Source: Alphaproteobacteria bacterium
GTDB lineage: Bacteria; Pseudomonadota; Alphaproteobacteria; UBA6615
Assembly (NCBI GenBank): GCA_021774575.1
Contig: JAJFIX010000045.1
Span: 206,561-270,560, forward strand
DNA length: 64,000 bases
Direction of reading: 5' to 3'
Shown here: piece after piece, positions 1 to 64,000 of the stretch
How positions within the stretch are numbered: position 1 is the stretch's first letter
How the letters are laid out: each line of letters opens with the position of its first letter
Notes under the pieces: model-generated
Seen by the model: only the letters and a program-made list of their open reading frames with translations
The model's database searches: none
Told to the model about the DNA's origin: nothing
Made by a program: the position numbers and the translations under genes

Positions 1-480
1 GGACGCCGCGACATTTACGATGGCATTGTCGCCGGACAGATGGTCGGTGATCGCCATGACATTATCGGTATTGCGAACGCTGTGGGGCAAAGCATGGGCC
101 GCGTCTGGGTGCGGCAAGACGAGCACCGGTATTGTCGTGGTCTGGGTCAAGACATCGAGATATTCGCCCAAACTGAACGGCCATTTCCAGGCGGAGGATT
201 TTAAATGGCGGTAGGTGACGATTAGGTCCGGCTTTTCCGCCTCAACATGTTCGAGCAGGTTCTTTACATTGTCATATCCGTTGGTGTCCAGAACAGCCCA
301 ATGGATTTGTCCACCGTCAATTGCATTTAAATAACCACGCACTTGACCCAGCAATGCGCCGCTAGCAGCCGTATCAAGATCGGTAACGACCAAAATTCGG
401 GCCATCGTCAGGGGCGCGCGAACAAAGGCCGGTTTGTCAGCGGACCGGAATGCAGACTCAAAAAGATCAACCTTAGACAT
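1..480 (-). CDS. Universal stress protein family-like protein (partial, runs off window start)
   Basis: Reads leftward from ATG at 480 and stays open to base 1, so the C-terminus is missing. About 160 residues are visible. After roughly 24 residues comes an alpha/beta start (MARILVVTDLD), then a stretch ending IPVLVLPHPDA, which is the usual layout of a UspA-type domain (beta1 at the start, a VLVLP-like strand at the end). A second domain appears to begin at NTDNVMAITDHL, suggesting a tandem USP architecture. It is divergent from the TRAP-TAXI genes across about 180 bases; USP genes often sit beside TRAP transporters. Family assignment is by resemblance; ligand and role are unknown. Confidence 0.6.
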   Translation of the reverse strand, partial: MSKVDLFESAFRSADKPAFVRAPLTMARILVVTDLDTAASGALLGQVRGYLNAIDGGQIHWAVLDTNGYDNVKNLLEHVEAEKPDLIVTYRHLKSSAWKWPFSLGEYLDVLTQTTTIPVLVLPHPDAAHALPHSVRNTDNVMAITDHLSGDNAIVNVAAS

Positions 481-663
481 GGCGGCACGATAGCAGACGA
501 TATGATGCGCCGGGAGCCCAATTAGGTAAATGGGATAAAAGATACTTTGTGTGGCTAATTGTTTGACACATTAAACACTCTGTGGCTCACTTTGGCGGAT
601 GTTTCAACGGTCGATGCTCAGATGTCGACTGATCAATCTGTAAGTTATGGGAGGATAAACGCT

Positions 664-1608
664 ATGAAACGTATCTTACTCTCCACAATTTTGGCCGGTT
701 CCGTCGGCCTTGGTGCAATTTCCGCCCAAGCCCAAACTTTCGGTTTTGGCACCATGGGCGAGGGCACCAACAGCTTTAGTACCGCATCGGCCATCGCCAA
801 ACTTATGGTTGAGGGCCTTGACTTACAAGCACGGGTTCAACCGACCGGCGGCACAACTGAGTTTCTTCCCGACCTCAATAGCGGCGATTTGGATTTTGGC
901 ATCGCCAATGCATTGGAAGCGCAGCAGGCGTTCCGTGGCGAAGGTCCGTGGGAAGGCAACGCTCTAGAAAACATCCGTGTCGTCGCTGCGGTCGCACCGT
1001 TACGTGTTGCCATGTTCGTTGCTGCTGATAGCGATATCAACACAATCGCCGATCTGAGAGGCAAGCGGGTGACCACCGGGTTTCCGGCCATCCAAACCCT
1101 CAGCACGATTTTCCCGGCAACATTGGCCAATGGCGGTCTAACCCTGGATGACATTATTCAGGTTCCGGTACCCCATGTTGTACCTGGCGCCGATGCGTTC
1201 CTTGATGGGCGTGTCGATGCGTTTTTCTTTGCCGTGGTGCCAAGCAAACCAGCCCAGGTGCATGCCAGCATCCCATTGAAAGTGCTGCCCTTTGACACAA
1301 GCCCCGAAGCAATTGCCCGGATGCAGGATATATTCGATCTGGCAATAATCGGTACCGTCCAACCGATACCGCCATTGCCGTTTATTTCCGCACCGACCCC
1401 GGTGATGGAATACCCCAATTTGATGATCACGGCGACCCATGTCTCCGACGATGTCATGGCGGCATTGGCGACGGGGTTGGCCGATGGCAAGGATGCGCTT
1501 GGCGCAGCCTACGCACCGCTGCGGGCGTTTAATCCGGCGGGCATCGGGTCAGCGGATGTCGGTACGCCTTATCATGATGGTATCACTGCTTGGGCGGCGA
1601 GCCGCTAG
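664..1608 (+). CDS. TAXI-family TRAP transporter solute-binding protein
   Basis: Periplasmic receptor that captures a small (usually carboxylated) substrate and delivers it to the fused TRAP permease encoded next. The ATG at 664 follows a GGGAGG ribosome site at about 650; the open frame continues upstream to 559, but that stretch lacks a signal peptide. The 314-residue product starts with a cleavable signal (MKRILLSTILAG, cleavage near AQA/QT), followed by the TAXI-type FGTMGEGTNSFSTASAIAKLM segment near the mature N-terminus, where the family has a conserved G(T/S)xxxGxY-like start. Length fits the family (310-330). The stop overlaps the proposed permease start, so the two are probably translated together. 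Substrate cannot be told from sequence. Confidence 0.88.
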   Translation: MKRILLSTILAGSVGLGAISAQAQTFGFGTMGEGTNSFSTASAIAKLMVEGLDLQARVQPTGGTTEFLPDLNSGDLDFGIANALEAQQAFRGEGPWEGNALENIRVVAAVAPLRVAMFVAADSDINTIADLRGKRVTTGFPAIQTLSTIFPATLANGGLTLDDIIQVPVPHVVPGADAFLDGRVDAFFFAVVPSKPAQVHASIPLKVLPFDTSPEAIARMQDIFDLAIIGTVQPIPPLPFISAPTPVMEYPNLMITATHVSDDVMAALATGLADGKDALGAAYAPLRAFNPAGIGSADVGTPYHDGITAWAASR

Positions 1609-3581
1609 TTATCGAAGACGCAAGTTCACCGGGCACACCGACTGCTCTCGAAAACAGTGTGAGGGTCGCGCGTATTGGATTGCGCGCGGCCCTTTTCTGC
1701 GTGGTCGCATTTTGGGTGGCCAGCCTGCCAATCGTTCTAGGACTGATCATCTTTAACGCGCAATTTATTCTGGGCATGATCGGCCTGGCATCAGCCCTTG
1801 TATTCCTAAAAGACCGCGCCCCAAGCCAGTCAATTTTACGCATATTGGATATTGTTTTAGCCGGTCTTGCCCTGGCGATATTTGGCTATGTCGCAACCCT
1901 GTTTTATCCCATTTATCTATTTGCCGTGATCAAGCCACCGCAAGCGACCTGGCTGGCGTTCATCATGATCCTCCTCGTCCTGGAGGCGACCCGGCGTAAA
2001 ACCGGTCCCATTCTGCCACTGCTCGTGATAATTCTGACGTTCTTTTTTGCCTTTATCGGTCCCAATCTGCCGTTGAGCTTCCAAACCCGACCCCTGAATT
2101 TGATGGCACAAATTTCCAAATATGCCCTATCCGAAATTGCCATGGTCGGCCGGGTCATGGAAATTGTCGGGCTCGTGGTTATCCCGTTTATCGTTTTCGG
2201 TTTTTTGCTCAATGCGTTTGGCGGCGGTGCATTTTTCACCGGTCTGGCGACGCTCCTGGTTGGCAAATTTCGCGGTGGACCGGCCAAAATTTCGGTCGTC
2301 GGGTCGGCGGCTTTCGGCATGGTTTCGGGCAGCGCCGTCGCTAACGTTGTCACCGTGGGGGCAGTTTCCATCCCCCTGATGGCCCGTACCGGCTACCGAC
2401 GCCACGTCGCGGCAGGTATTGAGGCGGTAACGTCAACCGGCGGCCAGCTCATGCCGCCGATCATGGGCGCGTCAGCTTTTTTGATGGCGGAGTTTTTAGA
2501 AATCCCCTACAGCGAAATCGTCGTTGCCGCGATATTGCCAGCGCTTTTTTTCTATGTTGCGCTGTTCCTAGCGGTCGATTTCGAGGCAAGAAGGTTGAAC
2601 ATCCCACCGAGCTCGCCCGAGACCCTCGGTCTCACCGACGGCGATAGTTGGTTGAAGGGCGCCCCCTATCTGATCCCCGTGGCCGTATTGCTCTACCTTC
2701 TGTTTGTTGAGCGCCGAACGGCGGGATATGCCAGCCTCTATACGGTCATCGCCTTAATGGCGGTGCATATGCTCTGGCCATCGCTCGCATTCCTGCGCAA
2801 CGGTCGCCGGACAATAATGGCCTACTTCAACATAATATGGAGGGCATTGTGGGGGCGGTTTAAACGCCTGGTGACGGCGACCCTGGACTGTATGGAGGCC
2901 TCGACGGAGATCATCTTGCTCGCTGCAACCGCGGGACTCATCATGGGGCTTTTACTTAAAACCGGATTTGCCGGAAACATCACCTTGCAAATGGTTATTC
3001 TCAGCCAGGGCAAGATTGCCATTCTGCTGGTCTTGACCGCCCTACTCGGTATTATTCTTGGCATGGGTATGCCGACGGTCGGTGTCTATATTCTGCTGGC
3101 TCTTCTCGCTGCCCCCGCCCTCATCGAGTTGAATATCGAACCATTGGCGGCCCATTTATATGTTCTCTATTTCGGCATGCTGTCGATGATTACGCCGCCG
3201 GTGGCGATCGCCAGTTTCGCTGCGGCATCCGTTGCCGGGACCAATCCATGGAAAACGTCATTTGCATCGGTGCGGATTGGGGCAGGGGTCTATCTCGTGC
3301 CAATCGCCTTTGTTACCCAGCCGGAATTGCTGTTCATCGGCGACATCGGGGATACCGCAATTGCCGCCACCCGGCTGCTGGTCGCGACGTCACTGTTCAC
3401 CATGGTCTTTATCGGTCATGGAATGCGCAACATGAAGCTGCCGTTTCGCGTCATCAGCGCACCGGTCGCGGTCGCCTGTATTATGCCACTCGGTGGCCCG
3501 TTGGATACCTATCTATGGGTCGCCCTGGGTCTTGGCGCAATTCTATTGATTAGTTTTTTCATTCCGCGCCAAAACGTGTAA
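1590..3581 (+). CDS. TRAP transporter fused permease subunit (4TM/12TM, TAXI type)
   Basis: Inner-membrane permease in which the small (DctQ-like) and large (DctM-like) TRAP subunits are one 663-residue chain, as is normal for TAXI systems. The protein is almost entirely hydrophobic helices. The DctM-like part shows glycine-rich helix-hairpin segments such as AAFGMVSGSAVANVVTVGAVS and GIILGMGMPTVGVY, which form the substrate path. It works with the binding protein just upstream, driven by an ion gradient. The start is uncertain: the TTG at 1590 overlaps the upstream gene by 19 bases but has no clear ribosome site; an in-frame GTG at 1659 would remove about 23 hydrophilic residues and no membrane segment. 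Confidence 0.88.
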   Translation: MGGEPLVIEDASSPGTPTALENSVRVARIGLRAALFCVVAFWVASLPIVLGLIIFNAQFILGMIGLASALVFLKDRAPSQSILRILDIVLAGLALAIFGYVATLFYPIYLFAVIKPPQATWLAFIMILLVLEATRRKTGPILPLLVIILTFFFAFIGPNLPLSFQTRPLNLMAQISKYALSEIAMVGRVMEIVGLVVIPFIVFGFLLNAFGGGAFFTGLATLLVGKFRGGPAKISVVGSAAFGMVSGSAVANVVTVGAVSIPLMARTGYRRHVAAGIEAVTSTGGQLMPPIMGASAFLMAEFLEIPYSEIVVAAILPALFFYVALFLAVDFEARRLNIPPSSPETLGLTDGDSWLKGAPYLIPVAVLLYLLFVERRTAGYASLYTVIALMAVHMLWPSLAFLRNGRRTIMAYFNIIWRALWGRFKRLVTATLDCMEASTEIILLAATAGLIMGLLLKTGFAGNITLQMVILSQGKIAILLVLTALLGIILGMGMPTVGVYILLALLAAPALIELNIEPLAAHLYVLYFGMLSMITPPVAIASFAAASVAGTNPWKTSFASVRIGAGVYLVPIAFVTQPELLFIGDIGDTAIAATRLLVATSLFTMVFIGHGMRNMKLPFRVISAPVAVACIMPLGGPLDTYLWVALGLGAILLISFFIPRQNV

Positions 3582-3617
3582 TGTGCGCGCCCAGACTGAT
3601 TCCTGAGGCAATAATCC

Positions 3618-4106
3618 ATGAAGACCCTCACCACCCTCGCCGATTCTGTCGGCGGCGCCCTTAAAACGCGGGGCGAAACCGTCGCCATTGCCGAATCCTC
3701 AACCGGTGGGCTGGTTTCAGCCGCCCTGCTCGCGGTCCCCGGCGCGTCCGCCTATTTTCTCGGTGGCGGGGTCATATATACCAGGGATGCGCGGCGCGCT
3801 TTGCTTGGCCTGGATGGCGACATTTTGACGATGCGGGCCTCGACCCAAGACTATGCGCTGTTGCTGGCCCGCACGATCCGGAAGCGTTTTAATGCAGATT
3901 GGGCGGTTGGCGAAAGCGGCGCCGCTGGCCCCACCGGAAATTCATATGGCGACCCACCCGGCCATGTCTGCATTGCTATCTCGGGCCTCTCGGAACGGGC
4001 AATCACCGTCGAAACCGGCGACAATGATCGCGAAGCCAATATGCGGCGCTTCGCCGAGGCGACCCTTGACCTATTCGCCACTGTGCTCAACGAAAGCAGT
4101 GAGTAA
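3618..4106 (+). CDS. CinA C-terminal-like protein, nicotinamide-nucleotide amidohydrolase (PncC family)
   Basis: A stand-alone 162-residue CinA C-terminal domain; family members deamidate nicotinamide mononucleotide to nicotinate mononucleotide in pyridine-nucleotide recycling. Diagnostic segments are AIAESSTGGLVSAALLAVPGAS near residues 28-50 (the conserved ESxTGG motif), the GGGVIYTRDARRALLG segment, and the GESGAAGPTGN loop near residue 97 matching the family GxAGPxG motif. No N-terminal MoaB-like domain is present, so this is the short PncC form. It starts about 36 bases after the TRAP permease, behind TGAGG, and is followed 8 bases later by a TauE-like gene, so it may be co-transcribed with both. 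Confidence 0.82.
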   Translation: MKTLTTLADSVGGALKTRGETVAIAESSTGGLVSAALLAVPGASAYFLGGGVIYTRDARRALLGLDGDILTMRASTQDYALLLARTIRKRFNADWAVGESGAAGPTGNSYGDPPGHVCIAISGLSERAITVETGDNDREANMRRFAEATLDLFATVLNESSE

Positions 4107-4114
4107 AAACACCC

Positions 4115-4870
4115 ATGTCCTTGCTTGAATTGGGCCCAGCCGCCTGGGCGCTCATCGTCGTTGCATTTATTGCCGGCGGGATGGTGAAGGGCGTCATCGG
4201 CATGGGCATGCCGCTTGTCGTGGTGCCGTCAATCGCCTCCTTCATCGATCCATTGACCGGAATTGTAATGGTCAGCGTCTCGGTGATCACGGCCAATATC
4301 TGGCAGATTCGCCAAGGCGGGCATTTCGCGGCGACCGTTCGCCGCTTTTGGACACTGATTATCGTCATGATGCCGGTGATTGCCGGCGCGTCTTTCATCC
4401 TGGTGCGGCTCGACGAAACAATTGCCGCAACAACCATGGGAGTGATCGTTATCCTGTTCACTCTCAGTCGCGCTTTCCCCATTACCCGGGTCGCCGGTCC
4501 GGAAGCCGAGCGTTGGCTGAGCCCGGCCGTTGGCGCAATTACCGGCTTGATCACCGGCATGACCGGCCTCATCAGCCCGCCTCTGACCATGTATCTCGTT
4601 GCCTTGCGTTTGCCCAAGGACGAGTTCATTACCGCCATTGCGCTCATGCTGCTTTGCGGCGCCTCACCGCTCTATGCAAATCTTGCTTTTCATGGCGTGA
4701 TGACAACAGAAGTGATGATAGCCGCCACCCTAGCCATTGTTCCCGCCTGGGCTGGGGTCGCCCTCGGCGGGCAGTTGCGTCAACGAATTAGCCAGCGCAC
4801 ATTCCAGACAATATTGCTAACCGCCTTATTTTTGATCGGGCTTAACCTATTGCGCCGAGGCCTATTCTAG
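4115..4870 (+). CDS. TauE/SafE family membrane protein (putative sulfite/organosulfur exporter)
   Basis: 251-residue integral membrane protein with about eight hydrophobic helices in two similar halves, typical of the TauE/SafE family. The first half carries the family start FIAGGMVKGVIGMGMPLVV near residue 17; the second has AITGLITGMTGLISPPLTMYL near residue 142, the equivalent glycine/proline-rich repeat. Characterised members export sulfite, sulfoacetate or similar anions, but substrate cannot be assigned here. The gene begins 8 bases after the pncC-like stop, so they are likely one transcript. Confidence 0.8.
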   Translation: MSLLELGPAAWALIVVAFIAGGMVKGVIGMGMPLVVVPSIASFIDPLTGIVMVSVSVITANIWQIRQGGHFAATVRRFWTLIIVMMPVIAGASFILVRLDETIAATTMGVIVILFTLSRAFPITRVAGPEAERWLSPAVGAITGLITGMTGLISPPLTMYLVALRLPKDEFITAIALMLLCGASPLYANLAFHGVMTTEVMIAATLAIVPAWAGVALGGQLRQRISQRTFQTILLTALFLIGLNLLRRGLF

Positions 4871-4912
4871 CGCATACGGCATGTGGACCCAGCCAAACGG
4901 AGAGATCTCGCC

Positions 4913-5398
4913 ATGCCCTCATTTGATATTGTTTCCCGGACCGACCTCGCCGAAGTCGATAATGCCATCCAGGGCGCGATGCGCGAAATTTCCACCCGAT
5001 ATGATTTCAAGGGCAGCGATTGCACTATCGAGCGCGCTGAAGAGGTGCTGACGCTGCGCGCCGACGATGACCTAAAGCTAAAGCAGGTTCATGAATTGCT
5101 GAAAGGCTATATGGCGCGCCGCAAGGTCGATCCGGGTGCCTTTGAATTCGGCAAAGAGGAAATGGCGACCGGGAATTCCATTCGCCAGCTCGTCACCCTA
5201 AACCAAGGTGTGCCGCGCGACGTGGCGCAAAAAATCGTCAAGGCGATCAAGGCGGACAAAAAAAAGGTGCAGGTCGCCATTCAGGGTGACGAATTGCGTG
5301 TCACCGGCAAGAAACGCGACGATTTGCAGGCGGCAATGGCTCTGGTCAAAGAGATGGATATCGCCCACCCCCTGCAATATGTGAACTTTCGCGACTAG
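4913..5398 (+). CDS. yajQ: YajQ family nucleotide-binding protein
   Basis: Small cytosolic protein of 161 residues, the usual YajQ length. It opens with MPSFDIVSRTDLAEVDNAI and continues with STRYDFKGSD, both nearly invariant in the family; the second half contains KKVQVAIQGDELRVTGKKRDDLQ. YajQ has two ferredoxin-like domains and binds cyclic di-GMP or RNA in characterised cases; the function here is not known. The ATG at 4913 is preferred over an in-frame GTG at 4883 because a GGAGAG site lies upstream and the family start matches. A strong hairpin follows the stop. Confidence 0.9.
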   Translation: MPSFDIVSRTDLAEVDNAIQGAMREISTRYDFKGSDCTIERAEEVLTLRADDDLKLKQVHELLKGYMARRKVDPGAFEFGKEEMATGNSIRQLVTLNQGVPRDVAQKIVKAIKADKKKVQVAIQGDELRVTGKKRDDLQAAMALVKEMDIAHPLQYVNFRD

Positions 5399-5401
5399 GA
5401 C

Positions 5402-5429
5402 AAAAAAGGGAGGGCTTTCGCCCTCCCTT
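5402..5429 (-). terminator. Rho-independent terminator between convergent genes
   Basis: Perfect 10-bp stem (AAGGGAGGGC at 5406-5415, GCCCTCCCTT at 5420-5429) with a TTTC loop. Read on the minus strand the stem is followed by a run of T (5407-5402), the classic intrinsic terminator for the minus-strand binding-protein gene ending at 5460. On the plus strand it lies just after the yajQ stop but lacks a T run, so it may act only partly in that direction. Confidence 0.85.
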
Positions 5430-5459
5430 CAAGTCGTCGTAGACATTTGGGACGTCCGG

Positions 5460-6467
5460 TTAGTTTCCGGTCGCTGCATTCCAAATATCCAAAGTCCAAG
5501 CGGCATTGCCCGGATCGGCGGAAATCACCGAATCCGAACCGCCCGACAACAACACGTCGACAGTCCGCTGGAAAGCTGCCGGGTCAAGGCGCCCCGTGCC
5601 ACCGGACTCTCCGGTGATCAGCTCATCAACGGCGGCTATCATCCGGGTCTGATGCAGCTCACTCAGTGCAAAACCAGCGGTTTCGTTATCGAGCACGATA
5701 CCAACGGCTTCGGCCTGATTGGCCAGGGCGAAATCCCAACCTCTAATCGACGCCCTGACAAAGCGAACCAGCTTGTCCCGGAAAGCCGGATCAGTGAGGT
5801 TATCCTCGGTCGTATAAAGGCCATCTTCCAGGACGCCAACGCCTTGGTCTTCATATTTGAATGTGACCAAATCGTCTTCAGAGAAACCGGCATCAATGAC
5901 CTGCCAAAACTCATTATAAGTCATGGTCGAAATACAATCGGCTTGATTCTGGATCAGTGGATCGACGTTGAAACCTTGGCGCAGAACTTCGACGCCACCA
6001 GCGCCACCGTCCGTCGATAGGCCGAGACTGTCCATCCAGCTCAAGAACGGGAATTCATTGCCAAAGAACCAGACACCGAGGGTCCGACCGGCAAAATCAG
6101 CCGGAGACACAACGCCGGAATCTTTGCGACATGTCAGCATCAGGCCTGAACGGTCAAAAAACTGCGCAACATTGACCAACGGCACACCGGCTTCACGGGC
6201 GGCCAGGGCCGCTCCCATCCACTCGACAATTACATCGGCGCCACCGGCGGCAATGACCTGGGGCGGCGCAATATCGGGACCGCCAGGCAAGATCGTTACA
6301 TCGAGTCCTTCGTCTTCATAAAATCCTTCCGCCTCGGCAACCAAATAGCCGGCGAATTGACCTTGGGTAACCCATTTCAATTGGATGCTGAACTCGTCTT
6401 GTGCCTGGGCGGCGGCTGCCGACAGGCCTAATATTCCCGCAGCAAATAAGGCTGGTAGTTTTCTCAT
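5460..6467 (-). CDS. NMT1/THI5-like ABC transporter substrate-binding protein (NitT/TauT type)
   Basis: Periplasmic binding protein of about 335 residues with a clean signal peptide (MRKLPALFAAGILGLSAAAA, cleavage near AQA/QD). The mature N-terminus FSIQLKWVTQGQFAGYLVAEAEGFYEDEGLDVTI is typical of the NMT1/SsuA-like family, which includes receptors for pyrimidine precursors, aromatic sulfonates and similar compounds. The ATG at 6467 is chosen because an AGGGAG site lies six bases upstream; an in-frame ATG two codons earlier overlaps that site. It is the first-transcribed gene of its own unit but lies downstream of the permease/ATPase genes on the same strand (about 110 bases from the permease end), so all four probably form one uptake system. 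Confidence 0.85.
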   Translation of the reverse strand: MRKLPALFAAGILGLSAAAAQAQDEFSIQLKWVTQGQFAGYLVAEAEGFYEDEGLDVTILPGGPDIAPPQVIAAGGADVIVEWMGAALAAREAGVPLVNVAQFFDRSGLMLTCRKDSGVVSPADFAGRTLGVWFFGNEFPFLSWMDSLGLSTDGGAGGVEVLRQGFNVDPLIQNQADCISTMTYNEFWQVIDAGFSEDDLVTFKYEDQGVGVLEDGLYTTEDNLTDPAFRDKLVRFVRASIRGWDFALANQAEAVGIVLDNETAGFALSELHQTRMIAAVDELITGESGGTGRLDPAAFQRTVDVLLSGGSDSVISADPGNAAWTLDIWNAATGN

Positions 6468-6579
6468 TTTCATCTCCCTAATGACGTTTATTCTTGATTT
6501 GAGGCCCCTACGAAGTTTACGTACCATTGCTTACCGCAATGGATAACTCGATAGCCTCAAACCAAAACCTAGCATGAGT

Positions 6580-7725
6580 CTAGGGTCTTCGGTACGACGG
6601 ATGCCAGAAAGTTGATGCACGCTCCAAAAGCGCCAGTAATCCGTAGGAAATACTGCCCGCCAGCGCCGCCACGGCGATAGTTGCCCACACCTGCGGGATA
6701 TGCAGTCGACCGACTTCCATCGAGATTCGAAATCCCATACCCGAGGTCGGCGAGCCAAAGAATTCGGCGACAATGGCGCCGATGAGCGCCAGGGTCGAAT
6801 TGATTTTCAAGGCATTAAAAATAAACGGCAGCGCGTTGGGCAAGCGAACCTTCAATAAGGTCCGCCAATATCCCGCCCCGTAGGAGCGCATTAAATCAAG
6901 CTCCATCGCCGATGTTGCAGCAAGACCGGCGTGGGCATTGACCAGCATTGGGAAAAAAGTCATCACCACGACAACCGCCGCCTTCGATTGCCAATCGGGA
7001 CCAAACCACATAACCAAAATCGGTGCGACACCAATGATCGGCAGCGCACTGACCATTGATCCCAGCGGCAGCAGCCCACGTTGCATAAACGGCATCCTAT
7101 CAACGATCAACGCGATGGCCATACCGCCACCGCAGCCGATGGCAAATCCGCCAATGACCGCTTTTAGATAAGTTTGGCGAAAATCCCGCCAAAGGGTTGC
7201 TTTATAACTATCGATCACCGGCCAAATTTCGCTCGGACTTGGAAGCAAAATAGTTGGGATCTGAAAGCCGTTTACGAGAATTTCCCAAACATAGAAAATG
7301 CCAATACCAAACAGGGCGGGGACCAATAACCCGATGGCTCGAGGCAAATTTGGTCGGGCGGAAATTACAGTCATTGCATGCCAAATAAACAGCCCCATCG
7401 CGACGGCATAAACCCAAACTGAAAAGGCAAAACTCTGTTCATTTGCCGTCCCGGCCTTTACCACCGAAAGTATCGCCGCGCTGCCGATGAAGGTACCGAT
7501 GATCGCGACCGACGCCCTGATCATTCCCCCTCGCGGGGTAAAAAGGCAAAACACGATTAAAAATACACCCGAACCGGCGAGCAAATATCCCAGCTCTGCC
7601 GCGGACCAATCGACTGGGTTTTCCGGCACCCACCAAGCGTATTCCATCGGAACAAGTCCGACGAGCGCCAATAAAAGCGCCGCAAAGCAGGTCAAGTTTC
7701 CGCGCAAAATTTTGGCCAGGTTCAT
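6580..7725 (-). CDS. ABC transporter permease (NitT/TauT type) with extra N-terminal membrane region
   Basis: Inner-membrane permease of 381 residues. The C-terminal ~250 residues are a standard SsuC/TauC-like domain, with the EAA-loop segment MELDLMRSYGAGYWRTLLKV followed by LPNALPFIFNALKI, the contact site for the ATPase. Upstream, residues 1-130 hold about four additional hydrophobic segments (near LTCFAALLLALVGLV, YLLAGSGVFLIVFCL, ASVAIIGTFIGSAAIL and FSVWVYAVAMGLFI) that ordinary 250-280-residue permeases lack. The start ATG at 7725 overlaps the preceding permease stop (ATGA), indicating coupling. Its partner permease and ATPase lie just upstream in the operon. Confidence 0.85.
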   Translation of the reverse strand: MNLAKILRGNLTCFAALLLALVGLVPMEYAWWVPENPVDWSAAELGYLLAGSGVFLIVFCLFTPRGGMIRASVAIIGTFIGSAAILSVVKAGTANEQSFAFSVWVYAVAMGLFIWHAMTVISARPNLPRAIGLLVPALFGIGIFYVWEILVNGFQIPTILLPSPSEIWPVIDSYKATLWRDFRQTYLKAVIGGFAIGCGGGMAIALIVDRMPFMQRGLLPLGSMVSALPIIGVAPILVMWFGPDWQSKAAVVVVMTFFPMLVNAHAGLAATSAMELDLMRSYGAGYWRTLLKVRLPNALPFIFNALKINSTLALIGAIVAEFFGSPTSGMGFRISMEVGRLHIPQVWATIAVAALAGSISYGLLALLERASTFWHPSYRRP

Positions 7726-8645
7726 ACCCGGCCCCCGGTTCTTTTCGAGTTCAGAAATTCGGCCAACTGAATGAGGCCGATCATGCTCATCGCCAGAATA
7801 GCCGCCATGACTAGAGCCGACCAAATAGCCAGCATATTTCCCGCATAAGATCCACTCAGCAACGATGCGCCCAAACCTGCTTGTGCACCGGTGGGCAACT
7901 CGGCGACAATTGCCCCGACCAAAGCGATAGCAATGCCGACCTTTAAACTGGTGAACAGAAACGGCACGGAAGCGGGCCAGCGCAGATACCGGAAAAACTG
8001 CCATTTATCGGCGCTATAGGTGCGCATCAAATCGAGCTGCAAGGGATCGGGAGACCGCAGCCCCTTGGTCATGCCGATGACAATGGGGAAAAACCCAAGA
8101 TAGAGCGATATAACGGCCTTTGGTATCAGGCCGCGAATGCCCATGCTGCCCAGGGCAACAATAATCATCGGCGCGATTGCCAGGATCGGGATAGTTTGCG
8201 AGGTAATGATCCATGGCATCAAACTGCGATCCAGGGTTCGCACGAAGACGATCCCGGTTGCCAGCGCAATACCAAAAATTGCCGCGAGGAAAAATCCCAG
8301 CAGGGTCGCCGTTCCGGTAACCCGCGTATGAAAGACCAGGCTGCGCCGGGAATTGATTTTCTGCATAAACACCGAATCAAATAAATGCACCGCGATCTGA
8401 TGGGGCGCAGGCAATATCGGCCGACTATAGGACCACGAATCGCGGATCAACATGCTGGTCGTCCAGTCAACATCCTGCAAGGTATAGCGCTGGACGATCA
8501 CCTGGCGGTTCATCGGAATGGCCGCGGCATACCAAATGCCGATAAAAACTAAGAGTATCGTTGCGATTGGAACGCCGCGTCGTCGCGACAGCCGAGCCCA
8601 AAATGACGGGGCTTTACCGGGCGATGGTTCAATCGCGTCAGTCAT
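7722..8645 (-). CDS. ABC transporter permease (NitT/TauT type)
   Basis: 307-residue permease, the second membrane subunit of the operon. One N-terminal helix (near ATILLVFIGIWYAAAIP) is followed by a longer periplasmic segment, then a five-helix core with the EAA-loop LQLDLMRTYSADKWQFFRYLRWPASVPFLFTSLKV. A hydrophilic, proline-rich N-terminus of about 25 residues precedes the first helix. Start ATG 8645 overlaps the end of the ATPase gene by eight bases and its stop overlaps the next permease start by four, so ATPase-permease-permease are translationally coupled. The two permeases presumably form a heterodimer. Confidence 0.87.
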   Translation of the reverse strand: MTDAIEPSPGKAPSFWARLSRRRGVPIATILLVFIGIWYAAAIPMNRQVIVQRYTLQDVDWTTSMLIRDSWSYSRPILPAPHQIAVHLFDSVFMQKINSRRSLVFHTRVTGTATLLGFFLAAIFGIALATGIVFVRTLDRSLMPWIITSQTIPILAIAPMIIVALGSMGIRGLIPKAVISLYLGFFPIVIGMTKGLRSPDPLQLDLMRTYSADKWQFFRYLRWPASVPFLFTSLKVGIAIALVGAIVAELPTGAQAGLGASLLSGSYAGNMLAIWSALVMAAILAMSMIGLIQLAEFLNSKRTGGRV

Positions 8646-9414
8646 CGTAACTATGTCCGGCCTCTAACCCTTCGCGAACCCGATGGGCGATTTTTAAAAA
8701 TGCCTCGGTATCGCGCATGTCCAGGGTACGGTCGTCGGGAAGATCGCTCTCAATTACATCGTGCACCCGGCCCGGACGGCGGCTCATAACGACGATCCGG
8801 GTCGACAGAAACACCGCCTCGGAAATCGAATGGGTGACAAAAATGACGGTTTTGCGCGTCCGATGCCACAATCTCAATAGCTCCCCATTGAGATGCTCGC
8901 GGGTGATTTCGTCAAGGGCGCCGAAAGGTTCGTCCATCAGCAAAAGGTCGGGCTCAAAACTGAGCGCCCGGGCAATTGAGACCCGCTGTTGCATCCCCCC
9001 GGAAAGCTGCCAGGGGAACTTTCGCTCGAAACCGGCAAGATTGACCATATCGAGATAGCGCGCCGCCCTCTCCCGCCGTTCGGCTTTCGACAATCCCATA
9101 ATTTCGAGGGGCAAGGTCACGTTACGTTCAACATTGCGCCAAGGATATAAAGCCGGTGCCTGAAATACATAGCCGTAACCCCGGTTCAGACGCGCCTGCC
9201 TGGCCGAACCGCCATTGACGACTAACGTCCCCGAGGTTGGCTGCTCCAGATCGGCAATGGCCCGCAGCAAGGTGGTCTTGCCACATCCGCTGGGGCCGAT
9301 CAGCGAGACGAAATCGCCGCTTTCTACCGACAAATCCACGTCCGAAAGAGCCAGTAACGGTCCGTCGGGGGTTTGAAATTCAAGGGATAGTCCCTCCGCA
9401 TGAATTACCGGCAC
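8638..9414 (-). CDS. ABC transporter ATP-binding protein (NitT/TauT type)
   Basis: 258-residue cytosolic ATPase that powers the two coupled permeases. Walker A is GPSGCGKTT at residues 40-48, the Q-loop lies at VFQAPALYPWRNV (83-95), the signature LSGGMQQR at 137-144, Walker B LLLMDEP at 157-163, and the switch histidine follows in FVTHS. The residue order PWRNV after the Q-loop is typical of SsuB/TauB/NitT ATPases. The start is a GTG directly after an in-frame TAG, so no longer form is possible. It is the first gene of the transporter operon and a palindrome lies about 66 bases upstream. Confidence 0.9.
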   Translation of the reverse strand: MPVIHAEGLSLEFQTPDGPLLALSDVDLSVESGDFVSLIGPSGCGKTTLLRAIADLEQPTSGTLVVNGGSARQARLNRGYGYVFQAPALYPWRNVERNVTLPLEIMGLSKAERRERAARYLDMVNLAGFERKFPWQLSGGMQQRVSIARALSFEPDLLLMDEPFGALDEITREHLNGELLRLWHRTRKTVIFVTHSISEAVFLSTRIVVMSRRPGRVHDVIESDLPDDRTLDMRDTEAFLKIAHRVREGLEAGHSYDD

Positions 9415-9479
9415 CTAGTCCATCCATTCATCACTATGATCACGAACCGCTCCCAAGCTGGTTGAGTGAAGCCCCAAAG

Positions 9480-9497
9480 TTTGACCTAACGGTCAAA
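9480..9497. promoter_or_regulatory. Palindrome TTTGACC-N4-GGTCAAA, candidate operator
   Basis: Two perfect 7-bp arms (9480-9486 and 9491-9497) separated by four bases, in the gap between the amidase stop (9551) and the GTG of the transporter ATPase (9414). The position, 66 bases upstream of the first transporter gene, suits an operator for a dimeric regulator. It could also be a weak hairpin after the amidase, but neither strand has a T run, so operator is preferred. No regulator gene lies nearby. Confidence 0.35.
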
Positions 9498-9550
9498 AAG
9501 ATCATAGGTGGCGTTGGGGGCAGGTTTCAAGACCCAGTAAAAACTGAAAT

Positions 9551-11239
9551 TCAACCGTCGGGCGCCCCGTCGGTTATTCCGGTTTCGCGCTCGAAGGCGC
9601 GGGCCACACGCAAAAGAGTTGCCTCATCAAACGGTCGCCCGATCAGTTGAAACGCTGCGGGCAGGCCATCGGCGGTAAACCCGGCAGGCATGGATAATCC
9701 CGGCAGGCCGAGAAAATTTGCTGGCCGCGTGCAATGGCCAAGGGCCACAACGATTTCGAGAAAGGCTGCGGAGCCGGGCGCATCGAAGGCATCGAAGCGC
9801 GGCACCGGTACCGGCAGCATTGGCAAATGCAGGATATCGGCCTTATCAAATACGGCGGCTGCAAAATCGGCGAGGATTTTCTGGCGCAAATTGAGCGCTT
9901 CGATATAGACACTCGCCGGTATTGCCATGCCGGTAACCAAACGAGACAGGGTTTGGGGTCCATAATCGTCGGGCCTACTTTGCACCCAATATTGATGGTA
10001 GAGCGCCGCTTCGGCCATAATAATCAGCGTCGTCAATTCGTTTGCCCGCTCAATCCCGGGTATGATGACCGGAACCAGTTCGGCGCCCAATTGCTCGAAT
10101 ACCTTGAGGCTGCTCTCTAGGATTCCGCCAACATCGTCGCCGACCGGGTCATAAAAATAGTTTTTCGGGACGGCGATTTTAAGCCCGGCGACGCCAGACT
10201 CCAGTTGGGCAAAATAGTCGGGAACGGCACGGCGACTACTGACCGGATCGGCAGGATCGTGACCGGCGATGATGCTGAGCAGCAACGTGGTATCGGTAAC
10301 GGTTCTAGCAATTGGCCCTACCGTATCGAGACTGAAACAAAGTGGCATAGCCCCATGGCGGCTGACCCGACCATTCGTCGCCTTAAGGCCAACAAGCCCA
10401 CAGCAGGCGGCAGGCAATCGAATGGACCCGCCAGTATCCGAACCAAGCGTGCCGAATATGGTCCGCGCCGCCACCGCCGCTGCCGGTCCGCTGGACGATC
10501 CACAGGTGATGTGATCCCGGTTCCACGGATTGCGAACATCGCCGGTCACCGAATTATGGCCGGTGGTTCCGAAGGCAAACTCGACCATATTCAAGCGCGC
10601 AATATCGAGGGCGCCCGCCTCGTCGAGCTTGGTCAGTGCCGTCGACGTATGATCAGGCGTGAAATTTTCCAGAATTTTTGAGCCACATCCGCTGACTCGC
10701 CCGGCCCGATAGAACATATCCTTATGGCCCAGCGGCACACCATGCAGGCGTCCCGATGGGCCGCCTTTGGTCAGGGCTTCATCGGCCGCATCAGCGGCGC
10801 CAAGAGCCGCATCACGATCAAGATCGGCGACAAGGTTGAGCGCTGGACCTTTGGCGTCAAGGGCATCAAGGGCGGCTTGGGTGGCTTCTCGGGATGAAAT
10901 TTTTCGGTCGGCAATGGCAATGGCCACCTGGTTCATCGACATATCGGTAATGTTAGCGCTGATTTTCCGGCCCGATACACTGATCTCGGGCTCCACGGCC
11001 CAGCCTTCTTTTTCGATACTATCGGATTGCTCGGCGACTGCAAGCGTATTGAATAATGCGTCAAAGCCTGCAGGCTGGCGATCAAAGGGAAGATCTCGCC
11101 CCGAATTTCGAGCATCGGCGCTGAGGTCCGACGCCAGTTTCGACGCATTTTCAGTAAGGGTCTCGCTAACCCCATCTTCGGATACTCCCTGAAAGGCGGC
11201 CAGCCAGCCTTCCATATCCTCATGTCGCCACTTTGCCAT
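9551..11239 (-). CDS. Amidase signature family hydrolase with an extra N-terminal region
   Basis: Amidase-signature enzyme of 562 residues that hydrolyses a C-N amide-type bond. The Ser-cisSer-Lys triad is visible: Lys173 in GHKDMF, the cis-serine in CGSSSG (248/249), and nucleophile Ser272 in GSDTGGSIRLPA. The catalytic domain starts near residue 100 (MSMNQVAIAIADRKISSREA), the usual family start, so the first ~95 residues are additional. That segment is acidic and helical-looking and may be a fused AtzG-like subunit, which in related systems is a separate small protein; this is inference. ATG 11239 sits two bases after the upstream membrane-protein stop. It precedes the ABC importer operon on the same strand, so it may act on an imported amide. 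Confidence 0.85.
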   Translation of the reverse strand: MAKWRHEDMEGWLAAFQGVSEDGVSETLTENASKLASDLSADARNSGRDLPFDRQPAGFDALFNTLAVAEQSDSIEKEGWAVEPEISVSGRKISANITDMSMNQVAIAIADRKISSREATQAALDALDAKGPALNLVADLDRDAALGAADAADEALTKGGPSGRLHGVPLGHKDMFYRAGRVSGCGSKILENFTPDHTSTALTKLDEAGALDIARLNMVEFAFGTTGHNSVTGDVRNPWNRDHITCGSSSGPAAAVAARTIFGTLGSDTGGSIRLPAACCGLVGLKATNGRVSRHGAMPLCFSLDTVGPIARTVTDTTLLLSIIAGHDPADPVSSRRAVPDYFAQLESGVAGLKIAVPKNYFYDPVGDDVGGILESSLKVFEQLGAELVPVIIPGIERANELTTLIIMAEAALYHQYWVQSRPDDYGPQTLSRLVTGMAIPASVYIEALNLRQKILADFAAAVFDKADILHLPMLPVPVPRFDAFDAPGSAAFLEIVVALGHCTRPANFLGLPGLSMPAGFTADGLPAAFQLIGRPFDEATLLRVARAFERETGITDGAPDG

Positions 11240-11241
11240 GA

Positions 11242-11547
11242 TCAATCGCCGAAATCATCATAGACGGTGTCGCTGCCGTCATCCATTGTCATCATGTGAG
11301 CAACCCCCACAGCGGTCACTGTATCGGGATCAATTCTGCCGCCGGCTTTTCGCGCTGCGAAAAACAGCGTTACCCCAATAATAACCAACATGGCGCCAAT
11401 AAAGGTCGCGGCCAAAACATCTTCTCGACTGTTATGGGCCTGCCCAAAACGAATTCCGGCGATGGCCACAACAAGGCCACCGCCGAAAAAAAACAAAGCC
11501 AGAACCCTGACAATAGTTTTACGCATTAAACCGCTCGCCCGCGCCAT
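11242..11547 (-). CDS. Small membrane protein of unknown function
   Basis: 101-residue protein that I do not recognise. It has two hydrophobic segments (about residues 12-31, VRVLALFFFGGGLVVAIAGI, and 46-64, ATFIGAMLVIIGVTLFFAA), a basic N-terminus, and an acidic C-terminal tail ending DDGSDTVYDDFGD, which suggests a two-helix hairpin with a negatively charged tail. The start may be ATG 11547 or the in-frame ATG at 11526; neither has a strong ribosome site. It ends two bases before the amidase start, so the two are probably co-transcribed. Confidence 0.6.
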   Translation of the reverse strand: MARASGLMRKTIVRVLALFFFGGGLVVAIAGIRFGQAHNSREDVLAATFIGAMLVIIGVTLFFAARKAGGRIDPDTVTAVGVAHMMTMDDGSDTVYDDFGD

Positions 11548-11584
11548 CCATGCTGCAAAGCCGACGACACGCGGGCGTTAACGA

Positions 11585-12238
11585 TTAATCGCTATCTGTT
11601 CCACCACCGGCAGGATCGGCATTGCGACCAGTGTCATTGTCTGTACCGCGGCCGGCGACATCGCTGCCACCTGTATCACTGTCGGTTCCCTGGCCGGCAG
11701 GGTCGCCAAAGCGGCCGGTGTCATTATCGGTGCCACGACCAATGGGATCACCACCACCGCCGCCGCCGCCAACATCAGTATCAGTACCTCCGCCTGCGGG
11801 ATCGGCATTGCGACCAGCGTCATTATCGGTGCCGCGACCGACGGGATCACCGCCACCAACACCGTCACTGTCGGTACCACGGCCAGCCGGGTCGGCATTG
11901 CGACCTGTGTCATTATCGCTGCCGCGACCTGCCGGATCCGCATTTCTGCCGCCACCGGCGGGATCTGCCTCAATCGTTACGTCGGAATCGGTACCGCGTC
12001 CGGCTGGATCGGCCCGCTTACCTGTATCATTATCGCTGCCACGACCGGCATTATCAGCAAATGACGTGGTATCGGAATCTGTTGCATGGGATTTACCCGA
12101 AGAAACCATCACCGCAGCACCGGCGGCTGTCGCACCAATTGTTGCCAACGCTTTGCGCCGATCAACGGCTTCGCGGGTTACTATATCGCTGTCTGTAAGG
12201 GAGCGAGTCGTCTTATCATTCTTCTTTTTTCGGCTCAT
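11585..12238 (-). CDS. Exported acidic glycine/aspartate repeat protein
   Basis: 217-residue protein of no family known to me. Residues 1-26 are basic/polar; a twin-arginine (DRRKAL, 26-31) precedes a hydrophobic alanine/glycine stretch (31-46) and a possible AxA-like processing site near SHA/TD, so a Tat-like export signal is plausible. Residues 63-217 are about eleven tandem units of roughly 14 residues alternating ADPAGRG with DxDxG-type loops (GSDNDTG, GTDSDTG), reminiscent of calcium-binding aspartate loops. The chain ends inside a unit. The ATG at 12238 follows AGAGGTGCGCT, a good ribosome site. The opposite strand also stays open for about 218 codons, but as a proline/serine-rich mirror without such signals. 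Confidence 0.7.
   Translation of the reverse strand: MSRKKKNDKTTRSLTDSDIVTREAVDRRKALATIGATAAGAAVMVSSGKSHATDSDTTSFADNAGRGSDNDTGKRADPAGRGTDSDVTIEADPAGGGRNADPAGRGSDNDTGRNADPAGRGTDSDGVGGGDPVGRGTDNDAGRNADPAGGGTDTDVGGGGGGGDPIGRGTDNDTGRFGDPAGQGTDSDTGGSDVAGRGTDNDTGRNADPAGGGTDSD
11588..12052 (-). repeat. Degenerate tandem coding repeat (~42 bp units)
   Basis: About eleven imperfect units of roughly 36-50 bases encoding [A/G]DPAG[R/G]G followed by [T/S]D[S/N]DTG-like peptides. Unit length varies and one unit contains a run of seven glycines, so the array has probably expanded and contracted by slippage or unequal exchange. It is in frame throughout the exported repeat protein and is not a CRISPR array. 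Confidence 0.85.
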
Positions 12239-12321
12239 AGCGCACCTCTTTTACATAAAACAATGGGCATTATTATAACAAATACTGGACAATCGTTGGA
12301 AGATCATAGTTGCGGCCCAGC

Positions 12322-12360
12322 GGAATGGCCAGCCGATTCGGCAACCGGCGGGGCCATTCC
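12322..12360. repeat. 9-bp inverted repeat, hairpin after the DUF2330 gene
   Basis: Arms GGAATGGCC (12322-12330) and GGCCATTCC (12352-12360) are perfect, with a smaller GC-rich dyad between them. It lies about 25 bases beyond the DUF2330 stop on the minus strand and 84 bases before the repeat-protein start. It has no T run on the minus strand, so if it ends transcription it is not a canonical intrinsic terminator. Confidence 0.5.
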
Positions 12361-12385
12361 TCTAATTTAACTCTAAATATGCGGG

Positions 12386-13741
12386 TCAGCGCCAAATGCG
12401 CTGCCACCAAGGCCGTCCGTCGTTTCCGATCAGGCGGACGTCCATTGATTGGCCATTTTCTTCCATTCTCTCCAGGATATCCGCGACTTTCCAGCCGGTC
12501 AGGCCGGCCAAGGTTATGGCTTCGCTGGCAAATCGTTTCGGCAGACTACCGAGATAGGCCTCTGCCGCTTGGCACTGGGGGGCACCGTCCCACGGATGGC
12601 GCAGGATATACCGGCCTTGAAAGGTCTCGCGATCATTTGTTGCCCTGAGCATAAGGTCCTGGGGGAAATTTTCGGCGTCGTATCGTACATGCAGGCGGGT
12701 CACGAAGACATCCTGGGCGCCGCCGGAACTGCGCCCGTTCTCGGCCCAAAAAACACCCAATTCCCGCAATTCTTGGCCGGTCAGCGGGTCTGCTGCGCAG
12801 GGGTCGCACCAACTCATATCCCAGGCATATTCAACAAACACCGCGTCATAATCTTGCGCCATGTATTGGCGATCAAACATTGACCGGTAAAACCCGTCAA
12901 ATTCCTCACGCACGAATATCGGCACGTCAACAACCGAGGGAACCTCCACCGTCTCATAGTTTTTCGCCTCGACACGCCCGGTTCGGGTCAGCGCAAAAAC
13001 AAACATGTCCTGAGGACCGGCGGAATTGACCATGCCGAGCCGGATTGGTAGCATAAATTCTTCCGACTCGAAGGCAATTTGCAGCGGTCGGAGATAAGTC
13101 GAGCCGATACGCGCCTGCTCTTCCAAATTGACCTCGGCAACGAAGAATTTCATGCCGTTTTCAATATATTCGGCGAGCACCGGCAAGGCCGCCTCGGGTG
13201 TCTGATATCCATTTTCCGTCAGCCAGATTTGCAGACCATCACTCTCCTCAGCCGACAAAATGAGAATGTTATATTCACCGACCGTGTATTCCGCCTCGAC
13301 CGTCACCCCAAGTGAGCGATTACGAGCCTCGCTTTCCATTGGTGCCGGGCTCGGCATCGCCCGGAAAAGCCCACTCGCATCATCGAACTCATCAAATCGA
13401 CGACACGGATCTGGATCGAAAAGCTCGACCAAACGGGGGCTGGTATAGGCGTCCAAATGATCAACGATTGCGTTTTCGGTAACGTGGATCTGGCCCTCCG
13501 CCAGTACCGTTGGAACCGGAACAACCATGGCAAATTCGGACGCCTCACCGCGATAATCGCTGGCCATGGTGACCACCGTGCGATCACCATCGCGCACCAT
13601 CACCACCTTCGACGCATCGTTGAAAAGCTCGGTATCTGCCTTGGCGACATAGAAACCACAGAATGCCTGCGCCGGCATCGTCGGCGCGAGCAAAGCGCCA
13701 ACCCCGAGAGCAATGAGTGAAATTCTACTAAAAATCCGCAT
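12386..13741 (-). CDS. DUF2330 domain-containing exported protein
   Basis: 451-residue secreted or periplasmic protein with a signal peptide (MRIFSRISLIALGVGALLAP, cleavage near AQA/FC). The mature protein begins CGFYVAKADTELFNDASKVV, followed by VVPVPTVL and VDHLDAYTSPRLVELFDPDPC, which match the N-terminal pattern of DUF2330 proteins. Cysteines occur in pairs (for example WCDPC near residue 315), consistent with disulfides in the periplasm. No biochemical function is established for the family. The ATG at 13741 follows AGGAGAAAATAAG. It is divergent from the sigma-factor gene, sharing a 155-base promoter region. Confidence 0.8.
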   Translation of the reverse strand: MRIFSRISLIALGVGALLAPTMPAQAFCGFYVAKADTELFNDASKVVMVRDGDRTVVTMASDYRGEASEFAMVVPVPTVLAEGQIHVTENAIVDHLDAYTSPRLVELFDPDPCRRFDEFDDASGLFRAMPSPAPMESEARNRSLGVTVEAEYTVGEYNILILSAEESDGLQIWLTENGYQTPEAALPVLAEYIENGMKFFVAEVNLEEQARIGSTYLRPLQIAFESEEFMLPIRLGMVNSAGPQDMFVFALTRTGRVEAKNYETVEVPSVVDVPIFVREEFDGFYRSMFDRQYMAQDYDAVFVEYAWDMSWCDPCAADPLTGQELRELGVFWAENGRSSGGAQDVFVTRLHVRYDAENFPQDLMLRATNDRETFQGRYILRHPWDGAPQCQAAEAYLGSLPKRFASEAITLAGLTGWKVADILERMEENGQSMDVRLIGNDGRPWWQRIWR

Positions 13742-13896
13742 CTTATTTTCTCCTAAAAGGAGGCATAGAAATCAGCCCCGGAAAATTGGAAGGGTGAAAC
13801 TCAACCCATGCAAAGGTCAGACGGACCGGCCTCAAATTTCTTTCAAAAAATTTGCCAAAGAGCCCATTTAAGCGCGCCAATAGGGTAGAAAGAAGT

Positions 13897-15003
13897 ATGT
13901 CCCGGAACAAAAATTGGTACCTAGTCGAAGCTGTCATCAGTGGCGACGGCAAGGCCTGGAGCGCCTTTGTCGACCGGATGGCGGATGTAATTTATTCCGC
14001 CGCGCTGATGGTCTTTCCTGCCGATGAGGCCGAGGCCGAGTCGCTGCGCCTATTCGAGAGGTTGCGCGCCAATGATTTTGCGGCATTGCGCGATTATGAC
14101 GGGCGCAGCCATCTCGAAACCTTTCTGACATTGCGGCTCGCCGAGCTCCTGATCGAACGCATACTTGGGCTTTTAATCGACGACTCGGATCGCGGCTGGG
14201 CCGCATTTCAAGAATTCTATGAAAATGATATCCGTCGTCTGGTGGCCCGCAATTTTCCCACCGTAACCGCCCTTGAAGACGGTAGTAGCGTCGAGGACAA
14301 AATACAGGATGTCTACGAGAAGCTCATCGCCAATGATTACAAGCGTTTGCGCGGGTTTGGCGGCAAGGGGAGCTTTACCGGCTATGTCCGCAAAACCGTG
14401 TCGCATATCTGCGCCGACCTACGGCGCTCTATGATCGGTCGCCGACGGCTGCCCAGTGCAATTGAAAAGTTACCCGCTCTCGAACAGCAAATTTTCCGGC
14501 AAATTCAATGGCACCGGACGCGCGCCGACGAACTTATCCATACCCTGCGCGACAGCGACGGACACGCCTATGAGAGTAGCGAGATTCAAGCCGCATTAGC
14601 CACGGTCGACAAAATCATCGCCGAGATCAACACCCCGGAACGCCCGACAGGACGCAATACCATCCGCATCGATGGAGACGACAATCTGGCACTAGCCGTT
14701 ACCAGTCGCCTGTCCGACAGCGGCGCCACGCCCGAGGAGGCGGTCATCGAGGCACAATCCGACACAGCGTGGGAGAAATTGCTATCTTGCCTGTCCATCG
14801 CAATGGAGCGATTGCCCGAAGATGCAAGACTTTATCTGCGCTACCGATATCTCGAAATTCCGCCATTGGCTCCCCGCGATATTGCGCCGCTAATGCGCAT
14901 CCCCATCACCGAAATTTATCGCCGACGTCAGAGCTGGGAAACCGCCTTAGCGGCAGAGCTTTCTTCCCTCGGTATCGATAATCTGGAGGCCTTGTCCGTC
15001 TAG
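13897..15003 (+). CDS. Atypical RNA polymerase sigma-70-like factor with apparent tandem region 2
   Basis: 368-residue ECF-like sigma factor, much longer than the usual ~180-200. Residues 101-180 look like sigma region 2 (SVEDKIQDVYEKLIAND, then GSFTGYVRKTVSHICADLRR). Residues 21-86 resemble the same module: FERLRANDFAALR aligns with YEKLIANDYKRLR, each followed by a similar helix. A long linker with a helical part (185-290) leads to a region-4-like helix-turn-helix (295-355, LPEDARLYLRYRYLE...DIAPLMRIPITEIYRRRQSW). The ATG at 13897 follows AGAAAG. Start is uncertain because the frame is open upstream to 13852. The next gene, 18 bases downstream, is a membrane protein likely to be its anti-sigma factor. 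Confidence 0.75.
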   Translation: MSRNKNWYLVEAVISGDGKAWSAFVDRMADVIYSAALMVFPADEAEAESLRLFERLRANDFAALRDYDGRSHLETFLTLRLAELLIERILGLLIDDSDRGWAAFQEFYENDIRRLVARNFPTVTALEDGSSVEDKIQDVYEKLIANDYKRLRGFGGKGSFTGYVRKTVSHICADLRRSMIGRRRLPSAIEKLPALEQQIFRQIQWHRTRADELIHTLRDSDGHAYESSEIQAALATVDKIIAEINTPERPTGRNTIRIDGDDNLALAVTSRLSDSGATPEEAVIEAQSDTAWEKLLSCLSIAMERLPEDARLYLRYRYLEIPPLAPRDIAPLMRIPITEIYRRRQSWETALAAELSSLGIDNLEALSV

Positions 15004-15021
15004 GACATTGGAGACCGGACC

Positions 15022-16182
15022 ATGACCGATAAATATCAAGATGAACAAATATCCTCTCTCGCCAATATTCTGTTCGGTGAAACCGAGGGCGAGAAGGAAG
15101 TGAGTGCGCGGCCACTGACCGATATTGGCCGGGCGCGCTTGCATGATCTAGCGGCGTTTATTGACTCCAATGACCGACCCGGCGGCGGCGAAATCGCCAG
15201 CAATGATCTCGCCGCCTATCTCGACGACGCACTGAGTGACGCCGAGCAATCCGACTTAGAAAGCAGGCTTCTTGCCGATAGCGACCTTCGCCACGAGTTG
15301 CACGCAGCCCTTCACGAGCTAGACCGGCACGCGATGGCCTTGCGCAAAGCCCCCAAAAGCCTGATTGCCGAGGCCAAATCTATGGGGGCCTCCGGCCAAA
15401 CTAGCCCGGCGATGCCGATGGCCCGCCAGCGTAGGTTTAGCCGCTGGCTGACACCGATGTCGGCGTTCGCCTCCTTCGGACTGGTCAGCATCGTTTTGAT
15501 CGCCGTCGCGACCTATGACACTCCCGACCCTTCCGGCACAGGCGAACTCGTTGAGCCGATGGCGCTCATGCAAGACCTTGCTCCCCCAGATCCCGCCCCC
15601 ATGGATTTGGCAGAAAGTCGGTCTCCGAAACCGGTGACGGAAGACGAAGTCGCGCGCCTTGATGACCAGGTCGCGGCGGTTCCGCCGCCACAACCGTCGG
15701 CGCGCGCCAACGAAGGTTTCGAAAGTCGCGACAGCGTCGGTTTGGCCGCGCCAGCCGAGGCCGAAGCAGAAATTTTTGCCGACCAGTTTTCAGTTGAAAC
15801 CAATATCGAAGTCGGCGCCGCAATCGATCGGGCCTTAACCGTCTATGCGACCACCCAAGACGAGGTGGAGAAAGAGCAGGCCAAAGCAGTCCTGATCGCG
15901 GCAATTACCGATGCCGCGCCGGATGCAGAAATTGACACGAAATCGATACTTGAAATTGGTACGGCTAAAATTAGTGCGGGCGATACCGACGCGGAAAAAT
16001 TGTTTCGATCCCGCACAGAAGAAGACGCAGCGCCACGCGCGCTAGCACCAGGCGCAACCGGCGAAGGTGGCTCTATCGATGCCACTGCCGATGCCACTGC
16101 CGATGCCACTGCCGCGCCCGCTCGAATCGACCATGTGACCATTGGGCCCGACGGAGATATCACCTGGATAATCGCGCGATAG
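15022..16182 (+). CDS. Putative membrane anti-sigma factor
   Basis: 386-residue single-pass protein. Residues ~60-105 (SNDLAAYLDDALSDAEQSDLE...LLADSDLRHELHAAL) resemble the helical cytoplasmic domain of anti-sigma factors, without the zinc-binding cysteines. One transmembrane helix follows a basic stretch (about residues 146-166, MSAFASFGLVSIVLIAVATY). The remaining ~220 residues would be periplasmic, rich in Asp, Ala and Pro, with a DATADATADATA insert. It starts 18 bases after the sigma gene, the standard sigma/anti-sigma arrangement, and so probably holds that factor inactive at the membrane until a signal arrives. The signal is unknown. Confidence 0.65.
   Translation: MTDKYQDEQISSLANILFGETEGEKEVSARPLTDIGRARLHDLAAFIDSNDRPGGGEIASNDLAAYLDDALSDAEQSDLESRLLADSDLRHELHAALHELDRHAMALRKAPKSLIAEAKSMGASGQTSPAMPMARQRRFSRWLTPMSAFASFGLVSIVLIAVATYDTPDPSGTGELVEPMALMQDLAPPDPAPMDLAESRSPKPVTEDEVARLDDQVAAVPPPQPSARANEGFESRDSVGLAAPAEAEAEIFADQFSVETNIEVGAAIDRALTVYATTQDEVEKEQAKAVLIAAITDAAPDAEIDTKSILEIGTAKISAGDTDAEKLFRSRTEEDAAPRALAPGATGEGGSIDATADATADATAAPARIDHVTIGPDGDITWIIAR
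16078..16113 (+). repeat. Three tandem 12-bp repeats in the anti-sigma gene
   Basis: Three identical copies of GATGCCACTGCC in frame, encoding (DATA)3 in the periplasmic tail. Exact copies suggest recent slippage; a change in copy number would keep the frame. Confidence 0.9.
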
Positions 16183-16186
16183 CCCA

Positions 16187-17212
16187 TCAGCACCAGTCCA
16201 GCACGACCTTTCCCGAAAGGCCGGAATTCATAACTTCAAAACCGGTGGTATAATCGTCAACATCGAATTGATGGGTGCGGACCTCGGCCAGATCCAGGCC
16301 GCTTTGCAGCATCGCCACCATCTTGTACCAACTCTCGAATATCTCGCGGCCGTAAATGCCTTTGACCTGCAGTCCCTTGAGCACGATCTCCTTCCAATCA
16401 AAGCTGATATCGTGCGCGGGGATGCCGAGGGCGGCGATTTTTCCACCGTAATTCATTGCAGCCAGCAAATCCTTCAGCGCGCCGATATTGCCCGACATTT
16501 CCATTCCAACATCAAAACCTTCGGTCATCGAAAGCTCGGCCATGGCATCGCGGATCGAAGATGTGGCGACATTGACGGTCAGGGTCGCCCCCATCTTGCG
16601 GGCCAGGTCAAGGCGATAGTCATTGACGTCGGTAACAACGATATGGCGCGCGCCGACATGCCTAGCAATTGCCGCCGCCATCACGCCAATCGGTCCCGCC
16701 CCGGTGATCAGCACATCCTCGCCAACCAAATCAAAAGAAAGCGCGGTATGAGCGGCATTGCCAAAGGGGTCGAGAATAGTACCGGTATCGTCGTCTATAT
16801 TATCGGGAAGGGGAAATATGTTGGCCGCTGGAATAACCAAAAATTCGGCAAAACACCCCGCTCGATTAACTCCCACGCCAACCGTATTGCGGCAAAGATG
16901 CCGCCGGCCGGCACGGCAATTACGGCAATAGCCGCAGGTGATATGCCCCTCCCCCGAGACCCGGTCACCGGGCTTGAACCCATCGACCTCGCCGCCAGTT
17001 TCGACGACCACCCCTGAAAATTCATGACCGATAACCATTGGCACCGGTACCGTCGCCTTCGACCAGTCGTCCCAATTATAGATATGAATATCGGTACCGC
17101 AGATCGCCGTTTTGACAATTTTGATTTTTACGTCGTTATGCCCATAATCGGGTTCGGGCACGTCCTCCATCCAAATTCCCGGTTCGCTCTTTGCTTTGAC
17201 CAGCGCTTTCAT
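16187..17212 (-). CDS. tdh: L-threonine 3-dehydrogenase
   Basis: Zinc-dependent medium-chain dehydrogenase of 341 residues that oxidises L-threonine to 2-amino-3-ketobutyrate with NAD+. It shows the catalytic zinc site ([13 protein letters not shown], then GHEFSG), the structural zinc cysteines ([15 protein letters not shown]), and a Rossmann [13 protein letters not shown]. The length equals E. coli Tdh. Its start overlaps the kbl stop by four bases (ATGA), so kbl-tdh is one translationally coupled operon that converts threonine to glycine and acetyl-CoA. Confidence 0.95.
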
Positions 17213-18426
17213 TTCTCGGTCCTTCCGCCTGACGAAATAATGCCGAGCTCGCGGCCAACCTTGGCAAAGGCTGTCAGGGCTTGTTCAATATGGTGCGTGG
17301 TGTGTGCAGCCGACATTTGCGTGCGGATACGAGCCGTTCCTTCGGGAACGACCGGATAGGAAAAACTCACTGCATAAACTCCCTGTTCAAATAACCCAGC
17401 CGCCATTTTCTGGGCCAGCACCGCGTCGCCGAGCATCACCGGAATGATCGGGTGAACCCCCGCCACGAGATCAAAGCCGAGGGTCTCCATTCCGGTGCGA
17501 AAGGCGCAGGCATTTTCGCTCAATTTCAGACGCATTTCCGACCCGCCCGCGACCATTTCGATTGCCTTGAGCGATGTCGCGGCAATAACCGGCGCGAGAC
17601 TGTTGGAAAATAGATAGGGGCGCGACCGCTGGCGCAACCAGGTGACAATTTGCCTGGAGGCCGCGGTAAAACCACCCGATGCGCCACCCAAAGCTTTGCC
17701 CAGCGTTCCAGTGACAATATCAATCCGGTCGCCCACCCCCCAGTGATCGGGCGTACCAGCGCCGTTTGGTCCGATAACCCCAAGCCCGTGGGAATCGTCG
17801 ACCATTACCATCGCGTCATACCGCTCGGCCAAATCGCAAATCATCGGCAAGTTGGCGAGGCTGCCATCCATCGAAAACACTCCGTCGGTCACAACCAGCC
17901 GAAACCGCTGGCCCGCGGCCCGCTGCAAGCACGCCTCAAGCTCCGCCATATCATTATTGGCATAAACGAAGCGTTTGGCCTTACACAGCCGGACACCATC
18001 GACGATGCTGGCATGGTTGAGCGCATCACTGATGACCGCGTCCTGGTCACTGAGCAGGGTCTCAAACAATCCGGTATTAGCGTCAAAACATGACCCGTAG
18101 AGGATCACGTCATCGGCCCGCAAGAACTCGGCGAGGGAGGTTTCAAGAGCCTTATGCACATTTTGGGTGCCGCAGATAAAGCGCACCGAAGACATGCCGT
18201 AACCAAAACGGTCGAGCGCCGCCTTCGCCGTTTCAATCAATATCGGATGGTTCGATAACCCAAGATAATTATTGGCGCAAAAATTGAGCATGTCACCTAC
18301 CGGCGCGTCGGCGACGTCAATACCGGCGCCCTGGGGCGATACGATTATGCGCTCGGCCTTGTACAGGCCCTGCGCTTTGAGAGCGGCAATTTGCCGGTCG
18401 AGATGATCCCGAATTTCCTCAGTCAC
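17209..18426 (-). CDS. kbl: 2-amino-3-ketobutyrate CoA ligase (glycine C-acetyltransferase)
   Basis: PLP enzyme of about 405 residues that cleaves 2-amino-3-ketobutyrate with CoA to glycine and acetyl-CoA, the second step of threonine breakdown. It is collinear with E. coli Kbl: [59 protein letters not shown] and the PLP-lysine loop [14 protein letters not shown]. The GTG at 18426 is chosen because AGGA lies eight bases upstream and the remaining N-terminus matches family length; the frame stays open to 18495. A 14-bp palindrome (18492-18505) lies about 66 bases upstream. Confidence 0.94.
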
Positions 18427-18491
18427 GCCGAATATCCTCGCTGATGAGAAATACGAACACCGCATACTGACATGGGTTTGCCGACCAAGAT

Positions 18492-18505
18492 GCATTAATT
18501 AATGC
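18492..18505. promoter_or_regulatory. Perfect 14-bp palindrome GCATTAATTAATGC
   Basis: Self-complementary over all 14 bases, at the edge of the AT-rich spacer and about 66 bases upstream of the chosen kbl start. The position suits an operator for the kbl-tdh operon or a shared site in the divergent region. No regulator is encoded nearby. Confidence 0.35.
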
Positions 18506-18690
18506 GAAATAAATCGCCCTATTTTACATCACAATCAATAGATAATTGATAAATATTTATTTATAATTGGTAGTTTTTACTTAAATTATTTAAATAAATA
18601 ATAAGTTATTCACTAATGATAACAAATAATTAATAGTAAAACTAACTTTTTTTTAGCTTTTTCGTGCAATATTCATCTTGTTTTTGGATT
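18506..18690. other. Very AT-rich intergenic spacer
   Basis: The gap between kbl (start 18426) and parA-like (start 18756) is about 330 bases with no gene. Its core is mostly A and T, in sharp contrast to the GC-rich surroundings, and includes a 12-bp palindrome TTATTTAAATAA (18586-18597) and several TTTAT/AAATA runs. It must hold the promoters of both divergent units. It could also be a binding region for a nucleoid protein or for the ParA/RHH proteins, which is inference. I see no convincing -35/-10 pair. Confidence 0.6.
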
Positions 18691-18755
18691 GACCAATTTT
18701 GGGACCGGCGGAAGTCTAGGTAAAAGTGCCGGAAAACCATAAAGGAGGCCCGTTT

Positions 18756-19475
18756 ATGAAAGTCATTGCATTCGCGGCTCAAAAAGGAGGCACGGGCAAA
18801 ACCACCCTCTCCGGACATGTCGCGGTCGAGGCGGAGCGCCGGGGCGCCGGGCCGGTCGCCCTGATCGACACGGACCCCCAAGGCAGTCTATCCACCTGGT
18901 GGAATGCGAGAGCCAGCGCTACACCTGCCTTTGTCCGCACCTCAATCACTACTCTGGCCGATGATATTGATCATCTGCGGGCCGCCGGTATAGCCCTGAT
19001 TATCATCGACACGCCGCCCGCCATGACCAGGGCGATTAGAGATGTCGTGCTAAATTGCGACCTGGTTGTTATCCCGGTGCGACCGAGCCCCCACGATCTT
19101 GCGGCCGCAGGTGTGACCGTCGAGCTGGTGGAGGACCTGGCAAAGCCCCTGCTTTTTGTCGTCAATAGCGCCTCCAAGCGAGCCAAAATCACCAGTGAAG
19201 CGGCCATTGCCCTTTCTCAGCACGGCACGGTGGCGCCGACAGTGATCGGCAATCGCACAGATTTTGCATCGAGCATGATTGATGGGCGAACTGTCATGGA
19301 ATTGCCAAAGTCGCAAAGATCCGCCGAAGAAATTGGATCATTGTGGGCGTATATCGAAGATCGGCTGGATCGCACTGCCCCGACCGCCAGCATCGAGACT
19401 ATTCGCCCCTTAAACGGCTTTGGCGAGTTTCGTTTACGGCGAGATCGGTCCGCTCAGAATAGGAGTGTCCAATGA
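18756..19475 (+). CDS. ParA/MinD-family ATPase
   Basis: 239-residue partition-type ATPase. It has the deviant Walker A QKGGTGKTTLS with the signature lysine (Lys10) and catalytic-loop Lys15, a Walker A-prime region LIDTDPQGSLSTWW (37-50), and Walker B ALIIIDTPP (about 86-94). Such ATPases form dynamic dimers on nucleoid DNA and position plasmids, chromosomes or protein clusters. The ATG at 18756 follows a strong AAAGGAGG at 18741-18748. The stop overlaps the next start (ATGA). The partner genes are an RHH protein and a tail-anchored protein, with no ParB, so this is an orphan positioning system rather than the chromosomal parAB locus. Confidence 0.9.
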   Translation: MKVIAFAAQKGGTGKTTLSGHVAVEAERRGAGPVALIDTDPQGSLSTWWNARASATPAFVRTSITTLADDIDHLRAAGIALIIIDTPPAMTRAIRDVVLNCDLVVIPVRPSPHDLAAAGVTVELVEDLAKPLLFVVNSASKRAKITSEAAIALSQHGTVAPTVIGNRTDFASSMIDGRTVMELPKSQRSAEEIGSLWAYIEDRLDRTAPTASIETIRPLNGFGEFRLRRDRSAQNRSVQ

Positions 19476-19858
19476 GCTTTGACCCTCCAGCACGACTTAC
19501 CGGACAGCTACTTGCATCAAAGGGTGGCGCCATACCGGCAGGATGGGCCGCAACTGATCCCGTGACTGATCTAGTGGCCAAGCCGGTCGCCAATTTGACG
19601 GTCGTCGCGTCGCGCGATGATGCAAAAAGCGGTGGGCAACAGACAAAAACACCCACCGCATCAACAAAGGCCCGGGTCACACTGCGACTCGATCCTGAGC
19701 GGCATTTAAAGCTCAAACTTGCCGCTGCGCATTCGCGCATGAGCATCCAGGCAATGGTGACTGCAGCCGTCGACACCTATCTTGACCGGTCGGCGCCCAA
19801 TTTGTGCAACGGTTCCTGCGCATGCCTCAGCGGGCCCACCTCTCCAACAGGAAAATGA
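19472..19858 (+). CDS. Ribbon-helix-helix protein paired with the ParA ATPase
   Basis: 128-residue protein. Residues 67-105 (ARVTLRLDPERHLKLKLAAAHSRMSIQAMVTAAVDTYLD) fit a ribbon-helix-helix DNA-binding fold: a short beta strand with alternating polar residues, then two helices. Residues 1-65 look disordered, like the flexible N-termini of ParG/Omega-type partition partners that stimulate ParA ATPase. The C-terminal tail is cysteine-rich (LCNGSCAC). The start overlaps the parA stop by four bases. It may bind DNA as an adaptor or repressor of its own operon; both are inference. Confidence 0.65.
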   Translation: MSFDPPARLTGQLLASKGGAIPAGWAATDPVTDLVAKPVANLTVVASRDDAKSGGQQTKTPTASTKARVTLRLDPERHLKLKLAAAHSRMSIQAMVTAAVDTYLDRSAPNLCNGSCACLSGPTSPTGK

Positions 19859-19868
19859 GGAGGCGATT

Positions 19869-20171
19869 ATGACAAAGCCGAATACAGCAAATGGCAAGAC
19901 GCCAGAAAAAGTTCAGCCAGCCGCATCGCTCACCGGCGATTTCGTTCGACGGACGCGCAAACTGGCTGCGCATCAAGATTTGGCGCCAGCCAGCGGCGAT
20001 GCCGAAAAAAAATTCGCCGCCAGCGTTGACCTCGGCATGCCGGCGGTCTCTTTCAGATCGCCAATCAAGGCGTTGTGGCCAAAATCGAAGCGCATGCAGG
20101 AAATCACAATTGTCACCGGCAGTTTTTGCCTCGCAACGACCCTATATTCAGTCGTTGTCGCCATGGCCTAA
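19869..20171 (+). CDS. Small protein with C-terminal membrane anchor, third gene of the ParA module
   Basis: 100-residue protein of unknown family, in frame from ATG 19869 behind a strong TGAGGAGG site, ten bases after the RHH stop. Residues 1-70 are polar and basic; the last ~22 residues (ITIVTGSFCLATTLYSVVVAMA) form one hydrophobic helix ending at the stop, the pattern of a tail anchor with the rest in the cytosol. The tight spacing and strong ribosome site suggest it works with ParA and the RHH protein, possibly linking them to the membrane. Confidence 0.6.
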   Translation: MTKPNTANGKTPEKVQPAASLTGDFVRRTRKLAAHQDLAPASGDAEKKFAASVDLGMPAVSFRSPIKALWPKSKRMQEITIVTGSFCLATTLYSVVVAMA

Positions 20172-20192
20172 CTACCCCCAGTATCCTTGAGA

Positions 20193-20245
20193 GCCGCCCT
20201 TATAGTAGGACGTATCATTCACTGCAAATCTGCTATAAGGGCGGC
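20193..20245. promoter_or_regulatory. Long inverted repeat upstream of the amidohydrolase-dehalogenase genes
   Basis: Arms GCCGCCCTTATAG (20193-20205) and CTATAAGGGCGGC (20233-20245) are perfectly complementary over 13 bp; G-U pairs and two further Watson-Crick pairs extend the stem to about 17 bp around a 19-base loop. It sits in the 130-base gap after the tail-anchored gene and ends 56 bases before the amidohydrolase ATG. Neither strand shows a T run, so a plain intrinsic terminator is unlikely. A leader hairpin, a large operator, or a processed RNA structure are the options. Confidence 0.6.
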
Positions 20246-20301
20246 GGCCCCGGTCGGGACAATTCCGGCAAGGCGCCCCAGACGACGCAAAGGATATATG
20301 G

Positions 20302-21393
20302 ATGCTTTTCACTTGTTCGCCGCGCCCGGCGCAACGCGCCGCCGCTCACGGCCCAGCGACGGATCACGGCCACTCAGTGCCGGTCACAAATGGCAAAAAA
20401 TCACTCACTGTCGATATTCACTGCCACATCCACGTCCCGGCAGCCGATGCCATGCTCGCTGACTTGCCGCCGGAGAACCAAGCGCGGGCCTATGGCCAAG
20501 CGTCGACACTGACCGATGAGGTCAATCACCGGCTGCACGAAAAAATACTGCCCAAATTGACCGACGCCGAAACACGGATTGTCGATATGGATGCCAGCGG
20601 CATCGATATCCAGGCCATTTCGCCGTCGCCCTTCTATTATAACTATGCCTATCCCGACGATTTCACCCGATCCACCTGCAAACTAGTCAACGACACGGTC
20701 GCCGAGATGGTCGGATCCCATCCCGACCGATTTGTCGGCATGGGTACGGTGCCCTTGCAAAACAGTGAAATGGCGGTGACCGAACTCGACCGCTGCATCG
20801 ATGAGCTGGGCTTTAAAGGCATCGAGATTTCGACCAATGTGAACGGCACCGATTTAACCCGAGCCGGCCTGGAGGCCTTTTTTGCCCGGGCCGAAGAGCG
20901 TGGCATTCTGGTCTTTATTCACCCAATCGGCACCAGTTTCTCAGAACGGATGGGAGATCATTATTTCAACAATTTGATCGGGCATCCGCTGGAATCGGCC
21001 TTGGCCGTCGGCCATCTTGTATTCGACGGGTATTTAGAAACATATTCGGACCTCAAAATTTGTGTTGCCCATGGCGGTGGATATATCCCCGCTTATCCGG
21101 GCCGGTTTGATCATCCCTATCCGTTGCGTGAGGATTGTCGAATAAACATCCCCAAACCACCGTCGGATTATCTCAAAAAACTCTATTTCGACACGGTCGT
21201 TTTCTCCGAACACCAGTTGCGTCATCTCATCGAGATCTGGGGCGCCGATCATATTCTGCTCGGAACCGACTATCCTTACGACATGGCCGAACCCGACCCG
21301 GTGGGCCATATCAAATCGGTAGAAGGTCTTTCTGAATCCGACCGCAATCTGGTTGCCGGCGGCAATGCGGCACGGCTTCTGGGCCTTGCATGA
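20302..21393 (+). CDS. Amidohydrolase family protein, ACMSD-like (putative aromatic decarboxylase or hydrolase)
   Basis: Metal-dependent TIM-barrel enzyme of the ACMSD branch (amidohydrolase 2), about 363 residues. It has the HxH metal motif in VDIHCHIHVP (near residue 40), IFIHPIGT, a conserved VCVAHGGGYIPAYPGRFDH-like segment and the terminal GTDYPYDM (Asp metal ligand). Relatives decarboxylate aminocarboxymuconate semialdehyde, resorcylates and vanillates, or hydrolyse related lactones; which applies cannot be told. The start follows AAGGA. The N-terminal ~35 residues before KSLTVDIHCH look non-conserved, so a later start is possible. It precedes the reductive dehalogenase gene by at most 135 bases on the same strand. 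Confidence 0.82.
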   Translation: MLFTCSPRPAQRAAAHGPATDHGHSVPVTNGKKSLTVDIHCHIHVPAADAMLADLPPENQARAYGQASTLTDEVNHRLHEKILPKLTDAETRIVDMDASGIDIQAISPSPFYYNYAYPDDFTRSTCKLVNDTVAEMVGSHPDRFVGMGTVPLQNSEMAVTELDRCIDELGFKGIEISTNVNGTDLTRAGLEAFFARAEERGILVFIHPIGTSFSERMGDHYFNNLIGHPLESALAVGHLVFDGYLETYSDLKICVAHGGGYIPAYPGRFDHPYPLREDCRINIPKPPSDYLKKLYFDTVVFSEHQLRHLIEIWGADHILLGTDYPYDMAEPDPVGHIKSVEGLSESDRNLVAGGNAARLLGLA

Positions 21394-21528
21394 TACTTGA
21401 GGTGAGGCTGGCGCAAGCCCCATTGAGCCGCAATCCATTTGCGTGATAAAGTAAGCCTTCAGCGATCCGGTGGTGGCGGTGCCCCCCCGGATCGCGATAT
21501 TTCCCTGACTGAAAGTGCCGTCTCCAAA

Positions 21529-23754
21529 ATGTTGCTACGATCCACCGCCGAAGATAGATTGTATCATTTGAGCCAATATCCGATGGAGATATTGCCTCGG
21601 GACGAAGCCGTTCTGGCACGCGAAAACGAGCGCGCGCGAATTGTTGCCCCTCTCGATGAATCAACGCCGGAGAGCCCCCTGGGCCAAGCGGCCCGGACCT
21701 ACCGAACCTATTTTGCCGACATGCGCGACGGCCAACAGGCGCCAAAAATCGCCCCACTGCCCGAAGACACCGACCGGCGTACCGTCGACGTGAAGGGCTA
21801 TTGCTACTTTATGAATGCCGCCCTTGTTGGGATCTGTGATCTGCCAACATCGGCATTGGTCGATGGCATCGACGCGACCAGCCACAAACAGGCGATTGTA
21901 CTTTTAGTCGAGCGCGGCCGCACGCCCGAACGGTCGAGCCAGGCGTTCGGCTGGACCGCCGATGCGGTCGAAGAAGCCGCCGACATGCGGGCCGCCGAGA
22001 TCGCCATTTGCCTGGCCGGACATATCGGCCAGCTCGGCTTTTCCGCCCGAGCCCATTTCGCCGGCAATAGCGATGTTGATATCGAGCGTTTGGCGGTCTT
22101 GTCGGGCCTGGTTATTCGCGACGGCGGCACATTGCAATGCCCGTTCTTTGATCGCGACGACTATGTCCTGGCCGTTGTGTCCACAGATTATGCCCTGACC
22201 ACAGACCTGCCCTTGGCCAAAGAAGCGGTGAAAAAAGGCAAGGGTTTTGCCTATTGGCGCGGCGTCAACGGTGCCATGTCGGGGCGTGAGCGGCGACGGC
22301 GGGCGGGTCGAGAAACCCATATGAGTCGCTATCCGATGGAGCAGGTAAAGCGAGTCGACACGCCGACAACCCTGATCCTTGAAGACGAAGTGCCGCGTGT
22401 TTCCAAACGCGCCGCGTTTTTCGACCGCGCCTTGCGCGGGGATTTGGGCGACAAGGCGCAACGCGAGCGCCATCGTTTTGCCTTCAAGCAGCCTCACACA
22501 TCGGGCATGATGTCGGCTATGCGGGCGATGGTCCCCTACCAAGACGGCCCGGTCGCTGACACCGTCAGCCCGCTCATCGGATCGGACCCGGCGGCCAATA
22601 GTCGAGCCATCAAGTCACTATCTTACCTGCTCGGCGCGGACCTCACCGGTATTTGCGAAGCCAAGCGTTATGCGTGGGCATCCCACGATAATGACGGGAA
22701 GGAAATACCGGTCCGGCATAAATATGCCATCACCATGCTGATCGACCAAGAATACGACACCATGGAAGGGGCCAGTGGCGATGATTGGATCTCCGGCGCC
22801 CAGTCTATGCGCGGCTATTTGCGCGGCGCCGAAATCGCCGGAATTATGGGCGAAATGCTACGCGGCATGGGAGTCAGTGCCCGTTCGCAAACCAATGTCG
22901 ATTCTGAAGTTCTGCACATTCCCCTGATTCTGTGGGCCGGTCTTGGCGAAATGAGCCGGATCGGCGAATTGGTGCTCAACCCCTTTGTCGGGCCGCGCTT
23001 CAAATCAGTCGTACTGACAACCGACTTGCCCCTGGAAGTCGACAAGCCGATCGATTTCGGATTGCAGTATTTTTGCGAAAATTGCTGGAAATGCGCCCGC
23101 GAATGCCCGTGCGATGCCATCCCCCTCGGCGACAAAATCATGTTTAACGGCTATGAGATATGGAAAACCGATGTCGAGCGCTGCGGCCGCTATCGGCTGA
23201 CCAATGCGCGGGGATCGGCGTGTGGTCGCTGCATGAAGACGTGCCCGCTCAATAAGGTCACCACTGCCGACGGCCCACTGATGACCCGGGTCGCGAGTTG
23301 GTGCGGCGTCAATGCGCGATGGCTCAAACCTATTTTGGTGCCCATTGCCGTCAAGCTCGATGACTGGGTCGGCAACGGCAAGCGTAATCCGACCAAAAAA
23401 TGGTGGCTCGACCTGGAAGTGGTGGATGGGGTTTGCGTCGAGCCGAAAGGGGTCAATCGACGCGACATCGACGTCACGCGCAATATTGATCCGGCCAAAC
23501 AAAAAATGGCCGTTTATCCCGCCAATGTGATGCCCATCCCCAATGACAATAGACCCCAAACGGTTGATCGCAAAGCCGCCCTCGCCCAATGGGATAAGAT
23601 GGAAACACCCGCGCAGGCGCGGGCGCGTCATGCCAGAGGAGAACCGGCGCCGGACCATTACACACCGACACCGCCCGACCCCACCGGTCCCAAAGGCGAA
23701 AACGTAAAAACGACCGCCTATGATAGCACCTCAAAAAAAGACGTGGCACAATAA
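21529..23754 (+). CDS. Reductive dehalogenase domain-containing protein (cytoplasmic RdhA type)
   Basis: Cobalamin and iron-sulfur enzyme related to RdhA, which removes halogen from organohalides. From ATG 21529 it has 741 residues; the frame is open back to a TTG at 21439 (771 residues) and neither start has a good ribosome site. Two ferredoxin-like clusters are clear: C516-X2-C-X2-C-X3-CP, and C552 followed by C565-X2-C568-X3-C572-P. There is no Tat signal, unlike respiratory membrane RdhA enzymes, so a soluble catabolic type (as in NpRdhA) fits. Two similar halves (MxxYPME and LLVERGR or ITMLID regions) suggest a degenerate first half. The C-terminus lacks the flavin/ferredoxin-reductase domain of BhbA-type enzymes, so an external reductase is needed. 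It lies between an amidohydrolase and cysK-like genes. Confidence 0.85.
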   Translation: MLLRSTAEDRLYHLSQYPMEILPRDEAVLARENERARIVAPLDESTPESPLGQAARTYRTYFADMRDGQQAPKIAPLPEDTDRRTVDVKGYCYFMNAALVGICDLPTSALVDGIDATSHKQAIVLLVERGRTPERSSQAFGWTADAVEEAADMRAAEIAICLAGHIGQLGFSARAHFAGNSDVDIERLAVLSGLVIRDGGTLQCPFFDRDDYVLAVVSTDYALTTDLPLAKEAVKKGKGFAYWRGVNGAMSGRERRRRAGRETHMSRYPMEQVKRVDTPTTLILEDEVPRVSKRAAFFDRALRGDLGDKAQRERHRFAFKQPHTSGMMSAMRAMVPYQDGPVADTVSPLIGSDPAANSRAIKSLSYLLGADLTGICEAKRYAWASHDNDGKEIPVRHKYAITMLIDQEYDTMEGASGDDWISGAQSMRGYLRGAEIAGIMGEMLRGMGVSARSQTNVDSEVLHIPLILWAGLGEMSRIGELVLNPFVGPRFKSVVLTTDLPLEVDKPIDFGLQYFCENCWKCARECPCDAIPLGDKIMFNGYEIWKTDVERCGRYRLTNARGSACGRCMKTCPLNKVTTADGPLMTRVASWCGVNARWLKPILVPIAVKLDDWVGNGKRNPTKKWWLDLEVVDGVCVEPKGVNRRDIDVTRNIDPAKQKMAVYPANVMPIPNDNRPQTVDRKAALAQWDKMETPAQARARHARGEPAPDHYTPTPPDPTGPKGENVKTTAYDSTSKKDVAQ

Positions 23755-23782
23755 GTATTGCCGCCAACCGGAGCATCGTTCC

Positions 23783-24736
23783 TTGACCGAATTCCGCGGT
23801 AAAATATACGACGACATCACCCAAACTGTCGGCGCGACGCCGATGGTACGTATTCGCCAACTGGCGGATGAAGCCGGCTGTGTCGCCAAAATCGTCGCAA
23901 AGCTCGAATTTTTTAACCCCCTAAGCTCGGTCAAGGATCGCATTGGCGTCGCCATGGTCGAGGCAGGTGTGCGCGACGGCAAAATCGGCCCCAATACAGT
24001 TGTTGTCGAGCCGACTTCGGGCAATACAGGCATTGGGATCGCCTTTGCCTGTGCCGCCAAGGGCTTTAAATGCATCATCGTCATGCAAGATTCGATGTCG
24101 ATCGAACGGCGCAAAATGCTCGCCCATTTAGGCGCCCAGGTCGAATTGACCCCGGCGGCGGAACGGATGGTTGGATCGATCCGCCGGGCTAAGGAATTGG
24201 TCGAAGAATTGCCCGACGCCTATATGCCCATGCAATTTGAAAACCCGGCAAACCCAGAGATTCACCGCCGCACGACTGCCGAGGAAATCTGGCGCGACAC
24301 CGGCGGCAACGTCGATATTCTGGTTGCCGGGTCGGGCACTGGCGGCACAATTACTGGCACCACGGGCCAACTCAAAAAATACAATCCCGACCTAAAAGCC
24401 ATTGCGGTGGAACCTGCCAGCAGCCCAGTATTATCGGGCGGCGAACCGGGAAAACATAAGATCCAAGGCATGGGCCCAGGCTTCATTCCGGCAATTTTAG
24501 AGCGCGATCAAATCGACGAGATAATTCAAGTAACCGATGACGAGGCCTTCGCTATGGCGCGAAAATGCGCCGTCCTTGAAGGCATACCAGCCGGAATATC
24601 GTCGGGGGCGGCCCTGACAGCCGCATTACGCGTCGGCACCCGCCCGGAAATGGTGGGAAAACTGATCACCGTTATCCTGCCATCAAGCGCCGAGCGCTAT
24701 CAGTCCACGGAATTGTTCAGCAGCGATCAGTATTAG
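23783..24736 (+). CDS. cysK: Cysteine synthase A (O-acetylserine sulfhydrylase)
   Basis: PLP enzyme of about 317 residues making cysteine from O-acetylserine and sulfide. The PLP-lysine motif is NPLSSVKDRIG (Lys51), the substrate loop is PTSGNTGIGIAFACAAKG, and the glycine-rich phosphate loop is GSGTGGTITG; the C-terminus carries ISSGAAL. A TTG at 23783 preceded by GGAG gives the usual CysK N-terminus (FRGKIYDDITQTVGATPMV); the frame is also open to an ATG at 23720 that would overlap the dehalogenase gene. It follows that gene by 28 bases and may be co-transcribed. The stop overlaps that of the convergent FAD-subunit gene. Confidence 0.9.
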   Translation: MTEFRGKIYDDITQTVGATPMVRIRQLADEAGCVAKIVAKLEFFNPLSSVKDRIGVAMVEAGVRDGKIGPNTVVVEPTSGNTGIGIAFACAAKGFKCIIVMQDSMSIERRKMLAHLGAQVELTPAAERMVGSIRRAKELVEELPDAYMPMQFENPANPEIHRRTTAEEIWRDTGGNVDILVAGSGTGGTITGTTGQLKKYNPDLKAIAVEPASSPVLSGGEPGKHKIQGMGPGFIPAILERDQIDEIIQVTDDEAFAMARKCAVLEGIPAGISSGAALTAALRVGTRPEMVGKLITVILPSSAERYQSTELFSSDQY

Positions 24737-25530
24737 CCCGCCGCTGCAACTGCCCGGCCGGTCAAAACGCCAATGAGATGGGCGCGATAGTCGCCGGGTC
24801 CATGAATATCTGAAATCATATCGTCGCCATCAAGGGAAAGCCCGGCGACCGCATCCTTGGTGAAATTACCGGCCAAGGCCTCTTCGGCCGCTGTCCAGCG
24901 AAACACCCCGGACTGACTGGCCCCGGTGACTGCGACCCGCACACCATCTGCGGTTTTAGCGACAAAAACACCAGCCATCGCATACCGCGAAGCCGGATTA
25001 GGAAATTTCTGATAAGCCGTTGCCTGGGCGGCGGGAAACCGCACCGCAACCACCAGCTCGCCGGGCTCCAGAGCCGTTTCAAAAAGGCCGGTGAAATAAT
25101 CGTCGGCACCAATTTCACGGCGGTCGGTCACAATCGTTGCGCCAAGCCCCAGACAAGCTGCCGGATAGTCGGCCGAAGGATCATTATTGGCCACCGAGCC
25201 GCCGATAGTGCCTCGATTACGCACCTGCGGATCGCCGATTTCGCCGGCCAACGCCGCCAAAGCCGGGGTTTTTGCTTTGACTAGATCGGACCCGGCGACG
25301 GCAGCATGAGTGGTCAGCGCCTTAATTTCAACGCCGTCACCAGCCTCGGCAATCCCCACCAAATCGCCGATTCCTTTGAGGTCAATCAGGTCGGTCGGAT
25401 TTGCCAAACGCTGTTTTAAGGTTGGTATCAACGTCATCCCACCGGCAAGGTAGGTGGGGTCTTCTTTCGCATCATAGATGGATTTGGCATCGGCGGTGCT
25501 GGCCACGGTCTGATAGTCGAATGTGTACAT
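24733..25530 (-). CDS. Molybdenum hydroxylase family FAD-binding subunit (CoxM-like)
   Basis: 265-residue medium subunit of the xanthine dehydrogenase / CO dehydrogenase family. It starts MYTFDYQTVAS and shows the FAD motifs YLAGGMTLIPTLKQRLA (near residue 30), and RNRGTIGGSVANNDPSADYPAACLGLGA (near residue 108), both typical of CoxM/CutM; FAD passes electrons from the 2Fe-2S subunit to an acceptor. It starts six bases after the 2Fe-2S stop. A partner large molybdopterin subunit is not in the window. Confidence 0.88.
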   Translation of the reverse strand: MYTFDYQTVASTADAKSIYDAKEDPTYLAGGMTLIPTLKQRLANPTDLIDLKGIGDLVGIAEAGDGVEIKALTTHAAVAGSDLVKAKTPALAALAGEIGDPQVRNRGTIGGSVANNDPSADYPAACLGLGATIVTDRREIGADDYFTGLFETALEPGELVVAVRFPAAQATAYQKFPNPASRYAMAGVFVAKTADGVRVAVTGASQSGVFRWTAAEEALAGNFTKDAVAGLSLDGDDMISDIHGPGDYRAHLIGVLTGRAVAAAG

Positions 25531-25536
25531 GAGTTG

Positions 25537-26004
25537 TTACTCCGCCATGGATTTAATGCCAGCGCCAATCGACGCGACAATATTTTGATAGCCGGTGCAG
25601 CGGCAAATATTGCCCTCCAACCAGGCGCGGATTTCTTTATCGCCGGCATTTGGGTTTTTCTCGGCCAAATCGAGGGCGCTCATCACCATGCCTGGCGTGC
25701 AGAACCCGCATTGCAAACCGTGATGCTCGCGGAACGCTTCTTGCATCGGGTGCAGCTTCTCGCCGTCGGCGACCCCTTCGATGGTCGCGATTTGCGCCCC
25801 ATCGGCCTCGACCGCAAGCATCGAGCAGCTCTTCATTGATGAGCCGTTCACATGCACGACGCACGCCCCGCATTGGCTGGTGTCACAGCCGACATGGGTT
25901 CCCGTGAGGCGCAAAGTCGTCCGTAAAAAATCGACCAGCAGCGTGTTTGCCGGCACATCGCCCGAAACATCCTTGCCGTTCACAATCATTGATACCGCAA
26001 CCAT
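25537..26004 (-). CDS. Molybdenum hydroxylase family 2Fe-2S subunit (CoxS-like)
   Basis: 155-residue small subunit with two 2Fe-2S clusters. The N-terminal plant-ferredoxin-type cluster is [16 protein letters not shown] plus a later cysteine (SCSMLAVE); the C-terminal helical cluster is [14 protein letters not shown] with [12 protein letters not shown]. It transfers electrons from a molybdenum subunit to the adjacent FAD subunit. Upstream on this strand is a transporter, not the large subunit. The start is ATG 26004; a second in-frame ATG (position 6 of the chain) is possible. Confidence 0.9.
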
Positions 26005-26077
26005 GGAAATCCCCGTTTCACCTATCGAAATTGAAATTGAACTCTACTTCATGCGCCGGGCTCCCGGAAAGCCCCAT

Positions 26078-27268
26078 TTACTCTTTCTCTGGACGTCGCC
26101 CCAGGATCTCGCGTCCGACCAACGCAATAACCATAAGCGCCGAAACCGCGACCATTTCCAACACCCATTTCATTGGCGAGCCCTGATAATGCAGGCCGAA
26201 CACCATGAATACAACGGTCCCGGTAAATTGCGCGGCAAAGCCAAAAAACGAACTCCCAAGACCGGCAATATCTTTATGTGGGTCAAGGGTCAAGCTGGCG
26301 CTGTTGGAATTGATCGTCTGAAAGCACATGAAATAGGCAAAGGCGTGCACAGTGAAAACCGTCGCTGTGAATAACCCCGCCGCTGTGAATGACGCCAAAG
26401 AGACCATAACGGCGAGTTGCGCGATAGATGCCACCCAAATGGCGCAAGCCGGCCCCCAACGATGGATCGCCCGCCCGTTCAGATATTGCCCCAATATGAT
26501 GCCAAATCCGGTCAACGCAAATAATACGGCAAATACCGTCTCCGATGTGCCCGTCCCCTCGATATAGAGGCGAGACGTATTCGCGATATAGGAAATGATC
26601 GTAATATAGGCCAGCGCCGTCAAAACCGTATAAAAGCGCGACTGAGGATGGCGAATAATCCGCCCAATGCCATAGGCGATCCGGGCCGGTTTCAGAGCGT
26701 CCGGGTCGCGCCGCTCCAATGTTTCGCGATAAATGAATATCGTGCACCAGCCAAGACAAATGACAAAAAGCGCCATCGCCAGGAACACCAGACGCCAACT
26801 CCCGATGGCAATTAACCCGGCGCCCAATAGTGGCGCGACCAGCGGCCCAAAGGCGAACACCGCCGACGCCATAGCCATCGCTCGCGCCAATTCCCGCCCC
26901 GAATAAAGATCGCGCAATATCGCCCTGGCAACCACCTGGCCCGTCGCCCCGCCAAGACCTTGCAGCATCCGCCCGGCGATAACGATTTCAATTGTCGGAC
27001 CAAGCAAGCCCAGCAAAGCACCGGCAAGATAAATGCCCATGCCAAAGAGCAGCGCCGGTCGGCGGCCAAACCGGTCGGAAATCGAGCCAAACAGGATCTG
27101 CCCAAACCCAAAGGAGAGCGTATAGAGAATGACGGTCAGTTGAACACGCGATATCGGCGCATCCAAACTTTCCGCCATTTGGTGAAAGGCGGGCAACACG
27201 ATATCGATGGAAAAAGCGCTCATCGACATCAGCAAGCCGGTGAAAATAATGACAAATGTCCGCGACAT
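26078..27268 (-). CDS. Bcr/CflA-type multidrug efflux MFS transporter
   Basis: 396-residue major facilitator with twelve hydrophobic segments. The first loop motif is GSISDRFGRRPALLFG (MFS motif A), and helix 1 is followed by SIDIVLPAFHQMAESL, like the Bcr/CflA group (SxDxYLPA). Later LGGATGQVVARAILRDLYSG matches the GAAxGxVVARAIVRD segment of that group. It expels drugs or metabolites by proton antiport in characterised members; substrate is unknown. It sits between methylmalonyl-CoA mutase and the CoxS-like gene on the same strand, but a functional link is not evident. Confidence 0.85.
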   Translation of the reverse strand: MSRTFVIIFTGLLMSMSAFSIDIVLPAFHQMAESLDAPISRVQLTVILYTLSFGFGQILFGSISDRFGRRPALLFGMGIYLAGALLGLLGPTIEIVIAGRMLQGLGGATGQVVARAILRDLYSGRELARAMAMASAVFAFGPLVAPLLGAGLIAIGSWRLVFLAMALFVICLGWCTIFIYRETLERRDPDALKPARIAYGIGRIIRHPQSRFYTVLTALAYITIISYIANTSRLYIEGTGTSETVFAVLFALTGFGIILGQYLNGRAIHRWGPACAIWVASIAQLAVMVSLASFTAAGLFTATVFTVHAFAYFMCFQTINSNSASLTLDPHKDIAGLGSSFFGFAAQFTGTVVFMVFGLHYQGSPMKWVLEMVAVSALMVIALVGREILGRRPEKE

Positions 27269-27307
27269 GAAAACCCGGTTCAGTTTAGGCTGGAAGGCTG
27301 GTAACGA

Positions 27308-29425
27308 TTATCGATTTCGATGCAAGGACGCACGGATTAGGGCAAGAACGTCTTCGGCAGCCGCCTGGACATGGGTTCCCGGTCCGTAAATTGCCGCCAC
27401 ACCGTGGGCCTTTAAACCTTCGCGATCTTGGGGCGGAATGACGCCGCCGCAAACGATGACGATGTCTTCGCCGCCTTGGTCTTTTAGTGCCGATACAAGA
27501 GCCGGTACCATACTTCCATGAGCACCGGCCAAGGTTGAAACACCGATGGCGTGCGCGCCGGTTTGAACAGCCTGCCTGGCCGCCGCCTCCGGTGTATCGA
27601 AGAGCGGCCCAACTTCGATTTCAAATCCGAGATCGGCAAAGGCCGAGGCGATCACCCGCGCGCCTCGATCATGACCGTCCTGGCCCAATTTCGCGACCAA
27701 AAGATGCGGCTTCTTGCCCTCTTCAACGGCAAAACGCCCAATATCGCCGCGCAATGTTTCAAAGCCCGCATCGCCTTCATTGGCTTTGGCATAGACGCCG
27801 GAAAGCAGTTCGGGTTGGACTTGGTGGCGGGTATAGACCTCCTCAAGCGCGAAGGAGACTTCGCCCAAACTGGCGCGCGCTGTCATCGCTTCGATGCTCA
27901 ATTCCAACAGATTGCCGCTTTCTTCGCGAGCGGCCAGCCTTAAAGCATCCAGGGCACGAGCAACCCGCGCGTCATTGCGCGAGCTCCGGGTCTTCTCCAG
28001 TCGGGCGATCTGACCCTCGCGCACTACTTTATTATCGACCTTCAAAATATCAATTTCTGTTTCGGTCTCGGCGCGATAGCGATTGACGCCGACAATGACG
28101 TCCTCGCCCCGGTCAACCCTGGCCTGGGTCTGTAGTGCTGATTTTTCGATCTGCAATTTCGGCCAGCCGGTACGTATGGCCTCGGTCATGCCGCCCATTT
28201 GCTCAATCTCGGCAATCAGTTTTTCCGCGCCTTGTGCAAGATCAGATGTCAGACTTTCGACATAGTAAGAGCCCGCCAACGGGTCGACCACATCGGTTAC
28301 CCCGGTTTCATGTTGCAAGATAAGCTGGGTGTTGCGAGCCACCCGGGCCGAGGCCTCGGACGGCAGCGCCAATGCCTCATCAAATGCGTTGGTGTGCAAG
28401 GATTGGGTGCCGCCCAATACTGCCGACATGGCCTCATAGGCGGTGCGCACGATGTTATTTGTTGGATCTTGAGCGGCGAGAGACACACCGCTGGTCTGGC
28501 AATGGGTACGCAATGCCAGACTGCGCGGATTGCCGGGGGAAAAATTCTTTTCCATCAACCGGGACCAGAGCAACCGCGCCGCCCGCAATTTCGCCGCCTC
28601 GCGAAAGAAATCAGTGCCGACGGCAAAGAAAAAACTCAAACGTGGCGCAAAATCATCAACGTCAAGACCACGACCTATTGCCGCGCGGACATATTCGAGC
28701 CCATCTGCGAGAGTAAAGGCAAGCTCCTGAACCAGCGAACCTCCCGCTTCGTGAATATGGTAGCCGGAAATCGATACGGAATTATATTTCGGCATGTTGG
28801 CGGCGGTATAGCTGATGATGTCGGAGACTATTCGCATGGAAGGTCCCGGCGGATAGATATAGGTATTGCGGACCATAAATTCCTTGAGAACATCATTTTG
28901 GATGGTACCGCTGAGAGCAGCATCAGCCACACCTTGTTCACGCCCGGCAACGATAAAAGCGGCCAAAACCGGCAACACCGCACCATTCATGGTCATCGAC
29001 ACGCTCATCCGGTCCAGCGGAATACCATCGAACAGAATTTTCATATCCTCGACGCCGTCGATTGCCACACCGGCCATGCCGACATCGTCCCCGGCCTCGG
29101 GCGCATCGCTGTCATAGCCGCGGTGGGTCGGCAGATCGAAAGCGACAGACAATCCTTTTTGGCCACCGGCCAATAATTTCCGGTAAAACCCATTGGACTC
29201 CTCCGCCGTCGAAAACCCGGCATATTGGCGGATCGTCCAGGGTCGACCGGCATACATGGTGGCGCGCGGTCCACGGATATAGGGCGGCTCTCCAGGCAAA
29301 TCATCCAGCCAATCGAGGCCATCGAGATCGGTCGCGGTGTAGATTATCTTTCCCGGCGGGGCGCCCAGCTCCTTGCTGGCCCTTTCCACCCAGGCTTTCA
29401 TTGCCGCTTCTTTTTTGTTCACCAT
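27308..29425 (-). CDS. scpA: Methylmalonyl-CoA mutase
   Basis: Adenosylcobalamin enzyme of 705 residues that interconverts (R)-methylmalonyl-CoA and succinyl-CoA, the last step of propionyl-CoA use. The substrate-binding barrel starts with [34 protein letters not shown], and contains [14 protein letters not shown]. The C-terminal B12 domain (last ~130 residues) has the base-off motif GQDGHDRG (DxHxxG) with a SxL...GG pattern later. ATG 29425 follows GAGGG; the open frame extends about 18 residues further. No MeaB-like chaperone gene or small subunit lies next to it, so this is the single-chain type. The symbol is from family equivalence. Confidence 0.94.
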
Positions 29426-29518
29426 AGACACCCTCGAATTCGCGCCGCAGTATAGACCGTCCCCCGGCGGGCGGTCCATCGCCGTACCATAGAATACGAT
29501 AAAATCAGGAGACGATCA

Positions 29519-30937
29519 TTGGTCGCCAGCACCCTCGTCACTCGCAAGCCCGCAAATATCACACCAATTGATATTGTCGCAGAAAAAGACTTTGAGAAAT
29601 GGCTTAAAGCCCAAACCGGCGCCGCGCGAGGCTGGCTAAAAAATATCGACTTTCAGGCTGCCCCAGGCGCAAAAACCCTGCTGCCCAATGGTGAGGGAGC
29701 AACCAGAGGGCTCTTCATCCTGCCAACTGATCGCGGTCCATGGCCGTGGAGCGACTTGGCCCAGGCAATGGCGCCGGGTGCATATGAACTGATCGAGCCG
29801 TTTGGTCGACGGAATCTGGCCAAACCCGAGACAGCCTATTCCGCCGCCCTTGGCTGGGCCTTGGCCGCCTATCATTTCGGCCGCTATAAAAAATCCACTG
29901 TCAAACCGAGGAACCTTTTTTGGCCCCAGTCGGCCGACAGGAAAGCCGTCATCGCCGCGCTCGATGCAACGTCGCTGGTCCGCGATTTAATAAACACACC
30001 GGCAGGTGACCTCGGCCCATCAGAGCTCGCAACGGAGGCGCGAACGCTGGCGCGCAAGCACGGCGCAAAGGCCAAGCTCGTCATCGGCGACCAGCTCCTA
30101 AAAATGAATTATCCAGCCATCCATGCCGTAGGCCGGGCGGCCACGGATGAACCCCGATTTATCGATTTGACCTGGGGCAAGCCGGGGGCACCCAAAATCA
30201 CCCTCGTCGGCAAGGGGGTATGTTTTGATTCCGGCGGGCTGGATCTCAAAAGTGCTGCCGGCATGCGATATATGAAAAAGGATATGGGCGGCGCTGCCCA
30301 CGTCTTGGGTCTAGCCTCGATGATCATGGCGGCAAACTTGCCGGTTCGGTTGCGGGTGCTGATTGCGGCAGTAGAAAACGCCGTTGCCGGTAACGCGTTT
30401 CGACCGGGCGATATTGTGACAACCCGAAAAGGGATCAGGGTCGAGGTTGGCAATACCGATGCCGAAGGCCGATTGGTTCTTTCCGACTGCTTGGCCGAGG
30501 CAGCGAGCGAAAAACCGGAAATGATCCTGGATTTTGCCACTCTGACCGGCGCGGCGCGGGTCGCCCTGGGTGCCGAACTGCCGGCGATGTTTGCCAATGA
30601 CGATAGGCTGGCCGCCGATATTCTGGCCGCCGGCGAAAGGACCGCCGACCCGGTCTGGCGACTACCTCTCCACCAGCCCTATCGCAGTCAACTCCAATCG
30701 AAAATCGCCGATCTCAACAATATCAGTCCAGGCGGGTTTGGCGGCGCCATCACCGCTGCCCTGTTTCTCGAGGCCTTTATCGAGCCAGGCATTCCCTGGG
30801 TGCATTTTGATTTGATGGCTTGGAACCAGGCCTCTCGCCCCGGCCGCCCCGAAGGCGGAGAGGCAATGGCCATGCGGGCTGTCCACGATATGCTGGAAAC
30901 GCGCTATATACTCAAAACCCCGAAAAAGAAGAAATAA
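29519..30937 (+). CDS. Leucyl aminopeptidase family (M17) peptidase
   Basis: 472-residue cytosolic metallo-aminopeptidase. The two-metal M17 active site is visible: VGKGVCFDSGGLDLKSA (Lys/Asp), MKKDMGGAA (Asp), and NTDAEGRLVLSD (Asp/Glu plus catalytic Arg). The N-terminal ~170 residues hold the less conserved oligomerisation domain. The TTG at 29519 is supported by an AGGAGA site seven bases upstream; there is no suitable ATG nearby. It trims N-terminal amino acids from peptides, a plausible partner to the peptide importers in the window. Confidence 0.9.
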   Translation: MVASTLVTRKPANITPIDIVAEKDFEKWLKAQTGAARGWLKNIDFQAAPGAKTLLPNGEGATRGLFILPTDRGPWPWSDLAQAMAPGAYELIEPFGRRNLAKPETAYSAALGWALAAYHFGRYKKSTVKPRNLFWPQSADRKAVIAALDATSLVRDLINTPAGDLGPSELATEARTLARKHGAKAKLVIGDQLLKMNYPAIHAVGRAATDEPRFIDLTWGKPGAPKITLVGKGVCFDSGGLDLKSAAGMRYMKKDMGGAAHVLGLASMIMAANLPVRLRVLIAAVENAVAGNAFRPGDIVTTRKGIRVEVGNTDAEGRLVLSDCLAEAASEKPEMILDFATLTGAARVALGAELPAMFANDDRLAADILAAGERTADPVWRLPLHQPYRSQLQSKIADLNNISPGGFGGAITAALFLEAFIEPGIPWVHFDLMAWNQASRPGRPEGGEAMAMRAVHDMLETRYILKTPKKKK

Positions 30938-30957
30938 AGACCGCCTGGTTACCCAGC

Positions 30958-31569
30958 CTAATTACATAGCCGGTTTTTATCTGAAGCCCAGCTGCGGGGC
31001 GTCGACTCTTCGCAATTCCAAAAACCGGTACCGTTTTGTTGGGCAGCAAGTTCGGCAACCTTATAGCGACCAATTTCCGGCCCTTCGAAATTATCATCGT
31101 CAGCGCGCGCCCAACCGGTCAAAACAAGTATCTCGGCTAAATCATTCGACTCGCGATCAAGGTCGTCCGCCGCTTCGGCGAAATCATCGGAAAGGCAGCG
31201 GGCAAACAGCAAATTATCCGCACCTGCGCCGATAATGATGCAATCGACCGGCTCGACTCCATTGACAAGTCGCAGCGTCGCCGAAAGCGCCAACAGACCG
31301 CATCTCGCCTCATCGGCCCGTGATTGCGTGCATTGCTCATCAAGGTCCGACGACTTGATGCCAAAGAGTTGCACCGTCAAATCGCCGACCACCGCCGTAT
31401 CGCCATCCTCGAAAATCAACGCACCACCGGCGATCAGCTGGATCCTCTGCACCTCGCTAAAAATACTCGGAAGTTGGCCGTTAAGATTGCCAAATTGGGC
31501 GTTGGCAGGCGCCCACCACGTCACAAAAACCAGCCACAACATAATGGCCCCAATACGCGATACAGACAT
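30958..31569 (-). CDS. Exported staphylococcal-nuclease-like (SNase-fold) protein
   Basis: 203-residue protein with a signal peptide (MSVSRIGAIMLWLVFVTWWA, cleavage near ANA/QF). The following VGDLTVQLFGIKSSDLDEQCTQ, CGLLALSATLRLVNG, FARCLSDDF and LVLTGWARADDD match the order of an SNase-fold domain (beta strands, helix, AxCxxxDL-like segment, LVxxGWA). Catalytic positions look altered: the family RLxGIDAPE stretch reads QLFGIKSSD, replacing the arginine by glutamine. It may be a non-catalytic member. It converges on the aminopeptidase gene about 20 bases away. Confidence 0.65.
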   Translation of the reverse strand: MSVSRIGAIMLWLVFVTWWAPANAQFGNLNGQLPSIFSEVQRIQLIAGGALIFEDGDTAVVGDLTVQLFGIKSSDLDEQCTQSRADEARCGLLALSATLRLVNGVEPVDCIIIGAGADNLLFARCLSDDFAEAADDLDRESNDLAEILVLTGWARADDDNFEGPEIGRYKVAELAAQQNGTGFWNCEESTPRSWASDKNRLCN

Positions 31570-31761
31570 AATACGCCCCTTTTCTTGCCGCCCTTCACCC
31601 TCGATTCGCCCATGTAATTTAGGCGACCGACGCCTTTAGCCAGGCGGACCTGAACCGTTTCCCCTCCTAACCTACCACAGCCAGGCTCTATGTTGTTGAA
31701 AAACAACGCATTCAGCGATCAGGGCTGTTCACGTGCCGCTCTTGCCCGAAGTAAAGCGACG

Positions 31762-32700
31762 TCAATAGCCACGTGTTAGGTCAACTAGATTGTGCATCAC
31801 TTCGCCATTTTCAACCCGGCGAATATTTTCCACCACCTGATCGGCAACGCTGCGCGGATCGGTGACGGCGGCGATATGGGGGGTCAGGATAATTTTTTCG
31901 TGTCGCCAGAAAGGATGGTTTTGGGGCAACGGCTCAACGGTAAACACATCCAAATAGGCCCCCGACAAATGGCCACTATCGAGGGCTGCGAGGAGGTCGT
32001 CATCGACGATATGCGCCCCACGAGCGATATTGATGACCCAGGCGCCTTTCGGCAATTGAGCAAAATTGTCTCGGTTGAGAATATCTTCCGTCTCTTGTGT
32101 CAATGGCAGCAAACAGACGAGAATGTTCGATTTCGCCAATAAATTCTCGAGCCCGTCATTGCCGTGGTGATGCACCAAGCCGCCGGGTAGAGGGTCGCGT
32201 CGCGATGTCCGCGACCAGCCGGCAACCTGAAAACCAAGACCGACGCAGGCCTGCGCCAGCGAGGTGCCAAGGACCCCAAGGCCAAGAATACCGACACGTG
32301 TCTCTTCAGCCGTGCGCTGGCTCAATATTCGCCACTCGCCCTTATTCCGGTTTTGCGCGTATTCGGGAAAGCGCCGGTGGGCCGCCAAGATTGTGGCGAG
32401 CCCATATTCAACTATGCCCGCGGTCAAACGATCATCGATGACCCGCGCCACCGGAACATCCACCGGCAACTCCGGATCGACAAAAATATGATCAACCCCA
32501 GCGCCGAGAGAAAGAATTGCCTTGAGATTTGGCAAGTCAGCCAGCAAGCCGAGAGGCGGCTTCCAGACCAGCGCATAATCAATATCGGCCGGATCGCCAC
32601 ATTCGGGCCACACCCGCAAATCCAAATTGGGTAGGCGCCGTTTTAGTTCCGTCACCCACCAATTGGCGTTGTCGACCGCCGATTGAAACAGCAAGGCCAT
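31762..32700 (-). CDS. ghrA: Glyoxylate/hydroxypyruvate reductase A-type 2-hydroxyacid dehydrogenase
   Basis: 312-residue NAD(P)H-dependent reductase, the same length as E. coli GhrA. The Rossmann motif is GILGLGVLGTSLAQA; the catalytic Arg, Glu and His lie in INIARGAHIVDDDLLAAL, VFTVEPLP and HPFWRHEKIILTPHIAAVTDP. ATG 32700 is chosen because the upstream ~50 in-frame residues are not family-like. It reduces glyoxylate or hydroxypyruvate. It starts 14 bases after the yejF-like stop, so it may be the last gene of that transcript. Confidence 0.88.
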   Translation of the reverse strand: MALLFQSAVDNANWWVTELKRRLPNLDLRVWPECGDPADIDYALVWKPPLGLLADLPNLKAILSLGAGVDHIFVDPELPVDVPVARVIDDRLTAGIVEYGLATILAAHRRFPEYAQNRNKGEWRILSQRTAEETRVGILGLGVLGTSLAQACVGLGFQVAGWSRTSRRDPLPGGLVHHHGNDGLENLLAKSNILVCLLPLTQETEDILNRDNFAQLPKGAWVINIARGAHIVDDDLLAALDSGHLSGAYLDVFTVEPLPQNHPFWRHEKIILTPHIAAVTDPRSVADQVVENIRRVENGEVMHNLVDLTRGY

Positions 32701-32713
32701 TGTGGCGCCCACC

Positions 32714-34357
32714 TCAGGTTCCAACCACACCCTCGACCGCCGCCAGATCGAAGGCGGCAGCCATGAGTGCTTTGGTATAGTTTTCCTTTGGAGCGTCAAA
32801 AATTTGCGCTGCCGGCCCGTGCTCGACAACCTTGCCTCGGCGCATGACAATCACATGTTCCGAGATCGCCCGAACGACACTCAGATCATGGCTGATAAAA
32901 AGATAAGCAAGGTTGTGGCGCCGCTGCAGATCGCGCAGCAAATCGATGATTTGAACCTGCACAGACCGGTCGAGGGCCGAGGTCGGCTCATCCAGCACGA
33001 CAAAGCGCGGTTTCAGGACCAGTGCCCGGGCAATCGCCACCCGTTGGCGCTGACCACCGGAAAATTCGTGGGGGTAACGGAACCGGGTTTCGGGATCAAG
33101 ATCGACTTCTTTCATTACATCGACAATCATCGCGTCCCGTTCTTGGGCATCATCACCCAAATTATGGACTTTTAGCCCTTCCTCGATGATTTGGGCAATC
33201 GACATGCGCGGCGACAAGCTACCATAGGGGTCTTGAAAAACGATTTGCATATCCGACCGGAGAGGCCGGATTTCGCGGGGCCGTAGCCCGGAAATCTCTG
33301 TGCCCCTGAAAGTGATCGGGCCTTTCGACGAAATCAGCCGCAACAAGGCAAGCCCCAAAGTCGTCTTGCCCGACCCCGACTCGCCAACAACCCCGACGGT
33401 CTGGCCTTCGCGAACCTGTAGACTGAGACCGTCGACAGCGCGAACATAATCAACGGTTTTTTTAAGCAGGCCTTTTTTAATTGGAAACCAGATCTTGAGA
33501 TCGTCGGCCTCCATGATGACTGGGGCACCGTCTTTGGCCTTATTCGGCTCACCGCTTGGTTCGGCCGAGAGCAGTTCTTTTGTGTAAGGGTCTTGCGGCG
33601 TGTCGAAGATGGTCTTTGTCTCTCCCTGCTCGACAATTTTTCCATCATTCATCACGCAAATTCTGTCGGAGATTTTGCGCACGATACTGAGGTCATGGGT
33701 GATGAATAAAATCGCCATGCCAAAACGGTTTTGCAACTCTTCCAGTAGTTCTAGAATTTGCGCCTGTATCGTGACATCCAGCGCCGTTGTCGGTTCATCG
33801 GCAATCAGCAAATCGGGCTCGTTGGCTAGTGCCATCGCGATCATCACCCGCTGACGCTGCCCGCCGGAAAGCTCATGAGGCAGCGCGGTCAGGCGTCGCT
33901 CCGCATCGGCCAAACCAACCAGCTTCAACAATTCAAGGGTCCGCACCCGTGCCGCCGCCTTGCTCAAGCCTCGGTGAATGATCAGGGTCTCGCTTACTTG
34001 GCGTTCAACATTGTGCAACGGATTGAGAGAGCTCTGGGGCTCTTGAAAGATCATCGAAATCCGGTCGCCGCGAATTTTCTGCAGGTCGGCCTGCCCGGCG
34101 CCGACCAACTCGGTATCGGCAAATTTGATGCTGCCCGACGGATGGCTCGCCGTCGGATAGGGCAGGAGCTGCAGAATAGAAAGCGCGGTGACCGATTTTC
34201 CCGAGCCGGACTCGCCGACCAGCGCCACCGTTTCGCCCTTTCGAATATCGAAATCGATACCGCGCACGGCCGAGACGGTACCCCCCATTGTCGAAAAATC
34301 GACGGAGAGGTCGGTCACGGAAAGCAGCGTTTCACCGATCGAACCGGCGTCGGTCAT
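32714..34357 (-). CDS. yejF: Peptide ABC transporter ATP-binding protein, duplicated (YejF-like)
   Basis: 547-residue ATPase with two complete nucleotide-binding domains in one chain, as in YejF. Domain 1: Walker [11 protein letters not shown] near residue 50, signature LSGGQRQR near 165, Walker B LLIADEP; domain 2: Walker [10 protein letters not shown] near residue 335, signature FSGGQRQR, Walker [13 protein letters not shown]. Each half is followed by the D-loop and switch histidine (ITHDLS, ISHDLS). It powers import of peptides or peptide-like compounds (microcin C in E. coli). The start overlaps the yejE stop by four bases. Confidence 0.92.
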
Positions 34358-35430
34358 GCGCTGCCTCCTGTCACTTGTTTGCGCGGATCAAAGGCGTCAC
34401 GCACCCCCTCACCAATGAAAATCAACAGGCTCAGCATCGCCGCAATGGCGAAAAATGCGGTGAAATTTAGCCAAGGCGCATGCATATTGGCCTTTGCCTG
34501 GCGTAGCATTTCCCCCAAAGAGGGCGAGCCAAGGGGCAGCCCAAATCCGATGAGGTCGAGGCTAGTCAATACCGTCAACGCCCCCGCCGTGATAAACGGC
34601 AAAAATGTCAATGTCGCAACCATCGCGTTGGGCAAGACGTGGCGGAACATGATTTTACGGTTGGAAAGACCAAGGGCCTCCGCCGCCCGAACATAATCGA
34701 AATTTCGGGCGCGAAAAAATTCGGCCCGGACCAACCCAACCAGAGAAGTCCAGCTGAATAAGAGCATGATCGCCAGCAATGTCCAGAAGCCCGGAACCAA
34801 AACCGCTGAAACAATGATGATAATATATAGGCTCGGCAAGGAGCTCCAAATTTCCAAGAAACGCTGAAATATAAGATCGAGCCAGCCACCGAAATAACCC
34901 TGCACAGCGCCCGCCGACACTCCAACGATGCTCGAAATTACAGTAAGAATCAGGCCGAACAAGACCGATATCCGAAACCCATAGAGCAGCCGGGCAACAA
35001 CGTCGCGAGCCTGATCATCGGTGCCGAGCCAGTTCTGGGCACTCGGTGGCGAAGGCGCCGGCGATGGCAAATTCGAAATATGCGTGTCGTAGCTATATGG
35101 AATGATCGGCATCACCATCCAGCCACCTTGCTCGATCAAGTCTACGACGTATGGATCGTCATATTTGGCCTCGGTCTCAAAGCTGCCGCCGAACGCGGTT
35201 TCTGGATAGCTCACAACGATCGGGAAATAGTAGGCGCCCTCAAATCGCACCAGAAGCGGCCTATCGTTGGCAATAAATTCCGCCGGCAGAGCGACAAGAA
35301 ACATGACCAGGAACAGCCAGAACGACCAATAGGCGCGCCGATTTGCCCTGAAATTTGCATAGCGCCGCGACGTCAACGGTGTAACCGAGAAACCTAAGAT
35401 TTTCTTACCGAACCTATTTGCGGTGGCCAT
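34354..35430 (-). CDS. yejE: Peptide ABC transporter permease (YejE-like)
   Basis: 358-residue inner-membrane permease, OppC type, with a longer N-terminal half as in YejE. It begins KKILGFSVTPLTSRRYANFRANRRAYWSFWLFLVMF, and contains NWLGTDDQARDVVARLLYGFRIS, the conserved OppC-family start of the core domain, followed by the EAA loop (FVRAAEALGLSNRKIMFRHVLPNAM-like region). It sits two bases after the yejB stop and overlaps the yejF start by four. It dimerises with the YejB-like permease. Confidence 0.92.
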   Translation of the reverse strand: MATANRFGKKILGFSVTPLTSRRYANFRANRRAYWSFWLFLVMFLVALPAEFIANDRPLLVRFEGAYYFPIVVSYPETAFGGSFETEAKYDDPYVVDLIEQGGWMVMPIIPYSYDTHISNLPSPAPSPPSAQNWLGTDDQARDVVARLLYGFRISVLFGLILTVISSIVGVSAGAVQGYFGGWLDLIFQRFLEIWSSLPSLYIIIIVSAVLVPGFWTLLAIMLLFSWTSLVGLVRAEFFRARNFDYVRAAEALGLSNRKIMFRHVLPNAMVATLTFLPFITAGALTVLTSLDLIGFGLPLGSPSLGEMLRQAKANMHAPWLNFTAFFAIAAMLSLLIFIGEGVRDAFDPRKQVTGGSA

Positions 35431-35432
35431 CG

Positions 35433-36545
35433 TCAGGCACCCCGCCGTTCGAAATCGATCCTTGGATCAACAAAAGTATATGTCAAATCAGTGATCAACC
35501 CGACCAGCAGGCCGATCAGCGAAAACACATAAAGTGTGCCAAACATAATTGGATAATCACGGTTAAGGGCTGCTTCGAGCCCCAATAGGCCAAGACCGTC
35601 GAGGGAGAAAATAACCTCAATCAAAAAGGCGCCGGTAAAGAACATGCCGATGAAAGCGCCCGGGAACCCAGCAATGATAATCAGCATGCCGTTACGAAAA
35701 ACGTGACGGTAAAGCACGCTGCGCTCAGAAAGTCCTTTTGATCGCGCCGTCAGCACATATTGCTGATTAATCTGATCGATAAAGGAGTTCTTGGTCAGCA
35801 TTGTTGCGCCAGCGAAAACACCAAGAATGAGCGCTGAAACCGGCAAAACAATATGCCACATATAATCGAGGGCGAGCTCAAAATAGCCCATTTCCTGCCA
35901 CCCTGTTGAGACAAGTCCGCGCAAGGGAAACCAGTCAAAATAGGTACCGCTGGCGAACAGAACTATGAGCAACAGAGCAAATAGAAACGACGGGATCGCA
36001 TAGCCGAAAATAATGGCCGCACTGGTCCACAAATCGAAGCGACTGCCGTCACGAACGGCTTTGGCGACCCCTAAGGGTATCGAGATCAAATAAGATAAAA
36101 TCGTCGTCCAGAGCCCCAAGGTGATTGAAACCGGCAATCTATCGATGACCAAGTCGACGACCTGCTGGTCTTTGAAAAAGCTTTCGCCAAAATCAAAGCG
36201 TAGATAATTACCGGCCATGATGAAAAGTCGCGTGTACCAGGGTTTATCCAGGCCGAATTTTCTCTCCAGCTCCTCGATAAATTCCTGCGGCAGGCCCTGA
36301 GCGCCGCGATATTTCGATTGACCGCCACCGCCACCTTGTTTGGCGTCAAATTCATCGTCGATGATGTCGCCGCCATCCCCGGCACCGATGCGATCTTCTA
36401 TGCCGACGGCATTTCCTTGAAGCCGGGCAATCGTCTGCTCAATCGGCCCACCGGGCACAAATTGGAAAATCGCGAAATTAAGCAGCATGATCCCAAACAG
36501 CGTCGGAATCATCAAAAGCAGCCGACGAATTATATATGCATACAT
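35433..36545 (-). CDS. yejB: Peptide ABC transporter permease (YejB-like)
   Basis: 370-residue permease starting MYAYIIRRLLLMIPTLFGIMLLNFAIFQFVPGGPIEQ, the YejB/OppB start, with six hydrophobic segments. The extra periplasmic insert of about 60 residues after helix 1 (IEDRIGAGDGGD and a glycine/glutamine stretch) is a feature of YejB-like proteins. The EAA-loop region is ARSKGLSERSVLYRHVFRNGML. It lies 70 bases downstream of the binding-protein gene and directly upstream of yejE. Confidence 0.92.
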   Translation of the reverse strand: MYAYIIRRLLLMIPTLFGIMLLNFAIFQFVPGGPIEQTIARLQGNAVGIEDRIGAGDGGDIIDDEFDAKQGGGGGQSKYRGAQGLPQEFIEELERKFGLDKPWYTRLFIMAGNYLRFDFGESFFKDQQVVDLVIDRLPVSITLGLWTTILSYLISIPLGVAKAVRDGSRFDLWTSAAIIFGYAIPSFLFALLLIVLFASGTYFDWFPLRGLVSTGWQEMGYFELALDYMWHIVLPVSALILGVFAGATMLTKNSFIDQINQQYVLTARSKGLSERSVLYRHVFRNGMLIIIAGFPGAFIGMFFTGAFLIEVIFSLDGLGLLGLEAALNRDYPIMFGTLYVFSLIGLLVGLITDLTYTFVDPRIDFERRGA

Positions 36546-36616
36546 TTAAGGTGATCGCCCCTCGGCTGCGTCGGACGGTCCAAAAATGTTGGGTTTGTTT
36601 GTTGGACGTATCACCT

Positions 36617-38710
36617 TCAACTGCTCTTACGCCTACGGATCATTAACATCAGCCCGATTAACACCACCACGCCACCGGCGATCCAAGCCATGTTCAAACC
36701 GCTGTCCTCGGCTTGGTCATTACCGGCGTCAGCGGCGTCGCCATTTTCGGCGACCTCCTCTACCTCCTGGGTGGCGGCAGGTTCTTCTGCCACCGCCCCG
36801 TCTTGCGCGTCTTGCGTGCCTCCATTTTCCGCCACGGTGGTTGCGCCGTCACCACCTGCGTCAGCGCGGCGCCCTTCGAGGGAGGTTACCTTGGCCTCCT
36901 CGATCCACCATGCGCCGAACTGAACGCCGCGCGCCGGATAGATGCCGGGTTTGCCAAACTTATCCCAATAGGCGATCCGATCATGGGGAACGTGCCAATT
37001 GGGCACGACGTAATGTCCCCAAAGCAGCGCCCGGTCGAGAGCGCGGGTCCGCTGAACGAGGCTTTCACGGCTCGGCGCGCTGATGACCAATTCGATCAGC
37101 TCGTCGATGACCGGGTCGCTGATCCCGCCCAAATTTCGCGAACCGTTGAGATCCCTTGTCTCTGAGCCCCAATAATTGCGTTGCTCGTTGCCTGGAGAGA
37201 GGGACTGACCAAAGGTCGTGATCATCGTGTCAAAATCAAACTCTTCGATCCGGCGCGTATATTGAGCGACATCGACCAGCCGGGCCGACGCATCAATTCC
37301 CATGCGCTTGAGATTTTCAACAAAGGGATTGACGATCCGCTCGAACTGCTGGCTGACAAGCAGGATTTCAACAGCCAGTGGCTCGCCGGTCTCTTCATTG
37401 ACCCGAACCCCATCCTGCACCACCCAGCCGGCGGCAGTTAAAAGATCACTGCCGAGGGCGATATTTCCCCGGTCACTATCTTCATCGGCGCCGGAGAAAG
37501 GAACGGAAAATACTTCGGTATAAAGCTCTTCAGGAAGCTGTCCCCGATAGCTTTCCAAAATTTCACGCTCTTCGTCACCCGCATCGGCCAAAAGTCCACT
37601 GCTCGCCAGTTCGGAATTTTCAAAGTAGCTATCGGTCCGTGTATAGGCGCCGTAAAAAAGCTCCTTATTCGTCCACTCGAAATTAAAGGCATAGGAGAGT
37701 GCCTGTCGAACTCGTGGGTCTTGGAATTTTGGCTGGCGCGTATTAATCACATAGCCTTGCATGCCCGCACTTCGATTATGCTTGGCCTCTTCGGTTAGAA
37801 TTAGTCCGTTTTCGACGGCTGGGGTGTCGAAGGCGGTCGCCCAGGCCTTTGACTGATTTTCCACCCAGAAATCGATATCGCCGCCTTTGAACGCTTCGCG
37901 CGCCACCTGCGGGTCACGAAAAAATTCGTAGCGAATTGAGCCAAAGTTTCCCTGCCCAACATTGACCGGCAGCGCTGCGCCCCAATAATCCTCGACCCGT
38001 TCATACGTGATCGATGACCCGGCATCGACATTGGCGATCCGATAGGCGCCACTGCCTAAGGGCGGCTCCAGGGTCGAATCGTCAAACGCCCGTCCGTCCC
38101 AATAATGTTTGGGCAAAATGGTCAATTCAGAGACGATCAGCGGTAATTCGAGGTTTGTCACATCGGAAAAACTAAACCGGACAGCGCGCTCTCCAGTTTT
38201 CTCGACCGCTGCCACATCGCCGTAATAGAACTGGTAAAACGGATGCCCGGCAGTCGTCAGAATATCGTAGGAAAAGATAACATCTTCGACGGTAACCGGC
38301 AGGCCATCATGCCACCTAGCGTCTTCGCGAATAACGAATTCCACCCAAGACCTATCTTCCGGGACCTCGATGGTTTCACAGAGCAAGCAATAGCGGGTGA
38401 AAGCTTCGTCGGCTGCCGCAACGGTTAGAGTATCGTAAATCAGCCCCAATCCGGTCGCCTGATCACCGTTGACGATAAATTGATTTAAACTGTCGAATGT
38501 CGCGCCGCCAAATTGCACCACCGCGCCCCCCTTGGGTGCGTCTGGGTTCACATAATCAAAATGGATAAATCCAGCGGCATATTTTGGCGTGCCGTGCATC
38601 GCGATACCGTGAGCAGGCCCATTGGTCCCGCCTTGGGCGAGCGCCACCCCAGTCCATCCAGCGGCAAGAACCGCGCCCAATACCGCTGTCTTGATAATTG
38701 ATTTCATCAT
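36617..38710 (-). CDS. yejA: Peptide ABC transporter substrate-binding protein (YejA-like) with C-terminal membrane anchor
   Basis: 697-residue binding protein: a signal peptide (IIKTAVLGAVLAAGWTGVALA) and a family-5 domain matching YejA (GTPKYAAGFIHFDYVNPDAPKGG). Unusually, the chain continues past the normal end near residue 612 with a ~60-residue acidic, low-complexity linker (613-672), then a hydrophobic helix (about 673-691, MAWIAGGVVVLIGLMLMI) and a basic tail RRRKSS. Most Gram-negative binding proteins are free in the periplasm, so this one is probably tethered to the inner membrane beside its permease. ATG 38710 follows GGAGG; it heads the yejABEF operon. Confidence 0.9.
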   Translation of the reverse strand: MMKSIIKTAVLGAVLAAGWTGVALAQGGTNGPAHGIAMHGTPKYAAGFIHFDYVNPDAPKGGAVVQFGGATFDSLNQFIVNGDQATGLGLIYDTLTVAAADEAFTRYCLLCETIEVPEDRSWVEFVIREDARWHDGLPVTVEDVIFSYDILTTAGHPFYQFYYGDVAAVEKTGERAVRFSFSDVTNLELPLIVSELTILPKHYWDGRAFDDSTLEPPLGSGAYRIANVDAGSSITYERVEDYWGAALPVNVGQGNFGSIRYEFFRDPQVAREAFKGGDIDFWVENQSKAWATAFDTPAVENGLILTEEAKHNRSAGMQGYVINTRQPKFQDPRVRQALSYAFNFEWTNKELFYGAYTRTDSYFENSELASSGLLADAGDEEREILESYRGQLPEELYTEVFSVPFSGADEDSDRGNIALGSDLLTAAGWVVQDGVRVNEETGEPLAVEILLVSQQFERIVNPFVENLKRMGIDASARLVDVAQYTRRIEEFDFDTMITTFGQSLSPGNEQRNYWGSETRDLNGSRNLGGISDPVIDELIELVISAPSRESLVQRTRALDRALLWGHYVVPNWHVPHDRIAYWDKFGKPGIYPARGVQFGAWWIEEAKVTSLEGRRADAGGDGATTVAENGGTQDAQDGAVAEEPAATQEVEEVAENGDAADAGNDQAEDSGLNMAWIAGGVVVLIGLMLMIRRRKSS

Positions 38711-38838
38711 GTGACCCACCTCCGGCGCAAATTTGGCATGAAATTTCGACGCCCGCCCAGCTTTACGGGAAGAACGGCCATCAAACTACCAGCTTACACC
38801 GTGAGTCATCAACGCAGCCGTTCGGACTACCTTAACGC

Positions 38839-39639
38839 CTAGTTTGCCGCTGTACTCAATATTTGTAATGCGGCCGCATGGGGGCGCCGATCGCCGCTGG
38901 CAATAACCGTCTCGCCCGATCCCATCGTCAGCGGCGCGCCCAGCCAATCGGTGATGACACCGCCGGCCCCGGCAACCACCGGGACCAGGGCAAGATAATC
39001 ATAGATATTCATATTCGCCTCAATCACCAAGTCGCCATGCCCACTGGCGACCAAGCCATAAGCGTAGCAATCGGTGCCAAACCGGGTCACGGCAGAGTGC
39101 GACGAAACCTCAGCAAAAGCGGCGGCACCGGCGTCTGAAAACATTGCCGGTGAGGTTGCATATAAAATTGCATCATCCAAGCTTGGGCAAACACGGGTGC
39201 GGGCTTCACCTACTTCAGAACCCTGCCTGAACTGGGTTGGCCTGCCCTCTACGCCGAGCCAGCGCTCACCCGAAACAGGCTGGTTTATAACGCCAACGAT
39301 CGGCACACCTTGGCGACACAAGGCAATTAACGTTCCGAAAGTCGGCAGACCGGAAATGAAAGCATGGGTGCCGTCCAACGGGTCAATCACCCAGACATAT
39401 TCGCTATTTTCGCCGTCCGCGCCAAATTCTTCGCCGACAAATCCATGTTCGGGAAAACCAACGGCTATCATTTCGCGCATCACCGTTTCGGCGTCGCGGT
39501 CGGCCTGGGTAACCAGGGTCCGGTCGGCCTTGCGATCAACGGCAATATTTTTGCGAAACAGCTCGGAGATTATTGGTCCGCTGGCCTCGGCCAATTCGGC
39601 CGCGGCGGCAACGAAGTCATCCAGCACGCCACCTGCCAT
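38839..39639 (-). CDS. hisN: Histidinol-phosphatase, inositol-monophosphatase type
   Basis: 266-residue metal-dependent phosphatase of the IMPase superfamily. Metal-binding motifs are GFVGEEFG (near residue 70) and WVIDPLDGTHAFISG (near 83), with a C-terminal NIYDYLALVPVVAGAGG motif corresponding to the WDxAAxxLIxxEAGG segment. The N-terminal KADRTLVTQADRDAE matches HisN more closely than inositol monophosphatases. It would remove phosphate from histidinol phosphate in histidine synthesis; other sugar-phosphate substrates remain possible. ATG 39639 is preceded directly by an in-frame GTG, an alternative start. Confidence 0.78.
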   Translation of the reverse strand: MAGGVLDDFVAAAAELAEASGPIISELFRKNIAVDRKADRTLVTQADRDAETVMREMIAVGFPEHGFVGEEFGADGENSEYVWVIDPLDGTHAFISGLPTFGTLIALCRQGVPIVGVINQPVSGERWLGVEGRPTQFRQGSEVGEARTRVCPSLDDAILYATSPAMFSDAGAAAFAEVSSHSAVTRFGTDCYAYGLVASGHGDLVIEANMNIYDYLALVPVVAGAGGVITDWLGAPLTMGSGETVIASGDRRPHAAALQILSTAAN

Positions 39640-39697
39640 CACCGTTCATCCAAATGCAATTCGTCCAGTCCCGGTCGAAAAACTCCGGCCTACAACC

Positions 39698-40765
39698 CTA
39701 GGGCAGCGGCTCCGGTGCATCGTCATTGCCGCGCAAATAGGCGATCAAATCCGCACGATCCTCGGCTCGGCGCATCCCGCCAAAGCCCATAATCGTCCCC
39801 GGCGCAAAAACCCTGGGCTCGGCAATAAATGCGTCCAGGGCCTCATAGGTCCAGGTTCCGCCAACGCTGGACATGCCATCGGAATAATTGAAGTCTTGCA
39901 CACTTGCGATGTCGCTGCCGACAATACCATAGAGATTTGGACCAACCCGGGTGCCGCCGCCATCCTCAATCGTGTGACAGCCGATACAGGCCCCGGCCAA
40001 TCCTTCACCAGCGACAGGGTCGCCGGCGCCGACCCGCGCCGCAATTTCACTGACGCCAGGTTCGCTGGCTGCGGGCGCTTCGACAACGGGGATCTCTTCG
40101 ACCTGTGCCGGAGCTTCTTCGGTTGGCACGGGGGCTGGCACGGGGGCGGCAGCCCCATCGGGCAGAGCAACCGGCTCGGCGGAAAGGGTGCGCATATAGG
40201 CAATCAAATTGGCGCGCTCGCTTGCCGAGCGTAATCCGGCAAAGCCCATGACCGTTCCCGGGACCACATCGCTGGGCTTTTTCAAGAAGAGATTGAGCGA
40301 CTCAAAATCCCAGGTTCCGCCCGCTTCGGTCATTGCTGTGGAATAGCCAAACCCTTCGACCGATGCCCGGTCGCGTCCGACTACATTATAAAGATTTGGC
40401 CCAGCCTTGGCTGCACCACCTTCGTCGAACGTGTGACAGCTGGCGCATTTGGCGGCAGCGCCTTCGCCCGCAGCCACATCTGCGTCCGCCAGCAGCGGCC
40501 CAACGGGATCAACGGTTTCGACCGCCGCCTGCTGACCACCTTCTGACGATTCGGCATCGGCGACGTGAATTGGGTAGGCGTTTTCCTCTAGCTCGTGAGC
40601 TTCGAAAACATGATTTCCGACCTGGCCAATGAAAACGGCAACCAGCAGCGCCACCAGCCCTGCGCCGACGGCCTTATACTCGGCCGAGAAAAACGCCATT
40701 GGCGCCCCAACAAGGGCCCAAGAAATTTTGCCCCAAAGTCCGGTGGGTTTGCTTCTCTGATCCAT
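39698..40765 (-). CDS. Membrane-anchored dihaem cytochrome c
   Basis: 355-residue protein. One N-terminal helix (about residues 30-48, AVGAGLVALLVAVFIGQVG) anchors it in the inner membrane with the rest periplasmic. Two class I cytochrome c domains follow, with haem motifs CASCH (near residue 108) and CIGCH (near 270), each with a later methionine ligand in a GTVMGFAGL or GTIMGFGGM segment. An acidic proline-rich hinge (PVPAPVPTEEAPAQVEEIP) separates them. Such proteins carry electrons between respiratory complexes, as in CycM-like cytochromes, but the two-domain form is less common. It starts at ATG 40765; the frame is open for about 19 residues upstream. Confidence 0.85.
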   Translation of the reverse strand: MDQRSKPTGLWGKISWALVGAPMAFFSAEYKAVGAGLVALLVAVFIGQVGNHVFEAHELEENAYPIHVADAESSEGGQQAAVETVDPVGPLLADADVAAGEGAAAKCASCHTFDEGGAAKAGPNLYNVVGRDRASVEGFGYSTAMTEAGGTWDFESLNLFLKKPSDVVPGTVMGFAGLRSASERANLIAYMRTLSAEPVALPDGAAAPVPAPVPTEEAPAQVEEIPVVEAPAASEPGVSEIAARVGAGDPVAGEGLAGACIGCHTIEDGGGTRVGPNLYGIVGSDIASVQDFNYSDGMSSVGGTWTYEALDAFIAEPRVFAPGTIMGFGGMRRAEDRADLIAYLRGNDDAPEPLP

Positions 40766-40953
40766 AAATTCGAGCCCTCTGGAAACTGTCTTGGTATCCG
40801 TGCCTACTTGTCGGCGACGCACCGGGAGATATATCTTTGCCGCTCAATCCCGGCCAGCCCATAGCTTATCACGCGTCGTTAGGTCGCAGCATAACATAAT
40901 ATGACGGGTTTCGGCGGTCGGGCGACTTTTCGACGCCACTGAGGACACCATCC

Positions 40954-41682
40954 ATGCCTACCATCATAATGATCCCGTCGCGGCTGGCCGCGACCAGGCT
41001 CCCAGGTAAACCGCTCTCCGACATTCACGGGCGGGCGATGATTTTGCATTGCTGGGACCGAGCGATAGCGGCGGACCTTGGCCCGGTCGTCGTTGCCTGC
41101 GGGGACCGAGAAATATACGACACCATCGAAGGCGCCGGCGCCCGAGCGGTCATGACCGACCCCGACCTTCCATCGGGTTCGGACCGCATTTACGCAGCCT
41201 TGGCCGAAATTGATCCAGACGGCAGCTACGATACGGTGATCAATTTCCAGGGCGACTTGCCGACCATAGACCCCGACGCTATCCGGGCCGCCGTCACAGC
41301 GCTCGACGATGGTGCCGACATCGGCACAATCGCCGCGCGGATTGTCCAACAAGAAGAGCGCGATAACCCAAACGTGGTCAAAGTCTGCGCTGCCTTGGAA
41401 GATAACCGTACACGAGCCCGCGCCCTTTATTTTAGCCGCGCCACGGTACCGGCCGGCGATGGCGATCATTTTCATCATATCGGGCTTTACGCTTATCGTC
41501 GTCAGGCGCTGGCGAAATTCATCACCCTGCCTGCGGGACAGCTGGAAAAGCGTGAACATTTGGAGCAACTCCGCGCCTTGGAGGCGGGCATGCGGATTGA
41601 TGTGTGCCTCGTTGACAGTGTCCCGCTGGGTGTCGATACTCCCGACGACCTGGAAAAAGCCCGCAACCTCTTGGCCGCCTAA
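40954..41682 (+). CDS. kdsB: 3-deoxy-manno-octulosonate cytidylyltransferase
   Basis: 242-residue cytosolic enzyme that activates Kdo with CTP for lipopolysaccharide core synthesis, a marker of a Gram-negative outer membrane. The N-terminal nucleotide-binding loop is IPSRLAATRLPGKPL, followed by the conserved TDPDLPSGSDRI and NFQGDLPTIDPD. The length is normal for KdsB (about 240-250). The start follows GAGGACACC. It precedes pheA by 25 bases on the same strand, and they are likely co-transcribed. Confidence 0.94.
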   Translation: MPTIIMIPSRLAATRLPGKPLSDIHGRAMILHCWDRAIAADLGPVVVACGDREIYDTIEGAGARAVMTDPDLPSGSDRIYAALAEIDPDGSYDTVINFQGDLPTIDPDAIRAAVTALDDGADIGTIAARIVQQEERDNPNVVKVCAALEDNRTRARALYFSRATVPAGDGDHFHHIGLYAYRRQALAKFITLPAGQLEKREHLEQLRALEAGMRIDVCLVDSVPLGVDTPDDLEKARNLLAA

Positions 41683-41707
41683 GATTTATCCGGCGGAAAG
41701 GAACAGC

Positions 41708-42556
41708 ATGAATTCCGCGACAGACACCGCGATTGCCTTTCAAGGCGTGCCCGGCGCCAACTCCCATATTGCCTGCCAGAATTGTTATCCGGAGAGGCCG
41801 ACCCTCGCCTGCGACACGTTCGATGACGCTTTTTCTGCAGTTATTGACGGGCGGGCGGGCCTCGCGATGATCCCGATCGAAAATTCCCTGGGCGGGCGCG
41901 TTGCCGATATCCATCACTTGTTACCCGCAAGCCCCTTATTCATCACTGCTGAATATTTCTTGCAGGTCGAATATGACTTGGTGGCGCCCAAAGGGGCCAC
42001 CCTAGAGGGATTGCGCGAGGTTCGCTCCCATATCCAAGCCTTGGCCCAGTGTCGGGAGCAAATTAAGGCGCTCGGATTGGACCCGGTTGCCCATGCCGAT
42101 ACCGCCGGCGCTGCCAAAGACGTCGCCCAGCTGGGTGACAAGAGCATCGGCGCCGTCAGTCCGCCGTTGGCGGCCGAGATTTACGGTCTCGAGGTGTTGC
42201 GCAAACGGTTCGAGGATCGCATCGGCAACACGACCCGCTTTGTCATATTGTCGAGAAACCGCCAGGATCCCGACCCCAAGTCGGGCCCCTGCATGACCGC
42301 AATGATTTTCCAAACACGCTCGGTACCCGCTTCGCTCTACAAAGCAATGGGCGGCTTTGCCACCAATGGCGTCAATATCACTAAATTGGAGAGTTATATT
42401 TCCGGCGAGCGCTTCAACGTCGCCCGCTTCTACGCCGAAATAGAAGGCAACCCCGCCGATCCGGCCGTGGACAGAGCAATTGCCGAACTTAATTATTTTT
42501 CCGAAGAGGTAAAAATATTGGGCGCGTTCCCGGCCCATGAATTTCGGCGTAAATAG
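41708..42556 (+). CDS. pheA: Prephenate dehydratase
   Basis: 282-residue monofunctional prephenate dehydratase (prephenate to phenylpyruvate in phenylalanine synthesis). It opens with AIAFQGVPGANSHIAC, and contains the family motif GLAMIPIENSLGGRVADIHHLL, and the catalytic TRF motif NTTRFVIL. The C-terminal ~80 residues are an ACT regulatory domain that includes NGVNITKLESY (the ESRP-like phenylalanine-binding site). The ATG at 41708 lies 25 bases after kdsB with AGGAACAGC upstream; the open frame extends far into kdsB but that part is not conserved. Confidence 0.94.
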   Translation: MNSATDTAIAFQGVPGANSHIACQNCYPERPTLACDTFDDAFSAVIDGRAGLAMIPIENSLGGRVADIHHLLPASPLFITAEYFLQVEYDLVAPKGATLEGLREVRSHIQALAQCREQIKALGLDPVAHADTAGAAKDVAQLGDKSIGAVSPPLAAEIYGLEVLRKRFEDRIGNTTRFVILSRNRQDPDPKSGPCMTAMIFQTRSVPASLYKAMGGFATNGVNITKLESYISGERFNVARFYAEIEGNPADPAVDRAIAELNYFSEEVKILGAFPAHEFRRK

Positions 42557-42642
42557 CTCCGAAAGTTTAATTTCGCCACAATTTGAGCCCTATGCTCTTT
42601 GCTTGATTTCGTCAGTAGGCACGCAAAAATAGGAGCAGCCCG

Positions 42643-43986
42643 ATGCGCCGAATTTTCAGCCCCCTCACCTTCATTTTTGCCCTTCCGCTGGCCGTGGCAT
42701 CGAGTTTGACAGCGAATGCTCAAGTAAAATCCGTCGAACTGTTCCCGGATCATAACGCGCGACCGCTATTTGCCACGGTCGTCGGGCGCCATGGCGCGTT
42801 CACCGATACATTTAGGGTCGATGTCGAAGCCGGTGGAGCCGATTTTATCGCGGTGCCCGACCTGTTCTGCGCCGGCGCCATCGACTATGGGCAACCCGAT
42901 GTTACTGTCGATTATCGCCAGGGTGACCCCTCCGTCGAACGTTTGAATTTCATGGCGTTTGCCCAAGTGGGTGCCCTTTTGTTGATCCGCGAACCCAATG
43001 GGAAATGGCAATGCAATAACGATACCGGGCTGGGCGACGCGCCGCTGATCAGCATTCTCAACCCGGCGCAGGGCCAATATGCCATATGGGTAGGCACGAT
43101 CGCTGGCGGAACCGGCAACGCCGTGCTCGCACTAACCGAAGACGGGCTGCCACCGGAATCGAATTTACAAATTCCCAGCGCCGACGCCCCAGCCCAAGGC
43201 GGTATTATCAACCTTGATACGCGCTTGCCCGATGGTCCGATCGAACTGGCTGTCAGTGCCGGTGGGGCCAACCAAATTCCCGAATTTCTTGCATTTTGCT
43301 CGGGTAACTTTACCGCCGGGCGCCCCGCCCTGCATATCGAGAATGCGCCCGCCGGGCAGCGTTTCAGCATCGATCTCAGCTCCGGAGATGACACCGTGCT
43401 CGCCGTCCTCACACCGAACGGCGAATGGCTCTGCAATGACGATCAGTTTGGCAGCGACCCTCAAGTCACAATCGAAGCTCCGTTACCCGGGCGCTACACG
43501 GTCTGGGCAGGCACATTCAGCGATATTGGCACTGTTTCCGCCCGATTATCCGTTTCCGAGGGTGGCATCTTGAGGGGGGTCGTGCCCGAACCGGACAATC
43601 TCTCTCAAGTTGGCGATATTTTGCTCTCGGAAATCGCTTTCGGCCAACCGGCGATCCACCAGATCTTTGCCGGTGGCGGCGACGAAGTTAGCGAACTCGG
43701 CGCGGCCTGCACCGGATATATAGACGCCAGCCAGCCGACGGCCCATATTGATACTCCGGTGGCCGGAGAGGATTTCGAGGTCCGGATTACGTCGGAGACC
43801 GATACAACCCTCATCATTCTCGGACCCGACGGCGAGTGGTTCTGCAACGATGATTTCTTTGACCTAGACCCGGCGGTCTATTTCAGCAATCCAGCAGCCG
43901 GGCGCTACACGATTTGGGTCGGCACCTTCGGCAGTGGCGGCGATCAACCACCCGCAACCCTGACCGTCGACCTTGCGGCGGGTTAG
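42643..43986 (+). CDS. Secreted protein of three tandem cysteine-containing repeats
   Basis: 447-residue exported protein (signal peptide 1-26, cleavage near ANA/QV). It is three similar modules of about 120-140 residues (roughly 30-165, 185-310, 325-445). Each holds a cysteine in an ACTG/FCAG/FCSG context and a second in a PNGxWxCND motif: Cys pairs 76/124, 219/264 and 356/401. Each ends with PxxGxYxxWVGTF. The pattern suggests beta-sandwich domains with a disulfide, perhaps binding a polymer or calcium. I do not recognise the family. The ATG at 42643 follows AGGAG. The stop lies two bases before the convergent ribA stop. Confidence 0.75.
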   Translation: MRRIFSPLTFIFALPLAVASSLTANAQVKSVELFPDHNARPLFATVVGRHGAFTDTFRVDVEAGGADFIAVPDLFCAGAIDYGQPDVTVDYRQGDPSVERLNFMAFAQVGALLLIREPNGKWQCNNDTGLGDAPLISILNPAQGQYAIWVGTIAGGTGNAVLALTEDGLPPESNLQIPSADAPAQGGIINLDTRLPDGPIELAVSAGGANQIPEFLAFCSGNFTAGRPALHIENAPAGQRFSIDLSSGDDTVLAVLTPNGEWLCNDDQFGSDPQVTIEAPLPGRYTVWAGTFSDIGTVSARLSVSEGGILRGVVPEPDNLSQVGDILLSEIAFGQPAIHQIFAGGGDEVSELGAACTGYIDASQPTAHIDTPVAGEDFEVRITSETDTTLIILGPDGEWFCNDDFFDLDPAVYFSNPAAGRYTIWVGTFGSGGDQPPATLTVDLAAG

Positions 43987-43989
43987 GCC

Positions 43990-45141
43990 TTACAGCAAGT
44001 GCCCGGCACGCTGCTGTTTGGTATCGAGATAGCGCCGGTTATGTTCATTGCTGGGAAAGCTGTGGGGCACCCGTTCGACAATTTCCAGACCCCATTTTGC
44101 CAGGCTTTCCAGTTTATCTGGGTTGTTGGTCATTAAGCGAATTTTGTCAAAGCCGAGCTGGCTCAACATTTCGGCAGCAGGCTGATAAATACGCTCATCG
44201 GCAGCAAACCCAAGCTGCTCGTTGGCCTCAATAGTATCGAGACCCTCGTCTTGCAACTCGTAGGCGCGGAGCTTATTGACCAGGCCGATGCCGCGCCCTT
44301 CTTGGGAGAGATAGACCAGCAATCCACCGTCTTCCTTGTTGATCTCGGCAATCGCCCCGCGCAACTGATCGCCGCAATCGCAGCGCAGCGACCCTAGCAA
44401 ATCCCCGGTAAAGCACTGCGAATGGACGCGCACCAAAGTCGGTGCGCCCGGATCGGGGTCGCCGACGACGATCACCAAATGTTCGATACTGCCGTCTGGC
44501 GGGCGAAACGCGATGACCTTGGCTTTCGATGCTTCGAGAAGCGGGATTTCGGCTTCACCAACTCGTGTCAACGCCTTGGCTTCACGTGTTCGGAAAGTGG
44601 CGATATCGTCGGCCTCGATGACCAAAACATTTTCTGCCAAGGCCCATTCGTCTAAATAGGCCTTACGCTGATCAGGTATCGACACCAAAACCCCGGCGGG
44701 GAGTAGAGCGGAAAGCTTAATCAGCTCGACTATGGCAGCCTCCAGGCCGTCCGGTGTAATCGCCCGTAATCCGAGGGGTGCCGGTAAATCTTGCCGGTTG
44801 GGAATTGCCGGATTGACGATATTGCGGACGTCGGCAGCCGAAACTCCGCCGGCAAGGGACACCCGGATGGCCGATGCGCCGGTATCTTCAACACCGTAGC
44901 CCAGATATTTGGCGCGCCGAGAGGTGATCGCGAGGGACGGAGGGGTTGCAGAAATAGAGCGTAAATAGGTCAAATTTTCATCCAATACGCCTTCGGCAGC
45001 CAAAACCATCGCCGCTTCGGTGCCCGCCCGCACGATAACCGGTGACCCTCGGCGCAAATCCCCAATGGCACGTTCAACCGCGCGCAAATTGCCCGGTACC
45101 AGCGGCGCACCTTGAGTTGGTCTATCTTGGGCGATGGTCAA
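43990..45141 (-). CDS. ribA: GTP cyclohydrolase II with degenerate RibB-like N-terminus
   Basis: 383-residue protein for the first step of riboflavin synthesis. The C-terminal half is a full GTP cyclohydrolase II: zinc ligands in HSQCFTGDLLGSLRCDCGDQL, the active-site loop YLSQEGRGIGLVNKLRAYELQDEG, and the RxLTNNPDK-like MTNNPDKLESL. The N-terminal ~190 residues keep the general shape of the RibB (DHBP synthase) domain but lack the acidic EDREGE-type active-site loop, so RibB activity is doubtful. A TTG at 45141 with AGAGGATT just upstream is the only clear start. It is divergent from the response regulator. Confidence 0.9.
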   Translation of the reverse strand: MTIAQDRPTQGAPLVPGNLRAVERAIGDLRRGSPVIVRAGTEAAMVLAAEGVLDENLTYLRSISATPPSLAITSRRAKYLGYGVEDTGASAIRVSLAGGVSAADVRNIVNPAIPNRQDLPAPLGLRAITPDGLEAAIVELIKLSALLPAGVLVSIPDQRKAYLDEWALAENVLVIEADDIATFRTREAKALTRVGEAEIPLLEASKAKVIAFRPPDGSIEHLVIVVGDPDPGAPTLVRVHSQCFTGDLLGSLRCDCGDQLRGAIAEINKEDGGLLVYLSQEGRGIGLVNKLRAYELQDEGLDTIEANEQLGFAADERIYQPAAEMLSQLGFDKIRLMTNNPDKLESLAKWGLEIVERVPHSFPSNEHNRRYLDTKQQRAGHLL

Positions 45142-45336
45142 AATCCTCTCTCAGCTAACCGGAAGTAAATTTTCCGTAAGAAAGACCGTTTTGCGATTAC
45201 TTTACAAGGCTGATATTCTAGGTTGATTGCAGTGGCGACGAACCAACATGCCCCTTGAAACTCTGGAATTCGTATTAAATTAGAGTAACACCTATTATTG
45301 TATCTTGGATTTCCCTGAGCAAACAATGGCCGGAAA

Positions 45337-46026
45337 ATGACTACAGGCAAAAAAATACTATTGGTCGAAGATGACGTTGTCTTACGCGATTCACTCGCTG
45401 AACAGCTACGTCTTCATGAAGAGTTTGAAACAACCGAAGTCGGATCGGGAAAAGACGCATTGGAAATCACTGGATCCGATTATTTCGATGTGATCGTTCT
45501 AGATGTCGGCTTGCCCGATATCGACGGAAGGGAATTGTGCCGCCTGATGCGCCGCAACGGCATCAAGGCGCCGATCATTATGTTGACTGGCCAAGATACC
45601 GACTCCGATGAAATTTTGGGGCTTGATTCGGGGGCCAATGACTATATCACCAAGCCCTTTAGGCTTAATCTGTTGCTCGCAAGACTGCGGTCTCAACTTC
45701 GCCAGCATGAGCAGAGCGAGGACGCTGTATTCACCATCGGCCCTTACACATTCCAGCCTGCAACCAAGATGCTCACCGATGTCGCGACCGAGAAACAAAT
45801 TCGGTTGACCGAGAAAGAGACCGCAATTTTGAAATTTCTATTCCGGTCCGGCGATAAGGTGGTCAGTCGCGAGACCCTGCTGAACGAAGTGTGGGGTTAT
45901 AATGCCGGTGTGACAACCCATACGCTCGAAACCCATGTCTATCGGTTGCGGCAAAAAATTGAGACCGATCCCTCAAAGGCCCAGCTTCTTGTCACCGAAA
46001 CCGGCGGGTATAAACTAAACCCCTAG
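45337..46026 (+). CDS. OmpR-family response regulator, no adjacent kinase
   Basis: 229-residue two-component regulator. The receiver domain has the acidic pocket at Asp12/Asp13, phospho-acceptor Asp56 (VIVLDVGLP), a conserved Thr (IIMLTGQD) and Lys (ITKPF). The C-terminal winged-helix domain shows the OmpR pattern ILKFLFRSGDKVVSRETLLNEVWGY and THTLETHVYRLRQKIE. It binds DNA on phosphorylation. No histidine kinase is encoded in the window, so the partner is elsewhere. It is divergent from ribA across about 195 bases, and converges on the membrane protein below. Confidence 0.93.
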   Translation: MTTGKKILLVEDDVVLRDSLAEQLRLHEEFETTEVGSGKDALEITGSDYFDVIVLDVGLPDIDGRELCRLMRRNGIKAPIIMLTGQDTDSDEILGLDSGANDYITKPFRLNLLLARLRSQLRQHEQSEDAVFTIGPYTFQPATKMLTDVATEKQIRLTEKETAILKFLFRSGDKVVSRETLLNEVWGYNAGVTTHTLETHVYRLRQKIETDPSKAQLLVTETGGYKLNP

Positions 46027-46033
46027 CCGTTTA

Positions 46034-46582
46034 TCACTGACTTTGATCGAGCCATTTATCGGGACGCCCCCAGCTCTCGCCGTGCGCCGGACTTGCGCCA
46101 CTGATATCTAGTATTTGGAAATTCCTCATGGTCGCTTGGGCCAGATCGAATTTCCGGCTCAACGCCTCGTGATACGCGCGGTTGGCGATATCAAGAAAGC
46201 CGCCGATGTTTGAGTCTAGTTTCAGACGACGGTTGCCCGACTGTAAAGTCAGCTCCATCACGCCTTCGCCTTTTCTGCGCCGGGTCGGAAAAAACGCCAA
46301 TCGGAGGCTCGTCACCTCGGACCAGGGCAATATCCATGGGTTAACCACGTGCTTGACCCCGTCGATACGCAACCCATCTTGGTCCGAGGTGATCGAAGTG
46401 GCCTGTCGCAATCCGGTGCGAACCCCATAAACAATAAATACGATTGTCAGAAAGGCGAGTAAGGACGTGGCAATCGGATGGGGAGGAATCATGAGCGCCG
46501 GCAAACCGCAGAGTATGGTGCCAATGATGGCACGTATATAGTCGCCAATAAGAACCGGTAAGGGATAGCGATGTTCTGACAT
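46034..46582 (-). CDS. Membrane protein with PH-like domain, function unknown
   Basis: 182-residue protein from ATG 46582 (or 190 from an upstream start at 46606). Two adjacent hydrophobic segments (DYIRAIIGTILCGLPALMI, and PIATSLLAFLTIVFIVYGV) are followed by a soluble part with DGLRIDGVKHVVNPWILPWSEVTSLRLAFF, a pattern common in bacterial PH-like membrane proteins. The family is not one I can name. It ends eight bases from the stop of the response regulator on the other strand. Confidence 0.6.
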   Translation of the reverse strand: MSEHRYPLPVLIGDYIRAIIGTILCGLPALMIPPHPIATSLLAFLTIVFIVYGVRTGLRQATSITSDQDGLRIDGVKHVVNPWILPWSEVTSLRLAFFPTRRRKGEGVMELTLQSGNRRLKLDSNIGGFLDIANRAYHEALSRKFDLAQATMRNFQILDISGASPAHGESWGRPDKWLDQSQ

Positions 46583-46670
46583 TGTTTGATCCGACGGAAT
46601 TGGCAATAGTGGGACAAATCAGCAAATTTACCCATGTATTGGGAATTGGGATAGGAGAGTAGGAGAGAGG

Positions 46671-47135
46671 ATGACACGTTACTTAGACGAATTCAAAGTC
46701 GGAGAGATTATTAAAACCGACCCCGTTATCCTCAACCAAGCGGAAATTATTGCCTTTGCCAAACTCTACGACCCGCAACCATTTCATGTGGACCCGGAAT
46801 TGGCAAAATCTAGTTTTTATGAAGGTCTAATTGCCAGCGGGTTTCAAACTATTGCCATCGCCTTTGCCCAATTTGCCCGCCTCGGCTTGATTGTCGAATC
46901 AAGCATGGGCGGCCCAGGGCTCGATGAGGTTCGCTGGCTTATTCCGGTCCGACCGGGAGACGAATTGCATACAAAGGCCGATGTTCTCGAAGCCCGCCCA
47001 TCTCGGTCAAAGCCCGATCGCGGGATTTTGCGCATGGCCATAACGGTGAGAAACCAACGGGACGAAATTGTATGCACTTATCGCACATTGAGCATTCTCA
47101 AGACTGCGCCTGGCAGCACCGGAAACCCTAAATGA
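46671..47135 (+). CDS. MaoC-family dehydratase (hot-dog fold)
   Basis: 154-residue (R)-specific enoyl-CoA hydratase-like protein. The catalytic/hydratase-2 motif is FAKLYDPQPFHVDPELAKSSFYEGLIASGF, with Asp and His in the DPQxxHxD pattern. A later GLDEVRWLIPVRPGD is the usual WxxPVxPGD. Members hydrate acyl-CoA or dehydrate hydroxyacyl compounds; the substrate is not known. The ATG follows a strong AGGAGAGAGG. The stop overlaps the SLC13 permease start by four bases. Confidence 0.88.
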   Translation: MTRYLDEFKVGEIIKTDPVILNQAEIIAFAKLYDPQPFHVDPELAKSSFYEGLIASGFQTIAIAFAQFARLGLIVESSMGGPGLDEVRWLIPVRPGDELHTKADVLEARPSRSKPDRGILRMAITVRNQRDEIVCTYRTLSILKTAPGSTGNPK

Positions 47136-49009
47136 TGTTGGATTTTGGCCAATATTTTGACCCTAATTTATACCAGAGTTTTCAGATGTGGATTGCCTTT
47201 GGGGTCATTGCCATTGCCCTCATCGTCTACGCCACCGACCGCATTTCGTTCGTTACCAGTTCGTTGGGTATCTTGGCCCTGTTGTTGCTGGTGTTTCAGC
47301 TCCTCCCGGTAATCGGCAGCGACGGCCAAAACCTGCTCGGCCCGAAATATTTATTAGCGGGTTTTGCCAATCCGGCCCTGATCGCCATATTGGCATTACT
47401 GGTGATCGGCGAAGGACTGTCGCGAACCGGCGTTCTCGACCGAGTGGCCGGTTTGATTTTTTCTTTGGGTCGGGGCAGTGCATTCCTTGCCCCAGTTCTG
47501 GCTCTGGTCTTCGTTCTGATCGTCTCGGGTTTCCTCAACAACACACCCGTCGTCGTCATTTTCATTCCCGTGATACAGGTCTTAGCCAATCAATTGGGTG
47601 TGCCGTCGTCGCGCTGGATGATGTCGTTGAGTTTTGCCTCGATCCTCGGTGGCATGATCACTTTGATCGGATCCAGCACAAATCTTTTGGTCTCGGGCCT
47701 GCTCAAAGATCTTGGCCATGCGGGGTTTGGTTTTTTCGATTTTACGATACCCGGTATCGTCGTCGCCTCGGTCGGTTTTGTCTATGTCGCCCTGATCGCC
47801 CCGCGATTGACTCCCGAGCGCCAGCGGCCGGAGCTTGACCCAGGCCAAGGTGGCAAACAATTTATTGCGCAAATTTCGGTGGCTCAGGGCTCACCTTTTG
47901 ACGGACTGCGGCCACGCGGCGGGTTTTTTCCAGACCTTACTGATTTAACCATCAAAGAAATTCGCCGCGGTTCAAAATCCTTCACACCTCCCTTCGATAA
48001 CGACCTCAGCCTCATCCAAGACGATCTTCTGGTCATCGCTGCAACCCGCAAGGCGCTTACCGACACCCTTGGAACCGCCGCCGGGCGGCTGGCGCCGGTC
48101 GGCGCTGCCGACAACGGAGAAAATGGGGAACGGCAGAAACGACGACGCGACACCGAGCAGGTCATCATCGAAGCTATGATCCGTCCGTCTTCACGCCTAG
48201 TCGGCATGTCCTTAGAAATGATGGGCTTTCGCCACCGCAGCGACGTTGTGGTGCTCGGCATCCAGCGGCGGTCCCGGATCATCAGTCGGCAGATGTCTGA
48301 TTTTCGGCTGGCGCCGGGCGACATTCTGCTGTTGCAAGGCCAGCAACGCGATATTGATGCCCTGCGCAATGACCCGGACCTGCTACTCATCCAATGGTCG
48401 ACCTCGTCGCTGCCCGCTGTCCAACATGCACGTCGCGCCGGATTTATTTTTCTCGGGGTGATCGCGACCGCCTCGACAGGCGTCTTGCCAATTGTCACTG
48501 CGGCAATTGTTGGCGCCGTACTCATGATTGCGTCGGGGGTGCTCAACGTCCGACAAGCGGCGCGCGCGATCGACCGCACTATTGTTATGCTCATCGCAAC
48601 GGCCTTGGCCCTTGGCGCGGCAATGCAGGCAACTGGCGGCGACGCGTTCTTGGCCGAGCTATTTCTGCAGGCGGCATCGGGGGTCAGCCCTGCCGTCGCG
48701 CTTTCGGCATTTTTCCTGTTGGTAGCGATACTGGCCAACTTGATCAGCGCCAAAGCCACGGCTGTTTTGTTCACCCCCATTTCCATTGGGGTCGCCCAGG
48801 GGATGGGCGTCGACCCGATCCCCTTCGCCGTCGCGGTAATTTTTGCTTCCAATTGCGGCTTTGCTACGCCGGTTGCTTACCAGACCAATCTTCTGGTGAT
48901 GGGGCCGGGCAACTACCGGTTCCTCGATTTCACCCGCACCGGTGTGCCGCTGGTAATCGTCGTTTGGGCAACATTCAGTTTGTTTGCCCCTTGGTATTAC
49001 GGCCTCTAG
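47132..49009 (+). CDS. SLC13-family permease with central RCK_C-like domains
   Basis: 625-residue inner-membrane transporter of the sulfate/dicarboxylate DASS/SLC13 group. The membrane half carries FLNNTPVVVIFIPVIQVLA and IGSSTNLLVSGLLKDLG (the NxT / SSxTNxL cation-anion motifs), repeated late as ISAKATAVLFTPISIGVAQGMG and NCGFATPVAYQTNLLVMGPG. A central soluble stretch of about 200 residues (near residues 240-430) resembles two TrkA_C/RCK_C domains, which bind ligands and gate transport. It is translationally coupled to maoC. Substrate is unknown. Its stop overlaps that of the convergent pirin gene. Confidence 0.88.
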   Translation: MMLDFGQYFDPNLYQSFQMWIAFGVIAIALIVYATDRISFVTSSLGILALLLLVFQLLPVIGSDGQNLLGPKYLLAGFANPALIAILALLVIGEGLSRTGVLDRVAGLIFSLGRGSAFLAPVLALVFVLIVSGFLNNTPVVVIFIPVIQVLANQLGVPSSRWMMSLSFASILGGMITLIGSSTNLLVSGLLKDLGHAGFGFFDFTIPGIVVASVGFVYVALIAPRLTPERQRPELDPGQGGKQFIAQISVAQGSPFDGLRPRGGFFPDLTDLTIKEIRRGSKSFTPPFDNDLSLIQDDLLVIAATRKALTDTLGTAAGRLAPVGAADNGENGERQKRRRDTEQVIIEAMIRPSSRLVGMSLEMMGFRHRSDVVVLGIQRRSRIISRQMSDFRLAPGDILLLQGQQRDIDALRNDPDLLLIQWSTSSLPAVQHARRAGFIFLGVIATASTGVLPIVTAAIVGAVLMIASGVLNVRQAARAIDRTIVMLIATALALGAAMQATGGDAFLAELFLQAASGVSPAVALSAFFLLVAILANLISAKATAVLFTPISIGVAQGMGVDPIPFAVAVIFASNCGFATPVAYQTNLLVMGPGNYRFLDFTRTGVPLVIVVWATFSLFAPWYYGL

Positions 49010-49860
49010 AATTTGCCGGTGGCGACAAATTTGTTGTCTTGAAAATCTTCAAAGGCTTGGAGAATTTCTGCTTTGGTGTTCATCACAAACGGTCCGCCAC
49101 GGGCGACCGGCTCGTTGAGGCGCTTGCCGGCAATCAGTAAAAACCGCGTTTCGGGTGCAGCATCGGCAAAGACTGCCTTGCCAGCCGGGCTCAAAACGCC
49201 CAGCTCACCCGCCGACACCCGGTCATCGCCAGTTCCGACCGACCCCGACATCACATAAATGAAGGCATTATGGCTATCGGCCACCGGCTGATCGTACCCC
49301 GCCCCTTCGTCGAGAGAGATATCGAGATAGAGTGGGTCGGTTGATATTGCCGTGCCGGGCCCGGTCGTGCCGCCCGTTGTCGTCCCGGCAATCACCTTGA
49401 TCGTGCCGCCGGCTATTATTTGGATCGGAATATCTCCAGCCGATATTTCCTGATAGGCCGGATCGGTCATTTTTCGGGCGGCCGGCAAATTGACCCAGAG
49501 CTGGAAACCGGCCAGCCGTCCTTCTTCTTGTTCCGGCATTTCGGAATGAATGATGCCACGACCGGCGGTCATCCATTGCACATCTCCCGGCCCGATCACC
49601 CCCTCATTGCCCGCGCTGTCGCGATGCCGAGACCGGCCTTCGATCATATAGGTCACGGTCTCAAACCCCCGGTGGGGATGGTCGGGAAACCCACCGATAT
49701 AATCGTCGGGCTCATCGGAGCCGAACCAATCGAGTAGCAGAAACGGATCGAGCATATTTAGCTCGCGGGTCCCGACAATGCGCATCAGTTTCACCCCATC
49801 GCCGTCCTGAGACGCGATGCCGGGCGTGCGCATAACCAAAGTGCGGATCATATCCGACAT
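49006..49860 (-). CDS. Pirin family protein
   Basis: 284-residue bicupin protein. The N-terminal cupin holds the metal ligands: DHPHRGFETVTYMIEG (two His) and GRGIIHSEMPE (His and Glu), the pirin signature. The C-terminal cupin is less conserved, as usual. Some bacterial members dioxygenate quercetin-like flavonols; others bind metabolic enzymes. The ATG at 49860 follows TAGGAGG; the open frame continues to 50157 but overlaps the serC promoter area and lacks conservation. Confidence 0.92.
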   Translation of the reverse strand: MSDMIRTLVMRTPGIASQDGDGVKLMRIVGTRELNMLDPFLLLDWFGSDEPDDYIGGFPDHPHRGFETVTYMIEGRSRHRDSAGNEGVIGPGDVQWMTAGRGIIHSEMPEQEEGRLAGFQLWVNLPAARKMTDPAYQEISAGDIPIQIIAGGTIKVIAGTTTGGTTGPGTAISTDPLYLDISLDEGAGYDQPVADSHNAFIYVMSGSVGTGDDRVSAGELGVLSPAGKAVFADAAPETRFLLIAGKRLNEPVARGGPFVMNTKAEILQAFEDFQDNKFVATGKF

Positions 49861-49921
49861 AAAATATCCTCCTAATTGAACGCCTGTTTTAAGACATTTT
49901 TTCCCTTGGCCCAAGAAGCAG

Positions 49922-49949
49922 TTGACGCAGCGCCAGAAGACCCTATTGT
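49922..49949 (+). promoter_or_regulatory. Candidate sigma-70 promoter for serC
   Basis: TTGACG (49922-49927) and TATTGT (49944-49949) separated by 16 bases, with start of transcription expected near 49956, about 54 bases before the serC ATG. It lies in the 149-base gap between pirin and serC. Spacing and hexamers are acceptable but not perfect; no experimental support. Confidence 0.35.
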
Positions 49950-50009
49950 CCCGCCTGGGCCACGCCTCCCCAACGAGAGCGCGGCGTTCTGTGAGGGACG
50001 CGGAGAAAA

Positions 50010-51173
50010 ATGACAGATATATCAACGCCGCCGGGCATCTATCCGGCGAATAACCTCTTTTCCTCAGGTCCGTGCGCCAAGCGCCCGGGCTGGTCGGTCG
50101 CCGTGCTTGAAGATGCGTGCCTCGGCCAGTCTCATCGCGGTGCGACCGCAAAGGCAAAGCTCCAGGCCGTACTGGACCAAAGCCGCGCGATCCTCGCCAT
50201 TCCCGATGATTACCGAATAGCCATTGTTCCCGCGTCCGACACCGGCGCGGTCGAGATGGCCTTATGGTCGCTGCTGGGCGCCCGCGGTATCGATGTTTTG
50301 ACCTGGGAAAGTTTTGGCGCCGGCTGGGCTACCGACATAAAAAAGCAGCTCAATCTTGACGACGTGCGGGTTCTTACCGCCGATTATGGATCCCTGCCGG
50401 ACCTTGCCGAAGTTGATTTCAGCCGGGATGTCGTCTTCACCTGGAACGGCACAACATCGGGGGTCTGCGTCCCCAATGGCGATTGGATCGCGAGCGACCG
50501 CACCGGCCTGACGATCTGCGACGCAACATCGGCAGCGTTCGCCATGGATTTGAGCTGGGACAAGCTCGACGTCGTGACCTGGTCTTGGCAGAAAGTGATG
50601 GGCGGCGAGGCCCAGCATGGCATGCTGGTTCTGAGCCCCCGCGCCATCGAACGACTGGAAAGCTATACGCCGCCGTGGCCCCTGCCAAAAATATTTCGGC
50701 TGACCAAGGGCGGCAAACTCATTGAAGGCATTTTTAAAGCCGCAACGATTAATACGCCATCGATGCTGTGCGTCGAAGATCAGCTCGACGCGCTGGCCTG
50801 GGCGCAATCCTTGGGGGGCCAACCGGCATTGGTTGCGCGTAGCCAGAGCAATCTCGCCACCATCGGCGCCTGGGTCGAGAAGACGCCCTGGGTCGATTTC
50901 CTGGCCCAAGATGCCGCGACCCGGTCGAGCACCAGCATCTGCCTGGCCATCACCGACCCCTGGTTTCAAGGCCTCGACCAAGAGACCCAGGCAAAAACGG
51001 CCAAATCTTTAGCCAAATTGCTGGCAGACCAAGGCGCGGCATTCGATATCGGATCCTATCGCGATGCTCCGCCAGGACTGCGTATCTGGGCTGGGGCGAC
51101 CATAGAACAGTCCGACATTGCCGCTTTGCTGCCCTGGCTGGATTGGGCCTGGGGCCAGATAAAAGAGAATTAG
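50010..51173 (+). CDS. serC: Phosphoserine aminotransferase
   Basis: 387-residue PLP enzyme that converts 3-phosphohydroxypyruvate to phosphoserine. It is the longer alphaproteobacterial type, starting with [16 protein letters not shown] and containing [22 protein letters not shown] and the PLP-lysine [15 protein letters not shown]. The start follows GGAGAAAA. It is first in serC-serA-hisZ-purA, a candidate promoter lies upstream and serA begins nine bases after its stop, consistent with one transcript. Confidence 0.94.
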
Positions 51174-51182
51174 AGGAAAACC

Positions 51183-52763
51183 ATGCCGAAAGTTTTAATT
51201 TCCGACAAGCTCGATCCGGGCGCCGCCGCGATTTTTGCTGAACGCGGCATTGAAGTCGACGTCAAACCAGGCATGTCGAAAGATGAGCTCGAAGCTTGGA
51301 TAGGCGACTATGACGGATTGGCCATTCGCTCGGCAACCAAGGTCAGCGAGAAGATACTTGCGGCAGCCGAGCGGCTGAAAGTCGTCGGCCGGGCCGGGAT
51401 CGGCGTCGATAATGTCGACCTCGCAGCGGCAACGGCACGGGGCGTTGTGGTGATGAACACCCCGTTCGGCAATGCCATTACAACGGCCGAGCACGCCATT
51501 GCCATGATGATGGCCCTGGCCCGACAAATTCCCACCGCCGATCAAACGACCCGTGGCGGAAAATGGGAAAAATCCAAATTCATGGGCGTCGAGCTCACGG
51601 CAAAAACACTCGGGGTGATCGGCTGCGGCAATATCGGCTCCATTGTCGTCGATCGGGCCCGTGGTTTGAAAATGCGGGTTGTCGCATTCGACCCCTTCTT
51701 GAGCGACACGCGGGCCGAGGAGCTGGGGGTTGAAAAAGTCGATCTCGACACGCTACTGGGCCGGGCCGACTTTATCACCCTGCACACGCCGCTGACTGAC
51801 CAAACCAGAGGCATCCTCGATAAAGAGGCCCTGGCTAAAACCAAGCCGGGCGTGCGCATTATCAATTGCGCGCGCGGCGGTCTGATTGTCGAAAAGGCGG
51901 CCCTTGAAGCCCTAAACTCCGGCCATATTGCCGGCCTGGCTCTCGATGTGTTCGAGCAGGAGCCGCCGAGCCCCGACGATCCGTTGCTCGCCGCCGCAAA
52001 CGTCATTTGCACGCCGCATCTCGGCGCCTCTACGACCGAAGCCCAGGTCAATGTCGCGCTGCAAGTCGCCGAGCAAATGAGCGATTATCTGCTGACCGGT
52101 GCCGTCGTCAACGCCCTCAACATGCCGGCGGTCTCGGCCGAGGAAGCGCCGCGCCTGCGACCGTATATGCAACTTGCCGAGCAATTAGGCAGTTTTGCCG
52201 GGCAACTTACCGAAACGGCACTCAAACAAGTTACCGTCGAATTTGAAGGCGAGGCCGCCACACTCAACACACGCCCGCTTAATTCGGCAGCAATCAAGGG
52301 CTTACTGACGCCGCTCTTAGAGGCGGTCAATATGGTTAGCGCTCCAGCCGTTGCCGCGCAGCGGGGCATCGAAATAACCGAGATCAAGCATGACCGGCCC
52401 TGTGATTTTCAGAATCTCATCCGGCTGACCGTGACCACGGAAACCCAGACCCGGTCCGTCACCGGGACGGTTTTCGGCGGCGACCGACCACGTATCGTCA
52501 ACGTCAAGGGCATACCAATGGAAGCCGAGCTCGGCGCCCATATGCTCTACGTTAGCAATGATGACAAACCGGGATTAATCGGCGACCTCGGGTCAGTGCT
52601 GGGCGATGCCGGGCTCAATATTGCCACCTTCCACCTTGGCCGCAAGACCGCCGGTGGTGATGCCATTGCGCTGGTCGAGATCGACCAGGAAGTGCCCGAC
52701 GATGTTTTGAAAAAGGTCGGAGCACTGGCGAATGTGACCCAAGCGGCGACGCTGACCTTTTGA
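51183..52763 (+). CDS. serA: D-3-phosphoglycerate dehydrogenase
   Basis: 526-residue NAD-dependent dehydrogenase, first step of serine synthesis. The long form has a catalytic domain (GRAGIGVDNVDLAAATARGVVVMNTP, Rossmann GVIGCGNIGSIV, catalytic Arg in NCARGGLIVEKAALEAL, Glu in VFEQEPP, and His in CTPHLGAST), followed by an intervening domain and a C-terminal ACT domain (LYVSNDDKPGLIGDLGSVLGDAG). The ACT domain usually mediates serine feedback. It starts nine bases after serC. Confidence 0.96.
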   Translation: MPKVLISDKLDPGAAAIFAERGIEVDVKPGMSKDELEAWIGDYDGLAIRSATKVSEKILAAAERLKVVGRAGIGVDNVDLAAATARGVVVMNTPFGNAITTAEHAIAMMMALARQIPTADQTTRGGKWEKSKFMGVELTAKTLGVIGCGNIGSIVVDRARGLKMRVVAFDPFLSDTRAEELGVEKVDLDTLLGRADFITLHTPLTDQTRGILDKEALAKTKPGVRIINCARGGLIVEKAALEALNSGHIAGLALDVFEQEPPSPDDPLLAAANVICTPHLGASTTEAQVNVALQVAEQMSDYLLTGAVVNALNMPAVSAEEAPRLRPYMQLAEQLGSFAGQLTETALKQVTVEFEGEAATLNTRPLNSAAIKGLLTPLLEAVNMVSAPAVAAQRGIEITEIKHDRPCDFQNLIRLTVTTETQTRSVTGTVFGGDRPRIVNVKGIPMEAELGAHMLYVSNDDKPGLIGDLGSVLGDAGLNIATFHLGRKTAGGDAIALVEIDQEVPDDVLKKVGALANVTQAATLTF

Positions 52764-52850
52764 CCGGCGATAGCCGGGCTGGCACCCTATGATATGATAC
52801 TGTAAGAGAACCCTGAGCCAGATGCCTACGGAACAAACCCAGGATTGATC

Positions 52851-53999
52851 ATGGAAGACAGGGAAAACCAGGCCCTGCTACCGGCCGGACTGCATGACGT
52901 GTTGGCGCCGGATGCGGCCCACGAGGCGGCGCTTGTCGGAACCCTCACCCAGGCTTTCGGTACCCACGGTTATGAGCGGGTCAGCCCGCCAATGCTGGAA
53001 TATGAGACAGCTTTGATTGGCGCCGGCGGTCCCGGCATGGATGATCATGTGTTCCGGGTGATCGACCCGACCAGCGGCCGCATGATGGCCATTCGCGCCG
53101 ACATGACGCCCCAAGTTGCCCGCATTGCCGCAACTAGGCTATCGCGCCAGCCCCGGCCGTTGCGGCTCTCCTATGGCGGCCAGGTGCTGACCGTGCGCGG
53201 TAGTCAGCTCCGGCCCGAGCGGCAATTTGCCCAGGCGGGCGCCGAGCTCATTGGCCCAGACAATATCGCGGCGGATATCGAGATTCTGATACTGGCCGTC
53301 GACGCGCTGTCGGAAATCGGAATTGAGGGTATCACCATCGACCTCAATTCCCCGGCTTTGGTCGGCAGTGTCATTTCCGCACTTGATGCCGAGAATGGCA
53401 AAATTTCCCAACTGCGCGCCGCGCTGGACCATAAGGACCAAGTTGGGGTTGCCGCTTTGGCGGGAGAAAGCGCTGGAATTCTTTCCTATCTGATCGCGGC
53501 CACTGGCCCGGTTGACGAGGCGCTGGCAAAACTTGGCCGAATTGCCCTGCCCGACGCGGCTAAAGCCGAAATCGAACGACTGCGTGCCGTTGCCGAGGGT
53601 GTTCGGGCACACCGTCCCGATCTTGCCCTCACCCTCGACCCGGTCGAATATCGAGGTTTCGAGTACCAGACCGGTGTTAGTTTCACGATTTTCCTCGCCG
53701 GGGTTCGAGGCGAGCTCGGCCGGGGTGGCCGCTATGTCACAGCCGCCGGGGAACATGCGACGGGGCTAACGATTTTCCTCGATACGATACGCCGCGCTAT
53801 AACACCATCGCCCGCCCAAGCAAAAACCGTCTATTTGCCACAAGGCAGCGACCCGCTTATCGGCGCAACATTGCGCAAAGAGGGCTGGACCACCATTGCC
53901 GAGCTGGCGCCCGACGAAGATCCGGCGACCGAGGCTAAGCGTCTCGGCTGCACTCATATTTTCGAGACCAGCGAGAAACAGCCGATTGAAATAGGTTAG
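52851..53999 (+). CDS. hisZ: ATP phosphoribosyltransferase regulatory subunit
   Basis: 382-residue protein related to histidyl-tRNA synthetase (class II fold) that regulates HisG, the first enzyme of histidine synthesis. It contains LPAGLHDVLAPDAAHEA, YERVSPPMLEYE, motif 2-like RADMTPQVARIAATRL and YGGQVLTVRGSQLRPERQFAQAGAELIG, but lacks an anticodon-binding domain, fitting HisZ. The ATG at 52851 follows AGGA six bases upstream. hisG is not in the window. It is followed 12 bases later by purA, a common order in alphaproteobacteria. Confidence 0.92.
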   Translation: MEDRENQALLPAGLHDVLAPDAAHEAALVGTLTQAFGTHGYERVSPPMLEYETALIGAGGPGMDDHVFRVIDPTSGRMMAIRADMTPQVARIAATRLSRQPRPLRLSYGGQVLTVRGSQLRPERQFAQAGAELIGPDNIAADIEILILAVDALSEIGIEGITIDLNSPALVGSVISALDAENGKISQLRAALDHKDQVGVAALAGESAGILSYLIAATGPVDEALAKLGRIALPDAAKAEIERLRAVAEGVRAHRPDLALTLDPVEYRGFEYQTGVSFTIFLAGVRGELGRGGRYVTAAGEHATGLTIFLDTIRRAITPSPAQAKTVYLPQGSDPLIGATLRKEGWTTIAELAPDEDPATEAKRLGCTHIFETSEKQPIEIG

Positions 54000-54011
54000 A
54001 GGACAAAACAA

Positions 54012-55304
54012 GTGAGCAATGTCACTGTCGTCGGCGCCCAGTGGGGCGACGAGGGAAAAGGAAAAATCGTTGATTGGTTGTCTGAGCGCGCCGACATTGT
54101 CGTGCGGTTTCAAGGTGGCCATAATGCCGGGCACACGCTGGTTATCGGCGAAACGGTTTATAAGCTTAGCCTGCTACCGTCGGGCGTCGTGCGGCCGGGC
54201 AAGCTGGGTGTCATTGGCAATGGGGTCGTTGTCGACCCCTGGGCGCTGCTGAATGAAATTGCGACTGTCGCCAAGCAGGGTTTGGTAATCACTCCGGACC
54301 GGCTGGCCATCGCCGAGAATGCGTCGTTGATCCTGCCCTTACACAGCCACCTCGACCAGGCGCTCGAACAAGCGCGCGGTGGCAAAAAAATAGGCACGAC
54401 CGGGCGGGGCATCGGCCCAGCCTATGAAGATAAATTTGCCCGCCGGGCGATCCGCCTCTGTGACCTTGCCCATCCCGCAACACTCAAAGACCGGATTGAT
54501 CAGCTGCTTTTTTACCACAACGCACTGCTCAAAGGTCTTGGGGCCGAACCGGTTGAAGCCGCCGATTTGCTGGCGGCGCTAAAAGACATTGCGCCAAGAA
54601 TACTCCCCTTCGCCCGCCCGGTCTGGCAACTCCTCGACCAGGCCCGCAGCCAATCCAAGAAAATACTTTTCGAGGGCGCCCAAGGCGCCATGCTCGACGT
54701 CGATCACGGCACCTATCCCTTTGTCACCTCATCCCACACGGTTGCCGGTCAAGCAGCCGCCGGTGCCGGCGTTGGTGTCGACGCTGTTGGCTATGTGCTG
54801 GGGATCACCAAGGCCTATACCACCCGTGTCGGGTCCGGCCCCTTCCCCACCGAACAGGAAAATGAGGTCGGCCAAGGCCTGGGCGAGCGAGGCCATGAAT
54901 TTGGCACCGTCACCGGGCGCAAGCGCCGCTGCGGCTGGTTCGATGCGGTGATGGTTCGCCAGGCGGCCAAAATCGGCGGGATCAACGGTATTGCCCTGAC
55001 CAAGCTCGACGTACTCGACGGCATGGAAGAGCTCAAGGTTTGCATCGGCTATCAACTGGATGGCAAGCGGATCGACCGTTTGCCCGCCGCCCCGGCCTCC
55101 CAGGAAAATGTAACGCCAATATACGAAACCATGGAGGGCTGGACCGACAGTACCCGCGGCGCCCGGTCTTGGGCCGACCTGCCGGCAACGGCGGTCAAAT
55201 ATGTCCGGCGGATCGAAGAGCTGATCGAAACCCCGGTGGCCCTGCTTTCCACCAGCCCCGAACGCCAAGACACGATCTTGGTCCGCGACCCGTTCGCCGG
55301 TTGA
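54012..55304 (+). CDS. purA: Adenylosuccinate synthetase
   Basis: 430-residue enzyme joining aspartate to IMP with GTP, on the route to AMP. It has the N-terminal [17 protein letters not shown]-loop-like motif, [23 protein letters not shown], and the [12 protein letters not shown]-like ([15 protein letters not shown]) segment near the C-terminus. GTG at 54012 behind GAGGACAAAA is the start, with the usual N-terminus ([12 protein letters not shown]). It ends the serC-serA-hisZ-purA run. Confidence 0.96.
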
Positions 55305-55350
55305 GCGACCAGTAAATTATACTGGCCTAGAAAACTAGCTAGCACACACG

Positions 55351-55379
55351 AAAAAGCGCGCCCGCGAAGTGCGGCGCGT
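55351..55379 (-). terminator. Rho-independent terminator downstream of rpsU
   Basis: On the minus strand a GC-rich stem (CGCGCC at 55378-55373 pairing with GGCGCG at 55362-55357, with a further short GC pair and a bulge) is followed by five T (55355-55351). It lies 47 bases past the rpsU stop. The same stem may also help end purA transcription from the other side, though without a T run there. Confidence 0.7.
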
Positions 55380-55425
55380 CTATTTCAATCCAAAATCCGG
55401 CCAAACCGGATAGCCAAGTGTGCGG

Positions 55426-55629
55426 CTAGGTTTCGCGCTCGCGGCGTTTGCGGGCGAGCTTGCGGGCCCGGCGGACGGCTTCGGCCTTTTCGCGGGCGCG
55501 TTTTTCGGATGGTTTTTCATAGCTGCGGCGCAGCTTCATTTCGCGGAAGACGCCTTCACGCTGCAGCTTCTTTTTCAAAGCCTTCAACGCTTGGTCGACA
55601 TTGTTGTCGCGAACGACTACTTGAACGAT
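55426..55629 (-). CDS. rpsU: 30S ribosomal protein S21 (apparent non-canonical ATC start)
   Basis: S21 of 67 residues: [20 protein letters not shown] then [25 protein letters not shown] and an Arg/Lys-rich tail, the alphaproteobacterial form. Family members start at M(V)QVxVRDN. Here the codons before VQV are ATC GTT, with no ATG/GTG/TTG in that place. A strong GAGGAG site (55644-55639) lies nine bases before ATC (55629-55627). The only ordinary start in frame is a TTG at 55650, which sits upstream of, and would translate through, the GAGGAG and add seven residues. The ATC start is preferred as the best-spaced one, but a sequence error or the TTG remain possible. Confidence 0.75.
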
Positions 55630-55710
55630 GGCTAGGGTCTCCTCTGCCAAAAATCCGCATACTTATTATTGGGTGCCGCCGATTGGCGAAAATTACACGG
55701 ACGCAGGTCA

Positions 55711-56625
55711 TTACCGCCGTATGGCCCGTGGGTCAAGGGCATCTTGCAACCCATCCCCAAGAAAATTAAAGGCGATGACCGTGACAAAAATCATTAAACC
55801 CGGATAAACGGCCAAAAATATGTTGGTCGAGAGCAGATCCTGGGCATTTGTTAGCATATTACCCCAGCTGGTCATCGGTGGTTGAATGCCCAACGCCAGA
55901 AAGCTCAGGACCGACTCGAGCAGGATAATCGCGCCGATACTCAAAGTCGTGGCGACAATCACCGGTGAAATAATGTTCGGCAGAATATGGCGCACCATGA
56001 TCGCACGGGGGCGTACCCCCAGAGCCGCCGCGGCCGTTACATAGTCGCGGGCGCGCACAGTCAGGGCCCCGGCCCGCACCAATCGGGCGACGGTCGTCCA
56101 GCCGAACAGCGCGATCACTAAAATCACCCTATACAGGCTGACCGCGTCCGACTGGGCGAGCCCCGCCGGAAGCGGCAATTTGGTCAGATCGACAGCGGCC
56201 AGGATGATCAGCAGCGGCAACAGCGGCAAGGCAATCACACTGTCGGTTAGACGCATGAGCATTGTATCGGTCCGCCCACCATAGTAACCGGCCAAAAGCC
56301 CAATAGAGGTACCAATGATCGAGCCGGCAAAAGCCGCTACCAAACCGACCAGCAAAGATACCCGCCCACCGGCCAGCAGGCGCAACAGCACGTCCCGGCC
56401 GATCTCGTCGGTGCCTAACCAGTGCTGCACACTGGGGGCGGCAAAATTATTGAATATATCAACCCGCGCCTGATCGAGACCAAAGGCCAGCTCAATGAGT
56501 GGCGCCGCCAGCACAAGACTGGCCAGGCAAATGAGAAAAAGGGCGCTGATCGCCGCCAAACGATGGCCGAGAAAACGCTGCCAAACGAGGCGAGCCGGAT
56601 GATAGTGCCCGATTATCGCGCGCAT
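55711..56625 (-). CDS. Dipeptide/oligopeptide-type ABC transporter permease (DppC-like)
   Basis: 304-residue permease. The core starts with HWLGTDEIGRDVLLRLLAGGRVSL, the OppC/DppC motif, and has the EAA-loop ARDYVTAAAALGVRPRAIMVRHILPN that contacts the ATPase. Six hydrophobic segments. It abuts (one-base overlap) the DppB-like permease. No ATPase genes follow before rpsU, so ATP must come from a subunit encoded elsewhere. Confidence 0.9.
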   Translation of the reverse strand: MRAIIGHYHPARLVWQRFLGHRLAAISALFLICLASLVLAAPLIELAFGLDQARVDIFNNFAAPSVQHWLGTDEIGRDVLLRLLAGGRVSLLVGLVAAFAGSIIGTSIGLLAGYYGGRTDTMLMRLTDSVIALPLLPLLIILAAVDLTKLPLPAGLAQSDAVSLYRVILVIALFGWTTVARLVRAGALTVRARDYVTAAAALGVRPRAIMVRHILPNIISPVIVATTLSIGAIILLESVLSFLALGIQPPMTSWGNMLTNAQDLLSTNIFLAVYPGLMIFVTVIAFNFLGDGLQDALDPRAIRR

Positions 56626-57593
56626 TATATGGCGCCGACATCGCGATAGCTGATCCGGGGGTCGAGCACCACGTAAAACAGATCGGCGAGAAAGTTGCCT
56701 ATCAAAACGACGATTGTCGCCAGCATCAACGCAACCATCGCCAGGTTAAAATCATTATTCATGATCGCGTCGTAGATCGTGCGCCCCATCCCTTGATAGG
56801 CGAATACCTGCTCGGTAATGAGGGCTCCGGAAAAAAGAGCGCCGAAATCGAGGGCGATGACCGTGACCAAAGGCAGCATCGCGTTGCGTAGGCCATGGCC
56901 CCAAATCGCCCGGGTCGGCGACACGCCCTTGGCATAGGCCGTGCGCATGAAATCAAGGCGCAGAGTCTCGATCATCGAGGCCCGCATATAGCGGGTATGC
57001 CCGGCAAGGCTTGCCAAGGTGAGCGCTGTCACTGGCAGCACCAAATGATGCAGCCGATCAAAAAACCCACCGCCAGCGATCGAGGCCACGCCACTGGCGG
57101 GCACTAAGTCAAACCCCACAGCAAAAACCAAGATTAACAGGATGGCAAACCAAAAGGGAGGAATTGAAATGCCGGCAAAGCAAAACATATTGACCGCGTG
57201 ATCCCTGCGGCTATGGGGATGCATCGCCGCCCAGACGCCCAACGGTATCGACAGCAAAATAGCCAAGCCGATGCTCACCCCCAGTAAAATGAGCGTATTT
57301 CCCAAGCGCGGTGCCAAGATTTCAAAGACCGGCTTATGGTAATTGCGTGAATAGCCGAAATCGCCACTGACGGCGGCTCGCAGCCAATTGGCATAGCGCT
57401 CCCATACCGGAAGATCGAGCCCTTGGAGGGCCTTTAGCCGCGCCCCGTCGGCTGGGGTGAGCTGCGGGTTTGCCTGGATCATCAAATCGATCGGATCGCC
57501 GGGCATCAGCCCCATCAGACCATAAATAACAAACGACATAACGGCCAAAACGGCCAAAATTCCGGCCAGCCGTCCGATCAGATAGCGGGCCAT
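56625..57593 (-). CDS. Dipeptide/oligopeptide-type ABC transporter permease (DppB-like)
   Basis: 322-residue permease starting MARYLIGRLAGILAVLAVMSFVIYGLMGLMPGDPID, the OppB/DppB N-terminus (a helix followed by xPGDPI). The EAA-loop region is FMRTAYAKGVSPTRAIWGHGLRNAMLP, and the last periplasmic segment includes EQVFAYQGMGRTIYDAI. It overlaps the DppC-like start by one base and begins ten bases after the binding protein, so SBP-B-C form one operon. Confidence 0.92.
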   Translation of the reverse strand: MARYLIGRLAGILAVLAVMSFVIYGLMGLMPGDPIDLMIQANPQLTPADGARLKALQGLDLPVWERYANWLRAAVSGDFGYSRNYHKPVFEILAPRLGNTLILLGVSIGLAILLSIPLGVWAAMHPHSRRDHAVNMFCFAGISIPPFWFAILLILVFAVGFDLVPASGVASIAGGGFFDRLHHLVLPVTALTLASLAGHTRYMRASMIETLRLDFMRTAYAKGVSPTRAIWGHGLRNAMLPLVTVIALDFGALFSGALITEQVFAYQGMGRTIYDAIMNNDFNLAMVALMLATIVVLIGNFLADLFYVVLDPRISYRDVGAI

Positions 57594-57603
57594 GCCGCCA
57601 TCC

Positions 57604-59280
57604 CTATTCGCCCGCCTCGGCGGTCCAGGTCTCGATCCACAGGGTGCTCGGATCCTGATGACCGGTCGGCACGACGCCTTTCAACCAATGGGGCAGGATG
57701 AACGCATTGGCTCTGAAATAGAGGGGTAGGACCGGCAACTCGGTTGCATAAAGGGTCTGCAGGCGGTTCCACAGTTCGGTCTGTACATCCTCGCCGCATT
57801 CGACCTGCAACCGGTCAATAACATCATCCATTTCGGCGTTGATATAGCCGGTGAAATTTTGCCCCGAATAATTATTTTCCTCGGTCGGGATCATCGTCGA
57901 ATGGAGGGTCCCCAGCGGGATGCTTTCCGGACTCGATACCCAGGCAAACATCGCCAGTTGGGGAAACCGGCGCTCGCGGGTGGTTTGACCGAAAAAGACC
58001 CGAGCCGGCTCGTTGCGGATGCGCAAATCAACCCCGACCTCGCCCCACATGCTCTGCAGGACCTGTTCGACGGTCTCGCGCACCCGATTGCCGGCGGTCG
58101 TCATGATTTCAACGACCAGCGGGTCGCCCGCCTCGTTATGGCGAACACCGTCGGTTATTTCGGTCCAACCCGCCTCATCGAGCAAAACTGCGGCCCGGGC
58201 CGGATCAAAATCATATTTCGCCACGTCGTCGAAATGAACGGCGTCGAGAGGATTGACCGAAGTATGAGCCACGGGCTGGCGTCCTTGAAAAAGCTGCTGA
58301 CTAATCCCCTCGCGATCGATCGCATACATCAGCGCCTGGCGCACCCGCAGATCGGCCAGGATCGGATTATCGAGGCGCACATCGATATGCTCGTAAATCA
58401 GTCCCGGCTTGAAAACCACGTTGAAATCGTCGCCGTGATTGGCCTCAAAGGCCAAGCCCTGATCGAGGCTGACCCCGTCTTCACCGGCGATATAGTCGAT
58501 ATCCCCGGAAAGAATATTGGCCTCAAGCGCCGCTGTATTCTCGACGATCCGAAACACCACTCGGTCGAAAGCAGGCGCTTCGCCCCACCAATGAGGATTG
58601 CGCTCCAGGGTGATGGAGGCACCAAATTCAACTGCACTAATCACATAGGGGCCGAAATAAAGACCGGGATTTGTCGTATCGGTTTCAAACGCCGTGCGAT
58701 TTTTATATTCCCGCGGCTCGGTAAAATTTGCCTCGTCGATATGGGCGGGAATGAGCCCGAAGTCATTGATCCCCTGATAATCGCAATTGCGCTTGTTATT
58801 ATAAAAAGTAAACCGCCGGTCATCGTGAACGACCAGCGCCTCCATTTGATTGTAGAACTCGATGCCGACGACACCAGATTCGGCCGTGCGTCCGACTTCC
58901 CAGGTAAACTGCACGTCTTTCGTCGTGATCGGCGTCCCGTCACCCCAAACAGCGTCGGCGCGGATCTCGTAATCCAACTCCCAACCCTCGGCACCGTCCG
59001 GCGAAATCCAGGGTCGCGCCGTGCCCTCGTCGATGCTTGGCAAGGCTGTGCACAGCATGCAGACAAGTTCCCAATCAGCGGCAAACGCCGTAAACGGCCG
59101 GCGGGTCGCCCCCAGCACTAATGATTGCGCGACATGGGAAAAGAGGTTTGGGTGGAATCCTTCGGGGAATTGGCCGATGCCGATTATCAGCTCATTATGC
59201 TCGGGCTCTTTGTCACCGCAGGCACTCAGCGCAAAACCGAGCGCCACCAACATTGCCAATCCCGTTCTTGCGCGCATCAT
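57604..59280 (-). CDS. ABC transporter substrate-binding lipoprotein (family 5)
   Basis: About 558-residue peptide/nickel-type binding protein. It has a lipoprotein signal: hydrophobic LAMLVALGFALSACG with Cys after LSA, so it is probably acylated and membrane-tethered. The mature part shows the family-5 pattern: ADWELVCMLCTALPS, DAVWGDGTPITTKDVQFTWE, VRQALMYAIDREGISQQLFQGRQPVAHTSVNP, and the lobe-2 segment YDFDPARAAVLLDEAGW. GGAGG lies just upstream; ATG 59280 or 59277 are both possible. It is the first gene of the operon and likely imports peptides or similar. Confidence 0.9.
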   Translation of the reverse strand: MMRARTGLAMLVALGFALSACGDKEPEHNELIIGIGQFPEGFHPNLFSHVAQSLVLGATRRPFTAFAADWELVCMLCTALPSIDEGTARPWISPDGAEGWELDYEIRADAVWGDGTPITTKDVQFTWEVGRTAESGVVGIEFYNQMEALVVHDDRRFTFYNNKRNCDYQGINDFGLIPAHIDEANFTEPREYKNRTAFETDTTNPGLYFGPYVISAVEFGASITLERNPHWWGEAPAFDRVVFRIVENTAALEANILSGDIDYIAGEDGVSLDQGLAFEANHGDDFNVVFKPGLIYEHIDVRLDNPILADLRVRQALMYAIDREGISQQLFQGRQPVAHTSVNPLDAVHFDDVAKYDFDPARAAVLLDEAGWTEITDGVRHNEAGDPLVVEIMTTAGNRVRETVEQVLQSMWGEVGVDLRIRNEPARVFFGQTTRERRFPQLAMFAWVSSPESIPLGTLHSTMIPTEENNYSGQNFTGYINAEMDDVIDRLQVECGEDVQTELWNRLQTLYATELPVLPLYFRANAFILPHWLKGVVPTGHQDPSTLWIETWTAEAGE

Positions 59281-59375
59281 GTGACCTCCGCGAGCCAAAG
59301 TGAGTATTGGGCAATAGTATAGGCCCGGCCCGAAGCGCGACAATTGGCAAATTGGCCAGCAATCTGACTGTTGAT

Positions 59376-60041
59376 TTAAAGCGGCTGCCAATCCAGCGGG
59401 GCGGTCAAATATGCCTCCACTGACGTCAATTCCGCTGACGAGAAACTCTGGCGTTCCCTGGCGACAGCGAGCACATCCCACCAGGTCGCAAGGGCGCTTA
59501 AACGAACCCCGAGAGCGGCAAGACCCTGCGTACTCTGAGCAAATATACCATAGTGAAAAACGACGAAAGTCGCGTCTACCTTGCCCTCGGCGGCGCGGAT
59601 CGCGTCGATAAAGATTGCCTTGCTGCCGCCGTCAGTGGCCAAATCCTCGACCAAAAGCACCCGGCAACCCGGCGCCATGTCCCCTTCGATTTGGGCCATC
59701 CGGCCAAACCCTTTGGGCTTTTTACGCACATAAAGCATGGGCAAATTGACCGCGTCGGCAATCCAGGCGGCAAATGGAATGCCCGCTGTCTCGCCACCGG
59801 CAATTGCATCATAGGGCAACTCATCCGAAGCGGCGCCGAGATCGCTCGCCAGCCGCTCCACCGACATCTTGGTAATTTCTCGACGTTCATCGGGAAACGA
59901 AATGAGTTTGCGGCAATCAATATAGCTGGGGCTCATCCGACCCGAGCTGTGGGTAAACGGGTCGGCCGGGCGAAAGGAGACGGCCTCGATATCGAGCAAT
60001 ATTTCCGCTGTGCGGCGGGCGATCGGATCAGTTTCGCGCAT
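59376..60041 (-). CDS. pyrE: Orotate phosphoribosyltransferase
   Basis: 221-residue enzyme that joins orotate to PRPP to make OMP in pyrimidine synthesis. It has the PRPP-binding motif VLLVEDLATDGGSKAIFI (the usual [IV][IV]xxDDxxTxG with ED in place of DD), and the orotate loop MLYVRKKPKGFGRMAQIEGD. The length is typical of OMPRT of the alpha type (about 210-230). It lies 95 bases upstream (in gene order) of the binding-protein gene and is divergent from ribokinase. Confidence 0.92.
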   Translation of the reverse strand: MRETDPIARRTAEILLDIEAVSFRPADPFTHSSGRMSPSYIDCRKLISFPDERREITKMSVERLASDLGAASDELPYDAIAGGETAGIPFAAWIADAVNLPMLYVRKKPKGFGRMAQIEGDMAPGCRVLLVEDLATDGGSKAIFIDAIRAAEGKVDATFVVFHYGIFAQSTQGLAALGVRLSALATWWDVLAVARERQSFSSAELTSVEAYLTAPLDWQPL

Positions 60042-60148
60042 GCGCTTGAACTTTCATTCTTAGGCTGAGTTGACCCTTGTCTTAAAATCGCCGCCGGAGT
60101 CGAATCAAAACACTCCAAATCAGTGCGGCCGAGTTCTATTATCGGGTC

Positions 60149-61075
60149 ATGATTATTGTATTCGGATCTCTCAATGTCGACATGTTCATGGAAGTCGACC
60201 ACTTGCCGCGCCCCGGCGAGACGGTATTGACGCCGTCGTATGAACTCGCCCCGGGTGGCAAAGGGGCAAATCAGGCCGTAGCGGCGGCGCGAGCCGGTGG
60301 CACCAGTGTGGCGATGGTCGGTTGTGTCGGCGACGATGACTGGGCCGAACGGGCGACGGCACTGATGGGGCCGGTGGGTATTGACCTAACTCATATTGCT
60401 CGACGCGATTTACCCACCGCCTGTGCCGCCATTTGGGTCGACAAGAGGGGCGAGAACGTCATAACCGTGGCCAGCGGTGCCAACGGCCAAATCAGCGCCG
60501 GGCAATTGCCCGATGCCTTGCTCGGCCCTAAAACCATGCTGCTTTTGCAAATGGAAGTTCCGGCCGAGGAAAATTGGGCGCTCCTCGCCCGCGCCCATGA
60601 GCACGGCACAAAAACCATGCTCAACGCGGCCCCGGCCGGAGAGGTACCGACGGCCTGCCTCGAACAGCTCGACATTCTCGTGGTCAATGAAATCGAGACC
60701 GACATGATCGCGACGCAGCAGAGTCTTCACGGCGGCGACCCGATGACCGTCGCTCGAACCCTGGCCCAGCGCTTCGATCTAACCGTCGTCGTAACCCTCG
60801 GCTCAAAGGGCGCACTGGCCGCCACCCCCAACGAAGTCTGGACCGTCGAGGCATTGCCCATTGATCCCGTCGACACCACCGGCGCCGGTGATGCCTTTGC
60901 CGGAACAATGGCCGCGGCTTTGGACCAAGGGCTTGGCCTGGCTGACGCCCTGCGACGCGGCGCAGTTGGCGCCGGGCTGGCCTGTCTGTCATTGGGCTGT
61001 CAACCGGCCTACGCTAATAGCAAAAAAATTGACCACCATATGGACGATATCGCCCCAGCCCAGCGACTCGGCTAA
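60149..61075 (+). CDS. rbsK: Ribokinase (PfkB family)
   Basis: 308-residue sugar kinase of the PfkB family. The N-terminal GSLNVDMFMEVDHLPRPGET, LAPGGKGANQAVAAARAGG, and GCVGDDDWAE match ribokinase; the C-terminal signature PIDPVDTTGAGDAFAGTMAAAL holds the catalytic Asp and anion hole. It phosphorylates ribose (or a related sugar) with ATP. There is no ribose transporter nearby. Start ATG 60149 is divergent from pyrE; the ribosome site is weak. Confidence 0.85.
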   Translation: MIIVFGSLNVDMFMEVDHLPRPGETVLTPSYELAPGGKGANQAVAAARAGGTSVAMVGCVGDDDWAERATALMGPVGIDLTHIARRDLPTACAAIWVDKRGENVITVASGANGQISAGQLPDALLGPKTMLLLQMEVPAEENWALLARAHEHGTKTMLNAAPAGEVPTACLEQLDILVVNEIETDMIATQQSLHGGDPMTVARTLAQRFDLTVVVTLGSKGALAATPNEVWTVEALPIDPVDTTGAGDAFAGTMAAALDQGLGLADALRRGAVGAGLACLSLGCQPAYANSKKIDHHMDDIAPAQRLG

Positions 61076-61153
61076 GATCCCAAGACTTGCCAAACTCGGG
61101 TAACCGGGGCTAATTTACCCGTAAAGAGTGAAGGATCCGGGGGGAGGGTTCTG

Positions 61154-61669
61154 GTGATCCATTTTGTTATCAGTTTCGGCTATGTGGCCGCTGCGGCGGC
61201 AGGCGCTATTTTTTTGCCACACATGGTCGGGTGGCTGCGGCCCGATATCGCGATTATCGGTGGCATTACGGCTGCGCTGACGGCCGCCAATATACATTTT
61301 TATATTTCTCAATCCGAGCGTATCCGCCGTCTGCATACGGCAAACGAATGGATGAGTAGGCGGGCCAGCCTATTAGAGGCCGAAGTAAATAGTCTTGCCA
61401 AATCCGTTGTCGCATCGACCACCGCCCGAAGGGAAGATGCCGCCGAAAACGAGCGTCGCGTCACCCAAACCGTCGCGGACATTCAAGGCCTGCACGATTT
61501 GCTTGTGCATTTTATCGAGGACCGGTCAGCAAAGCCTGCGGTCGACACACGCGCGCGAGGTGCGAAGGCGGAATTGCAAGAATTGCCACCCAGGCGCTCA
61601 ACCACCGCACATCGAACGTCAAAATATAGTGAGCCCGAGGAATTTTCGCTGACTGAGCGAAAACATTAG
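61154..61669 (+). CDS. Membrane protein with coiled-coil segment (TipF N-terminus-like)
   Basis: 171-residue protein. Two N-terminal hydrophobic segments (FVISFGYVAAAAAGAIFL and IAIIGGITAALTAANIHFYI) are followed by a long helical, charged stretch (HTANEWMSRRASLLEAEVNSLAKSV, up to about residue 115) with a coiled-coil-like spacing, then a low-complexity basic/proline tail. The layout resembles the membrane and coiled-coil part of Caulobacter TipF, which continues into an EAL domain; none is present here, as the next frame belongs to a HAD hydrolase. GTG 61154 follows GGAGGG. Assignment is weak. Confidence 0.5.
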   Translation: MIHFVISFGYVAAAAAGAIFLPHMVGWLRPDIAIIGGITAALTAANIHFYISQSERIRRLHTANEWMSRRASLLEAEVNSLAKSVVASTTARREDAAENERRVTQTVADIQGLHDLLVHFIEDRSAKPAVDTRARGAKAELQELPPRRSTTAHRTSKYSEPEEFSLTERKH

Positions 61670-61712
61670 ATCGCTACAAAAAACAACTGAAAGCCCAAGA
61701 CCAATTACCAAA

Positions 61713-62594
61713 ATGCCGACATCACTTCCGCCGGTCGTTGCCGGGCTTTCAAGTATTGCGCACGAGTATGATTATTTTATACTCGACCTTTGGGGTACGT
61801 TGCACGACGGCGTTTCGGTCTATCCCGATGCCCTCAATTGCCTGGATCAAATTCGCCGCACCGGCGGAAAAATCGCCCTGCTTTCAAATGTACCGGCGCG
61901 CGTCTCCTCGGTTCGCGAACGGATTGCGGGCTACGGATTGCCCCAAAATATGTACGATCTTTTGCGAACATCGGGCGAAGAAGCCTTTGAGGCGCTGACC
62001 CAAGAGCCGGGATACACCGATATCGGATCTCGTTATTACTTGTTGGGACCGGAGCATTTCGACGATATCGGACCTGGCACGAGGTTCGAGCGAGCAGACA
62101 ATCTCCGTGATGCGACTTTTATCCTGTGCACGGCCCCGCACACGCGGTCGGTCCGAGTAGAAGACGAAATGGGCCTGCTGAGCCAAGCCGCAGAACAAAA
62201 ACTACCGATGATATGCGTCAACCCGGACCTTTCGGTCATGCGCGGTGACCGGAGTTATTTGTGCGCCGGTGCGATAGCACGGGCTTACGAAGATAAATTT
62301 GCCGGTCGGGTCATCTGGCATGGCAAACCCTATCGGCGGGCATTTTCATCGTGCCTGGCGGCGCTCGGCGCTTCGGGCACGGATCGCGTGATCATGGTGG
62401 GCGACACGCTGCACACTGATATTGCGGGCGGAAAGAAAGCCGGCATGGGGACACTGCTGATTGGCGGCGGGATACACGCGACAACGCTCGGCTTGGGTCC
62501 GGAAGACAAAACCATCGCGCCGGACAAGTTGGCAAACTTGCTCAACGGCTCACAGGATTTACCCGACGCTGTCCTGCCTTATTTTTGCTGGTAG
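61713..62594 (+). CDS. HAD-superfamily hydrolase, TIGR01459-like
   Basis: 293-residue haloacid-dehalogenase-fold protein related to NagD-like phosphatases. The nucleophile motif is FILDLWGTLHDGVSVYPDAL (Asp28-x-Trp-Gly-Thr), motif II is LLSNVPAR, a Lys in GKPYRRAF, and motif III VIMVGDTLHTDIAGGKKAGMGTLLIGGG (GDxxxxD). These all fit the TIGR01459 alphaproteobacterial group, whose substrate is not established. It starts 44 bases after the coiled-coil gene and converges with tolB. HAD phosphatases of this type dephosphorylate small metabolites. Confidence 0.9.
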   Translation: MPTSLPPVVAGLSSIAHEYDYFILDLWGTLHDGVSVYPDALNCLDQIRRTGGKIALLSNVPARVSSVRERIAGYGLPQNMYDLLRTSGEEAFEALTQEPGYTDIGSRYYLLGPEHFDDIGPGTRFERADNLRDATFILCTAPHTRSVRVEDEMGLLSQAAEQKLPMICVNPDLSVMRGDRSYLCAGAIARAYEDKFAGRVIWHGKPYRRAFSSCLAALGASGTDRVIMVGDTLHTDIAGGKKAGMGTLLIGGGIHATTLGLGPEDKTIAPDKLANLLNGSQDLPDAVLPYFCW

Positions 62595-62597
62595 CCC

Positions 62598-63920
62598 TTA
62601 CTGGGCCACCGGCGCCCAGGCCGGATCCGACGCGTCGACAGGTGTCTGAACTTGGCGTTCATTAAAGCCCGTCAGGTCGATGGAATGGAGCTGACTGCCA
62701 CCGCCGCGCCCTAAGCGGTCGCTCGGGCTTTGACTGAAATACATCAGCACCCGGCCATTGGGCGACCATGTCGGCCCCTCGACCAAAAACCCAGAGGTCA
62801 AAATTCGTTCCCGGGAGCCGTCCGGGCGCATCACGCCGATATGGAACTGGCCACCGGCAATCTTGGTAAAGGCAATGAGATCGCCCCGGGGCGACCAGAC
62901 CGGCGTGCCGTAACGGCCATCGCTAAAGCTAATTCGCTCTTGGTTGCCGCCATTGGCATCCATGACATATAACTGCTGGGACCCACTGCGATCCGACTCA
63001 AAAACGATTTGCCTGGCGTCATGTGAATAGCTTGGATGGGTGTCGATCGACGGATTTCTGGTCAGGCGCACCGAATTACGCGTCCGGAGATCCATCACAT
63101 AAATATCCGTATTGCCACGCTCGGCCAAGCTCATGATCACCGAATCACCATCAGGCGAAAAACGCGGCGAGAAAGTCATGCCGGGGAAATCCCCCAGCAA
63201 TTCCTGCTCGCCGGTATCGATATTGAACAGATAGACCCGCGGCCTGCCGTCATAATAGGCCAAATACGTTATTTCTTGCCGGGTTGGCGAAAAACGCGGC
63301 GTCAGAACCAATGTGTCGCCCTGGGTCAAATATTTATGGTTGGCCCCATCCTGATCCATGATCGATAAGCGCTTTACCTGCTGATTTCTTGGACCCGATT
63401 CAGAAATAAACACCAACCGCGTATCAAAATATCCAACTTCTCCGGTAATCCGTTCATAGATGGCATCGGCGATTTTATGGGCGATTCGACGCCAATTTGC
63501 CAAGCCCGCCGACATGCGGAGTCCGGTCATAGTTTCACCAGCAAATACGTCCCACAGCCTAAAACTGACCGTCAACTCGTCGCCACTCAGGACGGTTTCG
63601 CCCGCCACCAAGGCCTGCGCCCGGATCGTTCGAAACGCATCATAATTGGGAACAGCGTTAAAATTCGCCGGAGCGTCACCGGCATAGGAAAGCGGGTCCA
63701 CAACGCGAAACAAGCCGGAACTTTCGAGGTCGGCGCGAACGACTTCCGCAATTTCCAAGGAAAGTTGGTCCACCTGATCGGACCCGGAAAAGAAATCCGG
63801 CAAGGCAATTGTCACCGGTGCGGGGATTCCATCCGTGATATCTATCGAGAGTTGCGCCCAGGCAATTTGGGGCGCAACAAAGAGAACCAATCCCAGTAAA
63901 CCTGTCGCCAATCGTTTCAT
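62598..63920 (-). CDS. tolB: Tol-Pal system protein TolB
   Basis: 440-residue periplasmic beta-propeller protein. It has a signal peptide (MKRLATGLLGLVLFVAPQIAWA/QL), the N-terminal domain (FSGSDQVDQLSLEIAEVVRADLESSGLFRVVDP), and repeated WD-like blades (SPRFSPDGDSVIMSLAERGNTDIYVMDL, SYSHDARQIVFESDRSGSQQLYVMD). It bridges Pal and the peptidoglycan/outer-membrane complex, and in alphaproteobacteria the Tol-Pal system supports cell division. The remaining 80 bases of the window (63921-64000) hold its leader and show no recognisable gene; tolA would be expected beyond the window edge. Confidence 0.95.
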   Translation of the reverse strand: MKRLATGLLGLVLFVAPQIAWAQLSIDITDGIPAPVTIALPDFFSGSDQVDQLSLEIAEVVRADLESSGLFRVVDPLSYAGDAPANFNAVPNYDAFRTIRAQALVAGETVLSGDELTVSFRLWDVFAGETMTGLRMSAGLANWRRIAHKIADAIYERITGEVGYFDTRLVFISESGPRNQQVKRLSIMDQDGANHKYLTQGDTLVLTPRFSPTRQEITYLAYYDGRPRVYLFNIDTGEQELLGDFPGMTFSPRFSPDGDSVIMSLAERGNTDIYVMDLRTRNSVRLTRNPSIDTHPSYSHDARQIVFESDRSGSQQLYVMDANGGNQERISFSDGRYGTPVWSPRGDLIAFTKIAGGQFHIGVMRPDGSRERILTSGFLVEGPTWSPNGRVLMYFSQSPSDRLGRGGGSQLHSIDLTGFNERQVQTPVDASDPAWAPVAQ

Positions 63921-64000
63921 CAGTTTTCCATCCCAAAATATCTTTGACCCTAGCCGCGCCGATTTCGTAGCCGGGCCGACAAAAAGAACACGTTCTAGTT

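Follow-up and report, generated by a model that had tools for sequence, protein, structure and literature searches.

The ECF type of sigma-70 factors (group 4, NCBIfam model TIGR02937) is normally made of a region 2 followed by a region 4. In a canonical region 2, the acidic/Q motif of region 2.2 touches the polymerase clamp, and the basic residues of regions 2.3 and 2.4 serve DNA. Some ECF factors (for example ECF41, ECF36 and the Planctomycete factors extended at the N-terminus) also carry N- or C-terminal extensions for which regulation is the likely role; the extensions described are SnoaL-like, anti-sigma or other domains (PMC3426412, PMC8999054, PMC8103513). We found none described as a second region 2, nor any precedent for a second region 2 within one sigma factor in the open literature that we searched; the main ECF reclassification paper may mention it. 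According to a 2021 review, there is no mechanistic information on regulation by ECF N-terminal extensions (PMC8103513). Class I anti-sigma domains are known to contact sigma2 at regions 2.1/2.2 by their helix 4 (PMC7406223), and in the EcfG-NepR-PhyR partner switch the sigma-like domain of PhyR, without itself acting as a sigma, binds the anti-sigma and frees the true sigma (PMC4598750).

We studied a sigma factor gene of the window (the whole stretch of 64,000 nucleotides that was analysed) whose product resembles ECF factors by its region 2 and region 4, by a probable operon with a membrane anti-sigma and by the lack of a true region 3 match. It differs from them by an extra, degenerate N-terminal region 2 (copy 1), by a middle domain and by a length of about twice the usual one. 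As in the extended ECF factors, a fused extension would play a regulatory part. The likeness to PhyR, which occurs in the same bacterial class, lies in a sigma-like domain apparently unable to act as a sigma which could engage an anti-sigma. However, PhyR is a response regulator in its own right, with a receiver domain and both sigma2-like and sigma4-like parts, whereas here a sigma2-like domain is added in cis to a sigma, and neither Pfam nor the AlphaFold2 model of the window protein gave a receiver domain. The comparison is one of possible function, not of membership.

Layout of the protein and distribution of the architecture

The coordinates of the gene, of its domains and of the following gene are given in Table 1. 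The protein successively comprises a degenerate sigma2, a sigma2, a sigma4-like domain, a disordered linker and a sigma4, which makes four folded domains in 368 aa, compared to regions 2 and 4 only, in about 200 aa, for the ECF norm. The full-length AlphaFold2 model (mean pLDDT 82; pTM 0.56, which means that the inter-domain confidence is modest) displays two sets of region-2 helices, the middle helical domain, the low-confidence stretch and the C-terminal domain. The linker has an ECF-like acidic TPEEAV motif ahead of sigma4. TIGR02937 matches residues 101-345 (E 6.9e-10) with 38.8 bits, slightly below the curated cut-off of 42.9, and one of the homologues described below, that of genome G444, lies above this cut-off with 54.6 bits. 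A region 2 followed by a region 4, as in any ECF factor, is recovered by hhalign with copy 2 (95.9%) and the last domain (97.0%). Pfam gives a weak match to copy 2 only and does not detect copy 1 on its own; with NCBIfam, residues 1-100 taken alone give weak matches only, four out of five of which are to sigma models.

Table 1. Position of the sigma factor gene, of the domains of its product and of the next gene in the window
Feature	Positions	Strand	Description
Sigma factor gene	13897..15003	+	Intact ORF; ATG 13897, stop 15001-15003, 368 aa
Copy 1, degenerate region 2 (putative pseudo-sigma2), residues 6-95	13912..14181	+	Fold and profile; 2.2 motif and 2.4 basic residues lost
Copy-1 helix in the 2.3/2.4 position, residues 73-95, FLTLRLAELLIERILGLLI	14113..14181	+	Hydrophobic, non-basic; AlphaFold2 model, alignment, Kyte-Doolittle
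Copy 2, region 2, likely working sigma2, residues 97-182	14185..14442	+	2.2 motif EDKIQDVY, basic 2.4 SHICADLRRSMIGRRR; Pfam, NCBIfam, hhalign
Middle helical domain, weakly region-4-like, residues 186-245	14452..14631	+	hhalign; occupies the region 3 position of larger sigmas
Low-confidence linker, residues 246-278	14632..14730	+	pLDDT <50 at residues 247-276
C-terminal region 4, residues 279-357	14731..14967	+	hhalign of family profile against ECF region 4: 97.0%, E 8e-11
Anti-sigma-like membrane protein, 386 aa	15022..16182	+	NCBIfam anti-sigma E 3.8e-6; TM segment ~146-164

The full architecture was found in two other proteins: P0005, from the metagenome-assembled alphaproteobacterium KW1-S21_141 (G030), which is 31-32% identical to the window protein, and a 25% identical homologue in a Mesorhizobium-like genome (G444), where it occurs in one of the 99 sampled species of the genus. 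No fourth member appeared in 1873 genome look-ups (overlapping, and mostly within the same class and phylum), the 23 further genomes of the order all lack the architecture, and pattern scans of genome contigs recovered the G030 homologue alone. The double-region-2 architecture is rare and scattered, and its carriers are widely separated. A frameshift or an annotation artefact was ruled out, since no stop interrupts the frame and homologues that are 31% and 25% identical have the same architecture. A phage or plasmid origin was also rejected, with no tblastn match in plasmids, none in viral contigs and no useful PHROG for the focal protein, and so was membership in a defence system, the sigma proteins being without PADLOC match.

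A related family of about 290 aa with a single region 2 (L011-L021 and L027) occurs in other proteobacterial families (f189, f192 and f197). Its members lack copy 1 and otherwise have the same order of copy-2 domain, middle domain, linker and region 4, and the next gene codes for a zinc-finger (zf-HC2-like) anti-sigma where this was checked. In this family, a caspase-domain protein (L031) or a protein kinase (L034) is encoded close by; others have reported ECF sigma factors in the neighbourhood of caspase/EACC2 and TRADD-N genes (PMC8195603).

Copy 1 is a sigma region 2

The original prediction saw two region-2 modules in the first half of the protein, with related motifs, which are indeed present at residues 53-65 (FERLRANDFAALR) and 140-152 (YEKLIANDYKRLR). 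Aligned with one another, the two copies give a BLASTP E of 3e-5 across 74 residues, with 22% identity. We modelled residues 1-98 with AlphaFold2, using as input the three N-terminal homologous sequences only, and obtained a pLDDT of 89. When this model is compared to the PDB, ranks 1 to 47 are all occupied by sigma factors or sigma-factor complexes, and the model resembles region 2 of sigmaE, SigW, SigC and AlgU. The best match is the sigmaE region 2 of 2map (probability 1.00, TM 0.67/0.68); 4lup, another sigmaE region 2, is superimposed over 85 columns with a probability of 1.00 and an rmsd of 2.5 A, and for these leading sigmaE structures the rmsd ranges over 2.5-3.5 A.

An HMM built from four ordinary ECF factors matches the protein twice, at copy 1 (i-E 2.8e-11) and at copy 2 (4e-6). 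As these four factors had been retrieved by their resemblance to copy 1, which introduces a bias, we repeated the profile test with 13 ECF factors found via TIGR02937 in the three genomes that carry the architecture, independently of copy 1. The signal is weaker and still clear: hhalign aligns the copy-1 profile to region 2 of the 13 factors with a score of 39.6 (probability 92.9, E 4e-7), while the best score over 100 column shuffles is 18.6. For copy 2, the score is 48.4 (95.9%). Neither copy matches the region 2 of sigma groups 1-3 (0.1-0.2%). The shuffles and the fold rule out a chance likeness of the two halves, and the N-terminal hundred residues, far from being an unrelated helical bundle, are sigma-like by fold, by ECF profile and by ECF HMM. 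Hence, we confirmed that residues 6-95 and 97-182 are both sigma region-2 domains.

Degeneration of copy 1

In our alignment, the Q/acidic motif of region 2.2 is lost in copy 1 of all three homologues and kept in copy 2 of two of them. The basic 2.3/2.4 helix is kept in copy 2 of all three (net charge +6, +2 and +5), and the net charge of the corresponding copy-1 helix is -1, 0 and -3. All the other 26 region-2 sequences aligned, which are the copy 2s, the single-region-2 family and 17 ordinary ECF factors, have a net charge of +2 to +6 at this place. Copy 1 has kept the fold and region 2.1 and lost both the clamp-binding 2.2 motif and the basic DNA face, the 2.3/2.4 surface having turned neutral, acidic or hydrophobic. 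Its identity between homologues is 33, 22 and 24%, compared to 31, 29 and 37% for copy 2. This means that copy 1 is conserved about as much as the other domains, so that a function probably explains its retention. It had been proposed that one copy may bind the core polymerase and the other be regulatory; the pattern of residues fits such a division, with copy 2 on the side of the polymerase.

Possible roles of copy 1

We consider it fairly probable, judging from the residues kept and lost, that copy 1 is a regulatory pseudo-sigma2 and copy 2 the active sigma2. As in ECF factors generally, copy 2 would bind the -10 element and the clamp of the polymerase, and the C-terminal domain would read the -35 element. 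Deprived of the 2.2 motif and of the basic 2.3/2.4 DNA face, copy 1 should be unable to form a holoenzyme or to melt DNA, and it would act in cis as a regulator. Most likely, it would offer a surface that engages the neighbouring membrane anti-sigma, as can be expected from the contact that class I anti-sigma domains make with regions 2.1/2.2 by helix 4; alternatively, it would pack on copy 2 or on the middle domain until it is released. The data fit an anti-sigma docking site and an intramolecular lid alike, and permit no firm choice between these two forms. Three points weaken the proposal as a whole: the pattern of degeneration is drawn from three sequences only; G444 has no recognisable anti-sigma next to its sigma gene, and as its neighbours differ, the partner of copy 1 cannot be the same everywhere; and an anti-sigma docking at the usual 2.1/2.2 site would also be weakened by the altered 2.2 of copy 1. 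If the proposal is true, sigma mimicry is not confined to the trans form known from PhyR but can exist in cis too, and the fused pseudo-sigma2 would provide a simple and testable case of regulation by an ECF N-terminal extension.

The lid deserves consideration in its own right, being a special form of the preceding proposal which needs no contact with an anti-sigma: the hydrophobic 2.3/2.4 helix of copy 1 would pack on copy 2 or on the middle domain and block DNA or the clamp until a signal arrives, making copy 1 an autoinhibitory or structural element. The most hydrophobic Kyte-Doolittle stretch of the whole protein is found inside this helix (73-95), which in the AlphaFold2 model is followed almost at once by helix 97-119, the first of copy 2, and copy 1 is kept in all three proteins even though the neighbouring genes differ. 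However, the arrangement is read from a model of modest inter-domain confidence, and in the two genomes out of three where an anti-sigma is adjacent, a second brake would be redundant. We regard the lid as possible, with the odds rather against it.

Middle domain and linker

In the original prediction, a long linker leads to a single region 4. The C-terminal region 4 is indeed there, whereas what was taken for a linker is partly folded and contains the middle domain. When the middle domain of the three double-region-2 proteins is aligned by hhalign to the ECF region 4, the match extends over the whole length (62%) with a score of 26, the maximum score in the shuffle control being 17. It falls to 10% when the wider family is included, and this is why the domain is best called region-4-like. 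It also exists in the single-region-2 family (94.6%). Against region 3 of RpoD and RpoH, hhalign gives 0.5% only, which rules out that this domain is a region 3 and leaves the protein without a true one. The middle domain may show a region-4-like fold at the place where larger sigma factors have their region 3.

This raises the question of whether the protein is a merged or nested pair of complete sigma factors, one functional (copy 2 and the last sigma4) and the other decayed (copy 1 and the middle domain) and serving as a mimic in cis. The full-length match of the middle domain to the ECF region 4 rather than to region 3 speaks for this, as does the fact that copies 1 and 2 group with different relatives (see below). 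On the other hand, the match is weak in the wider family, and the middle domain is present in the single-region-2 family, which has no copy 1, so that the two were probably not gained together. We hold such a merger for unlikely, while keeping it in view. The same doubtful standing applies to the mechanism that it suggests, in which a decayed sigma2, with a decayed sigma4-like domain, would compete for the anti-sigma or shield the working domains, and thereby perform a PhyR-like switch within one polypeptide.

Origin of the two copies

In a tree of region-2 sequences, the three copy 2s group with the single-region-2 family (UFBoot 92). The copy 1s of the window and G030 cluster with ordinary ECF factors (UFBoot 90), and that of G444 forms a long branch without a clear place. 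The alignment behind this tree is short (about 80 residues), and the ordinary ECF factors of this clade had been chosen for their resemblance to copy 1. As the copies group with different relatives, a fusion of domains is likelier than a tandem duplication, and the simplest reading, which we hold with moderate confidence, is that a sigma of the single-region-2 type acquired the region 2 of an ECF factor by fusion.

The tandem duplication put forward by the original prediction is not favoured by this tree, in which the copy 1s of two proteins out of three are separated from their copy 2s. One could still think of a recent duplication of one region 2 with both copies functional, serving two promoter types or two polymerase registers, since the copies are 22% identical and both have four residues inserted in 2.2 when compared to most ECF factors. 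But the same insertion is found in the ordinary ECF factors L002, L004, L006 and L025 and in the single-region-2 family, and the DNA-binding charge of copy 1 is gone in all three proteins; we find this scenario very improbable. That copy 1 is a functionless, decaying remnant, as its degenerate motifs and its rare and scattered architecture might suggest, is very improbable too, for it changes at a rate similar to that of the other domains, its model is well folded and confident, and three genomes far apart from one another have retained it in proteins that are 25-32% identical.

Neighbouring genes

The anti-sigma-like gene starts 18 bp downstream of the sigma gene, and the two genes probably form an operon. 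Its product (P0004) has an N-terminal anti-sigma-like domain, a match (E 3.8e-6) that does not reach the curated cut-off, and one TM segment. A homologue of it (P0006, E 1e-5) directly follows the sigma gene of G030. A sigma factor with an adjacent membrane-bound anti-sigma is therefore seen in the window and in G030, that is in two of the three genomes with a double-region-2 sigma. In G444 (L029:3672-12362), where no recognisable anti-sigma adjoins the sigma gene, the latter overlaps a 152-aa gene of unknown family, which is followed by genes for an nSTAND1 NTPase, an Hsp70 and a Sel1-repeat protein. This apparent operon looks like a sigma-coupled system for signalling or conflict.

On the other side of the sigma gene of the window, and divergent from it over 155 bp, a DUF2330 protein (E 3e-80) is encoded on the minus strand (12386-13741), and the two genes could share a promoter region. 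A candidate GAAAC / GTCAGA pair with a spacing of ~16 bp was noticed by eye near 13795-13820. Further away on the minus strand (11585-12238) lies the gene of a 217-aa protein belonging to no Pfam family, which has a Tat-like N-terminal stretch (RRKALATIGATAAGAAVM) and then many (D/A)PAGRGTDxD repeats. Finally, a perfect 12-bp tandem repeat (3.2 copies) at 16077-16114, near the 3' end of the anti-sigma-like gene, is possibly a length-variable tract.
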